From Vagococcus fluvialis bH819 (GTDB lineage Bacteria; Bacillota; Bacilli; Lactobacillales; Vagococcaceae), in assembly GCF_900163795.1 (NCBI RefSeq), contig NZ_FWFD01000003.1:1-64000 (forward strand): a DNA stretch of 64,000 nucleotides, in the 5' to 3' direction. The notes beneath the pieces are model-generated. The model was given only the letters and a program-made list of their open reading frames with translations, was not told where the DNA came from and made no database searches. Positions 1-64,000 of the stretch are shown in pieces; the stretch's first letter is position 1, and each line of letters begins with the position of its first letter. Made by a program: the position numbers and the translations under genes.

Positions 1-120
1 AGTGATGAAAAAGGCGTTTAGCTCCAAGCAACTGGAGTGAATACTAAACAATCCATGCTTTTCGGATTGATTAGTATTTGCGAAGTTGCCGTAGGAGCTG
101 TCTTTTGAATCCAGACTACA
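1..120 (+). repeat. Intergenic stem-loop repeat, copy R1
   Basis: This is a two-level hairpin. The outer arms are AGCTCC and CAACT at about 21-33, pairing with AGTTG and GGAGCT at about 84-99. The inner hairpin at 40-78 has AATACTAA pairing with TTAGTATT and CAATCC pairing with GGATTG around the loop ATGCTTTTC. The 5' end is probably cut by the window edge. The copy is followed head-to-tail by R2. It probably lies after the stop codon of a plus-strand gene outside the window, which is inference. Confidence 0.8.
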
Positions 121-243
121 TTAGAGTGAATAAAAAATCGTTTTGCTCTGAGTAACTGGAGGAAACCAGAAACAATCCATGCTTTTCGGATTGATTCTGG
201 TTTTTGAAGTTACCGAAAGAGCAGATTTTTTATTCCAGACTAC
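121..243 (+). repeat. Intergenic stem-loop repeat, copy R2
   Basis: This copy has the same architecture as R1, in tandem. The inner hairpin at about 163-203 pairs AAACCAGAA with TTCTGGTTT and CAATCC with GGATTG around the same ATGCTTTTC loop. The distal arm differs in sequence from R1 but remains fully complementary, so the structure rather than the sequence is conserved. The copy ends in CCAGACTACA, the same junction sequence that ends R1. Confidence 0.8.
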
Positions 244-320
244 ACAGCGTGATGAAAAAATCGTTTTGCTCCAAGCAACTGAAGGATGACTTTTAATCGA
301 AGTCATCCTCTTTATTTTTA
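244..320 (+). terminator. Degenerate repeat R3 ending in a rho-independent terminator
   Basis: The start of the repeat (GTGATGAAAAAATCG, then GCTCCAAGCAACTG) is present at about 249-281. The inner hairpin is replaced by GGATGACTT (284-292) pairing with AAGTCATCC (300-308), followed by a T-rich run to 320. This is a good intrinsic terminator for a plus-strand gene upstream of the window. Together R1-R3 fill the 368 bases before the first gene. Confidence 0.7.
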
Positions 321-368
321 TTCAAACTATGCTACAATGCCATTATGATTAAAGAAAGGATGTTTTCC

Positions 369-1214
369 ATGACATTATCTGTTTATGTCGCAAGTGCCTT
401 CAGTAAAAACAACCAAGGTGGTAATAAGGCCGGTGTAGTGTTAAACCAAGATAACTTAACCACCACTCAAAAAATGGCAATTGCTAAACAACTTGGTTAT
501 GCTGAAACAGCTTTTATCACAGAATCTAGCCAAGCTGATTTTAAAATAGAATATTTTACGCCAAAAGAGGAAGTTGATTTATGTGGACATGCCACAATTG
601 GTTCATTTGCGATTCTGATGCACCTTAATCAACTAACCAAAAATAACTACACTATCGAAACCAAAAGCGGTGTTCTTTCAATTACTATTAAAAATGATGA
701 AATTTTTATGGAACAAAACAAGCCTAGTTTTTACGAAAAAATTGAGCCACAAGATTTTGATGCTTGTTTTGATTTAGAAGCAATCAATAATGATTACCCT
801 ATTCAAATTGTTTCGACTGGGCTAAAAGATATTTTAATTCCGATTAAAAGTAATAACGCTCTCCATGAATTAGCTCCTGATTTTGACCAAATCAAAAAAA
901 TTAGTGAAACCTATGATGTAGTTGGCACTCATCTCTTTATGCTGGAAGACGACCGGATTATCTGTCGTAATTTTGCCCCACTTTATGATATCGACGAAGA
1001 ATCTGCAACTGGGACTTCTAATGCGGCATTGGCTTCTTATTTGTATGAGTATGATTTTTTACGCCATGACAATTACGTCTTTGAACAAGGCTATGCTCTG
1101 GATTCTCCTTCTGAAATTTTGGTTCGAATTGAGGCAAATACGGAACATCAAGTGGAGAAAGTTTTTGTTGGTGGACGTGGATATTTTAGTGAGATTAGAG
1201 AGTTGGAGATATAA
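369..1214 (+). CDS. PhzF-family isomerase-like protein
   Basis: This is a cytoplasmic protein of the PhzF/DapF-like fold, a family that includes the phenazine-pathway isomerase PhzF and many enzymes of unknown substrate. Family hallmarks are visible: AETAFI near the N-terminus, which carries the catalytic Glu of the family, EVDLCGHATIG about 70-80 residues in, and a GTSNAAL segment in the C-terminal half. The length of 281 aa is typical. The ATG at 369 is chosen because AAAGAAAGGA (351-360) lies 8 bases before it; an earlier in-frame ATG at 345 has no ribosome site. A plausible -10 (TACAAT, 332-337) sits just upstream. No phenazine genes are nearby, so the real substrate is unknown. Confidence 0.88.
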   Translation: MTLSVYVASAFSKNNQGGNKAGVVLNQDNLTTTQKMAIAKQLGYAETAFITESSQADFKIEYFTPKEEVDLCGHATIGSFAILMHLNQLTKNNYTIETKSGVLSITIKNDEIFMEQNKPSFYEKIEPQDFDACFDLEAINNDYPIQIVSTGLKDILIPIKSNNALHELAPDFDQIKKISETYDVVGTHLFMLEDDRIICRNFAPLYDIDEESATGTSNAALASYLYEYDFLRHDNYVFEQGYALDSPSEILVRIEANTEHQVEKVFVGGRGYFSEIRELEI

Positions 1215-1216
1215 CC

Positions 1217-1254
1217 AAAAAAGCCTGTGATAACTTTAATCACAGGCCTTTTTT
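1217..1254. terminator. Bidirectional terminator
   Basis: AAAAAAGCCTGTGAT pairs with ATCACAGGCCTTTTTT around a short loop. It lies between two convergent genes and has A and T tracts on both sides, so it can serve both strands. Confidence 0.9.
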
Positions 1255-1257
1255 GCT

Positions 1258-1608
1258 TTAATTAAAAAAATTTGAGATTGTTACCACATCTAAATCTAGT
1301 TCCATGTTAAGATTTAACATTTGACTGTTAAAATTCAAGCTATCATCTGCAATCCGAATTGTTTTACCTAAACCTTGACACACGCCCATTTCAAAATAGC
1401 TAGACTGATCCAATTCTCCCATTAAATAAATCACATCGGCTTTTTCTAAATAATTTTTAAGTTCTTTAATATCTTTGAAATCACCAGTTCTTTTCACTTC
1501 AACTTCATCATCAAGAAAATAACCATAAGCACCTTCTGTGAGATAATCTAGATTTAAAAGAATTGGCTGATTTAATTCTGGATTTGGTTCGATAAAATAT
1601 AGTTTCAT
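1258..1608 (-). CDS. Hypothetical protein, possibly nucleoside deoxyribosyltransferase-like
   Basis: This small soluble protein of about 116 aa is not firmly recognised. The segment ADVIYLMGELDQSS, followed by EMGVCQGLGKTIRI, resembles the C-terminal half of nucleoside 2-deoxyribosyltransferase-like Rossmann proteins, where a Glu-Gly/Ala pair precedes a hydrophobic strand. This is a weak pattern match, not a family assignment. The ATG at 1608 is preferred over upstream GTG codons because AAGTGGG lies 7 bases before it. It is transcribed convergently with the PhzF gene, and nothing in the neighbourhood suggests a pathway. Confidence 0.6.
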   Translation of the reverse strand: MKLYFIEPNPELNQPILLNLDYLTEGAYGYFLDDEVEVKRTGDFKDIKELKNYLEKADVIYLMGELDQSSYFEMGVCQGLGKTIRIADDSLNFNSQMLNLNMELDLDVVTISNFFN

Positions 1609-1651
1609 TTTCACACCCACTTATCACTTGTTAATTTAAGTGTACACTATC

Positions 1652-2017
1652 TCACTCTAATTTAAAATCAACTTCCCCCACTGCCCGTTTACCCGCTACT
1701 GCAAACGTGTATTCACCCGCTTTATCTGCTTTAAAATCAAACTCATCTTTTTCTTTTTTGTACTCTTTACTAAAAACTTCTTCTTTATCTTTTTTTGATG
1801 TTACTTTAATCATTATTTTTCCTCGAGTGTTATTGACTTTGCAACGAACAACATCCCCTTTTTCCAAGGTTAAATCCCTGGAATCCGACATATTTAAAAC
1901 TTCATATGATAATTTAAAATAGTCTTCTCCACCTTGACTACTACCAACAAACTTACTCATATAGACACAACCAGTTAAAGTAAATAACAACACTAAACAT
2001 AAGACAAATTTTTTCAT
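1652..2017 (-). CDS. Small putative lipoprotein
   Basis: The 121-aa product has a typical lipoprotein signal: MKK, a hydrophobic run and the lipobox LTGC at about residues 14-17. It should therefore be anchored to the outer face of the membrane. The mature part is rich in Lys, Glu and Asp and ends in a beta-rich segment (DKAGEYTFAVAGK), as in small Ig-like extracellular domains. No enzymatic motif is seen. It is monocistronic, and its function is unknown. Confidence 0.75.
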   Translation of the reverse strand: MKKFVLCLVLLFTLTGCVYMSKFVGSSQGGEDYFKLSYEVLNMSDSRDLTLEKGDVVRCKVNNTRGKIMIKVTSKKDKEEVFSKEYKKEKDEFDFKADKAGEYTFAVAGKRAVGEVDFKLE

Positions 2018-2171
2018 TTCTATTCTCCTTTCTTACCCTAAGTCTTTTTCTTTATTATAACACTTCTCTCTTTTTATATTCACTATACATAAAATTGTCT
2101 ATTTACTTCTTCCTCCTACCCTTTTCCTCCATCTTGTATTATACTAAGCTTCATAAAGGACGTGATTAAAA

Positions 2172-3038
2172 ATGAAGGAAAAAAAACCATTTCATATTAA
2201 CGGGTATCTTGGTTTATTAATTTTATTAGCAATGATTCTTGCTGGTGGGTATTTATTTTATCTAACAGTCATCAATGAAACAATTAGCACCGCTATTTTT
2301 GGCTCTATCATTTGGATTATCTCAGGCTTATTTATTAGCTCTCTAACGATTGTTAGCCCTAATGAAGCCAAAGCGATTCTCTTTTTCGGTAAATACTTAG
2401 GTACCATTAAAGAAAATGGTTTATTCATCACAACACCATTAACACAAAAAATTTCTCTTTCTTTAAGAGTGCGCAACTTTAATACTGCTTTGTTGAAAGT
2501 AAATGATTCAGATGGAAACCCGATTGAGATTTCTGCCGTTGTGGTGTTTAAAGTGGTTGATTCATCTAAAGCTTTATTTGCAGTAGATAACTACCGTGAT
2601 TTTGTGGCCATTCAAAGTGAAACTGCTTTAAGACATATCGCCTCTCAATACCCATATGACACCTTTGAAGATCAAGATATTACGTTACGTGGAAATACTT
2701 CAGAAGTTTCTGAAAAATTAAAAATAGAACTAGAAGAACGTTTGGAAATTGCTGGAGTGGAAGTCATTGAAACACGCTTAAATCACTTAGCTTATGCCAC
2801 TGAAATTGCGAGTGCCATGCTGCAACGTCAACAAGCTAGAGCGATTCTTTCTGCCCGTCAAACCATTGTTGAAGGGGCTGTTTCTATGACACAAATGGCT
2901 TTAGAACAAATCGAAAATGGACAAGACATTCAATTTACAGATGATCGTCGGGTTCAATTAATCAACAACTTACTCGTTTCAATTATTACAGATAAAGGCA
3001 CACAACCTGTGATTAATACAGGAGACGTGAAAGATTGA
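2172..3038 (+). CDS. SPFH/Band 7 (stomatin-prohibitin-like) membrane protein
   Basis: Two hydrophobic segments in the first 60 residues are followed by the SPFH core (NEAKAILFFGKYLGT, then LRVRNFNTALLKVNDSDGNP) and an Ala/Glu/Gln-rich coiled-coil stretch (LQRQQARAILSARQTIVEGA) typical of flotillin/stomatin relatives. Such proteins oligomerise in the inner leaflet and organise membrane domains or act with proteases. The 288-aa length fits the bacterial HflK/stomatin-like group. Its stop codon overlaps the start of the next gene (TGATG), so the two are translationally coupled. Confidence 0.85.
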   Translation: MKEKKPFHINGYLGLLILLAMILAGGYLFYLTVINETISTAIFGSIIWIISGLFISSLTIVSPNEAKAILFFGKYLGTIKENGLFITTPLTQKISLSLRVRNFNTALLKVNDSDGNPIEISAVVVFKVVDSSKALFAVDNYRDFVAIQSETALRHIASQYPYDTFEDQDITLRGNTSEVSEKLKIELEERLEIAGVEVIETRLNHLAYATEIASAMLQRQQARAILSARQTIVEGAVSMTQMALEQIENGQDIQFTDDRRVQLINNLLVSIITDKGTQPVINTGDVKD

Positions 3039-3601
3039 TGAAAGAAGATTCGACGATGCCTTCCATTGATCAGGTGGGCAAACAGATTCGCAAACTAAGA
3101 AAAGAACAACAATTAACGATTGAGCAACTCGCTCAACAGTCAGAAGTTAGCGGTATTACCATTAGTAATATTGAAAATGGTCGCTCTAACCCAACTTTAA
3201 ATATTCTTTGGAAGTTAACCGAAGCTCTAAATATTCCCTTAACAACTATTTTAGGCTACTCCAATGAAACAAATACAATCTCTAAATCATCTAATGCTTA
3301 CTTCGTCAATGATTTAGAGAAAGGTTGGGTTGTTCAACCTTTGTTTCAAGAAGACAATGTAGATATTTTCAGAGTCTGCATAAAAGCTCACTCTGCTAAG
3401 AAACAAGAATATCAATCCAAAGATTCAACTGAAATCATTACTGTTATGAATGGTAAACTGACATTAATCGTTGGCAAAAAAACCTATTACCTAGAGACTT
3501 TCGATAGTATTAACTTTGATGCTGATTGTTCTCATGAATATATCAATGATACTGACGAAGATCTTTTTATCAATGTAGTTGTAAAATATAAAAACATATA
3601 A
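3038..3601 (+). CDS. XRE-family regulator with C-terminal cupin domain
   Basis: Residues 10-65 form a Cro/CI-type helix-turn-helix (QLAQQSEVSGITISNIENGRSNPTL, recognised by its spacing). The C-terminal about 70 residues form a small cupin barrel (HSAKKQEYQSKDSTEIITV, then FDADCSHEYIND). This HTH-cupin architecture is common in regulators that sense a small ligand and control a neighbouring transporter or catabolic gene. The ATG overlaps the SPFH stop. The MFS exporter begins 52 bases downstream behind a strong terminator, so it is a candidate target rather than a co-transcribed partner. Confidence 0.88.
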   Translation: MKEDSTMPSIDQVGKQIRKLRKEQQLTIEQLAQQSEVSGITISNIENGRSNPTLNILWKLTEALNIPLTTILGYSNETNTISKSSNAYFVNDLEKGWVVQPLFQEDNVDIFRVCIKAHSAKKQEYQSKDSTEIITVMNGKLTLIVGKKTYYLETFDSINFDADCSHEYINDTDEDLFINVVVKYKNI

Positions 3602-3638
3602 TATAATATGGTTTGTCCATATTATATTATATGTTTTT
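3591..3638 (+). terminator. Strong AT-rich terminator
   Basis: A nearly perfect 20-bp inverted repeat (ACATATAATATAATATGG against its complement, 5-base loop) ends in TTTTTTT. It starts inside the last codons of the cupin regulator and ends 15 bases before the MFS gene start. Confidence 0.9.
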
Positions 3639-3653
3639 TTAGAAAGGATTTTT

Positions 3654-4820
3654 ATGAAAAAGAAAATTGATTATATATTATTATTAGGAATTATTTTGGT
3701 GGCAACTAATTTAAGGGCACCCATTACCTCAGTTGGCCCTTTATCTGGTCTAATTTCAAAGGAACTATCTCTATCAGGAGCGCAAGCTGGACTTATTACA
3801 ACGATTCCCTTACTATCCTTTGCTTTGATTTCTCCTTTGGCACCAAAATTTGCGAAACGATTCGGAATGGAGAGGACGATTTTTGCTTCTTTAATTTTAT
3901 TAATTATTGGAATGAGTATTCGTTATGTTCCCTCAATCCCAACTTTATTTTTAGGAACCATGGTACTAGGATGCGCCATTGCGGTGTCTAACGTCTTACT
4001 TCCTGGACTGGTTAAAAAGGAATTTTATCAACAAGGTGGACTGGTCACCGGTCTTTACTCTGTCAGTATGAGTTTAAGTGGGGCAATTGCTTCTGGCGTT
4101 AGTATTCCTTTGGTGAACAATTTTGGTTTAAGTTGGAACCAAGCTTTAAGTTTATGGGCACTTTTAGCTTGCGTGGCTTTTCTAGGTTGGTTACCACAAG
4201 TGAAGAAAAAACAAGTGATCGCTACGACCCAACACACTGAAACGGAAGTAAATCTTTGGAAATCTCCTCTTGCTTGGTCAGTTACACTATTTATGGGGAT
4301 TCAATCCTTAATTTTTTACGTTTTAGTGGCATGGCTACCCACCATGTTAATCAGTCAAGGCATGCCTACTGGAAAAGCAGGCGGCATGCTTTCATTATTA
4401 CAAGTAACACTCCTTCCCGTGTCCTTTATTATGCCAATGGTGATTGAAAAAAGAGACAATCAACGCTCACTTGCGGTTTTATCTTTTGTGTTATTCTTTT
4501 TAGGAATTGGCGGCTTAATGTTTACTCAAACTCTGATTATCGGTGCCTCTGTTATTGGTATCGGCATCGCTGGTGGGGTTGCCTTTAGTCTTTCCATGAT
4601 GTTCTTTAATCTTAGAACATCAAGTGCTGGTGAAGCGTCCGAATTATCTGGCATGGCTCAATCTGTGGGTTACTTGTTAGCCGCAACAGGTCCTTTCCTC
4701 TTTGGACTACTTCATGACACGACAAATAATTGGCACGTTCCTTTGTACTTGTTACTTGGATTTACAGTCGTTTTATTATTTGTAGGTTTGAAAGCAGGGA
4801 AAAGAGAAGTTGTGAAATAA
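3654..4820 (+). CDS. MFS transporter, CynX/NimT family
   Basis: The 388-aa, very hydrophobic protein has about 12 predicted membrane helices. The N-terminal NLRAPITSVGPL is the hallmark of the CynX/NimT branch (cyanate or nitroimidazole transporters, and YycB in Bacillus). A polar loop near residue 190 (QVKKKQVIATTQHTETEV) separates the two six-helix halves. The substrate cannot be read from sequence. AGAAAGGA precedes the ATG. The gene is separated from the cupin regulator by a terminator and followed at once by repeat R4. Confidence 0.85.
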   Translation: MKKKIDYILLLGIILVATNLRAPITSVGPLSGLISKELSLSGAQAGLITTIPLLSFALISPLAPKFAKRFGMERTIFASLILLIIGMSIRYVPSIPTLFLGTMVLGCAIAVSNVLLPGLVKKEFYQQGGLVTGLYSVSMSLSGAIASGVSIPLVNNFGLSWNQALSLWALLACVAFLGWLPQVKKKQVIATTQHTETEVNLWKSPLAWSVTLFMGIQSLIFYVLVAWLPTMLISQGMPTGKAGGMLSLLQVTLLPVSFIMPMVIEKRDNQRSLAVLSFVLFFLGIGGLMFTQTLIIGASVIGIGIAGGVAFSLSMMFFNLRTSSAGEASELSGMAQSVGYLLAATGPFLFGLLHDTTNNWHVPLYLLLGFTVVLLFVGLKAGKREVVK

Positions 4821-4821
4821 G

Positions 4822-4880
4822 GTGGGAAAAAAGTCGTTTTGCCTCCAGTTGCCGTGGGAGCAGACTTTTTATCCCCCGTC
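4822..4880 (+). repeat. Stem-loop repeat R4, internally deleted
   Basis: Only the outer stem of the R-family remains: GTCGTTTTGCCTCC pairs across a short loop with GGGAGCAGACTTTTT. The inner hairpin is missing. It starts 2 bases after the MFS stop codon, in the sense orientation. Confidence 0.65.
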
Positions 4881-4950
4881 TATGTAAATTATACACTTTT
4901 CATCAACCCATGATATAATTAAATCAATAAAAGAAAAGGATGTGACCACT

Positions 4951-5070
4951 ATGACTTTACTATTAATTTTAATTGCTGTAGTCGGTTTTGGCCTTTACCT
5001 ATGGAACGCTTCAAATATTGATCAAATACTTTCATTTTGGGTTGATAAGGATAAAGATAAAAAAGAATAA
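4951..5070 (+). CDS. Small single-pass membrane protein, 39 aa
   Basis: The ORF has ATG at 4951, AAAAGGA 10 bases upstream and a possible TATAAT box at 4914-4919. The product starts with a hydrophobic helix (LLLILIAVVGFGLYLW) and ends with a very charged tail (DKDKDKKE). A good terminator follows 5 bases after the stop. This self-contained promoter-RBS-terminator unit supports a real small protein. No function can be assigned. Confidence 0.6.
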   Translation: MTLLLILIAVVGFGLYLWNASNIDQILSFWVDKDKDKKE

Positions 5071-5074
5071 ATAA

Positions 5075-5114
5075 AAAGATGGGACTGTGACATAAGTGCG
5101 TCACAGTCCCTTTA
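5075..5114 (+). terminator. Terminator after the 39-aa gene
   Basis: GGGACTGTGAC pairs perfectly with GTCACAGTCCC around an 8-base loop, flanked by A-rich and T-rich sequence. Confidence 0.8.
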
Positions 5115-5119
5115 CAAAC

Positions 5120-5243
5120 TAAACGGTGTCACAAAAGTAGCTTCTTCGGAAATAGGCCGAAAATCACAAAAATTTGAAAAGCAATTTTCGTGATTTCCTT
5201 CTTATTTCTTGAAGCTGAACACTTCTGTTACAACCTCTCTTTT
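5120..5243 (-). repeat. Stem-loop repeat R5, AGCTTC subtype
   Basis: Read on the minus strand, it begins shortly after the GH84 stop. The outer arms are AGCTTC and GAAGCT. The inner stem is AAATCAC plus an A/T tract against its complement around a TGCTTTTC-like loop. The loop motif and architecture match the R1 type, although the arms differ in sequence. Confidence 0.65.
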
Positions 5244-5246
5244 ATT

Positions 5247-6860
5247 TTATCCCAAATACCCCATCACCAAATCTGTTCCAATTCGGTAATTTGATTGTTG
5301 GCACACTTCTTTTAATTCTTCTACTTTCACCTTATCAGAGGCCAATACAGCTTGCCATAACTCAAAGTCTAGTTTTGCTCGTTCAAACCAAGGAGCACCT
5401 TCCTTAATCATTGGATGATTCTCTAATTCCAATAATTTCTCAATTGCGACATTTAACTCAATCAACCACTCAGATAGTTTATTTTTATCTTTCATCTCAA
5501 GAGCTTGTTCCATCTCAAAACTGCACACATTAAGGGTATGTCGGTTATGGTTATGCTTCAAGAAAACTTGTACAGCTTCTAAATATTCTTCATCAAATGA
5601 CTGCTTCAAACTTTCTAACCAGACTGTTGCTTGATTGAAAGAGCTGACTTGCCATAAGTAACGAGCAGAGTGATTGATCGTGATTTTAGACCATTCCCAC
5701 TGTGCCATTGGATTTAAAACAATTCCTCTAACGTGATATTTTTCGTCTGCTAAAAACTTAGAACGATTAGAATAAGGACTTAAAAATAGGCGCTCATCAT
5801 CTTTTTCAAAATCATTCACTGGCACATTGTCCCAAATAATGATTTCACGTTGATAAACTGCTGCCATTTTTTGAATATCCTCATGACTAATTCTAGCAGC
5901 TAATGTACTTGGACCTGTCCAGAATAATGGGATATGTGGTTTTAGATTGGCATTCAGTATTTCCAAATACTCTGCATCATGATGATTGTCATATTCTGTT
6001 GGACAAGCCACCAACTGATAGTTAGCCAGTTCCCCACGTAAGAATTCATCCACTTGATTCACAATATAGGCATGAGCTTTGGCACTTGTTCCAAATTTTA
6101 TTTTCGCTTGTCCTTTTAAAATGTAATCGATATCATCTAGAAGCAACCCGAAATGATTAATTCCTAAGTCAATCATCTGACGTAATTTAGTAAATAAGAC
6201 TTCTAGTTCTGACTGTTTCAAGTAATCAATATCGTTTCCTGGGCTAATCATGTACCAAAAATCGATTTTTTTCTCTTCTGCTGTTTTAAGTAAATTTTTA
6301 AATTCATTCAAATAATTTTCTGGATATAATTCACGCCATAATTTACGTTGATACTCATCATCTTTTGGGGCATACATGTATGTATTCATTTGATTTTCAG
6401 CTAGTAATTGGATACAATCTTGACGATTCTCCCACGTCCAAGGCACTCCGTAAAAACCTTCAATAATTCCACGCATTTCAAATGACGGAGTGTGAGTGAT
6501 TTGACCATGTTTCACTAAAATACCCTTTTCTTTTTTTACCAGCATCTCAACTAGAGCTTTTTGAGCGTAATCAAAGCCACGTCTTGTTTTTGTAGCAATG
6601 GTAATCACTTTATCTGAACCAATTTTCAAACTAAAGCTATCATGAGTTAATTCTCGATCATAAACATGTTTCAAGGTGAAATCGAAGGCTGTGTCAACGT
6701 CATTATTTTGCCATGTCACATAGTCACTAAATAATTCCTCATCAATCACGGCTTGATAGGTTTCAAATCGGAAAAAATAGCCTTCAAAACGAATCACTAT
6801 TTTTTCCTTTTCTACATAAGAATACTCTCTATCTATCATTACTTCATCATAATACAACAT
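5247..6860 (-). CDS. GH84 beta-N-acetylhexosaminidase (O-GlcNAcase/NagJ-like)
   Basis: This glycoside hydrolase family 84 enzyme is expected to remove terminal beta-GlcNAc by substrate-assisted catalysis. The family core is clear: RGIIEGFYGVPW at about residue 140, YMYAPKDD at about 170, and the catalytic Asp pair in FGLLLDDID at about 240. An N-terminal alpha/beta domain of about 130 residues precedes the barrel and a helical domain follows. There is no signal peptide or anchor, so the enzyme is probably cytoplasmic, unlike secreted NagJ-type toxins. The ATG at 6860 has AGGGGA about 8 bases upstream. It follows the GntR-type regulator by 13 bases on the same strand and is divergent from two mannosidases. 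Confidence 0.9.
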   Translation of the reverse strand: MLYYDEVMIDREYSYVEKEKIVIRFEGYFFRFETYQAVIDEELFSDYVTWQNNDVDTAFDFTLKHVYDRELTHDSFSLKIGSDKVITIATKTRRGFDYAQKALVEMLVKKEKGILVKHGQITHTPSFEMRGIIEGFYGVPWTWENRQDCIQLLAENQMNTYMYAPKDDEYQRKLWRELYPENYLNEFKNLLKTAEEKKIDFWYMISPGNDIDYLKQSELEVLFTKLRQMIDLGINHFGLLLDDIDYILKGQAKIKFGTSAKAHAYIVNQVDEFLRGELANYQLVACPTEYDNHHDAEYLEILNANLKPHIPLFWTGPSTLAARISHEDIQKMAAVYQREIIIWDNVPVNDFEKDDERLFLSPYSNRSKFLADEKYHVRGIVLNPMAQWEWSKITINHSARYLWQVSSFNQATVWLESLKQSFDEEYLEAVQVFLKHNHNRHTLNVCSFEMEQALEMKDKNKLSEWLIELNVAIEKLLELENHPMIKEGAPWFERAKLDFELWQAVLASDKVKVEELKEVCQQSNYRIGTDLVMGYLG

Positions 6861-6873
6861 CCAAAAACATCCC

Positions 6874-7944
6874 CTATCTTATTTTTCCACTTTCTCGCTC
6901 AATTAATTTAACTGGTAGTATGTGTTCTGAAAAATCTTTCGTTGGAAAATTAATTTGTTTCACCAGTAAATCCCCCGCAACTTTGCCCATTTTGTAAAAG
7001 TTTTGAGCAATCGTTGTCAGTGGTGGGTCCATTAAACTAGCCGCTTGAATATTATCAAAGCCAATAATCCCCACATCTTCTGGCACTTTTAAATTATGCT
7101 GTTTTAAGTAAGTCATTAAACGAATGGCAATCACATCGTTTTCAACCACTAACCCCACACTGTTTTTAGCCGTTTGTTTTGCTTTGACTTTTTCTAAAAT
7201 ATCACCAAAAAAGTCTTCTAATTCTTTGCCCCCATCATTAACTAAATGTAAGGGTTCTTGTTGGTGTTTGTACATCGTTGATAAATAACCTAAGTAACGA
7301 TCACGAACAGAAGACACATCTGCCAAACGATTGGCACTGATGAAGAAGATATCTTCAATGTCTTGTTCGATGAAATACTCCGCTGAAATCTTACCACCAG
7401 AATGATTGTCTGCTACCACTGAATCGTACTCAATCTTTTCAATAGATTTATCTAAAATCACTACAGGAATTCCTTGAACTTGGCATTTATAAAGGAAATC
7501 CAAACTGACTTGCGTGTTAATCGGATAATAAATAATTCCTGCATAATCCTGTTTCAATGTGTAGTCATTTCCTGAATTTAACCATTCATGAGGTTGCATT
7601 TGCAGCCTAAAATCAGTATCTTTAAAACTTTCTAAAATACCTTCTGCATAATTACCAAAGCCTTCATTTTGGGCAAATGGCATAATAAATAGAACCGTGT
7701 CATTTTGGTTAGTCGTTGGGACAAATTCACGTTTTTTAACAAAACTGCCCTTCCCACGCACTCGGTAAATTAGTCCTTCTGTCTCTAATTCAACTAAAGC
7801 TCGTTTTGACGTAATCCGACTGACCTCGTACATCTCAGATAATTCTAATTCTGTCGGCAGTTGGGCATCTTCTACTAATTCACCTGTGAAAATTTGTTTT
7901 TTTAAGTCTTGGTATATCTTTTTATATAAAGGTTGATTTTTCAT
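6874..7944 (-). CDS. GntR/LacI-hybrid transcriptional regulator of the glycan locus
   Basis: Residues 5-72 form a GntR-type winged helix-turn-helix (LPTELELSEMYEVSRIT, then RVRGKGSFV). The rest, from about residue 80, is a LacI-type periplasmic-binding-like sugar sensor (GIIGFDNIQAASLMDPPLTT). This AraR-like architecture is typical of local sugar-responsive repressors. The gene shares an operon with GH84 and is divergent from GH125-GH38. Three TGATATATCA palindromes lie in the 156-bp promoter region between them, so it probably represses both directions, including itself. The inducer is probably a mannose- or GlcNAc-containing sugar, which is inference from the neighbours. Confidence 0.9.
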   Translation of the reverse strand: MKNQPLYKKIYQDLKKQIFTGELVEDAQLPTELELSEMYEVSRITSKRALVELETEGLIYRVRGKGSFVKKREFVPTTNQNDTVLFIMPFAQNEGFGNYAEGILESFKDTDFRLQMQPHEWLNSGNDYTLKQDYAGIIYYPINTQVSLDFLYKCQVQGIPVVILDKSIEKIEYDSVVADNHSGGKISAEYFIEQDIEDIFFISANRLADVSSVRDRYLGYLSTMYKHQQEPLHLVNDGGKELEDFFGDILEKVKAKQTAKNSVGLVVENDVIAIRLMTYLKQHNLKVPEDVGIIGFDNIQAASLMDPPLTTIAQNFYKMGKVAGDLLVKQINFPTKDFSEHILPVKLIERESGKIR

Positions 7945-7974
7945 TTTTCATCCATCCAGTTCTCTTCTTTTCTC

Positions 7975-7986
7975 ATGATATATCAT
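7975..7986. promoter_or_regulatory. Operator palindrome 1
   Basis: The perfect palindrome ATGATATATCAT lies 31 bases upstream of the regulator start. It is one of three copies in this divergent promoter region. Confidence 0.75.
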
Positions 7987-8036
7987 ATCATATAATTTTT
8001 TCATAAAAAACATTAATTTATTACTAGACATCTATA

Positions 8037-8048
8037 ATGATATATCAT
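8037..8048. promoter_or_regulatory. Operator palindrome 2
   Basis: This is a second perfect ATGATATATCAT, 62 bases from copy 1 and 32 bases from copy 3 start to start. The latter spacing is about three helical turns, so bound regulators could face the same side of the DNA. Confidence 0.75.
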
Positions 8049-8068
8049 ATAATTCGAATTGTAAATAT

Positions 8069-8080
8069 TTGATATATCAT
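8069..8080. promoter_or_regulatory. Operator palindrome 3
   Basis: TTGATATATCAT differs from the other two copies by one edge base. It lies 6 bases before the GGAGG ribosome site (8087-8091) of GH125, a roadblock or promoter-overlapping position. Confidence 0.7.
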
Positions 8081-8100
8081 TTAATTGGAGGAAATTAATT

Positions 8101-9399
8101 ATGGCATATACAGAAGTTCCAGCATCAGTTCAAGAATTTATGAATAAAATGAGCGCACTTTGCGAGAAAGATCACCCAAGATGGGCTGAAAACTTTAAAG
8201 CAGGATTCGCTAACACATTACTAACAACGGTTCGTCGCTATGATGACGGCACAACTTTCTTATTAACTGGTGACATTCCAGCCATGTGGTTAAGAGATTC
8301 AACGGCTCAATTCCGCCCTTACTTAGTGATTGCTAAAGAAGACGAAGATATCCGCTCAATGATTAGTGGTTTGGTCAAGCGTCAATTTAGATATATCAAC
8401 ATGGATCCCTATGCCAACGCTTTCAATGAAGAAGCTAACGGAAAAGGACACCAAACAGATGATACAGAAATGACACCATGGACATGGGAAAGAAAATATG
8501 AGATTGACTCACTATGCTACCCAGTTCAACTGTCTTACCTTCTATATAAACAAACAGGTGACACAAGTCAGTTTAACGAAGACTTCCACGAAGGCGTGAA
8601 GAAAATTTTACACCTTTGGAAAGTGGAACAAAATCATGACAACTCACCTTATAACTTTGAGCGTGAAACTTGGCGTAAGGAAGATACATTAACTCACAGT
8701 GGAAAAGGAACACCTGTTGCTGAAACTGGTATGACATGGTCAGGATTTAGACCAAGTGATGACGCCTGTATCTATGGTTACTTAGTCCCTTCTAACATGT
8801 TTGCGACAGTTGTTTTAGGTTACATTGCTGAGTTATATTCAACACTCTTTGATGATGCTGATATCGTGACTCAAGCGAAAGAATTAAAAGCCCAAATCGA
8901 AACTGGCATTAAAAAATTCGCTGTTGTTCCTAATAAAGCAAGTGAAGATGTTTTTGCTTACGAAGTGGACGGACTTGGTGGTTACTCAATCATGGACGAT
9001 TCAAACGTCCCAAGTTTAATGGCAGCCCCTTACTTAGGTTACTGTGACAAAGAAGACCCAACTTACTTAGCCACAAGAAAAACATTATTAAGTAAAGAAA
9101 ATCCATATTTCTATGAAGGAAAATTCGCTAAAGGAATCGGTAGCTCACATACACCTGAAAACTATGTTTGGCCAATTGCCCTTTCAATTGAAGGGTTAAC
9201 AACAAATGACAAGTCTGAAAAAGAACGTATTTTAAACTTACTTGTTGATTGTGACGGTGGAACAAACTTAATGCACGAAGGCTTTGACGTGAACGATCCA
9301 AATCAATTTACACGTGACTGGTTCTCATGGGCTAACATGATGTTCTGTGAACTTGTTATGGATTTCTACGATATTCGCATTGATGCACACTACAACTAA
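8101..9399 (+). CDS. GH125 exo-alpha-1,6-mannosidase
   Basis: This is a metal-independent exo-acting alpha-mannosidase of family 125 (formerly DUF1237), which removes alpha-1,6-linked mannose from N-glycan cores. Family motifs are visible: AMWLRDSTAQFRPYL at about residue 62, ETGMTWSGFRPSDD at about 208, and SSHTPENYVWPIA near 350. The length of 432 aa is standard. It has no signal peptide, so it is cytoplasmic and acts on imported oligosaccharides. GGAGG lies 9 bases before the ATG. GH38 follows after 14 bases with its own AGGAG, so the two form an operon. Confidence 0.93.
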   Translation: MAYTEVPASVQEFMNKMSALCEKDHPRWAENFKAGFANTLLTTVRRYDDGTTFLLTGDIPAMWLRDSTAQFRPYLVIAKEDEDIRSMISGLVKRQFRYINMDPYANAFNEEANGKGHQTDDTEMTPWTWERKYEIDSLCYPVQLSYLLYKQTGDTSQFNEDFHEGVKKILHLWKVEQNHDNSPYNFERETWRKEDTLTHSGKGTPVAETGMTWSGFRPSDDACIYGYLVPSNMFATVVLGYIAELYSTLFDDADIVTQAKELKAQIETGIKKFAVVPNKASEDVFAYEVDGLGGYSIMDDSNVPSLMAAPYLGYCDKEDPTYLATRKTLLSKENPYFYEGKFAKGIGSSHTPENYVWPIALSIEGLTTNDKSEKERILNLLVDCDGGTNLMHEGFDVNDPNQFTRDWFSWANMMFCELVMDFYDIRIDAHYN

Positions 9400-9413
9400 G
9401 GAGCGTAACTAAT

Positions 9414-12116
9414 ATGTCAAAGAAAAAAGTTTATATTATCTCTCATAGTCATTGGGACCGTGAATGGTACATGCCTTATGAGCAACATCACATGAGATTA
9501 ATCCGTTTAATGGATGAATTATTAGAATTATTCAAAACTGATCCAAATTTTAACAGCTTCCACCTTGATGGACAAACGATTATTTTAGATGACTATTTAC
9601 AAGTTCGTCCTGAAAAACGTGAAGAAGTTCAGACAGCGATTGATAATGGAAAATTAAAAATCGGTCCTTTCTACATTTTACAAGATGATTTCTTGATCAG
9701 TAGTGAAGCCAACGCTCGTAATACCTTAATTGGTTTAGAAGAATCACGTAAATGGGGAAATCCTACGATGTTAGGTTACTTCCCAGATACGTTTGGTAAC
9801 ATGGGACAAACCCCACAAATGATGGAAGAAGCTGGCATTAAAGCAGCTGCCTTTGGTCGTGGTGTGAAACCAACAGGCTTTAACAATGCCGTTATTAACG
9901 ATGAAAAATATGCCTCACAATTCTCTGAAATGTGGTGGGAAGGTCCAGACAAATCAAACGTCTTTGCCCTTCTTTTCGCTAACTGGTACAGTAACGGAAA
10001 TGAAATCCCAACTGAAAAAGACGAAGCGATCGCCTTTTGGGAACAAAAATTACCAGACGCTGAACAATACGCTTCAACCGATCACTTACTAATGATGAAC
10101 GGTGTGGATCACCAACCTGTTCAAAGTGATGTTACAACGGCGATTAAATTAGCTAACGAATTATATCCTGATTATGAATTCATCCATAGTAACTTTGATG
10201 ATTATTTAGAAGCTGTGATGAACGACTTACCAGAAAACTTAAGTACCGTTGAAGGAGAATTAACGTCTCAAGAAACTGACGGTTGGTATACATTAGCGAA
10301 TACCTCTTCTGCCCGTATTTACTTAAAACAAAAAAATACAACGGTTGAACGTCAATTAGAAAATATCACTGAGCCTTTAGCGACAATGGCTTACGAAGTC
10401 ACAGGAACATACCCTCATGACGAATTGCGTTATGCATGGAAAACTTTAATGCAAAACCACCCTCATGACAGTATTTGTGGCTGTAGTGTGGATGAAGTAC
10501 ACCAAGAGATGATGACTCGTTACCAAAAATCAGAAGAAGTTGGTAAATTCCTAGCAGACGAAGCGTTAGCTGCCCTAACAGGTACCATTGATACCTCTAA
10601 CTTCTCTGAAGCAACGAAACCTTTTGTCATTTTCAACACATCAGGTCACTCTAAAAATCAAGTGATCGAAACAACCATCGAATGGAAACGTCATACATTC
10701 GCTGAAGGTGTGCCACTTGAATTGTTCCACAAGTTAGAAAAAGAAGCAAAAGAACTGATAGACTTCCACGTGGTTGATGAAAATGGACAAGCCGTTCCTG
10801 CTGAAATCATCAAAACAGATGTGGCTTTTGATTATGACTTACCAACAGATCGCTTCCGTATTCCATACATGGCGATTTACGTAACAATTCGCTTAAACTT
10901 AACAGCAATGCCTGGTATGTCATGGACAACTTTTGCCCTTGCTGAAGGAAAACAAACTTTAGAAAGCACAACTTTAGTTGATGAAGCGTCAATGATTTTA
11001 AAAAACGAGTTTGTTAAAGCAGAAGTTTTAGAAAATGGGTTAATCAACTTTACAGATAAATTAAGAAACCACACCTATCCAAGTGGCTTGATTTATGAAA
11101 ACGTTGGTGACGTTGGGAATGAATATATCTTCAAACAACCTTGGGAAGATAAAGCACTTTATGCTCATGACTACCCAACAACAAGAGAAGTTATCACAAA
11201 CAGTCCTTTTGTTGCTGAAATCTTAATCACTCAAACGATGATGATTCCAGAAGCAGCCGAAGAATTACTTGATTTAGAGATGCGTGCCGTTTACGAAATG
11301 CGTGAAAGAAAAGCAAACCGTAACGATAAATTAGTGCCATTTGAAATCAAAACAATCGTTCGACTAGAAAAAGACAGCCGTCAAGTCACATTCAAGACTG
11401 CTTTCAACAACCAAATGAAAGATCACCGCTTGCGTGTGCTCTTCCCTTCTGGACTAGAAACAACCACTCACTTTGCTGAAAGTATCTTTGAAGTCGTTGA
11501 AAGACCAAACAAAGTCAATGAAGCAACTTGGGAGAACCCAACAAACCCACAACATCAACAAGCATTCGTGAATGTTCATGATGAAAAAGTGGGAATGACA
11601 GTAGCTAACTTTGGTTTAAATGAATATGAATTATTATCAGAAAACAGTACCATTGCCTTAACAATCTTGAGAGCCGTTGGGGAGCTTGGTGACTGGGGCT
11701 ACTTCCCAACACCAGAAGCACAATGTTTAGGTGAACAATCGGTGGAATTTGCAATTGGCTTCCACGGAACAGATGATATGTATCAATCATTCATCGAAGC
11801 CAAACAATTCCAAGTACCAATGATCGTTGCTAAAGCAGATCATCACACAGGAAGTTTAGCTGCAACTCATCAATTCTTAAATATTGATAGTAACCAATAC
11901 GCCTTAACAGCGATTAAACGTAAAGAACACGGCGAAGACATCATCACTCGTGGCTTTAACCTATCAAACACTGAAAGCTGTGACGTGACTTCTTCGATTG
12001 ATCAATATACTGCTCACGAAGCAAATATGATTGAAGAAATTAAAGAAGATACGGAGTTTGAGACGGTGATTAAGCCGGCTAAGATTCAGACGTTGAGATG
12101 GACTAAAAAAGGGTAA
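9414..12116 (+). CDS. GH38 alpha-mannosidase
   Basis: This 900-aa retaining, zinc-dependent alpha-mannosidase is related to MngB and to streptococcal GH38 enzymes active on alpha-1,3-mannose. ISHSHWDREW at residues 9-18 carries the zinc-binding His and Asp. GYFPDTFGNMGQ at about residue 122 carries the catalytic nucleophile Asp. NHPHDSICGCSVDEVH near 350 carries further zinc ligands. The long beta-rich C-terminus is usual for the family. There is no secretion signal. Together with GH125 it could strip the mannose arms of imported N-glycans. Repeat R6 begins directly at its stop codon. Confidence 0.93.
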   Translation: MSKKKVYIISHSHWDREWYMPYEQHHMRLIRLMDELLELFKTDPNFNSFHLDGQTIILDDYLQVRPEKREEVQTAIDNGKLKIGPFYILQDDFLISSEANARNTLIGLEESRKWGNPTMLGYFPDTFGNMGQTPQMMEEAGIKAAAFGRGVKPTGFNNAVINDEKYASQFSEMWWEGPDKSNVFALLFANWYSNGNEIPTEKDEAIAFWEQKLPDAEQYASTDHLLMMNGVDHQPVQSDVTTAIKLANELYPDYEFIHSNFDDYLEAVMNDLPENLSTVEGELTSQETDGWYTLANTSSARIYLKQKNTTVERQLENITEPLATMAYEVTGTYPHDELRYAWKTLMQNHPHDSICGCSVDEVHQEMMTRYQKSEEVGKFLADEALAALTGTIDTSNFSEATKPFVIFNTSGHSKNQVIETTIEWKRHTFAEGVPLELFHKLEKEAKELIDFHVVDENGQAVPAEIIKTDVAFDYDLPTDRFRIPYMAIYVTIRLNLTAMPGMSWTTFALAEGKQTLESTTLVDEASMILKNEFVKAEVLENGLINFTDKLRNHTYPSGLIYENVGDVGNEYIFKQPWEDKALYAHDYPTTREVITNSPFVAEILITQTMMIPEAAEELLDLEMRAVYEMRERKANRNDKLVPFEIKTIVRLEKDSRQVTFKTAFNNQMKDHRLRVLFPSGLETTTHFAESIFEVVERPNKVNEATWENPTNPQHQQAFVNVHDEKVGMTVANFGLNEYELLSENSTIALTILRAVGELGDWGYFPTPEAQCLGEQSVEFAIGFHGTDDMYQSFIEAKQFQVPMIVAKADHHTGSLAATHQFLNIDSNQYALTAIKRKEHGEDIITRGFNLSNTESCDVTSSIDQYTAHEANMIEEIKEDTEFETVIKPAKIQTLRWTKKG

Positions 12117-12228
12117 AAAGGTGTTTAGCTTTAAGCAATTGGAAGGAATTGCAAACAATTCGTGCTTTTCGGATTGATTGCTATTCCTGAAATTGTCGCA
12201 GAAGCTGCCTTTTGAACCTGGATTACAA
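12113..12228 (+). repeat. Stem-loop repeat R6
   Basis: The element starts at the GH38 stop, in sense orientation. The inner arm GGAATTGCAA pairs with TTGCTATTCC with one mismatch. CAATTC pairs with GGATTG through one T-G position, which is a stable pair in RNA but not in DNA. The loop GTGCTTTTC is conserved. Confidence 0.75.
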
Positions 12229-12265
12229 TAAAAAAGGTAAAAAGTCGTTTAGCTTTAAGTTATTA
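12229..12265 (+). repeat. Partial stem-loop repeat R7
   Basis: GGTAAAAAGTCGTTTAGC and the following TTTAAG reproduce only the first about 35 bases of the family. It is in tandem behind R6, as in the other double copies. Confidence 0.5.
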
Positions 12266-12278
12266 ATGAATTATATGC

Positions 12279-12309
12279 AAAAAGACTGACGAAAATGTCA
12301 GTCTTTTTT
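12279..12309. terminator. Bidirectional terminator
   Basis: AAAAAGACTGAC pairs with GTCAGTCTTTTTT. It lies between the convergent GH38 and 98-aa genes and overlaps the stop codon of the latter. Confidence 0.85.
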
Positions 12310-12594
12310 GATTGCTATGATTTTCTTGAATCGTGCTGGTGATGTTTCAAAGATTTCATCTTTATAGGTTATAACAACTTTGCTGCCTTGTTTAACCTCA
12401 GTTTCAGAGAATGGATAGTCCTCTTTATTTATAATGTAATGTCCATTTTTGTCATCTTCAATGATTAATGAATCTTTTGAAATTTCAATTATTTTTCCCT
12501 TGATTTCATTTTTATTTTTTGATTGATTGGTGTAGCCAATGCTGAGGATTGTGATTACTATAATTATTAGCGATATAGCTATTTTCTTTTTCAT
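12298..12594 (-). CDS. Small exported or membrane-anchored protein of unknown function
   Basis: The 98-aa product has one N-terminal hydrophobic helix (IAISLIIIVITILSIGY) without a lipobox. A beta-rich domain of about 70 residues follows (KGKIIEISKDSLIIEDD, then GSKVVITYKDEI) and resembles small OB-fold or DUF3221-like secreted modules. That similarity is by pattern only. It is probably tethered outside the membrane. It has its own terminator and lies between the glycan locus and the restriction locus without evident functional ties. Confidence 0.65.
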   Translation of the reverse strand: MKKKIAISLIIIVITILSIGYTNQSKNKNEIKGKIIEISKDSLIIEDDKNGHYIINKEDYPFSETEVKQGSKVVITYKDEIFETSPARFKKIIAIKKD

Positions 12595-12684
12595 TGGTAT
12601 CTTCCTTTTTATTGTGGCTTTTACTGGTTAGAGAAACCTTTTTAAAAAGATACGTTGAAAGGTGTTGATGTTGTTTTTAATAGA

Positions 12685-12715
12685 TAAAAAGAGTCACCAC
12701 AAAGGTAACTCTTCT
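12685..12715 (-). terminator. Terminator downstream of hsdR
   Basis: On the minus strand AAGAGTTACC pairs with GGTGACTCTT and is followed by TTTATC, 5 bases after the hsdR stop. Confidence 0.8.
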
Positions 12716-12719
12716 ATTT

Positions 12720-15707
12720 CTACATTCCTTCAAAAAAGTTCATGAGTGAATCTTCAAACTCAGAAGCACCAAAGAATCCAATATTTTCTTCGTCTTCAAT
12801 TTTATGAACCACATCTGCAAGGTTAGGATTATCTATCAGAGAATGTCCTGGTAAATAAACGGCGTAAGCTTCCATGATTCGATTACTGTTAACATCTTGG
12901 TCTGCCGCCCAACGTCGAATTTTTAATTCTTGTTGCTCTGTTCGATATTTTTTTCTAGTCGTTACAAGTGACTCTGTTGTAAAGTGTTGCGTGATTCGAC
13001 CTTCTTCAATATCAGTTACAATCGCATTTATCTCTTGACGACTGTCTTCATCCATCGGAATAATATGCTCTTCGATGGCTACTTTATTCACCTCTGTCGT
13101 CTCATCAATAAAGTTATTCATCAATTCAACTAATTTATCGTAGTCGATAATCTCTTCTGAATACTTCTCTAAAGCCACTCGTATTTCTGTAATATCGGGT
13201 CTTTTTTCAGGTGGTAGTAATTCCACAACATCATTCATTCTCGCTTGTAGTGCGCCTAATGTTTCAGAATCTTTAATATCCAAAGTAATCTTATGACCAG
13301 TTTCTTGACCTAAAACATCTAATTCATTGATTTCTGAACCTAATTCGTATCCTTGTCTAAGTAAGCGTTGAATCTTATCTTGGGTTCTAGCCGCAAGTTT
13401 AGCAAATTCTTCTTGTTCGGTTTCTGAACGTGGGATTTGACTAAAAATATCTCCAGAAAGTTCTTTTAGTCGTTCAATCGCTGGTTCTAATTCTTTAATC
13501 TGATCACTTTGAGGTGCTGCAAAAATCCCATCATCTTCTAAGTCTTTTTCTTTCAGTTGCTTACTTTCCTTTTCAGCTTCAGTTAACGTATCATTGCCAC
13601 CTTTTGTATAAATACGTAAGGCATTTTCAACGTATTCTTGCATATCATCACCCTTGCGATAAAAACGAACCTTTCCGTAAGGCTTACTATTTCGATCAAG
13701 GGTTCGATTAGTACGAGACATTGCTTGAATTAACATACCTTCTTTTAGCATCTTATCCATGTAAATCATATTAATATACTTAGAATCAAAACCTGTTAGA
13801 AGTTGATCTGAGACAATCACTAAATCTAATCGGTCTTCTTCCTTGCCTTGATTATAAGGTTTCTTTCGTGCTAATCGTTTCGTTATATCTGTAATAAAAG
13901 CACGTTCAGGTTCTTTAGCATTCAAGATACTTGGTGTTTGATACATCTCAGTATATGTCAATATTGCCTTTTTTAAGCTTTCATTTTGCTCTTTAGTTCC
14001 TCGGTCATTGGTTTCATCTCGAGAAAATGTCATGGTAACTTTTAAATCTGGCGCCATTTCTTTGAAAAGATTATAGTACGCCACCACCGCTTGTTTTCCA
14101 GACACAGCTAACATGGCTTGAAAAACATTTTTCTCACGAATACCACCAATCACTTCTCCACCAGAATTCTTTTCCCAATTCTCTATAATATCCTCTACTA
14201 CTTGGGTTCTATAAAGCATACTACCATAAACTTCTTTTTCATAATCTTTATCTGAAAATTCTTCTACTTTATTTGTTACTGTGTAGCTTGGACGGTAATA
14301 TGTCACATCAAAACCAAGAACATTCCCGTCTCCAATCGCGTCTTTGATGGTATAACTGTGTAGACGTTTACCAAAAATATCATGAGTTGAAATATCACGA
14401 GTTGTTGTTACTTCGTTTAAAGTGTCACTATAAAAATTAGGTGTTCCAGTGAAACCAAACCACGTTGTTTTACTAAATGCTTCTTTAATTAGTTCGACAG
14501 ACTCACCACTTGCTGAACGATGAGCCTCATCCATAATAATGACGTTCCACTCATCATTTTTCAAACCATTTTTAACAGCTTTAGTTAACCCCTGAACTGA
14601 AATCAATAGGATTTGTGACGCACCCTTATGTTTTAGTTCTTTTTTAAGCTCTCTACCATTCACTTTTTTGATACGATTTTTAAAATGAGTATAGGCAAAA
14701 TCTTTAAAATTTTCCATGGTCTGATCGATTAAATCAACCCGGTCGACAATGAATAAAACATTCTTTATTCTTGGGGCAGCCGCTAAAAGTTGTGCAACTT
14801 TAAAAGAAGTTACCGTCTTACCTGACCCTGTTGTATGCCAGATATAACCTCCCTCTTTTTGAATCATACCACTTTGTTCCATATCTTTCATGCGTTGTAA
14901 GATTGCCCGTGTTGCCTGTATTTGATAACTGCGCATCACCATCAAATTATCATTAGAAGCATCAGGAATCATATTAACGGTCACTAAACGATGAAGAGCA
15001 GGGATTCCCATTACTTGATGAGAAAATTCAAAAGCATCTGTCACATCTTGTCCACGATCATCACGCCAACCAAAGACAAAAGTTTTATTGTAGTGTTCAA
15101 AAGCATTAGGTCTCGCTAAATAATAAGCCGAATGTTGGCTTAGAATAAATTGAACCTGAACAAAAGAGAATAACCCTGTATACATCCCATCACCATGATA
15201 GCCTTTTAATTGCTCAAACGCCGTCCACTGATTTTGCAAGTGTTCATCTTTTAATTCAATGTGAGCAACTGGCAAACCGTTTATTAGTAACATCACATCA
15301 ATAATCCGCTTAGTTGTTAGTGCTTTAGGTAATTCCGTAAAATTAATTTGATTCACTATCTCATACCTAGAACGACCGCCAGCCACGTCATCTTCATAGA
15401 AAATTTCAACTTCTAAGTTCGAACCATCATCACGAGTAATTGGAATCGAGCCAACTCCTCCAGCACCCACTAATAATAATTGGGCATCATAAGGGGTACG
15501 GATTCTTTGTAATTCTTGCATAATTAAGCCAAATTCAATATCTGATAATTTATCGCCATTTAATTTATGAGCATTCGTTTGATTTAAAACATCTCTCCAA
15601 TGTTCCTCTAAAACCTTTGTACTAACACCAGACAAATCCTTTCGATATGTCCAACCTTCACTTTCAAGCTTTTTTATTAACGCTTGTTCGAACTTTGCTT
15701 CTGCCAC
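12720..15707 (-). CDS. hsdR: Type I restriction endonuclease subunit R
   Basis: This 995-aa motor and nuclease subunit cleaves DNA far from unmodified sites. The N-terminal RecB-like nuclease has Asp in RIIDVMLL and the ELK signature in VAHIELKDE near residue 150. The helicase has Walker A WHTTGSGKT at about 290 and the DEAH box in IIMDEAHRS at about 385, followed by a second RecA-like domain (DQLLTGFDSKYIN, then QAMSRTNRT). A helical C-terminus would bind the methylase. The GTG start at 15707 has AGAGGAG 9 bases upstream. It is separated from hsdMS by the recombinase and silent hsdS, so it is transcribed from its own upstream region. Confidence 0.95.
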   Translation of the reverse strand: MAEAKFEQALIKKLESEGWTYRKDLSGVSTKVLEEHWRDVLNQTNAHKLNGDKLSDIEFGLIMQELQRIRTPYDAQLLLVGAGGVGSIPITRDDGSNLEVEIFYEDDVAGGRSRYEIVNQINFTELPKALTTKRIIDVMLLINGLPVAHIELKDEHLQNQWTAFEQLKGYHGDGMYTGLFSFVQVQFILSQHSAYYLARPNAFEHYNKTFVFGWRDDRGQDVTDAFEFSHQVMGIPALHRLVTVNMIPDASNDNLMVMRSYQIQATRAILQRMKDMEQSGMIQKEGGYIWHTTGSGKTVTSFKVAQLLAAAPRIKNVLFIVDRVDLIDQTMENFKDFAYTHFKNRIKKVNGRELKKELKHKGASQILLISVQGLTKAVKNGLKNDEWNVIIMDEAHRSASGESVELIKEAFSKTTWFGFTGTPNFYSDTLNEVTTTRDISTHDIFGKRLHSYTIKDAIGDGNVLGFDVTYYRPSYTVTNKVEEFSDKDYEKEVYGSMLYRTQVVEDIIENWEKNSGGEVIGGIREKNVFQAMLAVSGKQAVVAYYNLFKEMAPDLKVTMTFSRDETNDRGTKEQNESLKKAILTYTEMYQTPSILNAKEPERAFITDITKRLARKKPYNQGKEEDRLDLVIVSDQLLTGFDSKYINMIYMDKMLKEGMLIQAMSRTNRTLDRNSKPYGKVRFYRKGDDMQEYVENALRIYTKGGNDTLTEAEKESKQLKEKDLEDDGIFAAPQSDQIKELEPAIERLKELSGDIFSQIPRSETEQEEFAKLAARTQDKIQRLLRQGYELGSEINELDVLGQETGHKITLDIKDSETLGALQARMNDVVELLPPEKRPDITEIRVALEKYSEEIIDYDKLVELMNNFIDETTEVNKVAIEEHIIPMDEDSRQEINAIVTDIEEGRITQHFTTESLVTTRKKYRTEQQELKIRRWAADQDVNSNRIMEAYAVYLPGHSLIDNPNLADVVHKIEDEENIGFFGASEFEDSLMNFFEGM

Positions 15708-15936
15708 TCCCCTACACTCCTCTTGACCTTTTCTTTTTCATTATCTGTTATCTATTTTCAAAGTTTATTAATATTCTGTTTTCATTATACGATAAATTTA
15801 AAAATTTATGCTACCTTTGTCATGAAATATGAAAATTTGTCGTATATTATTTTTGCTAGTTTAATAATTTTGATAAAAATAGGCTAGTTTTTAGATGAAT
15901 TAGGTTATAAAAAACTGTTTTGATAGAATATTACGC

Positions 15937-15954
15937 TTGGGAACAGCGTAAGTT
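15937..15954 (+). repeat. Inverted repeat A (silent cassette start)
   Basis: TTGGGAACAGCGTAAGTT here is identical, in inverted orientation, to segments in repeats B and C of hsdS. The cassette copy also shows a dyad, TTACGCT and AGCGTAA around TGGGAAC (15931-15951), a layout typical of tyrosine-recombinase core sites. The other copies keep only the right arm and spacer. Confidence 0.8.
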
Positions 15955-16387
15955 AGGGGAAGTTGCGGATGTAATTGGTGGTGGAACTCCTAGTACTAGC
16001 GTTAGCGAGTATTGGGATGGAGAAATAGATTGGTATGCGCCTGCTGAAATAGGTAACGATATTTTTGTTAACAGCAGTAAAAGAAAAATAACTAAATTAG
16101 GTCTTGGAAAAAGTTCTGCAAAAGTTTTGCCAATCGGAACTGTTCTTTTTACTTCTCGCGCAGGTATTGGAAACACTGCTATACTCTCTAAAGACGGTGC
16201 AACAAACCAAGGATTTCAATCAATTATTCCAAAAGTAAATCAACTTGAATCGTATTTTATTTATTCAAGAACAAGCGAATTGAAAAAATATGGTGAAATA
16301 ACAGGTGCAGGCTCAACTTTTGTCGAGGTATCAGGTAAACAGATGGCAAAAATGCCAATTGTTATTCCTAAAATCAATGAACAAACT

Positions 16388-16441
16388 AAAATCGGTAACT
16401 TCTTCAAACGACTCGACGAAACTATTACTCTTCAAGAGCGT
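16388..16441 (+). repeat. Inverted repeat D (silent cassette end)
   Basis: The segment encodes the conserved spacer helix (IGNFFKRLDETITLQER). It matches hsdS in inverted orientation: the last 27 bases (16415-16441) match repeat E exactly, and two 22-base blocks match repeat F. It is an alternative crossover region. Confidence 0.75.
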
Positions 16442-16445
16442 TTGC

Positions 16446-17363
16446 TTAAATGCTTGATAAATACCTCATTATTTTGTCATTATCTTGGTTTTCCAACTCT
16501 TGAATAATGTGTAAATAAATTTGCTGAGTGGTACTCATATTGGCATGACCTAATCTTCTGGCAACACTTGCGATTGATACACCAGCAAATAACAACAAAG
16601 ACGCATGAGTATGTCTTAACCCATGGATTGAAATCACTGGTATATCAACTTTTTGACAGTGTCTTTTCAAGCGATTGTTGACTGTTGAATTAAAAATACG
16701 TCCTTTGACAAAGATTAGTTGGTCTTCTGGAAAATTCTCTAACAATTGAGCAAACTGCATGTTCGTTTTCCAATCAAGTTGAACCACCCTTTTCGAAGAA
16801 AAATTTTTAGTCTCTTGGAAGCCACCGCTGTGATTTTTGTAATTCCATGTTTTTGTGACTGATATAGTCTGGTACGCAAAGTTAAAATCTTCTTTTGTTA
16901 GGGCTAAAGCTTCTGAAAAACGTAAGCCAGTTTTTGCAATTAGCAAGATTAACCAGTCAAAATTTATTTCATCCTCTAATTTCAAACCATTCAACAACTT
17001 TTGTAAATCGAACTGACTAATAAATTTGGTTTTCTTTCTAGTTGGTGGTCGCCCTTTTATTACAACCTTCCTTGTTGGATCAACTAAAATTAACCTTTCA
17101 TCTACAGCATCAATGATTGCTCCTTTTAATTGATGGTGGAAATCCGTTGTCGTTTGTTTTTCATGTGTCAACGCATAGGTATTTAAAATTTGTTGGTACT
17201 TCCTTCTGTCAATTTCAGAGACTTTAATATCTGGAGCAATTTTTTTCAAATGATTAAGTGACATTTTATATTTGGCAAGAGTAACATCACGAACTGCACC
17301 AACCTTATACAATTGAATCCACTCACTAAAGTATTCATGAAACAAAATATCTTTATTTTTCAT
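16446..17363 (-). CDS. Tyrosine recombinase, probable HsdS invertase
   Basis: This 305-aa site-specific recombinase has an N-terminal SAM-like core-binding domain (about residues 5-95) and a C-terminal catalytic domain. The active-site set is complete: Arg in AKTGLRFSEAL, HGLRHTHAS, and ARRLGHANMSTTQQIY with the nucleophilic Tyr. Recombinases of this type next to hsdS arrays (PsrA/CreX in streptococci) invert hsdS segments. The gene lies inside the predicted invertible segment and its 3' end overlaps the silent hsdS cassette. Its GGAGG is buried in a hairpin, which suggests tight translational control. A role as a remnant integrase of a mobile element is possible but less likely given the inverted repeats. 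Confidence 0.9.
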   Translation of the reverse strand: MKNKDILFHEYFSEWIQLYKVGAVRDVTLAKYKMSLNHLKKIAPDIKVSEIDRRKYQQILNTYALTHEKQTTTDFHHQLKGAIIDAVDERLILVDPTRKVVIKGRPPTRKKTKFISQFDLQKLLNGLKLEDEINFDWLILLIAKTGLRFSEALALTKEDFNFAYQTISVTKTWNYKNHSGGFQETKNFSSKRVVQLDWKTNMQFAQLLENFPEDQLIFVKGRIFNSTVNNRLKRHCQKVDIPVISIHGLRHTHASLLLFAGVSIASVARRLGHANMSTTQQIYLHIIQELENQDNDKIMRYLSSI

Positions 17364-17366
17364 GAT

Positions 17367-17418
17367 AAAAGCACCTCCGTTACATTCATTTTACGTGAAT
17401 TCAACGAGAAGTGCTTTT
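17367..17418 (-). promoter_or_regulatory. Hairpin sequestering the recombinase ribosome site
   Basis: AAAAGCAC pairs with GTGCTTTT, extended by a CTCGTT/AACGGAG segment and an apical ATTCA/TGAAT stem. The 3' arm contains the GGAGG that precedes the recombinase ATG. It lies 4 bases after the stop of the macro-domain gene. It could also act as a weak terminator. Confidence 0.65.
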
Positions 17419-17422
17419 AGTA

Positions 17423-18451
17423 CTACCCTTTACTTTTATATTTTCTATTCATGTTCTTTCTGTCAGCTTTAAAACATTCTGAATCTATAACCTTCTCATA
17501 TTTTCCTTTATTAACATATAAAATATCTAAAAGATTATTTTTTAAACTAATGTAATCATGTAAATCACTTAAAATTATTTTTTCCTCAGCAACAAAAGAA
17601 CTTGGAACAGATAAAACTAACGACTTAACCAAAGTTTTATTATTTTTTTTGCCTTTAGGATTAATATAGCAAAGTTCAAAATAACTCTCTACAATCCCAA
17701 TTGCTGCACTCATTTCAGAGTTATCACCTGAATGACCGGTACCTAACATAGGCATCACTATAGGATCAGGAAACACGTCTCCTTCATAAATTTTATTCCA
17801 TAGTTTACATAAGTGACTTAATGTTTCACTATTTCCATGAAATTCATGTCGTCCAATTTCTTTAGTTGAATTAGCAATTAAAAATGCTGTCTTCTTTGAA
17901 TTACTATATTCTGGATAAACAATTTGAGAGATTTCTCCATAATCACACTTATGATTGTTAACTCTCCTTTTTAAACCAATTTCCACAATCTCATCAAATC
18001 GATCTGCCATCTCATCAGTTAAATTTTCTTTCTTTGTTTGAAAGAACTTTTCATATATTCCATAATAAACTGAATCTATTTTAGCATGTTTAGTTTTTAT
18101 TGTTGTACTCATTCCACTAACAGCGGTACCTTCTGGAAATTTATCTAAAACATCAAAATAATCTCCTACAACAACGGTAACTTCATAGCCATGTTTCCAT
18201 TCAAATGTTTTATTTAATAGATTAATATTTTTTAGGATTACTATAATTAATCCAATAAATATAGAAATTACGACTAACCAAACACTATCTTTTCGTACAA
18301 AAGGGGACTTACCACCACCAAAATCGATAATTTCTTTTATTGTTAAACCAATACCAATCAAACTCATTGTTACCCCAAACCAATTAATTAAGTTCTTTTT
18401 AAGAGGAGTTTGTCTAAACAACCTCCAAGATAATTTTATTTTACTTCCCAT
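17423..18451 (-). CDS. Membrane protein with macro domain, ThsA-like (type II Thoeris effector family)
   Basis: The 342-aa product has two N-terminal membrane helices (about residues 22-42 and 58-78) followed by a macro-type domain. Visible macro features are VTVVVGDYFDVL at about residue 90 and the glycine loop MPMLGTGHSGDNSE at about 230. This arrangement matches the family annotated as ThsA_Macro/DUF6430: in type II Thoeris it senses a TIR-made ADP-ribose-type signal and damages the membrane. That assignment rests on recognition by eye. The gene lies 38 bases after hsdS on the same strand, inside the predicted invertible segment. No TIR (ThsB) gene is in the window. It may be an orphan effector or may be served by ThsB elsewhere. 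Confidence 0.75.
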   Translation of the reverse strand: MGSKIKLSWRLFRQTPLKKNLINWFGVTMSLIGIGLTIKEIIDFGGGKSPFVRKDSVWLVVISIFIGLIIVILKNINLLNKTFEWKHGYEVTVVVGDYFDVLDKFPEGTAVSGMSTTIKTKHAKIDSVYYGIYEKFFQTKKENLTDEMADRFDEIVEIGLKRRVNNHKCDYGEISQIVYPEYSNSKKTAFLIANSTKEIGRHEFHGNSETLSHLCKLWNKIYEGDVFPDPIVMPMLGTGHSGDNSEMSAAIGIVESYFELCYINPKGKKNNKTLVKSLVLSVPSSFVAEEKIILSDLHDYISLKNNLLDILYVNKGKYEKVIDSECFKADRKNMNRKYKSKG

Positions 18452-18489
18452 TTTTTTACCCCTATATTTTCATTTTGACACAAAAAAAT

Positions 18490-19719
18490 CTAAATAAATA
18501 ATTTTTGCAGAAAACCTTTTTTCATTTCTTTCATTTTTTCTAACTGTTGCTCTTGAAGAGTAATAGTTTCATCGAGTTGTTTGAAGAAGTTACCGATTTT
18601 GGTTTGTTCTTCAGTCTTAGGAAATATTAAGTTAACTGATTTTAAATCAGAATTATTTAAATGAACTACAGATTTTCCTTGAGCTCTTTTACTCAATTCT
18701 TTTTGTTGGGTACCATTAGAGATTGTTAATGCTAAAAATAATGGATTAATTAAATCAGTAACTTTGATAATATTTAAATCTCCACCAAGTATAATTCCCG
18801 CAGTATCAACTACCGATGCTCTTGAAATATCTTCTGAACTTTCTCCAGAAGAAGGGACAATAACCTCATTCCCCTTACTAATAACCGATTTTTCTTTCAA
18901 TTCTACATAGGTTTTCACTTTGGATATACTTGATTGATAATTAGTGTATAAACTTCCATATAAAATTATAGGTGTACCAGAATCAATTAAGTCGCTTTTG
19001 GTATAACCATTTCCTTTAGAGAATCTAGCTAACTCCCCCAACTTACGCTGTTCCCAATCGCCAGTAAATCCTTCAAATCTAAGCTCTGGAAATTTTTCAT
19101 TTTTTTTCGGAAACATTTTCTGTAAATAACCTTTTTTCTGTTCTTTTAACAAATTTAACTTACGCTCTTGAAGAGTAATAGTTTCGTCTAGTTGTTTGAA
19201 AAAGTTACCGATTTTGATTTGTTCTTCATCTGTTTTAGGAACCATAGCTGAATAATTAGAAATTTGACTCAATGAAATATGTTTAATTGCATTTCCAACT
19301 GACAGTGTTTGCATTTTTATTAGGAATGTTCTATTTATCGTCAATTGAAATATAAAGTCTAAACATGATGATTGTATTCGCCCAACTCGTTGTGCAAGTA
19401 AAGCATCTTCATTACTATATAAAGCCGTTTTTCCTAAATTAACACCATCCATAGTTACTAAAATATTTTTTCCACTTAAATTAAATTTTTCAATAATATT
19501 TTTGTCTCTAGGAGTAATTTTGTCAGTTTCAGTATTTTTAGATCTTGAACTATCTGAAATATCTTTGTTAGTAATAACCAGATACTTTCCATTTTTATCA
19601 AATTCTGTACTACTAAATGCCTTTCCAGTAGTTACTATTCCTAACTCCCCCAACTTACGCTGTTCCCAATCTTCCGTATACCCTTCAAACCGTATATCAG
19701 GGATTAATTGATCTTTCAT
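18490..19719 (-). CDS. hsdS: Type I restriction-modification specificity subunit
   Basis: This 409-aa two-domain HsdS has its first recognition domain at about residues 18-155, the central conserved helix IGNFFKQLDETITLQE at about 165-185, the second recognition domain at about 222-360 and the distal helix at about 370-409. Each recognition domain is preceded by DWEQRKLGEL, encoded by identical DNA (repeats B and C). The ATG at 19719 lies just after the hsdM stop, with AAAGGG upstream; a TTG at 19728 is a less likely start. The gene directs where HsdM methylates and HsdR cuts. The second recognition domain is predicted to be exchangeable with the silent cassette at 15.9 kb. Confidence 0.93.
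   Translation of the reverse strand: MKDQLIPDIRFEGYTEDWEQRKLGELGIVTTGKAFSSTEFDKNGKYLVITNKDISDSSRSKNTETDKITPRDKNIIEKFNLSGKNILVTMDGVNLGKTALYSNEDALLAQRVGRIQSSCLDFIFQLTINRTFLIKMQTLSVGNAIKHISLSQISNYSAMVPKTDEEQIKIGNFFKQLDETITLQERKLNLLKEQKKGYLQKMFPKKNEKFPELRFEGFTGDWEQRKLGELARFSKGNGYTKSDLIDSGTPIILYGSLYTNYQSSISKVKTYVELKEKSVISKGNEVIVPSSGESSEDISRASVVDTAGIILGGDLNIIKVTDLINPLFLALTISNGTQQKELSKRAQGKSVVHLNNSDLKSVNLIFPKTEEQTKIGNFFKQLDETITLQEQQLEKMKEMKKGFLQKLFI
18549..18600 (-). repeat. Repeat F (distal spacer helix of hsdS)
   Basis: Two 22-base blocks (18549-18570 and 18579-18600) are identical to repeat D in the inverted orientation, separated by an 8-base stretch with two differences. Confidence 0.7.
19029..19059 (-). 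repeat. Repeat B (start of second recognition domain)
   Basis: These 31 bases are identical to repeat C in direct orientation and share 18 bases with repeat A in inverted orientation. A crossover between A and B inverts about 3.1 kb and exchanges the second recognition domain in frame. Confidence 0.8.
19162..19188 (-). repeat. Repeat E (central spacer helix of hsdS)
   Basis: These 27 bases are identical to the end of repeat D in inverted orientation, with further matching bases beyond. A crossover between D and E would invert about 2.8 kb. Confidence 0.75.
19641..19671 (-). repeat. Repeat C (start of first recognition domain)
   Basis: These 31 bases are identical to repeat B. A crossover with repeat A would give an in-frame, half-length HsdS of about 206 aa. 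Homologous exchange between B and C would delete the first recognition domain. Confidence 0.75.
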
Positions 19720-19720
19720 T

Positions 19721-21343
19721 TTATTCAATCCCTTTCTCGTTTTGCCAGATTTTAGTCATTTTCTCTCTTGTTATTTCTAATTCTGTTTGGGATTCTGGGG
19801 TTGTTCCGACTAATTCTTGGAACATCGTCATTAGTTTTTGCGTACTATTATTTAACTGTTCTTCCACTTCGATTAACTGATCTGCTACGGATTCCATATC
19901 GACTGGTTCTTCTTCTTCAAACGTATCCACATAACGTGGAATATTCAAATTATAGTCATTTTCTTTAATTTCATCCAAACTTGCCACATAAGAATATTTT
20001 TCTATTGTTTCTCTATTAATGACTGTCTCAACAATTTTATCCACATCTTCTGGTCTTAAATGATTTTGACTTTTTTGCTTGCCAAATTCTTTACTAGCAT
20101 CAATGAATAAAATATCTGAGTCCATACGATTTTTTTGAAGAATCAATACACAGACAGGAATTCCTGTGTTTAAGAATAATTTATCTGGAAAGCCAATCAC
20201 CGCTTCAATCTGGTGTTTATCAATCAATGCTTTACGAATTCTACCTTCTGCCGCTCCTCTAAATAAAACGCCGTGAGGTAATACAATCGCCATACGTCCA
20301 CTATCTTCTAAGTGATACAAGCAATGTAAAAGGAAGGCATAATCACCTTTTGTTTTTGGTGCCACACCATATTCTCGCCAACGAGGATCATCTTCTCGGT
20401 CCTTATTGTTCCAATCAGCAGAGTATGGTGGATTTGCCATAACAGCATCAAACATCCTAGGGTTGTCTTTTCCATCTACTACTCCATCTGGCCAATCACT
20501 CTCTAGGGTATCAGCGTGATTAATATTAATATCGTTGTACTCCACACCGTGCATCATTAAGTTCATACGTGCTAATCGGTAAGGCGTTGCATCACTTTCT
20601 TGTCCGAAATATTTGATCATCCCACGTTTATGAGAATTTTTCATGTAACTCGCTGTTGTTAATAATAACGAACCCGAACCAACTGTTGGATCATAAATTG
20701 AGAAGCTTTCTTTTTCTTCATGTCCATGAGTTAAAATTCTTGCCATGACATTTGAGATTTCTTTTGGCGTATAGTATTGCCCCATATCAGAAGCTAAAAC
20801 TGTCGCAAATTGAGCCACTAAATATTCATAAATATCTGAAACTGTATCACCATCTCCAGATAAATCAAATTCAGGGGTTGATAATAATTCAATCATTGAA
20901 ATCATCACTCCTGAACGAGATTGAGCATTAGAGCCTAAATCAGCACTATCAAAACGCATCCCGTCAAAAATACCTTCAAAATCAGCTTTTGCCTCAAAGG
21001 CTACTTGTTGATTAAATCGACCAAATGTATCACTCATTAAACCAATATTAAAACGATCACTATTAATTGCTGCTTGCCAATCACTAAAAAAGTCTCCCGG
21101 TTGAATGGCATAACCAAGATTTTGTTTCATATAATCCATGGCTTTTTTATTGTCTTGATTGTAAACATTCTCCCATGTTTCTCCACGCAAAACTTTATCT
21201 AACCATGTTGTTGCTTTTTCTGATAAGTATTTATAAAATAAAATTCCGAAAATATAATCTTTATAAGCTGTTAACCCAATCTTTCCACGAGTTTTATTCA
21301 GCATGTTCCACATTTTTGTTTGTTGCTCACTTGATAGTGCCAT
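19721..21343 (-). CDS. hsdM: Type I restriction-modification methyltransferase subunit
   Basis: This 540-aa N6-adenine methyltransferase subunit has an N-terminal helical domain (about 1-150). The AdoMet site is YDPTVGSGSLLL at about 215-226. The catalytic motif is VMANPPYSADW near 305, the NPPY form of adenine-N6 methylases. The C-terminal helices would contact HsdS and HsdR. AAGGA precedes the ATG. Its stop is followed by the hsdS ATG within 2 bases, so both are produced together. With two HsdM per HsdS it forms the methylase core; HsdR is added for restriction. Confidence 0.96.
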   Translation of the reverse strand: MALSSEQQTKMWNMLNKTRGKIGLTAYKDYIFGILFYKYLSEKATTWLDKVLRGETWENVYNQDNKKAMDYMKQNLGYAIQPGDFFSDWQAAINSDRFNIGLMSDTFGRFNQQVAFEAKADFEGIFDGMRFDSADLGSNAQSRSGVMISMIELLSTPEFDLSGDGDTVSDIYEYLVAQFATVLASDMGQYYTPKEISNVMARILTHGHEEKESFSIYDPTVGSGSLLLTTASYMKNSHKRGMIKYFGQESDATPYRLARMNLMMHGVEYNDININHADTLESDWPDGVVDGKDNPRMFDAVMANPPYSADWNNKDREDDPRWREYGVAPKTKGDYAFLLHCLYHLEDSGRMAIVLPHGVLFRGAAEGRIRKALIDKHQIEAVIGFPDKLFLNTGIPVCVLILQKNRMDSDILFIDASKEFGKQKSQNHLRPEDVDKIVETVINRETIEKYSYVASLDEIKENDYNLNIPRYVDTFEEEEPVDMESVADQLIEVEEQLNNSTQKLMTMFQELVGTTPESQTELEITREKMTKIWQNEKGIE

Positions 21344-21465
21344 CTATATAATCCTTCTTTCCATACATTTGTATTATCTTAATCTCAGTTTTTTGTTGAC
21401 CATCTACCATCTTACTATATTCTTGAATATTTGGATAGAATTCCTGGAAAATAAGCGGAATAACG

Positions 21466-21500
21466 CAAAAAAAGACAAAATCATTACCGATTTTGTCTCC
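21466..21500 (-). terminator. Terminator of the PTS operon
   Basis: On the minus strand AGACAAAATC pairs with GATTTTGTCT and is followed by a seven-T run. It lies 12 bases past the yjbQ stop and separates the PTS operon from hsdM. Confidence 0.85.
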
Positions 21501-21511
21501 TCTATTTCCTC

Positions 21512-22027
21512 TTATTCTCCCATTACTAAAACATGGCATTTTCTATCTCGAACTCTATTTTGATCAAAATCTACAAAATAGATATAGCCTACTGTTCCAA
21601 TTTGAGGTGTACTGTCTTTAATAATAAAGTTTTCACTTGCACCAAATAGCGACGCTCTAATGTGCGCATCTCCATTTAAAATAGTTCCTGGATCGCTTGG
21701 ATAATTTGGATCGTTCAGTCCCATTAAAAAATCTAAATGTTCTGGACCAGGATAACGATAATTCGTATTTTCACTCAATTCTCTTGGAATGATTCTGTCC
21801 AAGATATTATTTAAATCTACTTGAAGATACTCATCCCCATTAAAATCCTTATCGTGAACAAATTCCTCAAAAATCACGGAACATGTTGTGTGAGGTGATT
21901 GTACTAAACAAGTACCTGTTGTCACCCCTGATTTTTTCACTATAGCACGAATCTGTTCTGTAATATTATGATAGGTCACTCGACTACCATTTGATGTAAG
22001 TGTTAACGTATCTGTGTATGTTTTCAT
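21512..22027 (-). CDS. YjbQ family protein (UPF0047)
   Basis: This 171-aa protein is slightly longer than the usual about 135-140 aa. The family signature is present: VQSPHTTCSVIFEEF, the conserved His-Thr-Thr segment, and a DGDAHIRASLFGASE-like stretch (NGDAHIRASLFGAS). YjbQ proteins have been reported to have a weak thiamine-phosphate-synthase side activity; their native role is unclear. Its start overlaps the stop of the preceding gene by 4 bases. It is therefore co-translated with a PTS, an aldolase and a triose-phosphate-isomerase-like protein, which argues for a carbohydrate-phosphate role here. That is inference from context. Confidence 0.85.
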   Translation of the reverse strand: MKTYTDTLTLTSNGSRVTYHNITEQIRAIVKKSGVTTGTCLVQSPHTTCSVIFEEFVHDKDFNGDEYLQVDLNNILDRIIPRELSENTNYRYPGPEHLDFLMGLNDPNYPSDPGTILNGDAHIRASLFGASENFIIKDSTPQIGTVGYIYFVDFDQNRVRDRKCHVLVMGE

Positions 22028-22719
22028 TCAGTTTGTTCCTCCCTAAACCTAACTAGCTCTTTTAACATCTCTTCTAGCATCTCAACAGGATTATCAGCAG
22101 CAATAATACCACTTGTACCTCCCGTTGCATCCGCTCCTGACATTAATGCTTTTCTGACGTCTTCTGGTGAGCTGATTCCTGCTGCTTGTAAAACAAGTAT
22201 GTCTGGGTTAACAGAATTCACACTTTCATTGGTATTTCGCATATATTCAATGTCACTAGATTGTCCTGTTCCAATTAATTCTGTTGGTTCACAAATCATA
22301 ATATCTGGATTAAGTGACGCAATCGCTTTAGCTTCAGCAATGGAATCTGCACAAACAATCGTTAATAGATCTAATTCATCGGCTCGCTTCATTACTTGAA
22401 CTAACTCAGATACTTGAACTGGATGTTCTGCATGATTCAGAAATGTCGCTGCAACCCCATTTTCAACAAGTCCTTCAGGTAAAATATAACCCATTCCTCG
22501 ACCTGGCACTAAGCTATCCATATGTTGAACGGTTATTATTAAATGTTTTGTTTGTTGACTAATTCGATAAGCGTCAGCATGTTGAACTGTAAATAAGATA
22601 TCCACATCGTATTTTTCAGAAAGAGCATCCGCCTGTAAGGCTAATTCTAAGGATTTCTCTCCATATAAATAGGCTTTAGGATTGACCACAAAAAAGGGTG
22701 TTCTTAATTCTCTTTTCAT
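22024..22719 (-). CDS. Triose-phosphate-isomerase-like TIM-barrel protein
   Basis: This 231-aa protein resembles archaeal-type triose-phosphate isomerase. ATFLNHAEHP corresponds to the loop with the catalytic His, MICEPTELIGTG to the catalytic Glu loop, and SGADATGGTSGI to the phosphate-binding end. The length is close to archaeal TPI (about 225 aa) rather than bacterial TpiA (about 250 aa). The ATG overlaps the aldolase stop (TAATG). Next to an aldolase it could interconvert the triose products or isomerise a related sugar phosphate. It is unlikely to be the housekeeping TpiA. Confidence 0.8.
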   Translation of the reverse strand: MKRELRTPFFVVNPKAYLYGEKSLELALQADALSEKYDVDILFTVQHADAYRISQQTKHLIITVQHMDSLVPGRGMGYILPEGLVENGVAATFLNHAEHPVQVSELVQVMKRADELDLLTIVCADSIAEAKAIASLNPDIMICEPTELIGTGQSSDIEYMRNTNESVNSVNPDILVLQAAGISSPEDVRKALMSGADATGGTSGIIAADNPVEMLEEMLKELVRFREEQTE

Positions 22720-23558
22720 TAATTTGTCACCTCTTCAGTATGAAAAACATCAAAATAATGGACTAATGTTTCTTTCATTCCTTGATTAACTAATGCTTTT
22801 AGTTGAATATAATCTTCTGGTTTTCCTGATTCAATCTGTTTCATTCCAGAAGTTAAGAAGTCTGTAAAAATATTGATTTTACAAATTCCGCTTACAGCAC
22901 ATTTTTCTAAGTTTTCATCTCCAGATGATGAACCTCCATGTAATACGAGAGGGACTGATACAGATGATCTAATTTCCTCTAATCGTTCAAAATTGATTTT
23001 AGGAACCCCTTTATAAAAGCCATGAGCAGTCCCTATAGAAACCGCTAATGAATCTACACTTGTTTCTTCAACAAAACGAATGGCATCAGCGACTTCTGTA
23101 TAAATACTATCCGTTTCCTCTGGTGTTTCGTAATTAACACCAGAACCAACATGCCCAATTTCAGCTTCAACGACAACATTTCTAGCATGTGCATACTCAA
23201 CTATTCGTTTGGTTTTTCGGATATTTTCCTCAATACTATCTTTTGAAGCGTCAATCATAACAGATGAAAAACCTAATTCAATCGCTTTTTTTATAACTTC
23301 TTCAGTTTCTCCGTGATCTAAATGTAAAACGACAGGAGTTGTACTTTTTTGTGCTAAGTATTTTCCGATTAACGCTGCTTCCTCTAAGGAAATCAAATCC
23401 ATATGAGACTCAGCAAAAGCTAAAATAATTGGTTTACGACATTTTTCTGCTGTTTCAACATACGTTCTTGCTGAATCAAGATCAATAAAATTAGTTGCTG
23501 GAATGGCAAAACTATTTTTTTGTGCTAATTGAAACAGTTCTTTTGAACTAACTAACAT
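22719..23558 (-). CDS. Class II ketose-bisphosphate aldolase (GatY/KbaY/FbaA family)
   Basis: This 279-aa zinc-dependent aldolase is expected to split a ketose 1,6-bisphosphate into dihydroxyacetone phosphate and an aldehyde. PVVLHLDHGET at about residue 76 carries the catalytic Asp and zinc His. VEAEIGHVGSG at about 130 carries the second metal region. IGTAHGFYKG at about 175 and VLHGGSSSGDE at about 204 carry the remaining zinc His residues and the phosphate loop. With a galactitol-type PTS, tagatose bisphosphate is a natural guess, but fructose or another ketose is possible. Confidence 0.88.
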   Translation of the reverse strand: MLVSSKELFQLAQKNSFAIPATNFIDLDSARTYVETAEKCRKPIILAFAESHMDLISLEEAALIGKYLAQKSTTPVVLHLDHGETEEVIKKAIELGFSSVMIDASKDSIEENIRKTKRIVEYAHARNVVVEAEIGHVGSGVNYETPEETDSIYTEVADAIRFVEETSVDSLAVSIGTAHGFYKGVPKINFERLEEIRSSVSVPLVLHGGSSSGDENLEKCAVSGICKINIFTDFLTSGMKQIESGKPEDYIQLKALVNQGMKETLVHYFDVFHTEEVTN

Positions 23559-23570
23559 AATAATCTCCTC

Positions 23571-23855
23571 TTAATTTCTTATTTTTTCTTCAATTTCCTC
23601 AAACATAGCATCCATACCGATACCTGTTAATAACGGAATTCCCATAATCACTTTATCTTTTATATTATCTGGTACAACCGTTGTACTCACAATAATGTCG
23701 TAATCGTCGATTTTATTCATTTCATCAGCAATTTTAGACTGATATAAATGAACCTCTTGCTCCAATCCTTTATCTTTTAACCATTGTTTTACTTTACTTG
23801 TTACAATCGTTGAAGTAGCCACTCCTGTACCACACATAATTAGTAATTTTTTCAT
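23571..23855 (-). CDS. PTS EIIB, galactitol type
   Basis: This 94-aa cytoplasmic phosphocarrier has the phosphorylatable Cys in IMCGTGVATST at residue 9 and the usual small alpha/beta fold. It receives phosphate from EIIA and passes it to the sugar bound in EIIC. The start lies 1 base after the neighbouring EIIC gene stop, so the two are coupled. The separate A, B and C polypeptides are characteristic of the Gat family. Confidence 0.92.
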   Translation of the reverse strand: MKKLLIMCGTGVATSTIVTSKVKQWLKDKGLEQEVHLYQSKIADEMNKIDDYDIIVSTTVVPDNIKDKVIMGIPLLTGIGMDAMFEEIEEKIRN

Positions 23856-23856
23856 T

Positions 23857-25197
23857 TTAAATCATCTCGCCTTTCTTTTTAGGTAGTATTTTATTAACAT
23901 AAATTAATCCGACTAATACAACAGCCCCGATAATAGCTAATCCACCCCAACTTAATAACTTAGTTAAGCCAACATACATCCACGTTGTCCATAAACCACC
24001 TTCTGCTAAGGCTGTAATCATTGAATTACCTTGTAAATCGAAGTTTGCTGCTTTGGCTGATGCCGTTACTAATGGCGCCACCCAAGATGTTACATAAAGA
24101 ATAGTTACCATATAAATAGAACCACCAATAACTGTTCGAATAATATTTCCGCCAAAAACGGCTGCCATTAAACAAACAAGAAACGGAATAGTTGCTAAAT
24201 CTCCAAATGGTAAAGTTGTATTACCAGGTAAAATAACTGCTAGTAAAATAGTAATTGGTACTAATAATAGTGATGATGATAAAACTGCTGGATGTCCTAC
24301 TGATAATGCGGCATCCATCCCAATATATAACTCTCTTCCAGGGAATTTTTTTTGGACAAATTGATTGGCAGATTCTGAAATTGGAGTTAACCCTTCCATT
24401 AGTAGAGCAACCATTTTAGGCATTAAAACCATTACTGCTGCAGTTTTGACAGCCAATTGACCTGTACCCGCTACATCGTAACCAGCTAAAATTCCCATTA
24501 CTAAACCAATCATGAAGCCCATTACAGTTGAGTCTCCAAAAACGCCAAACTTTTTCTGAATTGTTTCTGGGTCTGCTTTCCAATTTTTTAGTCCTGGTGT
24601 TCTATCAAATAACCAATTTAGTGGGATTGCAAAGATAAAACCTGGTGCTGCTGTTCCATGTGGAAAAGTGATATTAGGAAATCCATAAAATTTCTTAATG
24701 ACTGGACCTAAAATATCACCCATTAACAAGATCATCATTAGGTAAACAACCGTTGCAAAAATTCCCATCGCAAAGTTATTTGTTAGCGCATACACTAAAG
24801 AAGAAATAAATGCTGCGTGCCAAATATTCCAAATATCAACATTTAATGTTTTCGTTAAACCTAAAATAATTAGTAAAATATTTAAACCAACGCCGATTGG
24901 AATCGCTAAACTACCTAAAACAGTTCCGTAAGAAATAGCTGCTGCTGCTGGCCAACCAATATCAATGGTTGTCAGATTCAAACCAAATCGCTCAACCATT
25001 TGCTGAGCTGCAGGTCCTAAGCTTCCACCAAGTAAATCAATCACTAAATTCAATCCAACAAATCCCACACCTACCATTAAAGCAGATGTAAAAGCTTTTC
25101 CTGGTTTTGTTCCTAAAACTAATCCAAAAACAAATATTAAAATTGGTAATACCACAATAGAACCTAAATCAACAAACCATTGTAGTGCATCTAACAT
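23857..25197 (-). CDS. PTS EIIC, galactitol family permease
   Basis: This 446-aa polytopic membrane protein of the GatC family translocates its sugar with phosphorylation by EIIB. Recognised stretches include WFVDLGSIVVLPILIF at the N-terminus, GFVGLNLVIDLLG, and LMEGLTPISESAN in the middle. About 10 hydrophobic helices are visible. The exact substrate cannot be deduced, since GatC relatives carry galactitol, arabitol and other polyols or sugars. Confidence 0.92.
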   Translation of the reverse strand: MLDALQWFVDLGSIVVLPILIFVFGLVLGTKPGKAFTSALMVGVGFVGLNLVIDLLGGSLGPAAQQMVERFGLNLTTIDIGWPAAAAISYGTVLGSLAIPIGVGLNILLIILGLTKTLNVDIWNIWHAAFISSLVYALTNNFAMGIFATVVYLMMILLMGDILGPVIKKFYGFPNITFPHGTAAPGFIFAIPLNWLFDRTPGLKNWKADPETIQKKFGVFGDSTVMGFMIGLVMGILAGYDVAGTGQLAVKTAAVMVLMPKMVALLMEGLTPISESANQFVQKKFPGRELYIGMDAALSVGHPAVLSSSLLLVPITILLAVILPGNTTLPFGDLATIPFLVCLMAAVFGGNIIRTVIGGSIYMVTILYVTSWVAPLVTASAKAANFDLQGNSMITALAEGGLWTTWMYVGLTKLLSWGGLAIIGAVVLVGLIYVNKILPKKKGEMI

Positions 25198-25212
25198 GAT
25201 TTTCTCCCCTTT

Positions 25213-25668
25213 TTAATCCAAATTTTGTGTACTAATTAAATCAATAAATTCTTGTTCTGTTTTTACTTCAAAAAGTGCTGTTATCACTTCTTTATTTTGA
25301 AACATCTCAACTAATTGCTGCAGCATGTTTAATTGTTCATGGGCTTCTTTTAAAGCGAGCATAAAAATCAAATTAACTTTTACTTCCTTATCTAAAGTGC
25401 CCATCTCATTAAACACCACTGGATTTTCTAATGACATGAACCCTAGTTGTGATTTATTAACATATTCACTATCAGTATGAGGAATAGCAATACCAATACC
25501 ATTTACAGAAAGACCCGTAGGATAAACTTCTTCTCTTTTTAAGACATTCTCTAAAAAGTTTTGTTTTACACTATTTTTTTCTCTCATGAGGTTTCCAATT
25601 TCAGTTAATGCCTCTTCTTTTGTTGTTGCTTTTGAATTTAAAATAATAATTTTATCATCAAAGTACAT
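25213..25668 (-). CDS. PTS EIIA, fructose/mannitol type
   Basis: This 151-aa phosphocarrier of the PTS EIIA type 2 fold has its active His in GIAIPHTDSEYV at about residue 66. It takes phosphate from HPr and gives it to the EIIB encoded two genes downstream. The gene starts 2 bases after the regulator gene ends. The regulator carries its own fused EIIA-like domain, so phosphate flow from this operon can feed back on transcription. Confidence 0.9.
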   Translation of the reverse strand: MYFDDKIIILNSKATTKEEALTEIGNLMREKNSVKQNFLENVLKREEVYPTGLSVNGIGIAIPHTDSEYVNKSQLGFMSLENPVVFNEMGTLDKEVKVNLIFMLALKEAHEQLNMLQQLVEMFQNKEVITALFEVKTEQEFIDLISTQNLD

Positions 25669-25670
25669 AG

Positions 25671-27599
25671 CTATATGTCTCCTTTCGAAATAATTAAACT
25701 GATTAAATCTTTTGTTGTTTTGGTTTGTGCTAGTTTATCTATATAATTCTTTTTGTTAAACAAATCATAAAGAGTTGCAATAATATCTTTTGCTTCAGAC
25801 ATATTTTTTTCAGCTATAGCAACTAAACAAATGACTTTAACTTGAACTTCACCCCATAAAATTGGTTCCTCTAAGCAAACAATAGCTAGTTTTGTTTCAA
25901 CAACTGTTTTTGGATCACCGTGAGGAAACGCCACACCAATATCTAAACCTGTGCTTCCCATCTCTTCTCTCTTCAACAACTGTTGTTCAAATGATGGTTC
26001 CACAAAAGAAAGAGCTTTCATTTCTTGGGAAATAAAAGATAAAACATCTTCTTTATTATCAAATTTTCTTTCAAAAAAAAGTAACCGAGGATCTAAATAA
26101 TTAATAATAAGGTCATTTTTGATATTTTTTTCTGAAGAAAAATTTTGTCCAAACTGATCCATTTCAGATATCACAGACGATATTTTAGATATTTCTTCAT
26201 TTGATGGTAATGGAGATACATAGATAACTGGTGTTAATTTTTCTTCTATTTCTAATGGTACTGTTGAAATAATTAAATCAACTGATGATATATCTACTTT
26301 ATTCAACGTTTTTTCATCTGAAATTTCTATAATAATATTTTTAGAAATATTTCTTTCAATTCGATTTAAAATCAGCTCAGAGGTCACTATACCGTAGGAG
26401 CAAACAATCAATACATGCTTAGTCACTTCTATTTTTTCAAAAGCTAATTGAAAATGAATGGTTAAAAAGCCAATTTCATCATCAGGTAGAATAATTCCAA
26501 AACTTTCCTCAAGACCTGATATAACTAATCTAACTAAACTAAACATGGTTGAATACTGCTTTTTTATACTATTAAGTAATGGGTTTCTTACATGTATTCC
26601 CGTATTTAATCGATGTACCATTGGAATAATATGAGATAGTAAAAACTTTGGCAGTTCACGATCATCGGAAAAATTAACATCTAACAGCAGACTCATTTGG
26701 CTAATCATTTTTAACACTTCATGTTCAAAATATTCATCCATATTTATATCCATCACAAAAGGTTGAATACCATGAGAGAACAGACAAGAACTTAGATACT
26801 GAATATCTGAAGTCGTAAAAACAATCCCTAAATCTTTATTTATTTTTTCCGATAATGACATACTACTCATATATAATTCCATATTTTGGATCTCTAAAAA
26901 CATCATCTTGCGTTCGATTTCAATATGATTTCCAATCCCAGTCCTTGTAAAAAATATAAGTAATTTATGAAATAAAGACTGTTTCATATAGTTACTTAAA
27001 TTCAGTTGAGCATTCTCGATCATTTCATCGACATAATTTTCAGTCTTTTCAATTAACGTTTTATCAAATAAAAAGTGCAAATCTTGTTTTGTTTTTATTT
27101 TTTGATTTTGAATATAATCGTGAAGAATCTTTTGAATCAATGATTCTTCATAAACATGCTGTTTAATTTTTGAAAAATCTACGTTGTATTTTTCAAAAAA
27201 ATTTGACACTTCATCTCGATCGTTTTTTACGGTTTGAGGTGTTACATAAAATAAATTTGCATACTCTTGATAGGTCAGAGTCTCTTTTGAAAATAATTCC
27301 TTCTCTAAAATAATTAATTGTCGATACTCGGGGGTAAACTTCTCCTGACTTGTTGTTTCATAAAGAAACAATAACTTTATTTGTTCACGTTGCTTTTCTT
27401 GATACTCTAATTTAATTCCTTTTCTTGGCACTTTATTAATTTTGATATCAAGAGGCTGCAGCTCTGATTGTATTTCTTCCAAATCTTTATAGATTGTTTT
27501 CGTTGATACTTTTAATGAATCTCTAAAAAAATTAGCCGACTGATAATCTTCTTGATTCAATAATAATTTAAGTAATTTCCTTTCCCTCTTACTAAGCAT
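25671..27599 (-). CDS. PRD-type transcriptional activator with EIIB and EIIA domains (BglG/MtlR family)
   Basis: The 642-aa regulator has an N-terminal helix-turn-helix pair (about residues 1-130) and two PTS regulation domains with phosphorylatable His (about 170-380, including SCLFSHGIQP and IHFQLAF). An EIIB-like domain (VLIVCSYGIVTSE, near 400) and a C-terminal EIIA-like domain (VAFPHGDPKT, near 565) follow. This is the MtlR/LicR/ManR layout, a DNA-binding activator controlled by HPr and PTS phosphorylation. It heads the PTS operon, which suggests autoregulation. A cre-like site and a 22-bp dyad lie directly upstream. Confidence 0.9.
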   Translation of the reverse strand: MLSKRERKLLKLLLNQEDYQSANFFRDSLKVSTKTIYKDLEEIQSELQPLDIKINKVPRKGIKLEYQEKQREQIKLLFLYETTSQEKFTPEYRQLIILEKELFSKETLTYQEYANLFYVTPQTVKNDRDEVSNFFEKYNVDFSKIKQHVYEESLIQKILHDYIQNQKIKTKQDLHFLFDKTLIEKTENYVDEMIENAQLNLSNYMKQSLFHKLLIFFTRTGIGNHIEIERKMMFLEIQNMELYMSSMSLSEKINKDLGIVFTTSDIQYLSSCLFSHGIQPFVMDINMDEYFEHEVLKMISQMSLLLDVNFSDDRELPKFLLSHIIPMVHRLNTGIHVRNPLLNSIKKQYSTMFSLVRLVISGLEESFGIILPDDEIGFLTIHFQLAFEKIEVTKHVLIVCSYGIVTSELILNRIERNISKNIIIEISDEKTLNKVDISSVDLIISTVPLEIEEKLTPVIYVSPLPSNEEISKISSVISEMDQFGQNFSSEKNIKNDLIINYLDPRLLFFERKFDNKEDVLSFISQEMKALSFVEPSFEQQLLKREEMGSTGLDIGVAFPHGDPKTVVETKLAIVCLEEPILWGEVQVKVICLVAIAEKNMSEAKDIIATLYDLFNKKNYIDKLAQTKTTKDLISLIISKGDI

Positions 27600-27613
27600 T
27601 TAACTCACCCTCC

Positions 27614-27628
27614 AGGAAGCGCTTTCCT
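27614..27628. promoter_or_regulatory. Candidate cre (CcpA site)
   Basis: AGGAAGCGCTTTCCT is nearly palindromic around AAGCGCTT and matches the cre core, with two edge mismatches. It lies just upstream of the GGAGGG ribosome site of the PRD activator, where bound CcpA could block elongation. Confidence 0.55.
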
Positions 27629-27673
27629 TATCTACACATTAAGTCATTATCTCCCTCTAGTAAATCAAACCTT

Positions 27674-27695
27674 ACTTCTACATTAATGTGGAAGT
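27674..27695. promoter_or_regulatory. 22-bp dyad, candidate operator
   Basis: ACTTCTACAT and ATGTGGAAGT form 10-base half-sites around a two-base centre, with one mismatch. The dyad lies about 75-96 bases upstream of the PRD activator start, a suitable position for an activator site. It could also form a small RNA hairpin. Confidence 0.45.
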
Positions 27696-27810
27696 TTTAT
27701 TACTTTACTTAAAAAAGGTTAGTAACTAGCTGTTTAGATAGTAACTATAGTAGCAATTACTTTATCATTGTTACCATGAATCAACAATAATAAAGTTTTA
27801 AATCTAACGA

Positions 27811-27845
27811 AAAAACGACTACCCATTTCTAGATAATCGTTTTAC
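27811..27845 (-). terminator. Terminator after the Vat-like gene
   Basis: On the minus strand AAAACGATTATC pairs with GGTAGTCGTTTT (G-T pairs included), followed by TTCG after the T-run. Confidence 0.7.
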
Positions 27846-27851
27846 TCTACT

Positions 27852-28487
27852 TTATATCTCCTTGATCAAATCCAAATCTGCACTACACAACGTTTCAAGA
27901 TTATTAAATATCTTTTCAGCATCCCAAGCCCACCATTTTATATCGAGCAAATGGTGGATTAAGTCATCATCAAAACGTTGTTTAATTAAACGAGCTGGAT
28001 TGCCACCGTATATTTGATAGGCTTCTACATTAGATGTAACGACAGTATTCGCTGCAATAATAGCACCGTCACCTATCTGAACACCTGGCATAATCGTTAC
28101 ATTTTGCCCAATCCACACATCATTGCCAATCACTGTATCACCTTTGAATGGTAATTCTTCTAAGCTTGGTGCGCTGTTCTCCCACCCATTACCAAAGACA
28201 TTAAAAGGATAGGTTGTAACACTATTCATGCGATGATTGGCACCATTCATTATAAATTCAACACCTTTAGCAATCGCACAAAATTTACCAATAATTAGTT
28301 TATCACCTATAAAATCATAATGATGCGACACATGCTCTTCAAAGTGATCTAACCCATCAACACCGCTATCATAATAGGTGTAATCACCGATTATGATATT
28401 GGGATTAGTGACAGTATTCTTAATAAAACAGAAATTTTTAACCTGTTCATTTGGATAAATATCATTAGGATTTGGTCCATACATCAT
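27852..28487 (-). CDS. Vat-family xenobiotic O-acetyltransferase
   Basis: This 211-aa left-handed beta-helix acetyltransferase closely resembles streptogramin A acetyltransferases (VatD/VatE). Shared features are GDYTYYDS, LIIGKFCAIA, EFIMNGANHRM with the catalytic His, YPFNVFGNGWE, GNDVWIGQNV and GGNPARLIKQRF. These enzymes inactivate streptogramin A by acetyl transfer from acetyl-CoA. The segment order and length match active Vat enzymes, so resistance is plausible, but chromosomal relatives can have other substrates. GGAG lies 8 bases before the first of two ATG codons. No mobile element flanks it. Confidence 0.88.
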   Translation of the reverse strand: MMYGPNPNDIYPNEQVKNFCFIKNTVTNPNIIIGDYTYYDSGVDGLDHFEEHVSHHYDFIGDKLIIGKFCAIAKGVEFIMNGANHRMNSVTTYPFNVFGNGWENSAPSLEELPFKGDTVIGNDVWIGQNVTIMPGVQIGDGAIIAANTVVTSNVEAYQIYGGNPARLIKQRFDDDLIHHLLDIKWWAWDAEKIFNNLETLCSADLDLIKEI

Positions 28488-28507
28488 TTACATCACTCCT
28501 TTTTTTC

Positions 28508-29710
28508 CTACCACATCAGCTCAAAAGCTTCATTGATCTCATCAATATCTACATAATCAGGATAGAATCTTTCACTTTCTCCATGCATATACCACTCTAA
28601 AACATCTTGAACTGATTTTCGATTCGCGTTTTTCTTAAAATCCGCTACAAAATCATCAAATCTTTCAATACCTCCGAAATCCTCAAAAGGTGCAGTTCTC
28701 TTTCCTTTCGTACAATAAGGATAAAAAGGAATTGATGGATCACGCTCTAAGATTTCTTCTACAACAATTTTATGCTCCCAAGAATCACCATAATCATAAA
28801 TATAATTAAATTTATCCCCTTCAGAAACTAACTGATTCAGCTTTACTTTAGCCATGTCTTTTTTTACTTGGGAAGCAAAATAAAAATCAGACGTATCTCC
28901 AAGTAATTTTTCTGCTTCAAAATCAGTTAAAAGAGTATTTCCCACGTTAAATTGATACAAATGAGCTGTGTCCCATTCAAATGCTGTTTGAATAACTTCA
29001 TGCAAATCTTCAAATGTCATTTCTGATGGCACTAAAATGCGACGCCAAATAGGTGGTTTCGCTCCTGCGATATCTATTCTTAGTTGATAAATTTTATTGT
29101 CTGCCTGTTTATTTCCTCCACTCGGTAAAATTTTATTTTGAGGAATCATTGGAATCACATTATCTTGATGTTTTTGATTCATCTTAGGTGGAAACAACTC
29201 ATTCTTCATCATATTTCCTTCTAAATCATCTAAAAGATCGTTGATTGCTTCCATTTGTTCATCCATATACTCCATATATGATTCAATATTTTTTCGCTTG
29301 AAAGGTGACCAAAATTCTACATCTAGATTCAACTCTAAACATCGAGGAATAGACTCAGCGACAGTAATAATTAATTTTTTAGCATTTGGTACATAGAAGC
29401 GCTCTTCTAAAAACATTAAAAAATTATTGAGAATCACTTGGAATTCTAGAATTACAGCATTATCTATCTCTATAAACTTAGGCATTGAATCAATTATTCC
29501 ATCCTGTAAGGGTCCGATACTCCATGACTCAATATCTGCACCAAAATGCTTTAATACTAATACTCTAAAATCCTCTAGAATTTGTAAAAAATCATCTTGT
29601 GATAATTTTGATTCATCATCTATTTCTATATAAGGAACACCTGTCACACCATTATAAGCTGATAAAAATCGTGTGCTTTTTCCATATTCTTTAATCCATT
29701 TATGGTACAT
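28508..29710 (-). CDS. pRiA4b ORF-3-like domain protein
   Basis: The 400-aa product has two parts. The N-terminal about 190 residues are helical and not recognised. The C-terminal half has the pRiA4b ORF-3/IS1096 TnpR-like domain (YQLRIDIAGAKPPIWRRI, LHEVIQTAFEWDTAHLYQF, YIYDYGDSWEH). The domain is often found near transposons, but its biochemical role is unknown and no transposase is present here. It is probably co-transcribed with the Vat-like gene, 20 bases downstream. GGAGAG lies before the ATG. Confidence 0.8.
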   Translation of the reverse strand: MYHKWIKEYGKSTRFLSAYNGVTGVPYIEIDDESKLSQDDFLQILEDFRVLVLKHFGADIESWSIGPLQDGIIDSMPKFIEIDNAVILEFQVILNNFLMFLEERFYVPNAKKLIITVAESIPRCLELNLDVEFWSPFKRKNIESYMEYMDEQMEAINDLLDDLEGNMMKNELFPPKMNQKHQDNVIPMIPQNKILPSGGNKQADNKIYQLRIDIAGAKPPIWRRILVPSEMTFEDLHEVIQTAFEWDTAHLYQFNVGNTLLTDFEAEKLLGDTSDFYFASQVKKDMAKVKLNQLVSEGDKFNYIYDYGDSWEHKIVVEEILERDPSIPFYPYCTKGKRTAPFEDFGGIERFDDFVADFKKNANRKSVQDVLEWYMHGESERFYPDYVDIDEINEAFELMW

Positions 29711-29793
29711 ATCAGACTCTCCTTTAATTAAATTTCTTAGTTAAAGTGTAACATATTAGCTAGTCTTTAAGAACACAAATATAACGCTAAACA

Positions 29794-30198
29794 TTAGAGT
29801 TTCTTCATCATAATAATTTCATAAGGGGCTTCTAAAAAATTAAAGCCACCCACTGTTTGATAACCTTTCTTAACATAAAAATGCTGGGCATACTCGTCTG
29901 ATGCTGTAGATGTCATCACTACTTCATGGTTTAATTTTTTCATTTTTTCTTCCCAATAATTAACTAGTTCTTTACCAAAACCAGAACCTCGGTAATCGTC
30001 TAAAAGAAACAACATATTCATAAACGGGGTATTATCCCAAAACAAATTAAATCTTAACCAGCCGATAAATTTACCATCCATTTCACCAATGTAAACACGA
30101 TTCAATCTGATACTGTTTAATAATTCATCTTTACTTATATGATGATCATATTTAGTAAGTACTGTGATATCTTGTTCTACTGCTATTCTAATTTCCAT
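29794..30198 (-). CDS. GNAT-family N-acetyltransferase
   Basis: This 134-aa single-domain acetyltransferase has the acetyl-CoA loop visible as LDDYRGSGFGKELV (the R/Q-x-x-G-x-G/A motif) at about residues 70-83. VMTSTASDEYAQHFYVKKGYQ follows in the C-terminal half, read here as separate short motifs. The substrate is unknown. AGGAG lies 6 bases before the ATG. Confidence 0.85.
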   Translation of the reverse strand: MEIRIAVEQDITVLTKYDHHISKDELLNSIRLNRVYIGEMDGKFIGWLRFNLFWDNTPFMNMLFLLDDYRGSGFGKELVNYWEEKMKKLNHEVVMTSTASDEYAQHFYVKKGYQTVGGFNFLEAPYEIIMMKKL

Positions 30199-30213
30199 AG
30201 TGATCTCCTATCT

Positions 30214-30246
30214 AAAAAAAGAGCCACCACTAAGGCAACTCTTTTT
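30214..30246 (-). terminator. Terminator upstream of the GNAT gene
   Basis: On the minus strand AGAGTTGCC pairs with GGTGGCTCT (several G-U pairs), with an A-run before it and a T-run after it. It lies between the transketolase 3' repeats and the GNAT gene, so it probably ends transketolase read-through. Confidence 0.7.
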
Positions 30247-30277
30247 GTCAGTTTATTTAATTATAGCATTATTTTAT

Positions 30278-30398
30278 AGTCCGGGGTCAACAAGCAACTC
30301 CTTCAACAACTTCAGGAATAAAAACCAATTCAAAAAAACACGAATTTTTTTTTATTCCTTCCAGTCGCTCGGAGCTAAGCGCTTGTTTCACCACTCTG
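30278..30398 (-). repeat. Stem-loop repeat R8
   Basis: This minus-strand copy lies behind R9 in tandem. GGAATAAAAA pairs with TTTTTATTCC and AATTCG with GAATT around a T-rich loop. Outer arms AGCTCC and GGAGTTG-type sequences are present. It begins and ends with the CGGACTA-type junction seen in R1/R2. Confidence 0.7.
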
Positions 30399-30528
30399 GT
30401 GTAGTCCGGTTTCTAAAGGCAGCCCCCACGGCAAATTCACAACCAATAATTAATCCCAAAAGCAGGGATTAATTATTGGTTCCTCCAGTTGCTCGGGGCT
30501 AAACGCCTTTTGAAACACTCTAAATTAC
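30399..30528 (-). repeat. Stem-loop repeat R9 at the transketolase stop
   Basis: The inner hairpin is a perfect 16-bp stem (ACCAATAATTAATCCC, 30442-30457, with its complement at 30465-30480) around the loop TGCTTTT read on the minus strand. It begins at the transketolase stop codon, in sense orientation. R8 and R9 fill most of the 326-base gap between GNAT and transketolase. Confidence 0.8.
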
Positions 30529-32522
30529 AAACTCTTATATGTTTTTACAACATTTTCTACTGTGAAGCCGTATTTTTCGATGACTGTGTTTCCTGGTGCG
30601 CTTGCTCCGAATTTATCAATTCCCATTACTTTACCTTCAAATCCTACGTAACGTTCCCAACCTAATGAAGCTCCCATTTCGATTGATACGCGTTTTCTTA
30701 CTGAAAGTGGTAAGACAGATTCCTTATATGCAGCATCTTGTGCGTCAAATGAAGCTGTCGATGGCATTGAAACAACTGATACATCGATGCCTTCTTTGCG
30801 TAATTCTTTTTGAGCTTCCATTGCTAAGTTGACTTCTGAACCTGTTGCAATGATGATTCCTGCTGGTGTATTACCTTCTTGTGCTGACAATACATAGCCA
30901 CCACGGGCAACACCTTCATATGCTTTTTCCTTCGTTCCTTCAAGAACTGGTAAGTTTTGACGAGATAAAGCTAAAACTGTTGGTGTTTCCATAGATGTTG
31001 CAGCAACTTTCCATGCAGCGGCTACTTCATTTCCATCAGCTGGACGAATTAAGTTAACGTTTGGAATACTGCGTAAGCTTGATAATTGTTCAATTGGCTC
31101 ATGAGTTGGGCCATCTTCACCTACAGCGATTGAATCATGTGTTAATACATAAGTTACTGGTGCTTTTTGGATAGCTGATAATCTAACAGCTGGGCGTAAA
31201 TAATCCACAAATACGAAGAATGTCGCACCGTAAACGCGAGTTCCACCGTGTAGTGCAATACCGTTCATTGCTGCTGCCATACCAAATTCACGCACACCAT
31301 ACCAAATGTTGCGTCCTTCGTATTGACCTGGTTCAAAATCTTTTTCCCCAGCAATCATTGTATTGTTTGATGAAGAAAGATCGGCTGATCCACCCCATAA
31401 TTCAGGCATTGCTTTGGCTAATTCTTGAATCGCTTCTTTACTTGTAATACGACTTGCAGACGAATCTCCTACTTCATAAACAGGTAATGCTTTTTCTAAA
31501 TCAACTGTCACTTCACCTTTAAAGGCATCTACAAATTGAGTAGCAAGTTCTGGATATTCAGCTTTGTATGAAGCAAATAATTCATTCCACTCAGCTTCAG
31601 CTTTTTGACCTTTAACAATCATATCTTCTTTAAAGCGTGCTGTTACTTCTTCAGGAACTGTGAATTCTGGGTAATCCCATCCGTAAGCTTTTTTAGCTAC
31701 TGCAAGGCCTTCAGCGCCTAATGGAGCACCGTGAACTTTGTTTGTTCCTTGTAATTCAGCACCAAATCCGATAATTGTTTTAACTTCGATAATTGTAGGT
31801 TTGCTTGTTTCTTTCTTAGCTTCTTCGATTGCATTTGAAATAGCTTCTAAATCATTGCCATCTTTCACTAAGATATGTTGCCAACCAGTTGCTTCAAAAC
31901 GGCCTTTAACACTTTCGCTAAATGATTTATCTAATGGTCCATCTAGAGAGATATCATTTGAATCATAAAGAACGATTAATTTATCTAATTTTAAGTGACC
32001 AGCTAAACTGGCTGCTTCTTGTGAGATACCTTCCATTAAGTCGCCATCGCCACATAAAGCATATGTATAGTGATCTACTACTTTAAAGTTATCTTTATTA
32101 TAAGTTGCTGCTAAATGAGCTTCTGCCATAGCAAAACCAACACTCATTGCAATCCCTTGTCCTAGAGGTCCTGTTGTTGCTTCAATACCATCTGTGTGGT
32201 GAACTTCAGGATGTCCTGGTGTTAAACTATCCCATTGACGGAAATTTTTAATTTCTGACATTGGTAAGTTGTAGCCAGATAAATGAAGTAAGCTGTATAA
32301 CATTGCTGAACCATGTCCTGCTGATAAAATAAAACGGTCACGGTCTGCCCAGTTTCTTGATGTTGTTGGATTAACGTTTAAATGTTTTGTCCATAATGTA
32401 TAAGCCATTGGAGCTGCACCCATTGGTAAACCAGGGTGACCTGAGTTAGCTTTTTGAATCATATCTAAACTTAATGTACGAATTGCATTAACACCTAATT
32501 GATCTGTTTGATCGAACTTCAT
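30525..32522 (-). CDS. tkt: Transketolase
   Basis: This 665-aa thiamine-diphosphate enzyme of the non-oxidative pentose phosphate pathway transfers C2 units between sugar phosphates. Landmarks are SGHPGLPMGAAPMAY at residues 27-41, GPLGQGIAMSVGFA at about 116, the ThDP/Mg motif CGDGDLMEG followed by YDSNDISLDG, and the pyrimidine domain (EFGMAAAMNGIALHGG, then THDSIAVGEDGPTHEP). The length is full. AGGAGG precedes the ATG. Followed by the R8/R9 repeat pair. Confidence 0.97.
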   Translation of the reverse strand: MKFDQTDQLGVNAIRTLSLDMIQKANSGHPGLPMGAAPMAYTLWTKHLNVNPTTSRNWADRDRFILSAGHGSAMLYSLLHLSGYNLPMSEIKNFRQWDSLTPGHPEVHHTDGIEATTGPLGQGIAMSVGFAMAEAHLAATYNKDNFKVVDHYTYALCGDGDLMEGISQEAASLAGHLKLDKLIVLYDSNDISLDGPLDKSFSESVKGRFEATGWQHILVKDGNDLEAISNAIEEAKKETSKPTIIEVKTIIGFGAELQGTNKVHGAPLGAEGLAVAKKAYGWDYPEFTVPEEVTARFKEDMIVKGQKAEAEWNELFASYKAEYPELATQFVDAFKGEVTVDLEKALPVYEVGDSSASRITSKEAIQELAKAMPELWGGSADLSSSNNTMIAGEKDFEPGQYEGRNIWYGVREFGMAAAMNGIALHGGTRVYGATFFVFVDYLRPAVRLSAIQKAPVTYVLTHDSIAVGEDGPTHEPIEQLSSLRSIPNVNLIRPADGNEVAAAWKVAATSMETPTVLALSRQNLPVLEGTKEKAYEGVARGGYVLSAQEGNTPAGIIIATGSEVNLAMEAQKELRKEGIDVSVVSMPSTASFDAQDAAYKESVLPLSVRKRVSIEMGASLGWERYVGFEGKVMGIDKFGASAPGNTVIEKYGFTVENVVKTYKSL

Positions 32523-32618
32523 AAAAAATATCCTCCTATTTAGGTTTATTTTACCTTTATCACTTTTTATTTTAACTCGTTAACTAATATTTTGCAAGGC
32601 TTTCCAGTTTTTAACACA

Positions 32619-32664
32619 AAAAGATAAGGGACGACTATCTTCCGTGTAGTCCCTTATCTTTTTG
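32619..32664 (-). terminator. Terminator overlapping the DUF896 coding end
   Basis: AAAAAGATAAGGGAC pairs perfectly with GTCCCTTATCTTTTT. On the minus strand the 5' arm and loop encode the last residues (KDKGLHGR) and stop codon of the DUF896 gene, so coding and termination signals share sequence. Confidence 0.9.
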
Positions 32665-32877
32665 AATTTCTTTTAATTTATCTGGTGTAACATCATTGCC
32701 TTCAGTATCAACAACTTTCATGCCCTCGATATGATTACGCATGCCACCTCTAAAACGGTGCAGATATTCTTCTCGTAATTCAGCTTGTTCTTTTTTTTCA
32801 TTATCAGTTAAACCAATTTCAGTTTTTGCTTTTTTTGCTAATTCATTAATTCTTGCTAATTTTTCTTTTGATAACAT
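32635..32877 (-). CDS. DUF896/UPF0291 protein (YnzC-like)
   Basis: This 80-aa small helical cytoplasmic protein has the family pattern ([26 protein letters not shown], then [10 protein letters not shown]). The Bacillus subtilis homologue YnzC lies in the SOS operon yneA-yneB-ynzC next to lexA. Here the gene is divergent from lexA with a LexA box between them, which preserves the link. Its molecular role is unknown. AAGGAGG precedes the ATG. Confidence 0.92.
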
Positions 32878-32955
32878 CGATAAACCTCCTTTACAAACTT
32901 CTTTAATTTTAGCCTAATTCTGTTAATATTTCAATTAATTAAGCTACAAAAAAAG

Positions 32956-32995
32956 CGAACACCCGTTTGATTTAGCTTTCAAAATATGTTACACT
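32956..32995 (+). promoter_or_regulatory. LexA box and lexA promoter
   Basis: CGAACACCCGTTTG (32956-32969) fits the Gram-positive LexA operator CGAAC-N4-GTTCG with one change. It overlaps a candidate -35 TTGATT (32967-32972). After 17 bases comes an extended -10 (TG-T-TACACT, 32987-32995). This implies autorepression of lexA and possibly control of the divergent DUF896 gene. Confidence 0.8.
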
Positions 32996-33021
32996 CAAAA
33001 AAAAAGAAAAGAGGCCGACTT

Positions 33022-33642
33022 ATGACTAAAAAGCAGTCTTCAAGACAAGTAGATGTCTTGCGTTTTATATACGAACAAGTTGAATCACGTGGTTACCCAC
33101 CTACAGTAAGAGAAATTGGAGAAGCCGTTAACCTTTCCTCTACTTCTACTGTTCATGGACATTTATCTAGATTAGAAAAAAAAGGATTGATTCATCGTGA
33201 CCCAACAAAACCAAGAGCTATCGAATTAACATCTGAAGGATTAGATTTAATCGGAGTTAAACCAACAACGATCCCAATGCTAGGAGTGGTTACTGCTGGA
33301 GAACCGATTTTAGCTGTTGAGGATGCGTCTGATTTCTTTCCTTTACCACCTGACTTAAAATATGAAGAAAACAGTTTATTCATGCTAACAATTCGTGGCG
33401 AAAGTATGATCAATGCTGGGATTTTTGATGGTGATCATGTTATCGTTAGAAAACAATCCGCAGCTAATAATGGGGACGTCGTGATTGCTATGACCGACGA
33501 AAACGAAGCGACGTGTAAACGATTCTTCAAAGAAACCACCTACATTCGATTACAACCCGAAAACGACAGTTTAGAACCTATCATTTTAGACAACGTTTCT
33601 ATCTTAGGAAAAGTTGTTGGATTGTACCGAAACCATATTTAA
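33022..33642 (+). CDS. lexA: SOS repressor LexA
   Basis: This 206-aa repressor has an N-terminal winged helix ([17 protein letters not shown]). The cleavage site is the Ala-Gly in VVTAGEPIL, and the catalytic dyad is Ser in RGESMINAG and Lys in IVRKQSAA. Autocleavage stimulated by RecA filaments derepresses SOS genes. The ATG at 33022 with AGAGG upstream is preferred to an earlier ATG at 32986, which lies inside the promoter region. Three LexA boxes are visible around the gene. Confidence 0.96.
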
Positions 33643-33672
33643 AAAATAAAGCTTAAATGCTTTATTTTTTTC
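33641..33672 (+). terminator. lexA terminator
   Basis: AATAAAGC pairs with GCTTTATT and is followed by a T-run, just after the lexA stop codon. Confidence 0.8.
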
Positions 33673-33722
33673 TTTACAAAACGAACAAACGTTTGTATAA
33701 TAAAAATACGAACATTTGTTCT
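33673..33722 (+). promoter_or_regulatory. SOS promoter with two LexA boxes
   Basis: -35 TTTACA (33673-33678) and -10 TATAAT (33696-33701) have the ideal 17-base spacer. Box 1, CGAACAAACGTTTG (33682-33695), fills the spacer. Box 2, CGAACATTTGTTCT (33709-33722), covers the start region. This is a tightly LexA-controlled promoter for the small gene downstream. Confidence 0.9.
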
Positions 33723-33745
33723 AATTATATTTAGGAGTGATCAAA

Positions 33746-33955
33746 ATGGAAGCAATCAGAAGGTATACAGTTTTGTTAATTGTTTTAGTGCTAGGTGTCG
33801 TGTTAGGAACTTTAGGTTGGCAGGCTGCCTTAGTCGTTTTGACTCCCCTAGTTATGATTTGGCTCATGGTATGGGACGAAAAAAGTTATAAAAGCAAGCA
33901 ACACGAACGCTATATAAAAGAAAAACAACAATACATGTACCGAAACAGCCGATAG
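33746..33955 (+). CDS. SOS-induced small membrane protein, candidate division inhibitor
   Basis: The 69-aa protein has a hydrophobic segment at about residues 7-40 (VLLIVLVLGVVLGTLGW, then LVVLTPLVMIWLMVW) and a basic, Gln/Tyr-rich tail (YIKEKQQYMYRNSR). It follows lexA and has two LexA boxes in its promoter. In Bacillus (YneA) and Staphylococcus (SosA), small membrane proteins next to lexA block division during DNA damage. This product lacks the LysM domain of YneA and shows no clear sequence identity to either, so the proposed role is from position and regulation. The ATG at 33746 has AGGAG upstream. The stop lies inside a terminator hairpin. Confidence 0.75.
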   Translation: MEAIRRYTVLLIVLVLGVVLGTLGWQAALVVLTPLVMIWLMVWDEKSYKSKQHERYIKEKQQYMYRNSR

Positions 33956-33973
33956 ATTTCTATCGGTTTTTTT
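33949..33973 (+). terminator. Terminator of the SOS small gene
   Basis: CCGATAGA and TATCGG form a short hairpin followed by TTTTTTT. The 5' arm contains the last codons and stop. Confidence 0.85.
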
Positions 33974-34170
33974 ATTCTTTATTTTTTATAATTATACATT
34001 TTTTTGATTAAAAATATATTAAATAAAAATAATTACAAAAACAAATTGTTTATTATAATTCTTAAACATAGTTTTTATCTATAATAAAAAAACAAAATAT
34101 TTGCATCAGTTTTATAAATAACTTAGTATAAAAGTGTACCTAAAATAAAATATAAAAGGAGTGGATGCAT

Positions 34171-35361
34171 TTGACTTTAGAATTATTAAAAATGGTCATT
34201 TTTATCTTATTAGGCACAAAAATTGCAGGACACTTATGTAACAGGTTTAACTTACCTGTTGTATTCGGTGAATTACTACTAGGGTTAATCCTAGGCCCAG
34301 CTATTCTTAATCTAGTTTTAGAAACAGATGGAATTGCTATGTTTTCAGAAATCGGGATTATCCTCCTTATGTTTTTAGTTGGATTAGAAAGTGATCTTGA
34401 TCTTCTAAAGAGATACTTAAAACCAGCCATCACAGTTGCTTTATTTGGCGTTTTTGTTCCCTTTATCTTCATCTCTATTCTCGGCCAATTCATTGGAATG
34501 GGAACCACAGAATCATTCTTTCTTGGCATTATTTTCAGTGCCACCTCATTAAGTATTACCGTTCAAGTCTTAAAAGAATATAATTATCTCGATAATGAAG
34601 CAGGTTCCATCACATTAGGGGCTGCTATCTTAGATGACACACTTGTCGTTCTCCTTATCAGTATTTTCACAGCTGCAATTACTTTTGATTCTAGCGTAGG
34701 GTTTACAGCACCTATGGCCTGGGAATTAATAGGTAAAAAAATCCTCTTTTTCGCCATGATGTACCTAGTCGCAAAATATCTGATTACTCCCGCTATGAGT
34801 TTAGCTTCAAAATTAGTTGCAGTTAAAGCAAAAACTGCTATGGCTTTGGTCCTCTGTTTTGCATTTACAATTTTTGCAGAAGAAATGGGATTAAGTGATA
34901 TCATTGGTGCTTTCTTCATTGGAATGATGTTATCTGGCCATGAATCAGCTCACTCAATTGAAAAAGATGTCGATACGATTGGAAATAGTCTTTTCATCCC
35001 AGTATTTTTTGTTTCCATCGGACTTGGTATCAGTATTGAAGCTCTCTTCTCTCAATTTGGCTTAATATTAATTTTATCAATTGCCGCAGTTGTTACAAAA
35101 CTTGTTGGTGGATATATCGCTTCTAGGCTAATGAAAATCAATAAAAAATCGGCCTTCGTAGTTGGTTCTGGCATGGTTTCTCGTGGTGAGATGGCTTTAA
35201 TTGTTGCCAAAATCGGACAAGAAGCAGGTTATATTTCAAACGAATTTTTTACTGCTGTGATTGCTTCTATCATAATTACAACTTTGATCTCTCCCCTACT
35301 TTTAAAATTTAGTATTGGACTTGATCAAGACGAAACAGACACAGAAGAAATAACAGCTTAA
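34171..35361 (+). CDS. Cation/proton antiporter, CPA2 family (NapA/KefB-like)
   Basis: This about 396-aa membrane protein has some 12 helices and belongs to the monovalent cation:proton antiporter-2 family. Conserved features include NLPVVFGELLLGLILGP at the N-terminus and ITLGAAILDDTLVVLL with the paired Asp of the ion-binding site at about residue 150. The length and order match NapA of Enterococcus hirae, a Na+/H+ antiporter. There is no C-terminal TrkA-N domain, unlike full KefB. The TTG at 34171 is preferred because AAAGGAG lies 9 bases upstream; the ATG at 34165 would be only 3 bases away. Confidence 0.88.
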   Translation: MTLELLKMVIFILLGTKIAGHLCNRFNLPVVFGELLLGLILGPAILNLVLETDGIAMFSEIGIILLMFLVGLESDLDLLKRYLKPAITVALFGVFVPFIFISILGQFIGMGTTESFFLGIIFSATSLSITVQVLKEYNYLDNEAGSITLGAAILDDTLVVLLISIFTAAITFDSSVGFTAPMAWELIGKKILFFAMMYLVAKYLITPAMSLASKLVAVKAKTAMALVLCFAFTIFAEEMGLSDIIGAFFIGMMLSGHESAHSIEKDVDTIGNSLFIPVFFVSIGLGISIEALFSQFGLILILSIAAVVTKLVGGYIASRLMKINKKSAFVVGSGMVSRGEMALIVAKIGQEAGYISNEFFTAVIASIIITTLISPLLLKFSIGLDQDETDTEEITA

Positions 35362-35363
35362 TC

Positions 35364-35430
35364 AAAAACATCTCTACTAAAATTCCCCTCTCTATTTATA
35401 CCTAGAGGAACTTTGGTAAAGATGTTTTTT
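35364..35430. terminator. Terminator after the antiporter gene
   Basis: A long imperfect hairpin pairs AACATCTCTAC and CCCCTCT with AGAGG and GTAAAGATGTT, then TTTTTTCT follows. Confidence 0.75.
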
Positions 35431-35500
35431 CTCTTGCTTCACCTTACTATTTGGATTAATCTTATCTTATAAAAACAAAAAAATGAAAGAAGGTATTAAC

Positions 35501-36535
35501 ATGTCACAATCTACAATTGAACTAGTCAAAACACTAACGAATATTCCCTCACCAACAGGAGATACAACTAAAATCATTAACTTTATTGATCAAGAGCTAC
35601 AAAATAATGGTTATCAAGGCATCATTAACCGCAAAGGAAGTTTAATCATCACTGTTCCTGGAAAAGACGCAGAAAACCATCGTTTTATTACTGCTCACAT
35701 CGATACATTAGGCGCTATGGTTCGTGGAATTAAACCAGACGGACGCTTAAAATTAGATTTAATTGGTGGCTTTAAGTACAACTCAATTGAAGGAGAATAT
35801 TGTAAGATTCATACTCAATCTGGTAAAGAGTACACTGGAACTATTTTGATGCATCAAACAAGTGTCCACGTTTATAAAGATGCTGGTTCTGCGGAACGAA
35901 ATCAAGCAAATATGGAAGTTAGAATTGATGAAAAATCATTCTCAGAAGATGATACTAAAAAACTAGGCATCCAAGTAGGAGATTTTATTAGCTTTGATTC
36001 TCGAACTGAAATTACACCAAGCGGTTTTATTAAATCTCGTCATTTAGATGATAAAGTAAGTGCGGCGATTTTAATTAATTTTTTAATCAACCTTAAGAAA
36101 AATAATGAAACACTACCTTATACAACACACTTCTTCTTCTCTAACAACGAAGAAATTGGTTACGGTGGAAACTCAAATATTGATGAAAAAGTAATCGAAT
36201 ACTTGGCTGTTGATATGGGAGCAATGGGAGATGATCAACAAACTGATGAATACACGGTTTCTATTTGTGTGAAAGATGCTAGCGGACCCTATCATTTAGG
36301 TCTGAGAAATCATTTTGTTAATCTGTGTGAAACAAATAAAATAGCATACAAGCTGGATATTTACCCATTCTATGGAAGTGATGCTTCTGCTGCTATGCGA
36401 GCTGGTGCTGATGTAAAACATGGTTTGATTGGCGCTGGAATTGAAGCCAGTCATGCCTTTGAACGGACTCATCAAGAGTCTATTGACGCTACTGAACAAC
36501 TAGTTTCTAAATATTTGTTTAGTGAATTATCATAA
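35501..36535 (+). CDS. M42-family metallopeptidase (glutamyl aminopeptidase type)
   Basis: This 344-aa dinuclear zinc aminopeptidase of the M42 (PepA/FrvX/TET) family has metal ligands in FITAHIDTLGAMV (His, Asp), SRHLDDKVSAA (Asp), SNNEEIGYGG (catalytic Glu pair), VDMGAMGDD (Asp) and HAFERTH (His). Such enzymes form large tetrahedral complexes and trim peptides in the cytoplasm. The ATG at 35501 has GAAGG 8 bases upstream; an ATG at 35483 overlaps that site and is rejected. It is a monocistronic gene. Confidence 0.9.
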   Translation: MSQSTIELVKTLTNIPSPTGDTTKIINFIDQELQNNGYQGIINRKGSLIITVPGKDAENHRFITAHIDTLGAMVRGIKPDGRLKLDLIGGFKYNSIEGEYCKIHTQSGKEYTGTILMHQTSVHVYKDAGSAERNQANMEVRIDEKSFSEDDTKKLGIQVGDFISFDSRTEITPSGFIKSRHLDDKVSAAILINFLINLKKNNETLPYTTHFFFSNNEEIGYGGNSNIDEKVIEYLAVDMGAMGDDQQTDEYTVSICVKDASGPYHLGLRNHFVNLCETNKIAYKLDIYPFYGSDASAAMRAGADVKHGLIGAGIEASHAFERTHQESIDATEQLVSKYLFSELS

Positions 36536-36584
36536 AACACAATCGTTCATTTTTTTATTAAAAGTTTATATGTAACCTCTTCAC

Positions 36585-36880
36585 TTGACCTTTAATCGAA
36601 TAACATGTATGGTTAGTACATAAGCTTATATTATAGTGTGGTTTTTTGAACCACGATGAGCAGGTAACTGACGAAGGACTTAAGTTTTGTTTCGTCTTTT
36701 TAATTTTGAGTAGCTTCTTTCTATTCGATTAAAATCGCCTATATCACTATTTTTTTAAGTTTATGGTTCGTCCTTAAAAAGTGCTGACATTCATTTTTTA
36801 AGTGCAAGCTAATCGATGTGCTCAATTCTCGATTAAAACTGCAGAACTAAATAACGAACTGAATTAAGATTTTATTCTAA
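36585..36880 (+). promoter_or_regulatory. Structured 5' leader of the L25 gene
   Basis: The 361-base gap before rplY holds paired elements. A 12-base arm at 36591-36602 (TTTAATCGAATA) is exactly complementary to 36722-36733. Between them lie hairpins ATGTA/TACAT (36605-36621), GTGGTT/AACCAC (36638-36654) and GACGAA/TTCGTC (about 36670-36696), the last followed by TTTTT like an attenuator. A second partial complement of the first arm (CGATTAAA, about 36830-36837) offers an alternative pairing. A TTCATT-17-TATGTA promoter at 36546-36574 would include all of it. A TTGACC-17-TATGGT promoter at 36585-36613 would exclude the first arm. No T-box or known riboswitch consensus is seen. Confidence 0.5.
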
Positions 36881-36896
36881 AGGAGGAAGATTATTT

Positions 36897-37514
36897 ATGT
36901 CAGTAGTATTAAAAGCAGAAGAAAGAGCGGTTAGACCTCGTTCTATCCGTAGAAAATTAAGAGAAGAAGGAAGAGTTCCTAGTTCTGTTCATGGACACAA
37001 TATTGATAATATTTCATTTTCAGTAGATGCCCTTGAACTTGATAAATCAATTCGTGAACATGGTTTGAATGCTGTTTATACTCTAGATTTAAATGGTAAA
37101 AAAATCAGTACTTTACTAAAAGATTATCAATTAGATACTTTTACTAAAGCATGGATACATGCCCAATTTTTAGCAGTTGATATGACACAAGAAACTGAAG
37201 TAGAAGCTGAATTAGTATTAGTAGGAACTTCTACTGGTGTTAAATCAGGTGGTGCATTAGAACAAAACCTTTACACTGTTATGGTATCAGCTACACCTGA
37301 TAAATTACCTGAACGTGTGGAAGTAGACATCACAAACTTAGCAATCGGTGAATCTCTTGTTATTGGTGATATTCCAAAACACGCTGACTTCACTATTGTT
37401 ACAGACGCTGAAGAACAAATCTGTGCGGTTACTGAGGTATCTGCTCAAACAGAGGAAGAAATTTCTGGCGAAGCAAGTGATCCAGAAGTTATCAACGACA
37501 AATCAGCTGAATAA
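36897..37514 (+). CDS. rplY: 50S ribosomal protein L25/general stress protein Ctc
   Basis: This 205-aa long-form L25 (CTC) has an N-terminal 5S-rRNA-binding domain (about 1-93, with RPRSIRRKLREEGRVP and SVHGHNID) and a C-terminal TL5/CTC beta domain (about 95-185). An acidic tail rich in Glu and Asp follows. It binds 5S rRNA in the large subunit. AAAGGAGGAAG precedes the ATG. The unusually long, folded leader upstream suggests autogenous or stress control. Confidence 0.95.
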   Translation: MSVVLKAEERAVRPRSIRRKLREEGRVPSSVHGHNIDNISFSVDALELDKSIREHGLNAVYTLDLNGKKISTLLKDYQLDTFTKAWIHAQFLAVDMTQETEVEAELVLVGTSTGVKSGGALEQNLYTVMVSATPDKLPERVEVDITNLAIGESLVIGDIPKHADFTIVTDAEEQICAVTEVSAQTEEEISGEASDPEVINDKSAE

Positions 37515-37526
37515 TATTAATAACAC

Positions 37527-37558
37527 AAAAGGATGACCTTAAAACGTCATCCTTTTTT
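37527..37558 (+). terminator. rplY terminator
   Basis: AAAAGGATGAC pairs with GTCATCCTTTTTT around an 8-base loop. Confidence 0.9.
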
Positions 37559-37688
37559 CTTTACTTTTTCACCTTTTTTTCTGAAAATTCATTAAGCAAC
37601 GTTTAAACTTATTCCCCTTACTATAGACTTTTCTTAATCTATGATAAAATGATGGAGGTTTAATTATTATAATTAGGAGTGTTCAAAT

Positions 37689-38861
37689 TTGATCGGAATA
37701 GATAAAATAAATTTCTTTACACCAAATACATACATTGACTTAGTGACTTTAGCAAAACATCGTGGGATTGATCCAGATAAATTTACAATCGGTATCGGTC
37801 AAGCCAAGATGGCTGTCCCAACAATCACCCAAGATACTGTTTCAATGGGAGCTAATGCTGCTTTTCCAATTTTAGATAAAGAAGATTTAAATAAAATTGA
37901 TTTGGTTGTTGTTGGAACTGAAACTGGGATTGATGAATCAAAATCAGCGGCTTCATTTATTCATCAACTACTAAATATCCACCCATTTGCTAAAGCAATA
38001 GAAATCAAACAAGCATGTTACGGTGCTACTGCTGGATTAATGATGGCGCAAGATTTCATTAAAGCACATCCTGGTAGAAAAGCTTTAGTCATTGGCTCAG
38101 ATATCTCAAGATACGGTTTGAAAACGTCTGGTGAAGTAACACAAGGTGCTGGAGCGATTGCGATGTTAGTCTCAGAAAATCCTCGTATTCTAGCTTTAGA
38201 AGATACAAGTGTTTCCATGACTGAAAGTATTTTCGATTTTTGGCGTCCAAATTACTCAGATACAGCCATTGTTGATGGTAAATTTTCAAATGAAGCTTAC
38301 ATCAATTTCTTTAAAACGATTTGGCATGAATTTTCAAAGCAAACAGAACTTTCTTTTGAAGATTTTAAAGCTTTTTGCTTCCATCTCCCTTATACAAAAA
38401 TGGGTAAAAAAGCATTGTTACCTCTTCTTGAAAATGAATCAGATGAAATCAAAGAATTAATTCTTCATCATTATAATTTATCAACTACATATACAAGAGA
38501 TATCGGTAATATCTATACAGGCTCTCTATATCTTAGTTTAATGTCACTTCTTGATAGTGATGCTCATTCATTAAAGGACAATGATTTAATTGGGCTATTT
38601 AGTTATGGTTCTGGTGCTGTAGGTGAATTATTCTACGGTCGTCTAGTTAAAGGATTTGAAAATCATTTATTAAAAAAAGAACATCAAACATCCCTTGAAA
38701 ATCGTTACGCACTTTCTATCGATGAGTATGAAACTATTTTTAATAAAGTATTACCTAAAGAAGATGGCATTCATCCTTTAAGTGAGGCAAAATTTGATAA
38801 TAGTCTTTTCTACTTATCAAGTATTACTAATCATCAGAGACATTACTCAAAACGTCAATAA
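37689..38861 (+). CDS. mvaS: Hydroxymethylglutaryl-CoA synthase
   Basis: This 390-aa enzyme of the mevalonate pathway condenses acetyl-CoA with acetoacetyl-CoA to HMG-CoA. The catalytic residues are visible: Glu in VVGTETGIDESKS, the acetyl-accepting Cys in IKQACYGATAG, and His in FCFHLPYTKMGKKA. The length is that of bacterial enzymes. The start is TTG at 37689 with AGGAGTG 7 bases upstream; no ATG is available in frame before the conserved N-terminus. HMG-CoA reductase follows 15 bases downstream. Confidence 0.95.
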   Translation: MIGIDKINFFTPNTYIDLVTLAKHRGIDPDKFTIGIGQAKMAVPTITQDTVSMGANAAFPILDKEDLNKIDLVVVGTETGIDESKSAASFIHQLLNIHPFAKAIEIKQACYGATAGLMMAQDFIKAHPGRKALVIGSDISRYGLKTSGEVTQGAGAIAMLVSENPRILALEDTSVSMTESIFDFWRPNYSDTAIVDGKFSNEAYINFFKTIWHEFSKQTELSFEDFKAFCFHLPYTKMGKKALLPLLENESDEIKELILHHYNLSTTYTRDIGNIYTGSLYLSLMSLLDSDAHSLKDNDLIGLFSYGSGAVGELFYGRLVKGFENHLLKKEHQTSLENRYALSIDEYETIFNKVLPKEDGIHPLSEAKFDNSLFYLSSITNHQRHYSKRQ

Positions 38862-38876
38862 GGAGTCGTCGTTACT

Positions 38877-40142
38877 TTGGAACCTAAATTTTACAAGCAA
38901 ACCCGTATTGAACGAATTCAAACATTAATTCAAGAAGGCTTTTTAAATGAAAAACAGGCTGAATTATTTATAGATAACCCTTTATTAGATGATGCTGTCG
39001 CTAATTCACTGATTGAAAATCAAGTCACTCAATTTCCTCTTCCACTTGGTGTGGCACGTAATTTTAAAATAGATGGACAAAAAATGACTATTCCCATGGT
39101 CGTTGAAGAACCTTCTGTTATTGCAGCTTGTAGTAATGCCGCAAAAATTATGAAAACTAAAGGATTTAGTACAAATATAAAAAAACGTGAGATGATTGGA
39201 CAAATTATTTTAAAAGAAATTCCCGACTTAGAAATAGCGAAACAAGCAATTTTAGATCAGCGGGAAACTATTTTTAAATTAGCTGAAGAAAGTCACCCTT
39301 CTATTGTTTCTCGTGGTGGCGGGTTAAAAGATATCTCTGTTCGCTTAATTGAACAAACTCATTTGTCTCATTCATTCTTAACGATTCATTTAATGGTCGA
39401 TGTTAAGGACGCAATGGGAGCTAATATTATTAACACTATTTTAGAAGGTGTCACACCCTTTATTTTAGAGTTAACAACAGGTGCTTCCCTCATGTCTATA
39501 TTGAGTAACTACAACACAGAGTGCCTAGTAACAGCAACATGCTGCGTTCCATTTAGTGAACTAACAACATCAGACTTTAGTGGGTATGATATTGCAAAAA
39601 AAATTGTCGAAGCGAATACTTATGCTAAACTTGATCCATATCGGGCGGCAACACATAATAAAGGAATTATGAACGGTATTGATTCAGTCGTAATTGCGAC
39701 TGGAAATGATCCCCGAGCTGTTGAAGCTGGTGCCCATGCCTACGCTAGTCGTCACGGGCAATACGAAGCGATGACTAACTGGGAAATTAGTAAAGACTGC
39801 TTAATTGGAGAGTTGACCCTTCCAATGGCTGTGGGATCTGTAGGTGGTGCTATTTCAGTCTTACCAATGGCAAAAGTAAGTCTAGATATGCTGAATGTTT
39901 CAAGTTCAGAAGAATTAGCCCGTGTGGTTATGTGTGTGGGCCTTGCTCAAAATTTTGCCGCTCTTAAAGCATTAGTCACAGTCGGCATTCAAAAAGGACA
40001 TATGAATTTACACGCCTCTTCTCTGGCCATTCAAGTTGGGGCTAAAGATGAAGAAATAGCTATCCTTACAAAACTACTTAGAAAAGAAGCAAAAATGAAT
40101 TCGATGGTGGCTAAAGAATTGTTAGAGAAAATTAGAAGTTAA
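38877..40142 (+). CDS. mvaA: Hydroxymethylglutaryl-CoA reductase, class II, stand-alone
   Basis: This 421-aa class II reductase forms mevalonate. Motifs are LPLGVARNFKIDG in the N-terminal lid region, MVVEEPSVIAACSNAAK with the catalytic Glu, ATGNDPRAVEAGAHA with the catalytic Asp, and HMNLHASSLA with the catalytic His. In typical Enterococcus the reductase is fused behind an acetoacetyl-CoA thiolase (MvaE, about 800 aa). Here no thiolase domain is present in or next to the gene, as in lactobacilli and staphylococci. The start is TTG with AAGGAG upstream. It forms an operon with mvaS. Confidence 0.94.
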   Translation: MEPKFYKQTRIERIQTLIQEGFLNEKQAELFIDNPLLDDAVANSLIENQVTQFPLPLGVARNFKIDGQKMTIPMVVEEPSVIAACSNAAKIMKTKGFSTNIKKREMIGQIILKEIPDLEIAKQAILDQRETIFKLAEESHPSIVSRGGGLKDISVRLIEQTHLSHSFLTIHLMVDVKDAMGANIINTILEGVTPFILELTTGASLMSILSNYNTECLVTATCCVPFSELTTSDFSGYDIAKKIVEANTYAKLDPYRAATHNKGIMNGIDSVVIATGNDPRAVEAGAHAYASRHGQYEAMTNWEISKDCLIGELTLPMAVGSVGGAISVLPMAKVSLDMLNVSSSEELARVVMCVGLAQNFAALKALVTVGIQKGHMNLHASSLAIQVGAKDEEIAILTKLLRKEAKMNSMVAKELLEKIRS

Positions 40143-40179
40143 AAAAATCGGATGCCTGTTGAGGTCATCCGATTTTTTT
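40141..40179. terminator. Bidirectional terminator
   Basis: AAAAAAATCGGATG pairs with CATCCGATTTTTTT between the convergent mvaA and yesN-like genes. Confidence 0.9.
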
Positions 40180-40191
40180 ATCCACGCTATA

Positions 40192-41634
40192 TCACATACT
40201 CAAATATTGTTCTCTGAAATCTCTTGGTGTTGTACCGTAAGCATCTTTGAAGTTTTTGTAGAAATACCCTGAACTTGAATATCCCACCTCTAAGGCAATT
40301 TCATTCACATTTTTCATTGTCTTAAGTAATAATTCTTCTGATTTTTTCATCCGATAAGTATTCAAAAATTGAGAAAAAGTTTGGTTTGTGTCTCTTTTAA
40401 AAATTTGTCCTAGATACATAGCATTGACAAATAAATCCTCTGCCACTTCTTTTAAACGAATATCTTGACCAAAATCTTGATGAATTACTTCAATCACTCT
40501 ATTGGTCAAATCGCTATAAGAACGCTTATTCAACCAGTCTTTGATTTCAATCTCTAGATTTTTAAAAACAGCTTCTACTTCGCTAATATTTTTTAAACTT
40601 CTAATATCATCTACTTCTTCTTGATAACTTTTCGAGTGTTTCAAGTCATAGTATGTTCTCGCGTCGGATAATAATAATAGTGTAAAATATCTGACATGAT
40701 TTGGAGGAATCGGTGTTTTATTAAAGAAAGTTAAAATATTATTGATCCCATCTTCTAAACTATTTTGTTTTGAAAAATGGGATAATAGTGGCAGCTCTTC
40801 GTTATTATTGTAATAAATCTCTTCCAAATGATTATTTAATTCAATCCAAATACAGCCTTCTTGAACTAAATCATAAAAATAGTAACTATCTTCTAAGCTA
40901 ACCGCCACCTTATAGCTTTCACTTATTTTTTCTGAGTCAGTTACAACAGGACCTGAGAACAGAAAAACATTTTCAGGGTATTTTTGTGCTAACTTAATAT
41001 AATATTCTTTTAGTGCTTCTTTACTTTGATTAATAATAATCCCTGATATTCTATCTTCTTCTACATAATAAAATATACTCGGATCTTTATCTAAATCTTC
41101 TAAAAAAGAAGCATCTAAAAAACTACCAACAAAAACATTATACGACGTTGCTTTACCCATCTCAGACTCTGTATTTGTCTCCTCAGCAATGCCTTTTTCT
41201 AACCACTGCTTCACTTTATTCTTTTCTTTAAATTGAATAATTTTTCTGATGTCATTCTTTTCTTTTATTTTTTTTATAGCTTTATCTAGGGAAGCAAATA
41301 ACTCTACTCGGTCAACTGGTTTAAGTAAATAATTAATGGCTCCTAATGCCATGCCTTCCTTAGCATATTCGAATTCTTGATAACCTGATAAAAAAATTGT
41401 TTGAAAATGATATTCTTGTTCACGTGCTTCTCTTATAAAATCAATCCCAGACATGATTGGCATCGTTACATCTGAAATAACTATATCAATCTTTTCTTTT
41501 TTTAAGACTTCTAAAGCTTCTTCCCCATTAAATGCGGTTCCAACTAAATTCAAGCCTTTTTCTTCCCAGGGAATTAAATATTTTAATCCACTGATTATCA
41601 TCTATTCATCATCTACCAACAAAACATTAAACAT
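40192..41634 (-). pseudogene. YesN-type response regulator (AraC family) interrupted by a TAG codon
   Basis: The reading frame starts with ATG at 41634 (AGGGGA 8 bases upstream) and encodes MFNVLLVDDE, the normal start of a receiver domain with its acidic pocket. It then meets TAG at 41602-41604 and continues in frame for 469 codons. The remainder contains the phosphoacceptor Asp region (VISDVTMPIMSG), a linker and a C-terminal AraC helix-turn-helix pair (LKEVAEDLFVNAMYLGQIF, then IALEVGYSSSGYFYKNF). Trp (TGG) would be a natural residue at the stop. Re-initiation at the ATG directly after the stop would lose the acidic pair. It pairs with the YesM-like kinase upstream. A sequencing error is possible. 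Confidence 0.85.
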
Positions 41635-41648
41635 CAAACCATCTCCCC

Positions 41649-43328
41649 TTACTTTAATTCAATTGAAATTAAAATTGTCACTCCGCCACCTTTAGTTTCT
41701 TTAAATAACATTCGATATTTATCGTCAAAAATAATTTTTAATCGCTCATTCACATTTTTTATTCCAATAGATTCAGAAGTAAACTCCCTTTTTCCTACTA
41801 AATAATCATTAATTTCTGTTAGTTTATCCGACGTCATTCCTTTACCATTATCTTTAATTTCAATCATTATTGTCTCATTATGTTGATAAACATTCACACT
41901 AATCGCATTATTAATTCGTCTAAAATCAACTCCATGAGCAAAATAATTTTCAATTAATGGCTGTAAACTAAATTTAGGTATTTCTTGTTTTTTTAATTTT
42001 TCCTCTATTTTAAATGAGTAACCAATATTTTTAGGATACCGCATTTGATAAAGATAAACATACTGTTCTAAAAATTTTAGCTCGTTTTCAAGAGTTATAA
42101 CTTTACTTTGCGAGATATTATTTCTCAAAATAGAAGCAAAGGCAAATACTACTTCAGATAAATCTTCCATTCCTTCACTTAAAGCAGACATCCTTATATA
42201 CTCTAACGTGTTATACATAAAATGCGGGTTTATCTGAGCTTGTAATGCACTAAATTCAGCTTCTTTTTGTCTCAATTCAAGTTCATAATTTTCTCTAATA
42301 AACGTATTCAAACTTTCTAGCATTTGATTGATCCCGATTGTAATATCCAGTAGTTCAGATTTTTTATCTTCTTGGCTTATTCGAACATTTCTCTTACCTT
42401 CTGACACATCTTTTATCGTTTTTAAAATATCATTAATTTGAAAAACGTAGCCATTAAATAAACGATACAATAACAATAGCAAAACAACACTAATTAAGAG
42501 GCTTGCTAACGTCATTAAGAGAAAAAATAATCTGGAATTTTTAGATACTTCTTTTTTATCAACTAAAGAAATTAACCGGTATTGTTTATTCGTAATTTGC
42601 GCTTCTTGAACAAAGTAACGATTACTAAAAGATTCACTTGAGAAAGAGACTCCTTTTTTTAGTTTCTCTGTAATATTTTGTTCGAGCTCTTTATTCTTCG
42701 TATTTGTGTACACCATCTGACCACGATCAGAAATTAAAAAAATATTGGTATCGAATTCTACAGAAAGTTGGTCTAGCATATCATCAATGGGAATCCGATT
42801 AATTCCTAAATAAGCATTCCCTATAAAGTTCCATCCAGCTGGTTTTATTGTAGAATCTAACATAAGTGTATTCCCTTTTTCAATCGTTTTAACTTTTCTA
42901 CCATATAAACTTTTAGCATCGGATAAATAGCGTTCTTTAGAAAATTGTGTATCTATTGCGATAAATTCAACGTCTTTATCTGTTAAAGTTATTTGCTCAA
43001 TATAATTTGTAAAGTTACTGATTACATAATTATTTTTTAATGTGTATGCTAAAAATTCCGAATCATTCATCGAAAAATAACTAGTAAGGCCTTGATAATA
43101 TTGTTCACTTCTGGCAATACTATTAGCTAAATCATCTACTTTTGCTTGTTTTTCTTCAACAAAATAACTCATTCTAGTTAACCCATTCTGACTTAATCTT
43201 TCAGCACGATTAGATTTTTCTTGATTGACAATCATACTGATTCCAAAAGAAAATAATGTGATAATTACAATTAATGCTATCGAATAGATTTTCAACAAGC
43301 GATACATCAAATTCCCTTTAATATTCAT
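41649..43328 (-). CDS. YesM-type sensor histidine kinase
   Basis: This 559-aa membrane kinase has an N-terminal helix (about 10-30), an extracellular sensor domain of about 250 residues, and a second helix (about 280-300). A HAMP segment follows, then the His_kinase domain with the phosphoacceptor in LQAQINPHFMYNTLEYI and the ATP-binding NDNGKGM-type motif (EIKDNGKGM). YesMN-type systems usually control nearby CUT1 sugar ABC transporters and glycosidases. Here the transporter and GH85 lie just upstream. An alternative start 7 codons downstream has AAAGGG 6 bases before it. Confidence 0.92.
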   Translation of the reverse strand: MNIKGNLMYRLLKIYSIALIVIITLFSFGISMIVNQEKSNRAERLSQNGLTRMSYFVEEKQAKVDDLANSIARSEQYYQGLTSYFSMNDSEFLAYTLKNNYVISNFTNYIEQITLTDKDVEFIAIDTQFSKERYLSDAKSLYGRKVKTIEKGNTLMLDSTIKPAGWNFIGNAYLGINRIPIDDMLDQLSVEFDTNIFLISDRGQMVYTNTKNKELEQNITEKLKKGVSFSSESFSNRYFVQEAQITNKQYRLISLVDKKEVSKNSRLFFLLMTLASLLISVVLLLLLYRLFNGYVFQINDILKTIKDVSEGKRNVRISQEDKKSELLDITIGINQMLESLNTFIRENYELELRQKEAEFSALQAQINPHFMYNTLEYIRMSALSEGMEDLSEVVFAFASILRNNISQSKVITLENELKFLEQYVYLYQMRYPKNIGYSFKIEEKLKKQEIPKFSLQPLIENYFAHGVDFRRINNAISVNVYQHNETIMIEIKDNGKGMTSDKLTEINDYLVGKREFTSESIGIKNVNERLKIIFDDKYRMLFKETKGGGVTILISIELK

Positions 43329-43350
43329 AACGCTTTCATTCCTTTTATCT

Positions 43351-43950
43351 TTAATTAATACGAAGGTTTTGATTTATCTTTTCACCTAGACGATATAAGA
43401 AATATGCTAATAGACCACTGCCCATAAAAAAGGCAATTGCCGGAAACTTAACCGCTACTATGCTTAGTATAAGGACAAATATCACAATTGAAACACTTCC
43501 TTTTACTTCTTTAAAAAATAAAATCAAAGATAATTTGACTAAATTTTTAAAAGAAATTTCATAAGTAGAAACAACTGAGTAACTAAACAAGCCTGAAATA
43601 GCGACAATAATTAGTAACAAGACTAATAAGAAATCAATCACTAAAAACAGCATGCCTGTCATTTGACTTGATGTGTACAAACTTAAAAATAAAAACAAAC
43701 AAATCAGACCAAAAGTATAAAATATTTGATTGCCTCTCTTGAAATTCTCTTTAAAAAGCAATGTCATCTTCTTAAAAGAAATTTCTTTAAAGTCCCAATC
43801 TGCTTCACTAATTATCTCTATGGCCGCAATTAAGGCTGGACCTACCCCTAAAACAAATCCGCCCATTAACGCAATTATCCAAAAATAGAGACTCAGCTTC
43901 AATAAAAAATAAATCTTATTCATTCCCTCAACTAAACCTTTTTCAATCAT
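43351..43950 (-). CDS. DUF624 membrane protein (YesL-like)
   Basis: This about 199-aa protein has 5-6 hydrophobic helices and the family N-terminus (FWIIALMGGFVLGVGPALIA). YesL/DUF624 genes typically accompany YesMN kinases and CUT1 carbohydrate transporters; their function is unknown. The ATG at 43950 is chosen because GAAGG lies just upstream; an ATG at 44043 would extend into the terminator region. It heads the kinase-regulator operon. Confidence 0.85.
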   Translation of the reverse strand: MIEKGLVEGMNKIYFLLKLSLYFWIIALMGGFVLGVGPALIAAIEIISEADWDFKEISFKKMTLLFKENFKRGNQIFYTFGLICLFLFLSLYTSSQMTGMLFLVIDFLLVLLLIIVAISGLFSYSVVSTYEISFKNLVKLSLILFFKEVKGSVSIVIFVLILSIVAVKFPAIAFFMGSGLLAYFLYRLGEKINQNLRIN

Positions 43951-44004
43951 CTTCGCACCTTCTATTCTTATCTTATCATGATTTCGACCAAATATAAAAA
44001 ATGG

Positions 44005-44059
44005 AACAAGGAACTGTGACACAAGCTTTAAAAACTTGTTCACAGCTCCTTATTTTTTT
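44005..44059 (-). terminator. Terminator between the ABC operon and the yesL operon
   Basis: AAGGAGCTGTGA and an inner AACAAG/CTTGT stem pair with TCACAGTTCCTT on the minus strand. Poly-T and poly-A tracts flank it. It ends the transporter operon after repeats R10 and R11. Confidence 0.75.
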
Positions 44060-44117
44060 ATCATTTTCTTCTTATCTCTTGAAGCTAAACGCTTTAAAGA
44101 TAACTCTTATTTAATCC
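44060..44117 (-). repeat. Partial stem-loop repeat R10
   Basis: The first half of R11 is repeated here. About 37 bases (44087-44123) recur almost identically at 44199-44235, including GAAGCTAAACGCTTTAAAG. This shows a local duplication behind the transporter gene. Confidence 0.6.
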
Positions 44118-44228
44118 GTATCTTTTAAGCAGCTTCTTCGAAGTTAAGCTGAAACTCACTAAAATTTGAAAAGCAATTTTTGTGAGTTACTTCTTACCTC
44201 TTGAAGCTAAACGCTTTAAAGATAACTC
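44118..44228 (-). repeat. Stem-loop repeat R11, AGCTTC subtype
   Basis: On the minus strand it begins at the solute-binding gene stop: GCGTTTAGCTTCAAG, then an inner stem AACTCAC...GTGAGTT around TTGCTTTTC, then GAAGAAGCTG. It is the same subtype as R5, in sense orientation with the upstream gene. Confidence 0.7.
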
Positions 44229-45707
44229 TTATTTACCTTTGATGAATTCGTCAAATTGTTTTTGCATTTCTTCTTGAACTTTTTTAAGTCCTGCTTCTTC
44301 TAATTTTTTATTGAATTCTGGTAATTTTTCATCTGGATTCAGTGTTCCTGTACTTAAACCTGATTTGTATTGAGCTGTCACATTACTAATGTTAGAAATT
44401 TCTGTTTTCACGCTTTCAGCATTAAAGTTGAAGCCTAATAATGGTGAACGTTCAGCTTTTTCAATATTTTCATCACGTTCTTTAACCATCTCATCAGTAA
44501 TTTTTTCATCTAAGTATAAGTTATTGTTATCCCCTGTCATCCAAGCACCACCAATAACTTTTGCACTAGCATCATAACCTTTAAGAGTCTTCATACGGTC
44601 TTCGCCAACTTTTTCCCAACCCTTACCTTCAAGACCAAAAACCATCGTTGTCATTAAATCTTTATCAGTATTGATTAAGTTAATCGCTTCTAATGCTTTT
44701 TCAGCATTTTTACTTGTATTAGAAACAACCCAGTTAGCAACGAACATTTGAGCATTGTTTTTTAACGGTGTTGTTAGTGGCACAGAAACTAATTCACGTC
44801 CAGCTGCACGAGTTAAAATAGTATCACCGTAATCAAAAGGTCCTTGTGTTTCAGTTCTAGCAAACCATGTCTTGTCATCTAAACGATAGATTTCATCACT
44901 TGTTGCAGCATCTTGATGAATGTATTTTTTAGAATATAGTAAGTGCATATCTTTTAAATCTTGAATCATACGATCTGAATCAGCATATGGGTTAACAATT
45001 TTCTTTTGATCACCCTTAATATCAATACCAAGAGGCACATTCACATCGTAAACATAATCAAAATCACCTAAACGAATATCTTTAAAAGCTGGGAAAGGAA
45101 CAACGTTAGGTTCTTTTTCTTTAATAACTTCTAATAAAGGTTCTGCATCTGCTAATGTTTTAATACCTGAAATGTCTAATTTATATTTATCTAACAACTC
45201 TTTATCAAATGTCATCATTTGTTGTGCGTAAACGTTTGCATTTACTGGTATAGCGTAAAGTTTGCCATCTACTTTATTTCCTTCAATATAGGTTGGATCT
45301 AAATTTTCATATGTTTCTTTTGCGTATTTTGGTGCTAATTCAGTTAAATCTTTATAAGCTCCTTTTTGAGCTGTATTCACGTAACTATCAGCAAAAGCGA
45401 TATCATAGTCTTCACCAGATGACGTTATGACTGACATTTTCTTTTGATAATCTCCCCAACCAATGTATTGAACATTCAACTCAGCGCCAATTTTTTCCTT
45501 CATCGTTTTGTTGATTTCAGTCATTAATTCGTCGTAGTTCGTTGGTTTTTCTCCCACACGATACATTAAAAGTGTAGTTGCACCATCTTTTTCTTTACTT
45601 TTTGACTTTTGCTTATCTCCTGATAGGTTACCACAACCTGCCAAGACTCCAGCTGAAACAGCTAAAACAGTACTTGCTAACAAAACTTTCTTAAGTGTAT
45701 TTTTCAC
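44229..45707 (-). CDS. CUT1 ABC transporter solute-binding lipoprotein
   Basis: The 492-aa lipoprotein has the lipobox LAGC at about residues 22-25, followed by a Lys/Asp/Ser linker and a large periplasmic-binding fold (about 45-490). It belongs to the LplA/YtcQ-type family of large substrate-binding proteins for oligosaccharides. Size and partners resemble NgtS of the pneumococcal N-glycan transporter. It captures the ligand at the cell surface and delivers it to the two permeases encoded upstream. No ATPase is encoded here; CUT1 systems commonly share MsmK-type ATPases encoded elsewhere. Confidence 0.9.
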   Translation of the reverse strand: MKNTLKKVLLASTVLAVSAGVLAGCGNLSGDKQKSKSKEKDGATTLLMYRVGEKPTNYDELMTEINKTMKEKIGAELNVQYIGWGDYQKKMSVITSSGEDYDIAFADSYVNTAQKGAYKDLTELAPKYAKETYENLDPTYIEGNKVDGKLYAIPVNANVYAQQMMTFDKELLDKYKLDISGIKTLADAEPLLEVIKEKEPNVVPFPAFKDIRLGDFDYVYDVNVPLGIDIKGDQKKIVNPYADSDRMIQDLKDMHLLYSKKYIHQDAATSDEIYRLDDKTWFARTETQGPFDYGDTILTRAAGRELVSVPLTTPLKNNAQMFVANWVVSNTSKNAEKALEAINLINTDKDLMTTMVFGLEGKGWEKVGEDRMKTLKGYDASAKVIGGAWMTGDNNNLYLDEKITDEMVKERDENIEKAERSPLLGFNFNAESVKTEISNISNVTAQYKSGLSTGTLNPDEKLPEFNKKLEEAGLKKVQEEMQKQFDEFIKGK

Positions 45708-45740
45708 TTTTTTTTCCCTCCAACATATTTTTTATTTATT

Positions 45741-45770
45741 CCAAGATGCCTTTTAAAAAAGACACCTTGG
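45741..45770 (-). other. Intra-operon RNA hairpin upstream of the binding-protein gene
   Basis: A fully paired 14-bp stem with two G-U pairs (CCAAGGTGTCTTTT with AAAAGGCATCTTGG) lies between the second permease and the lipoprotein gene, without a T-run. Such hairpins often stabilise the downstream message so that the binding protein is made in excess. Confidence 0.6.
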
Positions 45771-45783
45771 CTTAATAACATCA

Positions 45784-46701
45784 CTATTCTTTCACGCCAC
45801 CAATTGTTAATCCACCCACAAAATATTTTTGGAAGAATGGATATGTTGCAGCGATTGGAACTGTGGCAATAACAACCATTGCCATCCTTGTTGCTTCTTT
45901 TGGTATAACCATGTTTCCAGTAACTTGGGCACCCAAGGAAGTATTTTGCATCATAAAATCAATATTTGCTTGAATTTTCATAAGTAAATATTGAAGTGGT
46001 ACTAAATTATCACTTTGAATATAAAGTAGTGCGTTAAACCAATCATTCCAATAGGCAAGAGCAGCAAACAAACTAATGGTTGCAATTCCTGGAACAGATA
46101 ATGGTAACACAATTTGAATGAAGGTTCTTAAATCACTGGCTCCATCAATTTTTGCTGCTTCAATAATTGCATCTGGCACTGAACGCCTGTAGAACGTTCG
46201 CATCACGATGATATTAAAGGGTGATAATGCCATTGGTAAAATCAATGCCCAAACCGTGTCTTTAAGTCCTAGCATATTGTTCATCACAATATAGCTTGGT
46301 ACCATTCCAGCACTAAATAGCATGGATGCTAAAGCAAACATCGTAAAGAACTTCTTATAAGCAAAGTTGTTTCTAGAAATAGCGTAAGCATAGGTTGAAG
46401 TGAACGTTACATTCACAATTGTACCTACAACTGTTACAAACACCGTAATAAAAAGAGACTGCAAAATTTCCTCTTTCATCTCAAACAAATACTGATAACC
46501 TGCTAAACTCCATTCTGATGGAATCAAGCGATACCCATTTAAACTAATAGCCTGCTCACTTGTAAATGAAATAATAATAACAAAGACAAAAGGGAAGACA
46601 CACGCGATTGCTACAAGACTCATCAAAACTGTAAAAAAGATATTCGATTTTTTACTAAATCCTTTGAGATTCACTGTATCAATTTTAGATTTTTTTTTCA
46701 T
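45784..46701 (-). CDS. CUT1 ABC transporter permease (LplC/YtcP-like)
   Basis: This 305-aa permease has six helices and the EAA loop at about residues 190-210 (EAAKIDGASDLRTFIQIVLP), seen here as the short pattern IIEAAKIDGASD. The C-terminus is typical (FFQKYFVGGLTIGGVKE). It pairs with the other permease to form the channel. It is encoded 14 bases downstream of that gene. Confidence 0.92.
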   Translation of the reverse strand: MKKKSKIDTVNLKGFSKKSNIFFTVLMSLVAIACVFPFVFVIIISFTSEQAISLNGYRLIPSEWSLAGYQYLFEMKEEILQSLFITVFVTVVGTIVNVTFTSTYAYAISRNNFAYKKFFTMFALASMLFSAGMVPSYIVMNNMLGLKDTVWALILPMALSPFNIIVMRTFYRRSVPDAIIEAAKIDGASDLRTFIQIVLPLSVPGIATISLFAALAYWNDWFNALLYIQSDNLVPLQYLLMKIQANIDFMMQNTSLGAQVTGNMVIPKEATRMAMVVIATVPIAATYPFFQKYFVGGLTIGGVKE

Positions 46702-46715
46702 GATATTCCCCTTTC

Positions 46716-47642
46716 CTAAAATAATGCTGAACTCTCATCGTATTTTCTAGCAATTAAGTTTGTTCCAACTAAAAGTATACAACCAACAACTGATTGATAA
46801 AGACCAGCGGCTGCTGCCATACCAATGTCCCCACTACTTGTTAAGCCACGGTAAACATAGGTATCTAAAACGTTTGTTACATCATAAAGTGTTCCTGAGT
46901 CTTTTGGCAGTTGATAGAACAAACCAAAATCAGCTTTAAATATATTTCCCACAGCTAGAATTGTTAACACCATCATTAGTGGTATTAATTGTGGAATCGT
47001 GACATGAATAATTTGCTGCCATTTACTTGCTCCATCTACTTCCGCTGCTTCGTAATACGTCATGTCAATTCCCATGATAGAAGCAAAATAAATGATACTA
47101 TTGTAGCCAATTCCTTTCCAAACTCCCATGAAAAGAATGATTCCAGGCCAGTATTTCGGTTCATTGTACCAACTAATTCCTTCACCGCCATTAGACATAA
47201 TCATTGCATTAAACAGCCCTTTTTCTGGACTTAAAAATGAATATAGGAAATGACTAATAATTACCCACGATAGGAAATAAGGTAACAACATTGATGTTTG
47301 TATTATTTTTATACTTCTTTTTGATCTTAGTTGACTTAGTATTACAGCAAAAAAGACTGCCATTATTAAGTTTAGAATAATAAATGCTACATTATAAAGT
47401 ACTGTATTTCTTGTAATAATATAAGCGTTCGATGTACTAAATAAAAATTCAAAGTTTTTTAACCCAACCCATGGACTGTCCATTAAACTTTTAATAAATC
47501 CACCTTCTGAAATCTTAAAGTTTTTAAATGCTACTACATTCCCAAATACTGGAATATAGAAAAAAACAATTAACCATAACATTCCGGGTAAAGACATTAA
47601 AAGTAAGGTTCGATTATTTTTCAGTCTTTTTAATCGCTTCAT
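46716..47642 (-). CDS. CUT1 ABC transporter permease (LplB-like)
   Basis: This 308-aa permease has six helices. The EAA loop is YYEAAEVDGASKWQQI at about residue 195, and the C-terminus is NLIARKYDESSALF. It is the first gene of the transporter operon. A minus-strand TATAAT (47677-47682) with an overlapping cre-like sequence lies just upstream. The operon is 230 bases from the preceding SipW operon, with a terminator between. Confidence 0.92.
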   Translation of the reverse strand: MKRLKRLKNNRTLLLMSLPGMLWLIVFFYIPVFGNVVAFKNFKISEGGFIKSLMDSPWVGLKNFEFLFSTSNAYIITRNTVLYNVAFIILNLIMAVFFAVILSQLRSKRSIKIIQTSMLLPYFLSWVIISHFLYSFLSPEKGLFNAMIMSNGGEGISWYNEPKYWPGIILFMGVWKGIGYNSIIYFASIMGIDMTYYEAAEVDGASKWQQIIHVTIPQLIPLMMVLTILAVGNIFKADFGLFYQLPKDSGTLYDVTNVLDTYVYRGLTSSGDIGMAAAAGLYQSVVGCILLVGTNLIARKYDESSALF

Positions 47643-47676
47643 CTCACTCCTCCTTTTTAATAATAACTATAGTCTT

Positions 47677-47705
47677 ATTATAGAAAGAAAACGCTTTTTC
47701 AGAAA
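47677..47705 (-). promoter_or_regulatory. Candidate promoter with cre-like site for the ABC transporter
   Basis: The -10 TATAAT is at 47677-47682. GAAAAAGCGTTTTC (47687-47700) lies between it and a weak -35. The site keeps the cre core AAGCGTTTTC but lacks the outer T, G and A, so CcpA binding is only plausible. Confidence 0.4.
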
Positions 47706-47824
47706 CTCATAAAACATGGTTTTTTATCTACAGATTATAGGTAAAATTATTTTTATTAGGAAAAAGATGAAAGAACTTCAATTATAAACAATTAGTATTA
47801 CATCATTAGTTAGCTTAAAATAAA

Positions 47825-47864
47825 GTAAAAACCACAAAAATTTTTCAATTTTTGTGATCTTTAC
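47825..47864 (-). terminator. Terminator of the GH85-SipW operon
   Basis: On the minus strand ATCACAAAAATT pairs with AATTTTTGTGGT and is followed by TTTTAC. The stem can be extended outward by GTAAA/TTTAC. Confidence 0.8.
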
Positions 47865-47872
47865 TATTTATT

Positions 47873-48475
47873 CTAACCAACTGTGTCATCATACGCTCTT
47901 CCAAATTTTATTTTTAAAATAACTAATAATAAAATAACGATAAAAATTAGAGCATATCTTTCTATGCGATTGATTTTTTCAGATGTTTTAGGTAGTATTT
48001 TTTCATTCTCTTGACTTCTACTTCCTTCAACTTTAAAAACCCACTCAATTTCCCATTCTTTTTCTTGATTATCATTTTTTATAGGTAGTCCTTCAAAAGC
48101 TAGAAATAAATCCATTGTTTTGGATTCATTGGCGTTTAAAGTAAAGCTTTTTCCTTTTTGATCATTAATTTTTCCTTCATTAAGATAGCCAATAACATAA
48201 GGCTTTATTTCTTCCATATTAATAAAATCATAATTAAGAGTGACATTAACCGTTTTTTGTAACTCATTTTTGATAGTTACTTGATTAGCACGATACTGTC
48301 TACCAGGTTCTACGGGATTAAGATCTGGAGCTGCTGTATCTCCCTTAATAATATTAACTTGTTTTTCTCTAGTAATTATTAGCTCTTGTGTTTGAGCAGC
48401 TTCTGAAGTGATTGATAAAAATAGGCAGACTATAAATGAAAATAAAACAAAACCTTTTAGTTTATTATTTTCCAC
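47873..48475 (-). CDS. Surface protein with LPKTS-type C-terminal anchor
   Basis: The 200-aa product has a signal peptide (about 1-27, ending near SEAAQ) and a beta-rich extracellular domain. At the C-terminus come LPKTSEK, a hydrophobic helix (YALIFIVILLLVILKI) and a short tail. The layout is that of a sortase-anchored protein, but the motif is LPKTS, not LPxTG, and the tail is not strongly basic, so it could instead be a membrane-anchored protein. The GTG start overlaps the end of the TasA-like gene, and no own ribosome site is visible, which implies translational coupling. Confidence 0.7.
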   Translation of the reverse strand: MENNKLKGFVLFSFIVCLFLSITSEAAQTQELIITREKQVNIIKGDTAAPDLNPVEPGRQYRANQVTIKNELQKTVNVTLNYDFINMEEIKPYVIGYLNEGKINDQKGKSFTLNANESKTMDLFLAFEGLPIKNDNQEKEWEIEWVFKVEGSRSQENEKILPKTSEKINRIERYALIFIVILLLVILKIKFGRAYDDTVG

Positions 48476-49205
48476 GTTTTAATAATTCACGTAATTTTTG
48501 ATCTGCTTTTTGAGCATTTTGAGAAGGAGTACTCATCATTGATCTTGCTTGAATCCCTCTATTACTTGATTTGTTTTCAAGAGGGATCATGTTAGCTTCA
48601 TCCACTCCCAACTCAGCTAATAGAGCACCGCCTAAAACTTGCGTTCCTTTTAGATTAGCTCCAACTTTAACCGTTGCTTCTTGATATTTATTTCCCATTT
48701 CTCCTGATAAAACTGCTTGATTAGTTACTTCAATTTCAGCCTTTGGTTCTAACATTAAAATTCTGACATCTGAATTTGTTTCATCAGTAAACCAATAAGC
48801 ATTTGGGTTACCAAAATAATCACCATCTTTTGGTTCAAAGCTTAACTCAATTAAATTGTCAGTATCTTTCACAAATTGTTGTTTAGAAGCTTCAATTGGT
48901 GTTTGTTGATCATCTGAATACACAAATTTAATATCTGAATCATTGTCTATTTTTATAGCAATCGATAAATTACCAGTATTTTTAATCTTACCAGCAAAAT
49001 CAATTGAAAGTCCCGGTTCATAATACTCATCTAGAACAAGCTTAGGAAACTCTGCAGTAAAATCAAGTTTTCCCATTGAAACCGTTTGTTCTACCTTTTT
49101 ATTAGCTACCCACCAAGCGTATGTTCCACCAACGACTAATAAGACTAATGCTGCCACCGCCATAATAATTTTACTTTTTTTATTCAACCATGTTTTTTCC
49201 TTCAT
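48465..49205 (-). CDS. TasA/CalY-like SipW-dependent secreted protein
   Basis: This 246-aa protein has the SipW-type signal (KIIMAVAALVLLVVGGTYAWW) followed by a jelly-roll-like beta domain with the pattern GKLDFTAEFP and GKIKNTGNLSIAIKI. This is characteristic of TasA/CalY/camelysin relatives that polymerise or coat the cell surface. The C-terminal about 40 residues are polar and basic. It has a strong GGAGGG ribosome site inside the end of the sipW gene. Its processing peptidase is encoded directly upstream. Confidence 0.8.
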   Translation of the reverse strand: MKEKTWLNKKSKIIMAVAALVLLVVGGTYAWWVANKKVEQTVSMGKLDFTAEFPKLVLDEYYEPGLSIDFAGKIKNTGNLSIAIKIDNDSDIKFVYSDDQQTPIEASKQQFVKDTDNLIELSFEPKDGDYFGNPNAYWFTDETNSDVRILMLEPKAEIEVTNQAVLSGEMGNKYQEATVKVGANLKGTQVLGGALLAELGVDEANMIPLENKSSNRGIQARSMMSTPSQNAQKADQKLRELLKRGK

Positions 49206-49740
49206 GGTATCCCTCCTCTTTTTCTTTTGTTAGTAATTGTTGTAATTTTTTTAAAATAAATCCAATCATAATCAAGATAACTAATAAGATTTTGCCACTT
49301 AATGTTTGAATCATTAAAAAGATCTTTCCTAAGAAAGGTATTCTAAAAACGAATTTCCCATGAACTTGACTTGGAGCGACTTGTTGTTCATCTCTTTCTT
49401 CATTGGCATCTCCTTTAGTAACATAACCTGCTTGTGATGAATCAATAATTCGGTGAGTCACTATTGTTTTATCTAAAGAATCAAAAACAATGACATCCCC
49501 TTCCTTATAAGAATCACTGGAAGACTTGTAGGAAACAATAAGATCCCCAGCATTGATTTTTGGCGTCATACTTTCTGTTCGAACTACCCAAAAATTAAAG
49601 CCTACTATCGACTGAAGAACATTTAATCGCATCAGAACCGAAGATAAGATAATAAACAGCACCACTCCCCAGAAAAAAGCAGATAAGTAATTTTTTGACT
49701 TTACTATGGGAGTTTCCTTATTCAACTGCATCACTGTCAT
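49180..49740 (-). CDS. sipW: SipW-type (ER-type) signal peptidase I
   Basis: This 186-aa membrane peptidase has an N-terminal helix, the catalytic Ser in VVRTESMTPKINAGD, and His in KTIVTHRIID in place of the Lys of ordinary bacterial signal peptidases. GDANEERDEQQV-type residues (KGDANEERD) and a C-terminal hydrophobic helix (about 150-170) follow. This Ser-His type processes TasA-like proteins in Bacillus. It overlaps the upstream gene by 23 bases and the TasA-like gene by 26 bases. Confidence 0.92.
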   Translation of the reverse strand: MTVMQLNKETPIVKSKNYLSAFFWGVVLFIILSSVLMRLNVLQSIVGFNFWVVRTESMTPKINAGDLIVSYKSSSDSYKEGDVIVFDSLDKTIVTHRIIDSSQAGYVTKGDANEERDEQQVAPSQVHGKFVFRIPFLGKIFLMIQTLSGKILLVILIMIGFILKKLQQLLTKEKEEGYHEGKNMVE

Positions 49741-50029
49741 CTGTCCTTTCCTTCTTATCCTCTAATTTAGAAGCCTCAAGTTCATGTTCATCAAGTTTGG
49801 TATCTTTTTCAGTTGTTTTACTTTCTGTCTCTTGATCTAATTTTTCTACTACTTCTTTTTTATCTTTTTTCTCCATCTCTTGTGTTTCTTCTGTTTTCAT
49901 CATAAACTCATCAAATTCAATATGAACCTCTTGAACAAAATAAGGTGTCATTCCTTTTGTGATTGTTTTAAATGAAAATAAAATAAAACAGGAGACTAAA
50001 GCTAAAAAAATAGGATATTTAATTTTCAT
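49718..50029 (-). CDS. Small exported charged protein of unknown function
   Basis: The 103-aa product has an N-terminal hydrophobic segment (IFLALVSCFILFSF) and a very charged, coiled-coil-like remainder rich in Glu, Lys and Asp. It has no recognised domain. AGGAG precedes the ATG. It lies 20 bases after GH85 and overlaps sipW, so it belongs to the same operon. In position it resembles small accessory proteins of TasA operons (for example TapA), but no sequence similarity is claimed. Confidence 0.7.
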   Translation of the reverse strand: MKIKYPIFLALVSCFILFSFKTITKGMTPYFVQEVHIEFDEFMMKTEETQEMEKKDKKEVVEKLDQETESKTTEKDTKLDEHELEASKLEDKKERTDDSDAVE

Positions 50030-50049
50030 CTTAGTCTCCTTTCTTCAAA

Positions 50050-53000
50050 TTACGGTGTCACTCTCACTGTAAATGTCATTGTTTTACCATTTTTAGTTGT
50101 TCCAGTTACTCTGGTCATTCCAATTTTTTTAGCGGCTAATTTTTGATTTTCAACTGTAACAACACCTTCGTTTTCAAATTTATAGTCAATTTTAGTGACA
50201 TTAGCTGATTCTGGTGTGAATATTAATTTAAAGTCTTTTTCATCACCTTTTTTCATCACTGTTAAGCCTTTTAAATCTGTTGATACTTTTTCAGGTAAGA
50301 TTTCTTGTTCCAGTTGAGCGATCATTTGAGCTAACTGTTCAATACCTACTGCCATATCTTCTTCACTTAAGTAACCAAATTTTGTTGCTTCTTTTAATTG
50401 CTCTACTTGTTCTCTTAACTGATTAAGGCTTTCTTCTGTGTAGCCACCTGCTTGTAATAAAGTTTCTGCTTCTTTTAATTTTTTCTCTAATTCAGAATCT
50501 TTTACAGCTTTTAAAGCAACAATTTCTTGTTGACTATTTGTACTAATCACTAGATCTTCTGAAATATTTCCTGCATAGTCCTCTAACTGAATTCTTAATG
50601 GTACATTTTTACCATTGTCATTTTCAAATTTGATAGCGTTATCATAATTAGTAGTAACTCCACGTTCAAGTTTTCTAACTTCTTTATCTTTTGAAAAGAC
50701 TCTAACATAACGCCAATCTTGAGTTAACGGTGATTTCAGGATAATACCTGTGCCTTTATTTGCCACTTTAATATCAGATACTGTTAAATTTTTAGCGATA
50801 TCATCATGTAGTTTTCCACGATAAGTAACACCAGGTAGACTTTGTCCTTCCTTAACAGCTTGAACAGTCACGTTATAATCCATACCTTCTGTTTTGCCAG
50901 TTTCAACAACAGCTTGCGTTTCATTACCACTTACCTTTGTACGCCAACCTTTACTTTGTTCACCCTCTACATTTATTGGTTGAACAAAAATTTCAAAACT
51001 TTCTGGCGTAAACTCTTTTGGTGCTTGCCAAGAAACTTCTACTTTTCCTAAATTAGCAGCTTGGTTATAAAGGTTAGTTTTTGTTGGAGCTTCTGCCACT
51101 TTAACATCTGAAATCATTTTATTTACATCTTGAGTTACTTTTGTTGGTTCACTTTCAAGACCATTTTTACCAACAGCAACGACTTCTAGAGTAAGTTTTT
51201 CATCTGCCATTTTAGTGTCTTTAATGTAGTAATTGCTACCATAAATACCACCTAGAGCTTGACGATTTCCTTCGTTATCCAATGAGTAAATACGGTATTT
51301 ATCCACTGTCTCATAAGAATCAGGTGTCCAACTAATATTCGCTTCTTTTGTATTAAACAATTGATCAATCTTAACGTCTTTTGGTGCACTTGGTTTTTGA
51401 TTGTCATCACTAAAGCTGATTTCACCTAAATTATATTGGAAATCTTTTTCATCGCCATCAAAAATTAAAGCAATCATTGCGACTTTTCTACCTGCAAATT
51501 TTTCTAAAGAAATAGTTTGTGCTTCCCAATTAGTTGATTTATTTCCTTTTAAAGCTACTTTTTCAATTTTTTCTGGTTGATCTTCAAAAATTAACCCAAT
51601 TGATGTGCTCACTTCAGAATCTTTATTTGTTTTAGCTGTCACACTAACCGTTGTTTCTTTCACCACATCTAGAGACGTTTTAAATAAACGTAAGGTATTT
51701 TCTGAAGTAATCGATCCATAAGTCACAAGTGAGTTACCACCTTGATACGCACCTTGTTGTGCATAATCAGTGGTCATTTTTTCACGATTAACATCTTTTC
51801 GTTCTTCATTTTTACCAAAGTCAAAATCAACACTCAGTTTGTCTTTGTCACTATCAAGCCACCATTGCCATGTTGGTAAAATATCTTGATCATTAAGATT
51901 TGACCACTCTTCATTGCTAGAGACTTTTCCATTGGTGTAATAAGCCATTCCTTTTCCAATATTAAAATTAGAATAGAATTTCTTGCCTCTAATAACCGAA
52001 TTTTCTGCTTTAAAATCAGCAACTCCTGCCCATTTAGAAGCATCATTTACACCTACTTCACTACGTTTAGCACCTGTTGCTCGTCCTGTTTCTCTTGGAT
52101 TATCTTTAACACCCGAGAAGTACATGCGTTCACGGTTAGCTATCATCCATTGGTATTCTTTTTGTTGATGTAATGGGAATTTGCCATCATCACCATCTTT
52201 TTTAAGATCAGTATCTAATTCTCTTTGGTAATAATCACTTGGTGTGAATAAAGCAATACTTGCCATTGGGTTTTTACTATCTTTCAAATAAAGTTTTTCT
52301 ACAGCTGAGGTTGGATGACCACCTTTAAATCCGGCCTGTAAGGCTTCTACACCGATAAACGCTTCTTTGTAAGGGTCATAACCTTTTGTTTTAGAAGCTT
52401 CAATTTGAGATAATAAACGATCTGGTGCACTTGGCCAACCATAGTTTACAAAAACCGAGTTATGAATTTGATTGCCATTACTATCTTTTAAATAAGATTG
52501 TTTACTTTCATCAAAGAAACTATTTGTATTATAAAATTGCGTATATAAACCATTTTTAGTTAAGTAAATCATTAATTCTTTAAACTCATCTGGACCTGAT
52601 TCTTCATCATTTAAGAAAAAGCCATCTATCCCATAATAATCGGCTAATTCAATCAGCTTTTTAGCAATAATGTATTCACCATTAGCATCTTTTTCAAACA
52701 TTTCTTTTTTTGTTTGTCCTGGTCTAAAATAAGGGTCAAAATAAACACATGCAATTGCTTTTACTCCATTTTTATGTGCCGCATTAATATATGCTTGGTT
52801 AGGAATATTCACAATTCCAAATTCAAATCCTCTTGCCCGCCAATCACTTGTTGCTGGATCATAAAGTGATGATGGTGTACCAATCGTTGCCGCACCATGC
52901 CATGGGCTAAATAGATCAGTATATTGCCAAAAATTAAAAGCTAAATTTCCAAAATCATTATTATAAATGGTACTTTCCATAAAGGAATTTCCATAATCAC

Positions 53001-53316
53001 CTTGCATTAACATCGTTTCAACTGGCGCTGTTAACTCTGGATTTGCTTGCGTTTCTCTAAAAGCTTTATTTTTTTCTTGAAGCGGAATTTCTGCCTTCAT
53101 AAATTCAGAATAGGGATCTGTTTGAGCGTCCCACTTTTCGATATCTCTCACACGATAGCCACTAAAATGAGGTTGTGCTTTGCCAATTTTTGACTCGTCT
53201 TTTGCTGGCCAAGTATCGCCTGCATTTCCCACAACACCATTTGAAACTAAAATTGCTCCACAAACCAAAGAAAGACCTAACCATTTAACACTGGAAATTT
53301 TAGTGTTTTTTTTCAT
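50050..53316 (-). CDS. GH85 endo-beta-N-acetylglucosaminidase, secreted multidomain
   Basis: This 1088-aa endoglycosidase cleaves the chitobiose core of N-glycans. A signal peptide (about 1-32) is followed by the GH85 barrel: YFDPYFRPGQTKKE at about 195, then GIDGFFLNDEESGP at about 230, carrying the Asn-x-Glu catalytic pair. A jelly-roll-like domain, two fibronectin-III-like domains (about 640-830), a helical segment (about 960-1015) and a terminal Big2-like domain follow. No LPxTG motif is present, so it is secreted or held non-covalently. It heads an operon with sipW and a TasA-like gene. A cre site lies just upstream. Confidence 0.92.
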   Translation of the reverse strand: MKKNTKISSVKWLGLSLVCGAILVSNGVVGNAGDTWPAKDESKIGKAQPHFSGYRVRDIEKWDAQTDPYSEFMKAEIPLQEKNKAFRETQANPELTAPVETMLMQGDYGNSFMESTIYNNDFGNLAFNFWQYTDLFSPWHGAATIGTPSSLYDPATSDWRARGFEFGIVNIPNQAYINAAHKNGVKAIACVYFDPYFRPGQTKKEMFEKDANGEYIIAKKLIELADYYGIDGFFLNDEESGPDEFKELMIYLTKNGLYTQFYNTNSFFDESKQSYLKDSNGNQIHNSVFVNYGWPSAPDRLLSQIEASKTKGYDPYKEAFIGVEALQAGFKGGHPTSAVEKLYLKDSKNPMASIALFTPSDYYQRELDTDLKKDGDDGKFPLHQQKEYQWMIANRERMYFSGVKDNPRETGRATGAKRSEVGVNDASKWAGVADFKAENSVIRGKKFYSNFNIGKGMAYYTNGKVSSNEEWSNLNDQDILPTWQWWLDSDKDKLSVDFDFGKNEERKDVNREKMTTDYAQQGAYQGGNSLVTYGSITSENTLRLFKTSLDVVKETTVSVTAKTNKDSEVSTSIGLIFEDQPEKIEKVALKGNKSTNWEAQTISLEKFAGRKVAMIALIFDGDEKDFQYNLGEISFSDDNQKPSAPKDVKIDQLFNTKEANISWTPDSYETVDKYRIYSLDNEGNRQALGGIYGSNYYIKDTKMADEKLTLEVVAVGKNGLESEPTKVTQDVNKMISDVKVAEAPTKTNLYNQAANLGKVEVSWQAPKEFTPESFEIFVQPINVEGEQSKGWRTKVSGNETQAVVETGKTEGMDYNVTVQAVKEGQSLPGVTYRGKLHDDIAKNLTVSDIKVANKGTGIILKSPLTQDWRYVRVFSKDKEVRKLERGVTTNYDNAIKFENDNGKNVPLRIQLEDYAGNISEDLVISTNSQQEIVALKAVKDSELEKKLKEAETLLQAGGYTEESLNQLREQVEQLKEATKFGYLSEEDMAVGIEQLAQMIAQLEQEILPEKVSTDLKGLTVMKKGDEKDFKLIFTPESANVTKIDYKFENEGVVTVENQKLAAKKIGMTRVTGTTKNGKTMTFTVRVTP

Positions 53317-53334
53317 TTTATACTCCCTTTCTTT

Positions 53335-53350
53335 TAAAAACGCTTACATT
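53335..53350 (-). promoter_or_regulatory. cre (CcpA site) upstream of GH85
   Basis: On the minus strand AATGTAAGCGTTTTTA matches the cre consensus (TG-N-AA-R-CG-N-WWW-CA) with one mismatch. It lies 19-34 bases before the GH85 start, consistent with catabolite repression by roadblock. Confidence 0.65.
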
Positions 53351-53596
53351 TATGTTTAAAAAATTTTCTCCTTTCTTTTTAAATTACACTTCACAAACAT
53401 AGTATACGAAGACTTTTACTTTTAATTAAGTAAGTAATTATGCTTTTTTATCAAATAATTATATATATTCAGTTATTTTTTCTATTTTAGTCAATTATGT
53501 ATTGAATATAAAATCTACGTCTTTCGTCCTATATAAATTACAACTTTACTCCTGTAAAATAATTAGCATAACATAAATAAAAAGGAGACTTAGAAA

Positions 53597-54766
53597 ATGT
53601 CTAAAAAGAAAAAGATTATTATCGGTGTTACGGTTGGTGTTATTATTGTTTTAATCGGGGCAAAATTCTTACTTGGAGGTTCTAAACAAGAAGTAGCAAC
53701 AGATATGCCTAATATTGATTACTTTACTGTTGAAGATGTCCCTCAAGTATTTATCAATGGAATTGTTACGCCCACAGAATCAAAAGAGTTTACTAAAGAT
53801 GCGACTTTGGGTAAATTAGGCGATTTAAATGTTAAAAATGGCGACATGGTAGAAAAAGGCACTATTTTATATCAATATGTAGATGAAACGACTGATAACC
53901 AAATTACTGAATTGAAATTCCAAATGGAGTCAACTCAGGCAGAAAAAGATAAAGCAGCTAGACAAATGCAACTTGAAATTAACGAATTAGCAAATGCTAA
54001 TAAAGCTGCCAAAGAAGCTGGAGCTCCTACTTCTTCTGAAGAGAATATTCGTTTAAAATATGATTTGAATGGTTTTGATATCAAAATGAATCAACAACAA
54101 AGTCAAATTGATACATTAAATGCCAAACAAGTGAATCAAGTAACAGCACCCTTTAATGGTCAGATTACAATTCCTCAAGACCAAAATCGTGACAGTGCTA
54201 TTATGACTTTAACTTCTAATGATTTCTACGTTGAGGGTGAAGTGAATGAGCGTGACTTAGAAAAAATTAAAGAAAAACAACCAGCTGAAGTAAGAACAAT
54301 TGCAGATAATAATGTTTATAAAGGTGAAATTATCCATATTTCAAATTCTCCTACTACAGCACAAACTCAAGCTGGCGCTGCTGGTGGAATGGGTGGGGGT
54401 AACGCTGGTGGAAGTGGTGCTCTATCAACTTACACTGTTAAATTGTCATTAAAAGATGCTAAAAAGGTTCGTAAAGGATTCCACGTGCAAGCTTCTATTA
54501 AACTAGATGACAAAAAAATCCAAATTCCTGAAGAAGCTATCCATACAGATGATAAAGATAAAAAGAAATATGTATTCGTTGATGATTTTGGAACAGTTTT
54601 AAGAAAAGATATTGAAATAGCTGATAAAGGTGCTGACAAAGGAAAAGTTATCATAAATAGTGGTCTAGAAGGATTAGACAAGGTTATTGTTAAATCTGAC
54701 AAAAAACTTAAAAGTGGTGAATTAATCGGTGAACCAAATACGGAAAATTCAGGGGAGATGAAATAG
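53597..54766 (+). CDS. MacA/YknX-like membrane-fusion adaptor
   Basis: This 389-aa protein has an N-terminal anchor helix (IIIGVTVGVIIVLIGAKFL), a barrel-sandwich (lipoyl-like) half at about 75-100, a coiled-coil (about 105-175) and the matching half (QVTAPFNGQITIP) near 190. A Gly-rich loop (GGMGGGNAGGSG) and a beta-barrel region follow. It couples with the ATPase and FtsX-type permease encoded downstream to export peptides, toxins or antibiotics. AAAGGAG precedes the ATG. It is divergent from GH85. Confidence 0.9.
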   Translation: MSKKKKIIIGVTVGVIIVLIGAKFLLGGSKQEVATDMPNIDYFTVEDVPQVFINGIVTPTESKEFTKDATLGKLGDLNVKNGDMVEKGTILYQYVDETTDNQITELKFQMESTQAEKDKAARQMQLEINELANANKAAKEAGAPTSSEENIRLKYDLNGFDIKMNQQQSQIDTLNAKQVNQVTAPFNGQITIPQDQNRDSAIMTLTSNDFYVEGEVNERDLEKIKEKQPAEVRTIADNNVYKGEIIHISNSPTTAQTQAGAAGGMGGGNAGGSGALSTYTVKLSLKDAKKVRKGFHVQASIKLDDKKIQIPEEAIHTDDKDKKKYVFVDDFGTVLRKDIEIADKGADKGKVIINSGLEGLDKVIVKSDKKLKSGELIGEPNTENSGEMK

Positions 54767-55498
54767 ATGACTGAACAATTAAACAGTGAATTATCTGTTT
54801 CCTCTTCTTCTCTCATTGAAATGACTGAACTTAATAAATACTATCCAGTTGGAAAAGAACAACTTCATGTTCTTAAAGAATTAAATTTAACCATTGAACG
54901 TGGTGAATTTTTAATGATCATGGGGAAATCTGGTAGTGGAAAAACAACTTTAATGAATATTATTGGCTTTTTAGATCAGTCATCTGATGGTACTTATATC
55001 TTCGATGAGCAAGACGTATCGAAACTAACTGAAAATCAAAAATCAGATTTAAGAAACAAATATATTGGCTTTATTTTTCAACAATTTTTCTTAATTCAAT
55101 CATTGAATGTCTCTCAAAATGTTGAATTACCTATGGTCTATGAGGGAACCAAAAAAGAAGCTGAGAGGAAAAAAATTGCTGAACATTATCTACATTTAGT
55201 CGGCTTAGAGGGGAAAGAGAACTCTAAAACAACCGAATTATCTGGTGGACAACAACAACGTGTTGCAATCGCTCGCGCTTTGGTTAACGAACCATTACTT
55301 ATAATGGCAGATGAACCCACTGGCGCTCTTGATAGTGAGACTAGTAAAGACATCATGAATATTTTAACTGAGCTCAACAAAGAAGGTAAAACAATTGTTA
55401 TGGTTACTCATGATAATGATATGAAGAAATATGCCTCTCGTGTTGTTTATATGAAAGATGGGATTTTCTTAAACGAGGAGGAATTTACTAATGCTTAA
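54767..55498 (+). CDS. MacB/YknY-like ABC transporter ATPase
   Basis: This 243-aa ATPase has Walker [12 protein letters not shown] at about residue 47, the signature [16 protein letters not shown] at about 158, Walker [15 protein letters not shown], and the switch His in VMVTHDNDM. It belongs to the LolD/MacB subgroup. It starts at the stop of the adaptor gene and overlaps the permease gene by 8 bases. Confidence 0.96.
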
Positions 55499-56714
55499 AA
55501 ACCTATTATTAAGTACCCTCCTCAGCTTAAAAGCCCATAAATTACGTGTTTTTCTAACTATGGTTGGGATTATCATCGGAATCACTGCAGTTGTAACAGT
55601 TTCTGCAATTGGTGAAGGAATGAAACAAAAAAGTTTAAAAATGATGGAATCAGCAGATGCCAATAGTATTCGCTTAATTTATAAAGTGGATCAAGAGGAT
55701 GATTCAGCTGTTGCTAGTCAGTCATTTGATCAATTCGCTTTTAATATGTCTGACTTAAAAATGCTTAGAAAATTAGACGGTGTTGATAATATTAGCGCTG
55801 ACTATAGTATGGGATTTGGCGGTTTTGAAGGTATTGATGTACAAATGGCTTACTTTGATACTAAAGCTGGTGGTATGGTTCAATCTTATTCTAAACCAGA
55901 TAAAAATGTTATGTATGGTTCTGACTTTAAAGATACTGATTTTGATAAAAATAAAATTGTCTTGTCTTATGATACGATGCAAAGTCAACTAAATATCAAA
56001 AAACCTAAAGATATCATTGGAAAAGCAATTGATGTTGAAGGTGAAAAATTCCAAGTAGTTGGAGTAAAGAAAAAAATTGGTGAGAATGAAATGATTACAG
56101 ACTCTTCAATTTTTACGAATACTGTCCCTAAAAAAGCATATAATAGTTTAGCCAAAAATAAACCTATTAATGCCATTAAATTAAAAGCTAAAGAAGGAAC
56201 CGACCGGATGACAGTTGTTGAAGAAGCTAATAAACTTCTAAAAGACTATCATCCTGAATTAGTTGGTAATTTTGAAGAAGATCGTAGTAACGAAAAATTC
56301 AGACAGGAAATGGAACAAATGTTACAAGGGGTTGTGATGGGGCTATTATTCATTACGGCTATTTCACTTCTTGTTGGTGGGATTGGGGTTATGAATATCA
56401 TGTATGTCTCTGTTTCTGAGCGTAAACGAGAAATTGGTATTAGACGAGCTATCGGTGCGAAACCTTCTAATATCTTGATTCAATTCTTGCTTGAAGCTGC
56501 CTTTATTACTTTAATTGGTGGTATTCTCGGTGTTCTTCTTGGCTCAGGAATCGCTAATTTAATTTCAAATGTTGTTCCTGATATCGAAGCTATTGTTAGC
56601 CCCAAAATGGCCTTTATGTCAGCGGGTATTTCAGCTGGAATCGGATTAATCTTCGGGGTAATTCCAGCGATTAATGCAGCTAAAATGGACCCTATTAAGG
56701 CTATTTATCAATAA
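55491..56714 (+). CDS. MacB/YknZ-like FtsX-type permease
   Basis: This 407-aa protein has a first helix ([20 protein letters not shown]), a large MacB_PCD extracellular domain (about 50-270) and three C-terminal helices (from about 290, with [20 protein letters not shown]). It forms the transmembrane part of a tripartite YknXYZ-like exporter. GGAGG lies 8 bases before the ATG. Repeats R12 and R13 begin at its stop codon. Confidence 0.95.
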
Positions 56715-56830
56715 GGTGAATAAAAAATTGTTTTGCTCTAAGTAACTGGAAGGAATAACCAATAATCCACGCTTTTTGGATTATTGATTATTCTTGAAGT
56801 TATCGAAGGAGCAGATTTTTTATTCCCGAT
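56715..56830 (+). repeat. Stem-loop repeat R12
   Basis: The element starts one base after the permease stop, in sense orientation. The inner hairpin is a 17-base arm (GGAATAACCAATAATCC) pairing with a downstream arm with one mismatch, around ACGCTTTTT. The outer arms are GCTCTAAGTAACT and AGTTATCGAAGGAGC. Confidence 0.8.
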
Positions 56831-56950
56831 AATAAACGTGATGAAAAAGGCGTTTAGCTCCAAGCAGCTAGAAGAAACGAAAAACAATTCGTGCTTTTGG
56901 AATTGATTTTCATTCCTGAAGTTACCGATGGAGCAGATTTTTCATCCAAA
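56831..56950 (+). repeat. Stem-loop repeat R13
   Basis: This is a tandem second copy. CAATTC pairs with GAATTG around GTGCTTTTG. R1 has CAATCC with GGATTG and R6 has CAATTC with GGATTG, so the three copies show compensatory and G-U changes at one pair. R12, R13 and a terminator fill most of the 399-base gap before the DUF1846 gene. Confidence 0.8.
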
Positions 56951-56952
56951 CT

Positions 56953-56999
56953 AAAAGAGAGCGTGACTTACTTTTGGGTAGTCATACTCTCTTTTTTTT
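56953..56999 (+). terminator. Terminator after R13
   Basis: AGAGAG and GTGACT pair with AGTCAT and CTCTCT, followed by TTTTTTT. It ends the exporter operon. Confidence 0.85.
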
Positions 57000-57071
57000 A
57001 ACTATATCCTGACATATTTCAATACCTTCACCATCTCGAATGGATCAAGTATCCCAACTTATATTCCTCCT

Positions 57072-57110
57072 TAAGAAAAAGAGCCAACCATTTGCTGATT
57101 AGCTCTTAAA
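57072..57110 (-). terminator. Terminator of the DUF1846 gene
   Basis: On the minus strand AAGAGCTAATC pairs with GGTTGGCTCTT (minor mismatch), then TTTC. Confidence 0.75.
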
Positions 57111-57113
57111 TCC

Positions 57114-58634
57114 TTAAATATAAAACAGATTCTCTGACGAGAAGATTGGATCACTTGTAATATCCATTCCCAAACGTTTTAAGATTTGTTCATCATCTTT
57201 ATTTAGCATCACAGTTGAGTGAGCTTGTGTTCCTTCTAAAGATGACAATTTTTCATAAGCGATTTGAGCAGTTGGATTAGTTACAGCACTAATCGACAAA
57301 GCAATTAAGACTTCATTTGCATTTAAAGAAGTAATCTTACTATGTAAGTCTACGTCCTTCATTTTACGAATCGTTTCCAAAATAACTGGTGATAGTAATA
57401 AAATTTCATCTGAAATATTTGCCAAGTATTTTATTGAATTAAGAATCGCTGCAGCTGTAGAGTCCATCAAATCGGTTGAACGCCCTGTAATAATTTTGCC
57501 ATCTGGTAATTCAAAAGCCACCACTGAAACTGGAGCAATCGTTAATTCATCAGTTGTCTCTTTCTTTTTAACAAGTGAGGCATACTCTCTTGCTGGAATA
57601 ACTGGACGTCGATCTTCTTTCTTTAGTTCCATCTCTTCCATAATCATTTGAATACGATTCACCGCGTCATCATCTGCCATACCACGCTTGTAGAAACACT
57701 CCGTATCAAAACAACGTCGGATAATTTCTTCTTTAGATGCTTCTTTCACTGCTTCATCGTCAATAATACCGAACCCAACCCGGTTAACACCCATATCAGT
57801 TGGTGATTGAAAAACAGATTCTTGATTAGTAATCCTTTCAATGATACGCTTAATCACTGGGAAAGTTTCGATATCTCGATTATAATTAACCGCAACTTCG
57901 CCATATGCTTCATAGTGATAAGAGTCAATCATATTAACATCCTTTAAATCTACTGTCGCAGCTTCATAAGCAATATTAACAGGGTGTTTTAACGGAATAT
58001 TCCAAACTGGAAAAGTTTCGAATTTTGAATAGCCAGCAATTCGTCCAAGTTTACTTTCATGATATATTTGGCTTAAACTTGTCGCTAATTTTCCGCTTCC
58101 AGCACCTGGGGCAGTAACGACAACAATCGGTTTTGTTGTCGGAATATACGGATTTTTTCCAAACCCTTCATCACTAACAATTTGATCAATATTATACGGA
58201 TAACCTTCAATAGCTTCATGAGTGTAAACTTTAATATTACGTTTCTCTAGTTTGTTAATAAAAACTTTAGTAGCTGGTTGACCACTATAACGTGTAATTA
58301 ATACACTATTAACTTTTAAACCATACTCCGTAAATTCATCAATTGATTTCAAAATATCCATGTCATAAGTAATACCGTAATCTCCACGAATTTTATTACG
58401 TTCAATATCCCCAGCAAATGCACAGATAATAACTTCTGCTTTATCTTTTAATTTTTGTAATATTTTAATTTTAGAATCTTCATCAAATCCTGGTAAAACG
58501 CGTTTGGCATGTTTATCTCCGATTAACTTCCCACCGAATTCTAAGTACAATTTATCGTAGTCATTCACTCTTTCTAAGATATACTTCGATTGTTCTTCAA
58601 TATATTTTTGAGAATCAAAGCCAATTTTTTTCAT
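57114..58634 (-). CDS. DUF1846/UPF0371 protein
   Basis: This 506-aa cytoplasmic protein is recognised from [18 protein letters not shown] at the N-terminus, [17 protein letters not shown], and [20 protein letters not shown] at about 180, which is a P-loop-like glycine-rich segment. The family is widespread in Firmicutes and structurally characterised, but its reaction is not established. The length is standard. It has its own terminator, and AGGGATATC-type sequence precedes the ATG. No operon partner is seen. Confidence 0.92.
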
Positions 58635-58881
58635 GATGATATCCCTCCACTAAATAGTCTGACACACCATTATAAAATAAATTTGATCTTGTGCCAACCA
58701 TTATTTATTCTTAATAGCTTATCATAAATACAAGTTATACGCATTTTATTTATCCTAAAATAAATTAAGCTCTTTTTAAGAGCAAAGTTTAAAATGAGAA
58801 TTTAGCAAAAAATAAAACTATAGTTATTAAATAGTGATAGAATGAAGATAGCTTTAAAAAATGTAAAGGAGTGTTACAAGA

Positions 58882-60669
58882 ATGAAAGTATCAGAACGAA
58901 TTGCGCAACTCAGAAAATTGATGGAACAACAAGGAATCGATTACTATGTGGTTCCGACAGCCGATTATCATCAAAGTGAATATGTTGGTGAACATTTCAA
59001 AGTTAGAAAATGGATTACTGGATTTGGCGGCTCTGCTGGAACAGCAATCATTGCTCTTAAAAATGCCGGTCTATGGACAGATGGTCGTTACTTTATCGCA
59101 GCAGCAGAACAATTAAAAGGCTCTGGTGTTGACTTGTTTAAAATGGGTGAACCAGAAGTCCCAACCATTCCAGAATTTTTGAACCAATCACTTACAAAAG
59201 GACAAACGATTGGTTTTGATGGACGAACTGTTTCTATGGGAGACGGCTTGTCTTATGAAGCCATTGCTAAAAATCATGAAGGTTTTATCAAGTATGATCA
59301 GGATTTGATTGATAAATTGTGGTCAGACCGCCCTTCTCTTTCAACTAAACCTGCCTTTTTCTTAGAAACAAAGTATTCAGGTGAAGATACTGCTTCTAAA
59401 CTAAGCCGATTACGTGAAAAAATGAGCTTTAATAATTCAAACACGCATGTTTTAACTTCATTAGATGATATTTGTTGGTTGTTAAATATTCGTGGTGATG
59501 ATATCGACTTTTTCCCAATGGTTCTAAGCTATGCCGTTGTTACGATGAATGAGGTTGAATTATTTATTGATGAATCTAAGTTAAACGATGAAATTCACGC
59601 TGAATTTACTAAAAATAGAGTAAATGTTCATGCCTATAATGACATCTATGAATTTGTTAAAGGGTTCGATTCAACTATTTCTTTATTAGCAGACCCAGTA
59701 AGAATGAACTATGCTCTTATTAAAAATGTAGCAGATACTGTTCAAATTACTGAAACAGCTAACCCTACAGTGCTTTTTAAAGCAGTTAAAAATGAAACAG
59801 AGATCAAAAATATGAAACAAGCTCAAATTAAAGATGGTGTGGCTCACACTAAATATATGTATTGGTTGAAACATAATGTTGGCAACATTAAAATCACAGA
59901 ATTAAGTGCGACTAAAAAATTAGAAGATTTAAGAAAAGAACAAGAAGGTTATATCCGCCAAAGTTTTGCCCCAATCACAGCTTTTGGCGAACATGGTGCG
60001 ATTGTCCATTACGAAGCCACTGAAGAAACAGATGTTGAGTTGAGTAAAGGAACATTCCTACTAAGTGACACAGGTGCTGGTTTCTATGAAGGATCAACTG
60101 ACATTACCAGAACATTTGCTTTGGGTGAAGTATCTGATGAATTGAAAAAACATTACACTATTACCCTAAGAAGTAATATTCAAATGGATATGGCTAAATT
60201 TTTACACGGTGTTAATGGAACGAATTTAGATATTCTAGCTCGTCAACCCTTCTGGCGTGAAGGCTTAAACTATAATCACGGAACAGGTCATGGTGTTGGT
60301 TATTTATTAAATATCCATGAAGGTCCGATAGGCTTACGTTGGCAATATCGTCCAGGCGAATCACATCCTTTTGAAGCTGGTATGGTTGTAACTAACGAGC
60401 CTGGCGTTTACATTCAAGGTTCTCATGGTGTTCGTCTTGAAAATGAACTCTTAGTTGTTGAAGCTGAAAAAAATGAGTACGGACAATTTATGCAGTTTGA
60501 AACAATGTCTTATGTACCTTTTGATGTTGATGCAATGACTATTGATATGTTACTTGAAGAAGAAAAAACATGGTTAAATAACTATCATGCTTTAGTACGT
60601 AACTTAATTGGTTCTCACTTAACGAAAGAAGAAAACACTTGGTTAGAAGAAATAACTAAAGATATTTAA
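58882..60669 (+). CDS. Aminopeptidase P (Xaa-Pro aminopeptidase), long form
   Basis: This 595-aa M24B metallopeptidase removes the N-terminal residue before proline. Two creatinase-like N-terminal domains (GLWTDGRYFIAAAEQL near 65, LTSLDDICWLLNIRGDD near 200) precede the pita-bread catalytic domain. Metal ligands are Asp in LLSDTGAGFYEGSTDITRT (two Asp), His in GTGHGVGYLLNIHEGP, and Glu in VTNEPGVYI and RLENELLV. The three-domain length matches eukaryote-like long APP enzymes, as in lactic acid bacteria. AAAGGAG precedes the ATG. Confidence 0.93.
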   Translation: MKVSERIAQLRKLMEQQGIDYYVVPTADYHQSEYVGEHFKVRKWITGFGGSAGTAIIALKNAGLWTDGRYFIAAAEQLKGSGVDLFKMGEPEVPTIPEFLNQSLTKGQTIGFDGRTVSMGDGLSYEAIAKNHEGFIKYDQDLIDKLWSDRPSLSTKPAFFLETKYSGEDTASKLSRLREKMSFNNSNTHVLTSLDDICWLLNIRGDDIDFFPMVLSYAVVTMNEVELFIDESKLNDEIHAEFTKNRVNVHAYNDIYEFVKGFDSTISLLADPVRMNYALIKNVADTVQITETANPTVLFKAVKNETEIKNMKQAQIKDGVAHTKYMYWLKHNVGNIKITELSATKKLEDLRKEQEGYIRQSFAPITAFGEHGAIVHYEATEETDVELSKGTFLLSDTGAGFYEGSTDITRTFALGEVSDELKKHYTITLRSNIQMDMAKFLHGVNGTNLDILARQPFWREGLNYNHGTGHGVGYLLNIHEGPIGLRWQYRPGESHPFEAGMVVTNEPGVYIQGSHGVRLENELLVVEAEKNEYGQFMQFETMSYVPFDVDAMTIDMLLEEEKTWLNNYHALVRNLIGSHLTKEENTWLEEITKDI

Positions 60670-60672
60670 ACG

Positions 60673-60715
60673 AAAAACCCAGCTCTTACCTGATTAAGTA
60701 GAAGCTGGGTTTTTT
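60673..60715. terminator. Terminator after aminopeptidase P
   Basis: AAAAACCCAGCT pairs with AGCTGGGTTTTTT. It can serve both strands and overlaps the end of the minus-strand gene remnant. Confidence 0.9.
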
Positions 60716-60860
60716 AAATATCTTTTCTCTCAAAAACTAATCTTGAACCTAAAATCATTGAATAGAGATATATAAAGATAATAACAAGTAGTATCCAAAT
60801 ACTTATGTTTGAAAATTGAAGATATGTTGGTGAAAGCACTACACCACTTATTTTTATAGA
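60714..60860 (-). pseudogene. C-terminal remnant of an ABC-2 type permease
   Basis: The minus strand encodes about 48 codons of a membrane-protein end: SGVVLSPTYLQFSN, a helix (ISIWILLVIIFIYLYSMI), then LGSRLVFERKDI and stop. The last helix plus a basic FxRKDI tail is typical of ABC-2 permeases. In-frame stops lie directly upstream, and no ATPase gene or start codon is present, so this is a truncated relic of a deleted export operon. Confidence 0.65.
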
Positions 60861-60928
60861 TTATTTTTTTTTACTTATGATATGATTTGAATAAAAAATA
60901 ATAATAAATTAGTTTGGAGTGTAAAATA

Positions 60929-61783
60929 ATGAACACAAGAATTGCTTTATTCTCAGATATACATGGAAACACTACAGCATTTGATGCAGTCATAGCAGAT
61001 TCAAAAAAAGAAAATGTTGACGATTATTGGATTATTGGTGATGTTATTATGCACGGTGGTGGATCTACTGAAATTTTTGATAGAATATACCATTTAAAGC
61101 CTTCTGTTTGGGTTAAAGGGAATTGGGATGACCTATTCCTTTATATCTATTCAAAGAAAGAAATTGATATTAATGATCCCTCTGATATATTTATAGCAAA
61201 ATTAGGCATAGATTTACTTTCAAAAATGACACAACAAAATATAAATGACTTAGAAGATTTGCCACTACACGTTCTTAAAAATATAAATGGTTTGAATATC
61301 AGCATTTCACATAATTTACCTAATAAAAATTATGGTAGAGATTTACTTCCAACTGAAAAACAGAAAAATTTTGATTTATTATTTGATACAAATAACGCTG
61401 ATATCGCTATTTATGGTCATGTTCATCATCAAATGATGAGATATAGTAGTTCTGAACAATTAATTATTAATCCAGGTTCAATTGGATATCCTTTTTTAAA
61501 AAGAAAAAATCTGAGGAAGAGTGGCTTTTCTCAATATGCAATATTAGACATTAATTCAAAGGGAGTCCCTCAAATATTTTTCAAACAAGTTGAATACGAT
61601 GTTGATAAAGAAATTAAAGAAGCTATGAGTTTAGGCCTTCCTTACATTGATGTCTATAAAAAAATGTTAAACGAAGGTAGTTCTAAAACCCACGATAGTG
61701 TTTTTTTGAAATCTATTGAGAATAAAAATACCTATCTTTCAGAAGTGCTTAACTATTTTAATTTTATTTCTAAGGAGAAATAG
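60929..61783 (+). CDS. Calcineurin-like metallophosphoesterase
   Basis: This 284-aa phosphoesterase has a complete metal-site set: ALFSDIHGN (Asp, His), IIGDVIMHG (Asp), VKGNWDD (Asn), ISHN (His), and IYGHVHHQM (His-x-His). It resembles the YfcE/ApaH-like family acting on nucleotides, phosphodiesters or phosphoproteins. The ATG at 60929 has TTGGAG 9 bases upstream. It is coupled to an HD-domain hydrolase gene one base downstream, which suggests a shared nucleotide substrate. Confidence 0.9.
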   Translation: MNTRIALFSDIHGNTTAFDAVIADSKKENVDDYWIIGDVIMHGGGSTEIFDRIYHLKPSVWVKGNWDDLFLYIYSKKEIDINDPSDIFIAKLGIDLLSKMTQQNINDLEDLPLHVLKNINGLNISISHNLPNKNYGRDLLPTEKQKNFDLLFDTNNADIAIYGHVHHQMMRYSSSEQLIINPGSIGYPFLKRKNLRKSGFSQYAILDINSKGVPQIFFKQVEYDVDKEIKEAMSLGLPYIDVYKKMLNEGSSKTHDSVFLKSIENKNTYLSEVLNYFNFISKEK

Positions 61784-61784
61784 T

Positions 61785-62438
61785 ATGATAAATATTGAAG
61801 ATTTTTTTATCGAATTGCCATTTCCAAAAGAAAAAATCAAAGAAAATATGTTTTACTTTATGAACTATTATGATATGGATGAAACTGCGCAACATTCTTT
61901 AGAAGTAGCCAAAGAAGCTAAAAGGTTAGCAAGCAAGTTTAATTTATGTCCACAAAAAGCCTATATAGCCGGCCTTCTTCATGACGTTGGTGGAGTTATC
62001 CCAAATAACGAACGAATTCGATTAGCAACTAAATTAAACATGACTATTTTTGAAGCTGATAAAGAGTTACCTCTACTCCTTCATCAAGACTTCTCCTCTT
62101 ATATTTCAGAAGAGCTTTTTAATATCAATGATGAAAAAATCTTATCATCAATGGCTTGCCACACTACTTTAAAAATGAATGCATCAGACTTCGATAAACT
62201 TATATTTATTTCTGATAAACTAAAGTGGGATAAAAATGATAGAGCACCATATCTTGATAGCGTTTTAGAACAGATCGATATTTCATTAGATAATGCCTGT
62301 TTAGCTTATTTTGATTGGGCTTTTAATACAGGTATGACCGTTATTCACCCATCTACTCAACATGCATATGACGAATTAAAGTATAAAAGCGGAAGATTTT
62401 CTCACGACATCCACTCATCTAACAACAGAAGAACGTGA
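61785..62438 (+). CDS. HD-domain phosphohydrolase, YqeK-like
   Basis: This 217-aa protein has an HD metal site: His in TAQHSLEVAKEAKRLA at about residue 40, then AYIAGLLHDVGG (HD) at about 70, a His in LLLHQDFSS, and Asp in ISDKLKWDK. This pattern resembles YqeK, the Ap4A hydrolase of Gram-positive bacteria. The ATG at 61785 follows the phosphoesterase stop by one base, with AAGGAG upstream. A longer reading from 61716 overlaps the upstream gene and is rejected. The C-terminal extension is longer than in typical YqeK (about 190 aa), so the exact substrate is uncertain. Confidence 0.82.
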   Translation: MINIEDFFIELPFPKEKIKENMFYFMNYYDMDETAQHSLEVAKEAKRLASKFNLCPQKAYIAGLLHDVGGVIPNNERIRLATKLNMTIFEADKELPLLLHQDFSSYISEELFNINDEKILSSMACHTTLKMNASDFDKLIFISDKLKWDKNDRAPYLDSVLEQIDISLDNACLAYFDWAFNTGMTVIHPSTQHAYDELKYKSGRFSHDIHSSNNRRT

Positions 62439-62584
62439 AAAAAATTAAATATTAGTTATTTTATATTATTATCCAATCAAAAATATACAACAATTGAATA
62501 GGAATTGTTCGAAAATTTCATATTCCACCAAGGCTTAACACCACTCTAAAAGTAAATATGGTAAATTAGAAGTTTTTTTCAAAC

Positions 62585-62618
62585 AAAAAAACATTCTTAA
62601 AAGGCAAGAATGTTTTAA
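62585..62618. terminator. Bidirectional terminator
   Basis: AAAACATTCTT pairs with AAGAATGTTTT between convergent genes. Confidence 0.85.
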
Positions 62619-62638
62619 ATTATTAACTTTGGATATTT

Positions 62639-63598
62639 TTAAGCTTCCACAAACAACTTCGCTTTTAGCTTAACTAACATATCTTCAGTCATTTTATCTA
62701 GACTATATTGTGGTTTAAAATCCCACTCTTTTTCAGCTGCTTGGCAATCCAGTGAATCTGGCCATGAATCGGCAATCCCTTGTAATTTAGGATTCACATC
62801 ATACGTCATGGTAAAATCAGGCATCTCTTTTTGAATGCTTGCTTTAATCTGTTCTGGTGTGAATGACATGGCAGAAATATTAAAAGCATTACGATGAGTT
62901 AAGCGATCTTCAGGAATTTCCATTAGTTGAATAATCGCATTAATCGCATCAGGCATGTACATCATGTCCATTGATGTTTCTGCACCAATTGGACAGGTAT
63001 ATTTGCCAGCTTTTAATGCTTCATAGTAAATTTCCACCGCATAGTCAGTGGTTCCTCCACCTGGAAGCGTATCATAAGAAATCAACCCTGGAAAACGAAC
63101 CCCTCTAGTGTCGACACCAAATTTATCATGGTAATAATCACATAATAATTCACCAGCTACTTTAGTGATACCATACATTGTTTTAGGGCGTTGTAAGGTA
63201 TCTTGTGGTGTTCCTTGTTTAGGTGTTTCTGGACCAAATGCACCAATTGAACTCGGTGTAAAAAATTGTAAATCAAGTTTTCTAGCAACTTCTAAAGCGT
63301 TCATCAAACCAGACATATTAATATGCCATGCGATTTGCGGCTTGTCTTCTGCCACAGATGACAAGAGTGACGCTAAATGAATCATAGTGTCAGCTTTAAA
63401 CTCTTTAGCTAACTCATACATTCGGTCTTCATCTAGTACATCCAATACTTCAAATAAGCCACCCTTCACAATTCGATGATCTTCTGGTTTTCTAATGTCT
63501 GTTGCTAATACATTATCCACGCCTTTTTCTCTTCTTAAACGATCCACTAATTCAGAGCCGATTTGTCCTAAACAACCTGTGATCATAATTCTTTCCAT
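62639..63598 (-). CDS. L-threonine 3-dehydrogenase, SDR type
   Basis: This 319-aa NAD-dependent short-chain/epimerase-type dehydrogenase oxidises threonine to 2-amino-3-ketobutyrate. The NAD loop is MITGCLGQIGSEL at residues 5-17, followed by ATDIR. The catalytic triad is Ser/Thr in FFTPSSIGAFG plus Tyr-Lys in MYGITKVAGEL. VRFPGLISYDTLPGGGTTDYA is the family substrate segment, read here as RFPGLISYD. It is 15 bases downstream of glycine C-acetyltransferase, the next enzyme of the pathway. Confidence 0.93.
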   Translation of the reverse strand: MERIMITGCLGQIGSELVDRLRREKGVDNVLATDIRKPEDHRIVKGGLFEVLDVLDEDRMYELAKEFKADTMIHLASLLSSVAEDKPQIAWHINMSGLMNALEVARKLDLQFFTPSSIGAFGPETPKQGTPQDTLQRPKTMYGITKVAGELLCDYYHDKFGVDTRGVRFPGLISYDTLPGGGTTDYAVEIYYEALKAGKYTCPIGAETSMDMMYMPDAINAIIQLMEIPEDRLTHRNAFNISAMSFTPEQIKASIQKEMPDFTMTYDVNPKLQGIADSWPDSLDCQAAEKEWDFKPQYSLDKMTEDMLVKLKAKLFVEA

Positions 63599-63613
63599 AA
63601 GTAGTCACCCTCA

Positions 63614-64000
63614 CTAAATAATTTTCATTTCTTTTCCGACTTTTTCATAAACTGCTACAGCCTTGTCCAGCATCTCTTTTGTATGAGCCGCTGTTGGCAT
63701 GTTTCTTACACGTCCTGTTCCTAATGGTACTGTAGGAAAGACGATTGGCTTCACATAAACGCCATTTGCAATTAAATTCTTCGCAAATTCTTGAGCTAAT
63801 TTTTCATCACCTAAGATAACTGGTGTAATTGGTGTTTCTGAATGACCAATGTCATAGCCAATTCCTTTTAATTTTGCTTTAAAATAGTTAGCATTTTCCC
63901 ATAAATTATCAACATAACTTGAATCATGCTCCATTAAATCAATCGCTTTGATAACTGCTGCTGAAGCTCCTGGTGTCAATGAAGTTGAGAATAAAAATGG
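63614..64000 (-). CDS. kbl: Glycine C-acetyltransferase (2-amino-3-ketobutyrate CoA ligase), C-terminal part
   Basis: About 128 C-terminal residues are present and the frame is open to the window end. [54 protein letters not shown] and [15 protein letters not shown] are typical of this PLP-dependent alpha-oxoamine synthase. It cleaves 2-amino-3-ketobutyrate with CoA to glycine and acetyl-CoA. With the downstream threonine dehydrogenase it forms the threonine degradation operon. The PLP lysine lies outside the window. Confidence 0.92.

Follow-up and report, generated by a model that had tools for sequence, protein, structure and literature searches.

A distant ThsA relative encoded within the predicted invertible hsdS segment of a type I restriction-modification locus of Vagococcus fluvialis

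Phase-variable type I restriction-modification (RM) systems with an hsdS invertase, of the pneumococcal SpnIII/PsrA kind, combine hsdRMS with a partial second hsdS, a tyrosine recombinase and identical inverted sites, and all of these recur in the Vagococcus fluvialis bH819 locus described below. The locus also shares with EcoprrI/PrrC (excerpt of PMC3874165) a gene for a suspected cell-killing effector among its type I RM genes. The product of this gene resembles ThsA of type II Thoeris (PF20016, EcThsA; PDB 8v6q, 8v6s, 8r66, 9uuz) in having N-terminal helices followed by a macro-like domain. Precedents exist both for an effector gene in a type I RM operon (prrC) and for an invertible hsdS. 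Their combination did not appear in the titles and opening lines of abstracts of the open-licence papers screened for a Thoeris or abortive-infection gene that lies in an hsd locus or an invertible segment. The excerpt of PMC12324116, on pneumococcal inversions, concerns the control of inversion and names no effector gene in the segment.

The window, i.e. the whole stretch of 64,000 nucleotides analysed, carries hsdR, hsdM, hsdS, a second partial hsdS, a site-specific recombinase and identical inverted repeats, the features of a phase-variable type I RM system (Table 1). Between hsdS and the recombinase, and on the same strand as both, lies an intact open reading frame of 342 codons with an ATG start (342 aa), which starts 38 bp past the end of hsdS and stops 59 bp before the recombinase. 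The sequence TTGGGAACAGCGTAAGTT is found at A (+), B (-) and C (-) with 18/18 identical bases, each copy near the start of a recognition domain as judged from the reading frame, and longer inverted repeats (89-92%) lie near the recognition-domain ends. Given the positions of the three sites, any inversion between A and either B or C would carry the effector gene and the recombinase along. Both this placement and the 38-base spacing had been proposed in a preliminary description of the locus, and the coordinates bear them out.

Table 1. Features of the locus, with positions in the window
Feature	Position	Strand	Evidence
hsdR	12720..15707	-	PADLOC REase_I PDLC03045, E 0
Half hsdS, one recognition domain, presumed silent cassette	15920..16507	+	PF01420 8.2e-31, 1 stretch
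Inversion site A, 18 bp	15937..15954	+	Exact match to B and C on the opposite strand
Tyrosine recombinase, presumed hsdS invertase	16446..17363	-	PF00589 6.7e-22; related loci beside hsdS
Hairpin pairing the recombinase Shine-Dalgarno, between effector and recombinase	17364..17422	-	-23.9 kcal/mol, z -5.5
TM-macro, ThsA-like effector gene	17423..18451	-	Reading frame, PADLOC ThsA models, own HMM, hhalign
hsdS-effector gap, 38 bp, with AGGGG ribosome-binding-like site and no terminator-like site among those listed	18452..18489	-	Sequence and site scan
hsdS, expressed specificity gene, two target recognition domains	18490..19728	-	PF01420 2.5e-37, 2 stretches
Inversion site B, 18 bp	19040..19057	-	Identical to A and C
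Inversion site C, 18 bp	19652..19669	-	Identical to A and B
hsdM	19721..21343	-	TIGR00497 over cut-off; PF02384 1.2e-120

The explanation that we favour, with a probability of about 45%, is that a transmembrane (TM)-macro effector gene was captured by this locus, that in the present orientation it probably lies on read-through RNA from hsdMS, and that it would be left behind a silent hsdS cassette when the segment is flipped. It starts from what was observed directly: the gene and its architecture, homology at the superfamily level, the identical inverted sites, and related loci with no gene in the slot.

The preliminary description had given the protein two N-terminal membrane helices, a GTGHSG loop and the layout of ThsA. 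The loop is present at residues 237-242. One strong TM segment is clear by hydropathy at residues ~51-82 (19-residue windows starting at 51-64); the other proposed helix, at residues 15-44 in a low-confidence AF2 model, has a hydropathy below 1.5 and is hence weaker or amphipathic. One hydrophilic face is likewise predicted for TM helix 1 of ThsA (excerpt of PMC11204291).

PADLOC ThsA models matched the protein (ThsA2, E 2.2e-7; another ThsA model, E 1.5e-6), PDLC00439 scoring 28.5 bits in hmmscan. An HMM of our own, built without the effector on 13 TM-macro proteins encoded in other genomes, in plasmids and in viral contigs, scored 25.7 bits (E 9.4e-7), compared to at most 8.9 bits for 2000 shuffles and at most 6.2 bits for 678 other open reading frames; with residues 80-342 alone the score went down to 15.0 bits (E 0.0017). 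Comparison by hhalign of the single effector sequence with the 13 proteins gave 93.4% over residues 87-245. A profile from alignment A1 also retrieves ThsA macro structures in PDB, although A1 includes ThsA relatives and this is hence not independent evidence. The effector and the ThsA macro domain both carry a GD near the domain start and a GxG loop and can be aligned over most of the domain, at 14-23% identity in alignments A1, A3 and A5; the stretch after GTG or the C-terminal part is poorly placed in alignments A3, A4 and A8-A10. The effector differs from ThsA by inserted residues at about 262-272 and by a tail of about 35 residues.

Two checks suggested in the preliminary description gave nothing of the kind. 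No Pfam model matched at E<=0.001, and up to E<=10 only unrelated sub-threshold models appeared, PF20016 not among them; five other TM-macro proteins run through Pfam matched PF20016 at 9e-27 or better (two of the five look identical). Structure prediction gave no confident fold, with best mean pLDDT of 44.6 and 47.5 in two AF2 runs (the other four models of the second run at or below 35.5), and these models were used for helix positions only. NCBIfam had no match to the protein, and phmmer against PDB found nothing. Judged by the profile comparisons, the effector belongs to the ThsA TM-macro superfamily as a remote member, so that a ThsA-like ancestry is supported, and the closer identity suggested at the outset is weakened by the missing PF20016 match and by the replacement of two mutation-tested residues.

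To place the pocket residues, EcThsA numbers were taken from section 7 of PMC11204291, located by counting along PDB chain 8v6q (taken as EcThsA from its numbering) and transferred to the effector via its relative L075 in alignment A5. Three positions are kept (D83 as D97, S175 as S195, G218 as G239) and two are conservatively changed (S217 to T238, T220 to S241). N96, F99, D100 and N114 are replaced by S115, I118, K119 and Y129, and H259 and K262 correspond to V282 and S285, the K262 region being poorly aligned. According to the same section, the ADP-ribose (ADPR) pocket consists of D83, S217, T220 and K262, and double mutation of D100 and N114 inactivates BaThs, a type II Thoeris system. Of the ADPR pocket, the effector thus has D97 kept, T238 and S241 as conservative changes, and S285 not conserved in the poorly aligned last region. 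Strict type II Thoeris membership fails on three features (the PF20016 match, equivalents of D100 and N114, and an adjacent ThsB), while N-terminal helices with a ThsA-related macro domain are supported at the sequence level by PADLOC, HMM and hhalign.

Across the 13 TM-macro relatives, N96 and F99 are invariant (13/13) and D100 is present in 10, being absent from L052, L064 and L069. N114 is found in eight; it is missing from the same three and from L051, which lies beside a DUF4062 gene, and L055, which lies beside annotated TIR genes. No TIR gene was noticed beside the TM-macro gene in L052, L064 and L069, where the profile searches covered two neighbours in L052, two in L069 and none in L064. 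Broadly, then, among the relatives with surroundings examined (all but L072, L075 and L080), loss of both D100 and N114 appears to go with absence of a ThsB neighbour. We read the diverged pocket positions as pointing to altered ligand use, which is not proof of it. Loss of the otherwise invariant N96 and F99 would fit a gene that is inactive or drifting cargo with no present function, and the searches found no homologue close enough for selection to be measured. We consider such decay improbable, since the frame has stayed open over 342 codons at a local GC content of 28.5% and has kept a ribosome-binding-like site, the conserved GxG loop and the TM segment.

The preliminary description had noted the lack of a TIR partner, and it proposed a search of the genome for TIR proteins. 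No TIR match was found in the window, and its contig, C14, had no match to PF08937 or PF13676 at E<=0.1. With the same models and threshold the genome as a whole gave matches on contig C21 only, so that TIR genes do exist in this strain, beside a ThsA of their own. They belong to a type I Thoeris locus (L007, 7846-13061) with a SIR2-STALD ThsA (PDLC00407, 1.1e-164), two ThsB-type TIR proteins, a bSEFIR protein and a fourth, weak TIR-like gene. By eye, an integrase-like open reading frame lies near this locus.

The effector could in principle serve as effector or amplifier of the C21 system, activated in trans by ADP-ribose from its TIR, SEFIR or SIR2 NADases, all of which are encoded there. 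ADPR is a normal metabolite, a point against such signalling, and the ligand residues differ in the effector. In the excerpt of PMC11204291, TM-macro ThsA binds ADPR and IAD, as this possibility would need, but does not bind 2'cADPR or 3'cADPR. Because the C21 locus owns an effector already and TM-macro ThsA does not bind the cyclic ADPR isomers, we rank cross-talk only as a rival, and a very improbable one.

The recombinase, for its part, is common. Related recombinases were found in 33 loci from GTDB contigs and as 27 matches in 25 of 118 relatives' genomes (own genome included), leaving 53 other unique loci after removal of duplicates. An hsdS lies upstream on the same strand in 42 of the 53; no such hsdS was matched in the other 11, which are uninformative on the slot. 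The gap between hsdS and recombinase is 150 bp or less in 41 of these 42, the exception being L044 with 335 bp before a shortened recombinase frame, and the window locus differs from the other invertase loci as the sole one of 43 with a gene between the two. Four congeners (L108, L109, L110, L120) have the layout of the window and three core sites, with a gap of 80-89 bp and no gene in it. Since related loci have the slot without a gene, the effector is most simply explained as an acquisition in this lineage.

The recombinase runs in the same direction as hsdM in 24 of the 53 loci and in the opposite direction in 15 (14 unknown), both orientations being consistent with flipping during evolution. 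As a separate observation, the HsdM of the window shares 76-80% identity with its counterparts in Listeria grayi and in two Enterococcus loci, as does HsdR in those that have it (among L030, L032, L033, L108-L110 and L120); HsdM of the four congeners with related recombinases is just 41-43% identical. These identities suggest an exchange of the recombinase module and hsdRM. Other recombinase loci hold an AAA_14/DUF4143 gene between two hsdS genes (L037, L041, L045) or a Fic gene between an hsdS and hsdR (L022, L024, L049). Given these extra genes at other positions, the window is not alone in having cargo near hsdS.

Outside its own genome, no close relative of the effector was found in 60 relatives (E<=1e-5) or 395 genomes of the order (E<=1e-3), nor in GTDB contigs, plasmids, phages and IMG/VR. 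A profile including ThsA relatives matched 4 of the 395 genomes of the order, own genome among them. A survey with a ThsA profile gave 10 of 398 genomes, which is a lower bound because the PDLC00439 search missed the effector in its own genome, losing it at the first stage.

The genomic surroundings of other TM-macro genes were opened for 12 genome loci (L051, L052, L062-L071) and 4 of 11 plasmid hits (H1, H3, H4, H8). Genes of the hsd type, looked for in the annotation or with the subunits of the window as blastp queries, a procedure that can miss distant types, lie close to the TM-macro gene in 2 of the 12 genome loci and 1 of the 4 plasmid hits; the plasmid operon and one of the two genomic ones are probably the same. 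A TM-macro gene accompanies ThsB in L056, L057, L062 and L063, and in L012-L014 by reading of the frames only. In L062 (2464-10544) and in L054 (8099-13109), which is a conjugative Carnobacterium viridans plasmid, ThsA and two ThsB genes are co-directional with hsdM-hsdS, the TM-macro gene being directly before hsdM, and L062 has hsdR too. These two are probably one operon (identical Pfam scores) and were counted once; their gene content makes this a composite Thoeris and type I RM operon. It resembles the window in having a TM-macro gene co-directional with and adjoining hsd genes, and differs from it in its ThsB genes and full PF20016 domain; within L062 there was no match to a recombinase like that of the window.

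In L051 (7627-18755), hsdR and hsdS of a type I RM operon are separated by a TM-macro gene and a gene for a DUF4062 protein of 896 aa, a pair which is possibly Thoeris-like with a different sensor. Three loci, from three genomes of one genus (L052, 2273-8309; L064, 4023-10006; L065, 9263-15291) have a gene for 583-596 aa and one for 1119 aa, then the TM-macro gene. The 1119-aa protein of L052 shows SMC/SbcC-like ATPase matches and a weak, below-cut-off match to ABC-3C MComp1, and L064 and L065 have a neighbour of the same length. Near the TM-macro gene of the plasmid hit L055, a protein with a TaqI-like specificity domain is encoded.

These contexts bear on another possibility, that the effector acts as a PrrC-like guard: it would be held inactive by the type I enzyme, or would sense it, and be released when a phage blocks restriction, inversion mattering only insofar as the gene travels with the hsd module. 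Like prrC in the EcoprrI operon, which offers a precedent (excerpts of PMC3874165 and PMC2610378), the effector gene is inside an hsd locus, and TM-macro genes occur in or beside type I RM operons elsewhere (L051; L062/L054). The DUF4062 gene of L051 and the ThsB genes of L062/L054 are, however, candidate sensors in their own right, so that the RM enzyme need not be the trigger. PrrC is moreover an anticodon nuclease, and no PrrC model was found among the Pfam, NCBIfam and PADLOC matches of the effector. We regard a guard of this sort as unlikely.

The recombinase leaders were compared in a set of 45, the window plus 44 of the 53 other loci (seven skipped for short or distant recombinases, two without GGAGG). 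Forty of the 45, window included, fold within the top 1% of their own shuffles, which kept base composition only and had the last 12 bases fixed; the remaining five are L018, L019, L121, L123 and L126. At least four of the five Shine-Dalgarno bases are paired upstream in 41 of the 45, and shuffles do so 60% of the time. Leader stability is thus the stronger signal, and Shine-Dalgarno pairing alone is weak evidence. When 35 of the 45 leaders were aligned, the hairpin arms were seen by eye to change together between loci and to have in common an ATAATA core, a possible -10 element.

In transposase leaders, an analogous fold silences translation of the enzyme from read-through RNA. By analogy, the recombinase leader hairpin looks like such a fold-back silencing device. 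A stable hairpin over the recombinase ribosome-binding site suggests that hsdS RNA commonly reaches the recombinase, and the effector is upstream of the hairpin; by the same analogy, the hairpin supports hsdS-effector co-transcription without proving it.

Alternatively, the gene could be expressed from a promoter of its own or constitutively at a low level, its place in the invertible segment being incidental; it was, after all, found in one genome only. Promoter-like sites are plentiful in this AT-rich stretch, with 39 in the region against 28.9 +/- 5.1 expected by chance, a modest excess, and three of them, each matching 9/12, lie on the minus strand inside hsdS (19526, 19493, 19126). The consensus scan nevertheless listed no promoter-like site on the minus strand between 18452 and 19098, and the gene, which has its own ribosome-binding-like site, abuts hsdS at 38 bp. 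Independent expression seems to us doubtful. Of the promoter-like sites in the region, the one with the best match (11/12, TTGACA-16-AATAAT) lies on the plus strand at 18475-18502; it covers the hsdS-effector gap together with the end of hsdS and is directed antisense into that gene.

Under the favoured explanation of a captured gene read through from hsdMS, the effector would at present be translated from hsdM-hsdS read-through RNA. Going by the geometry of the sites, an A x B inversion would leave it still following recognition domain 2, with the segment now at the place of the half hsdS, on the plus strand. The recognition-domain segment would there replace the silent cassette, and effector expression should fall. 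Homologous proteins suggest that a nucleotide ligand may cluster the macro domains and that the TM helices would then damage the membrane, so that the infected cell is killed or arrested. The trigger would be something other than a neighbouring ThsB, perhaps the state of the RM enzyme, perhaps a product of the ADP-ribose type from elsewhere.

A coupling of specificity and effector is a geometrically sound hypothesis with indirect support. In its full form, one inversion would both change restriction specificity and arm or disarm a membrane suicide effector tied to one recognition domain, giving a population always mixed in specificity and in willingness to die. Recognition domain 2 being immediately upstream of the effector and flipping together with it, the effector would be armed only while this domain belongs to the expressed gene. 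This full form we hold to be unlikely. Coupled or not, TM-macro genes adjoin several front ends: ThsB/TIR, DUF4062 in a type I RM operon, an SMC-like ATPase, and, in the window, type I RM alone. The divergence of D100 and N114 in several cases without a ThsB neighbour suggests that the macro module may answer signals beyond those known from Thoeris. If the coupling were true, it would provide a genetic bet-hedge in which restriction specificity and abortive infection are set by one switch.
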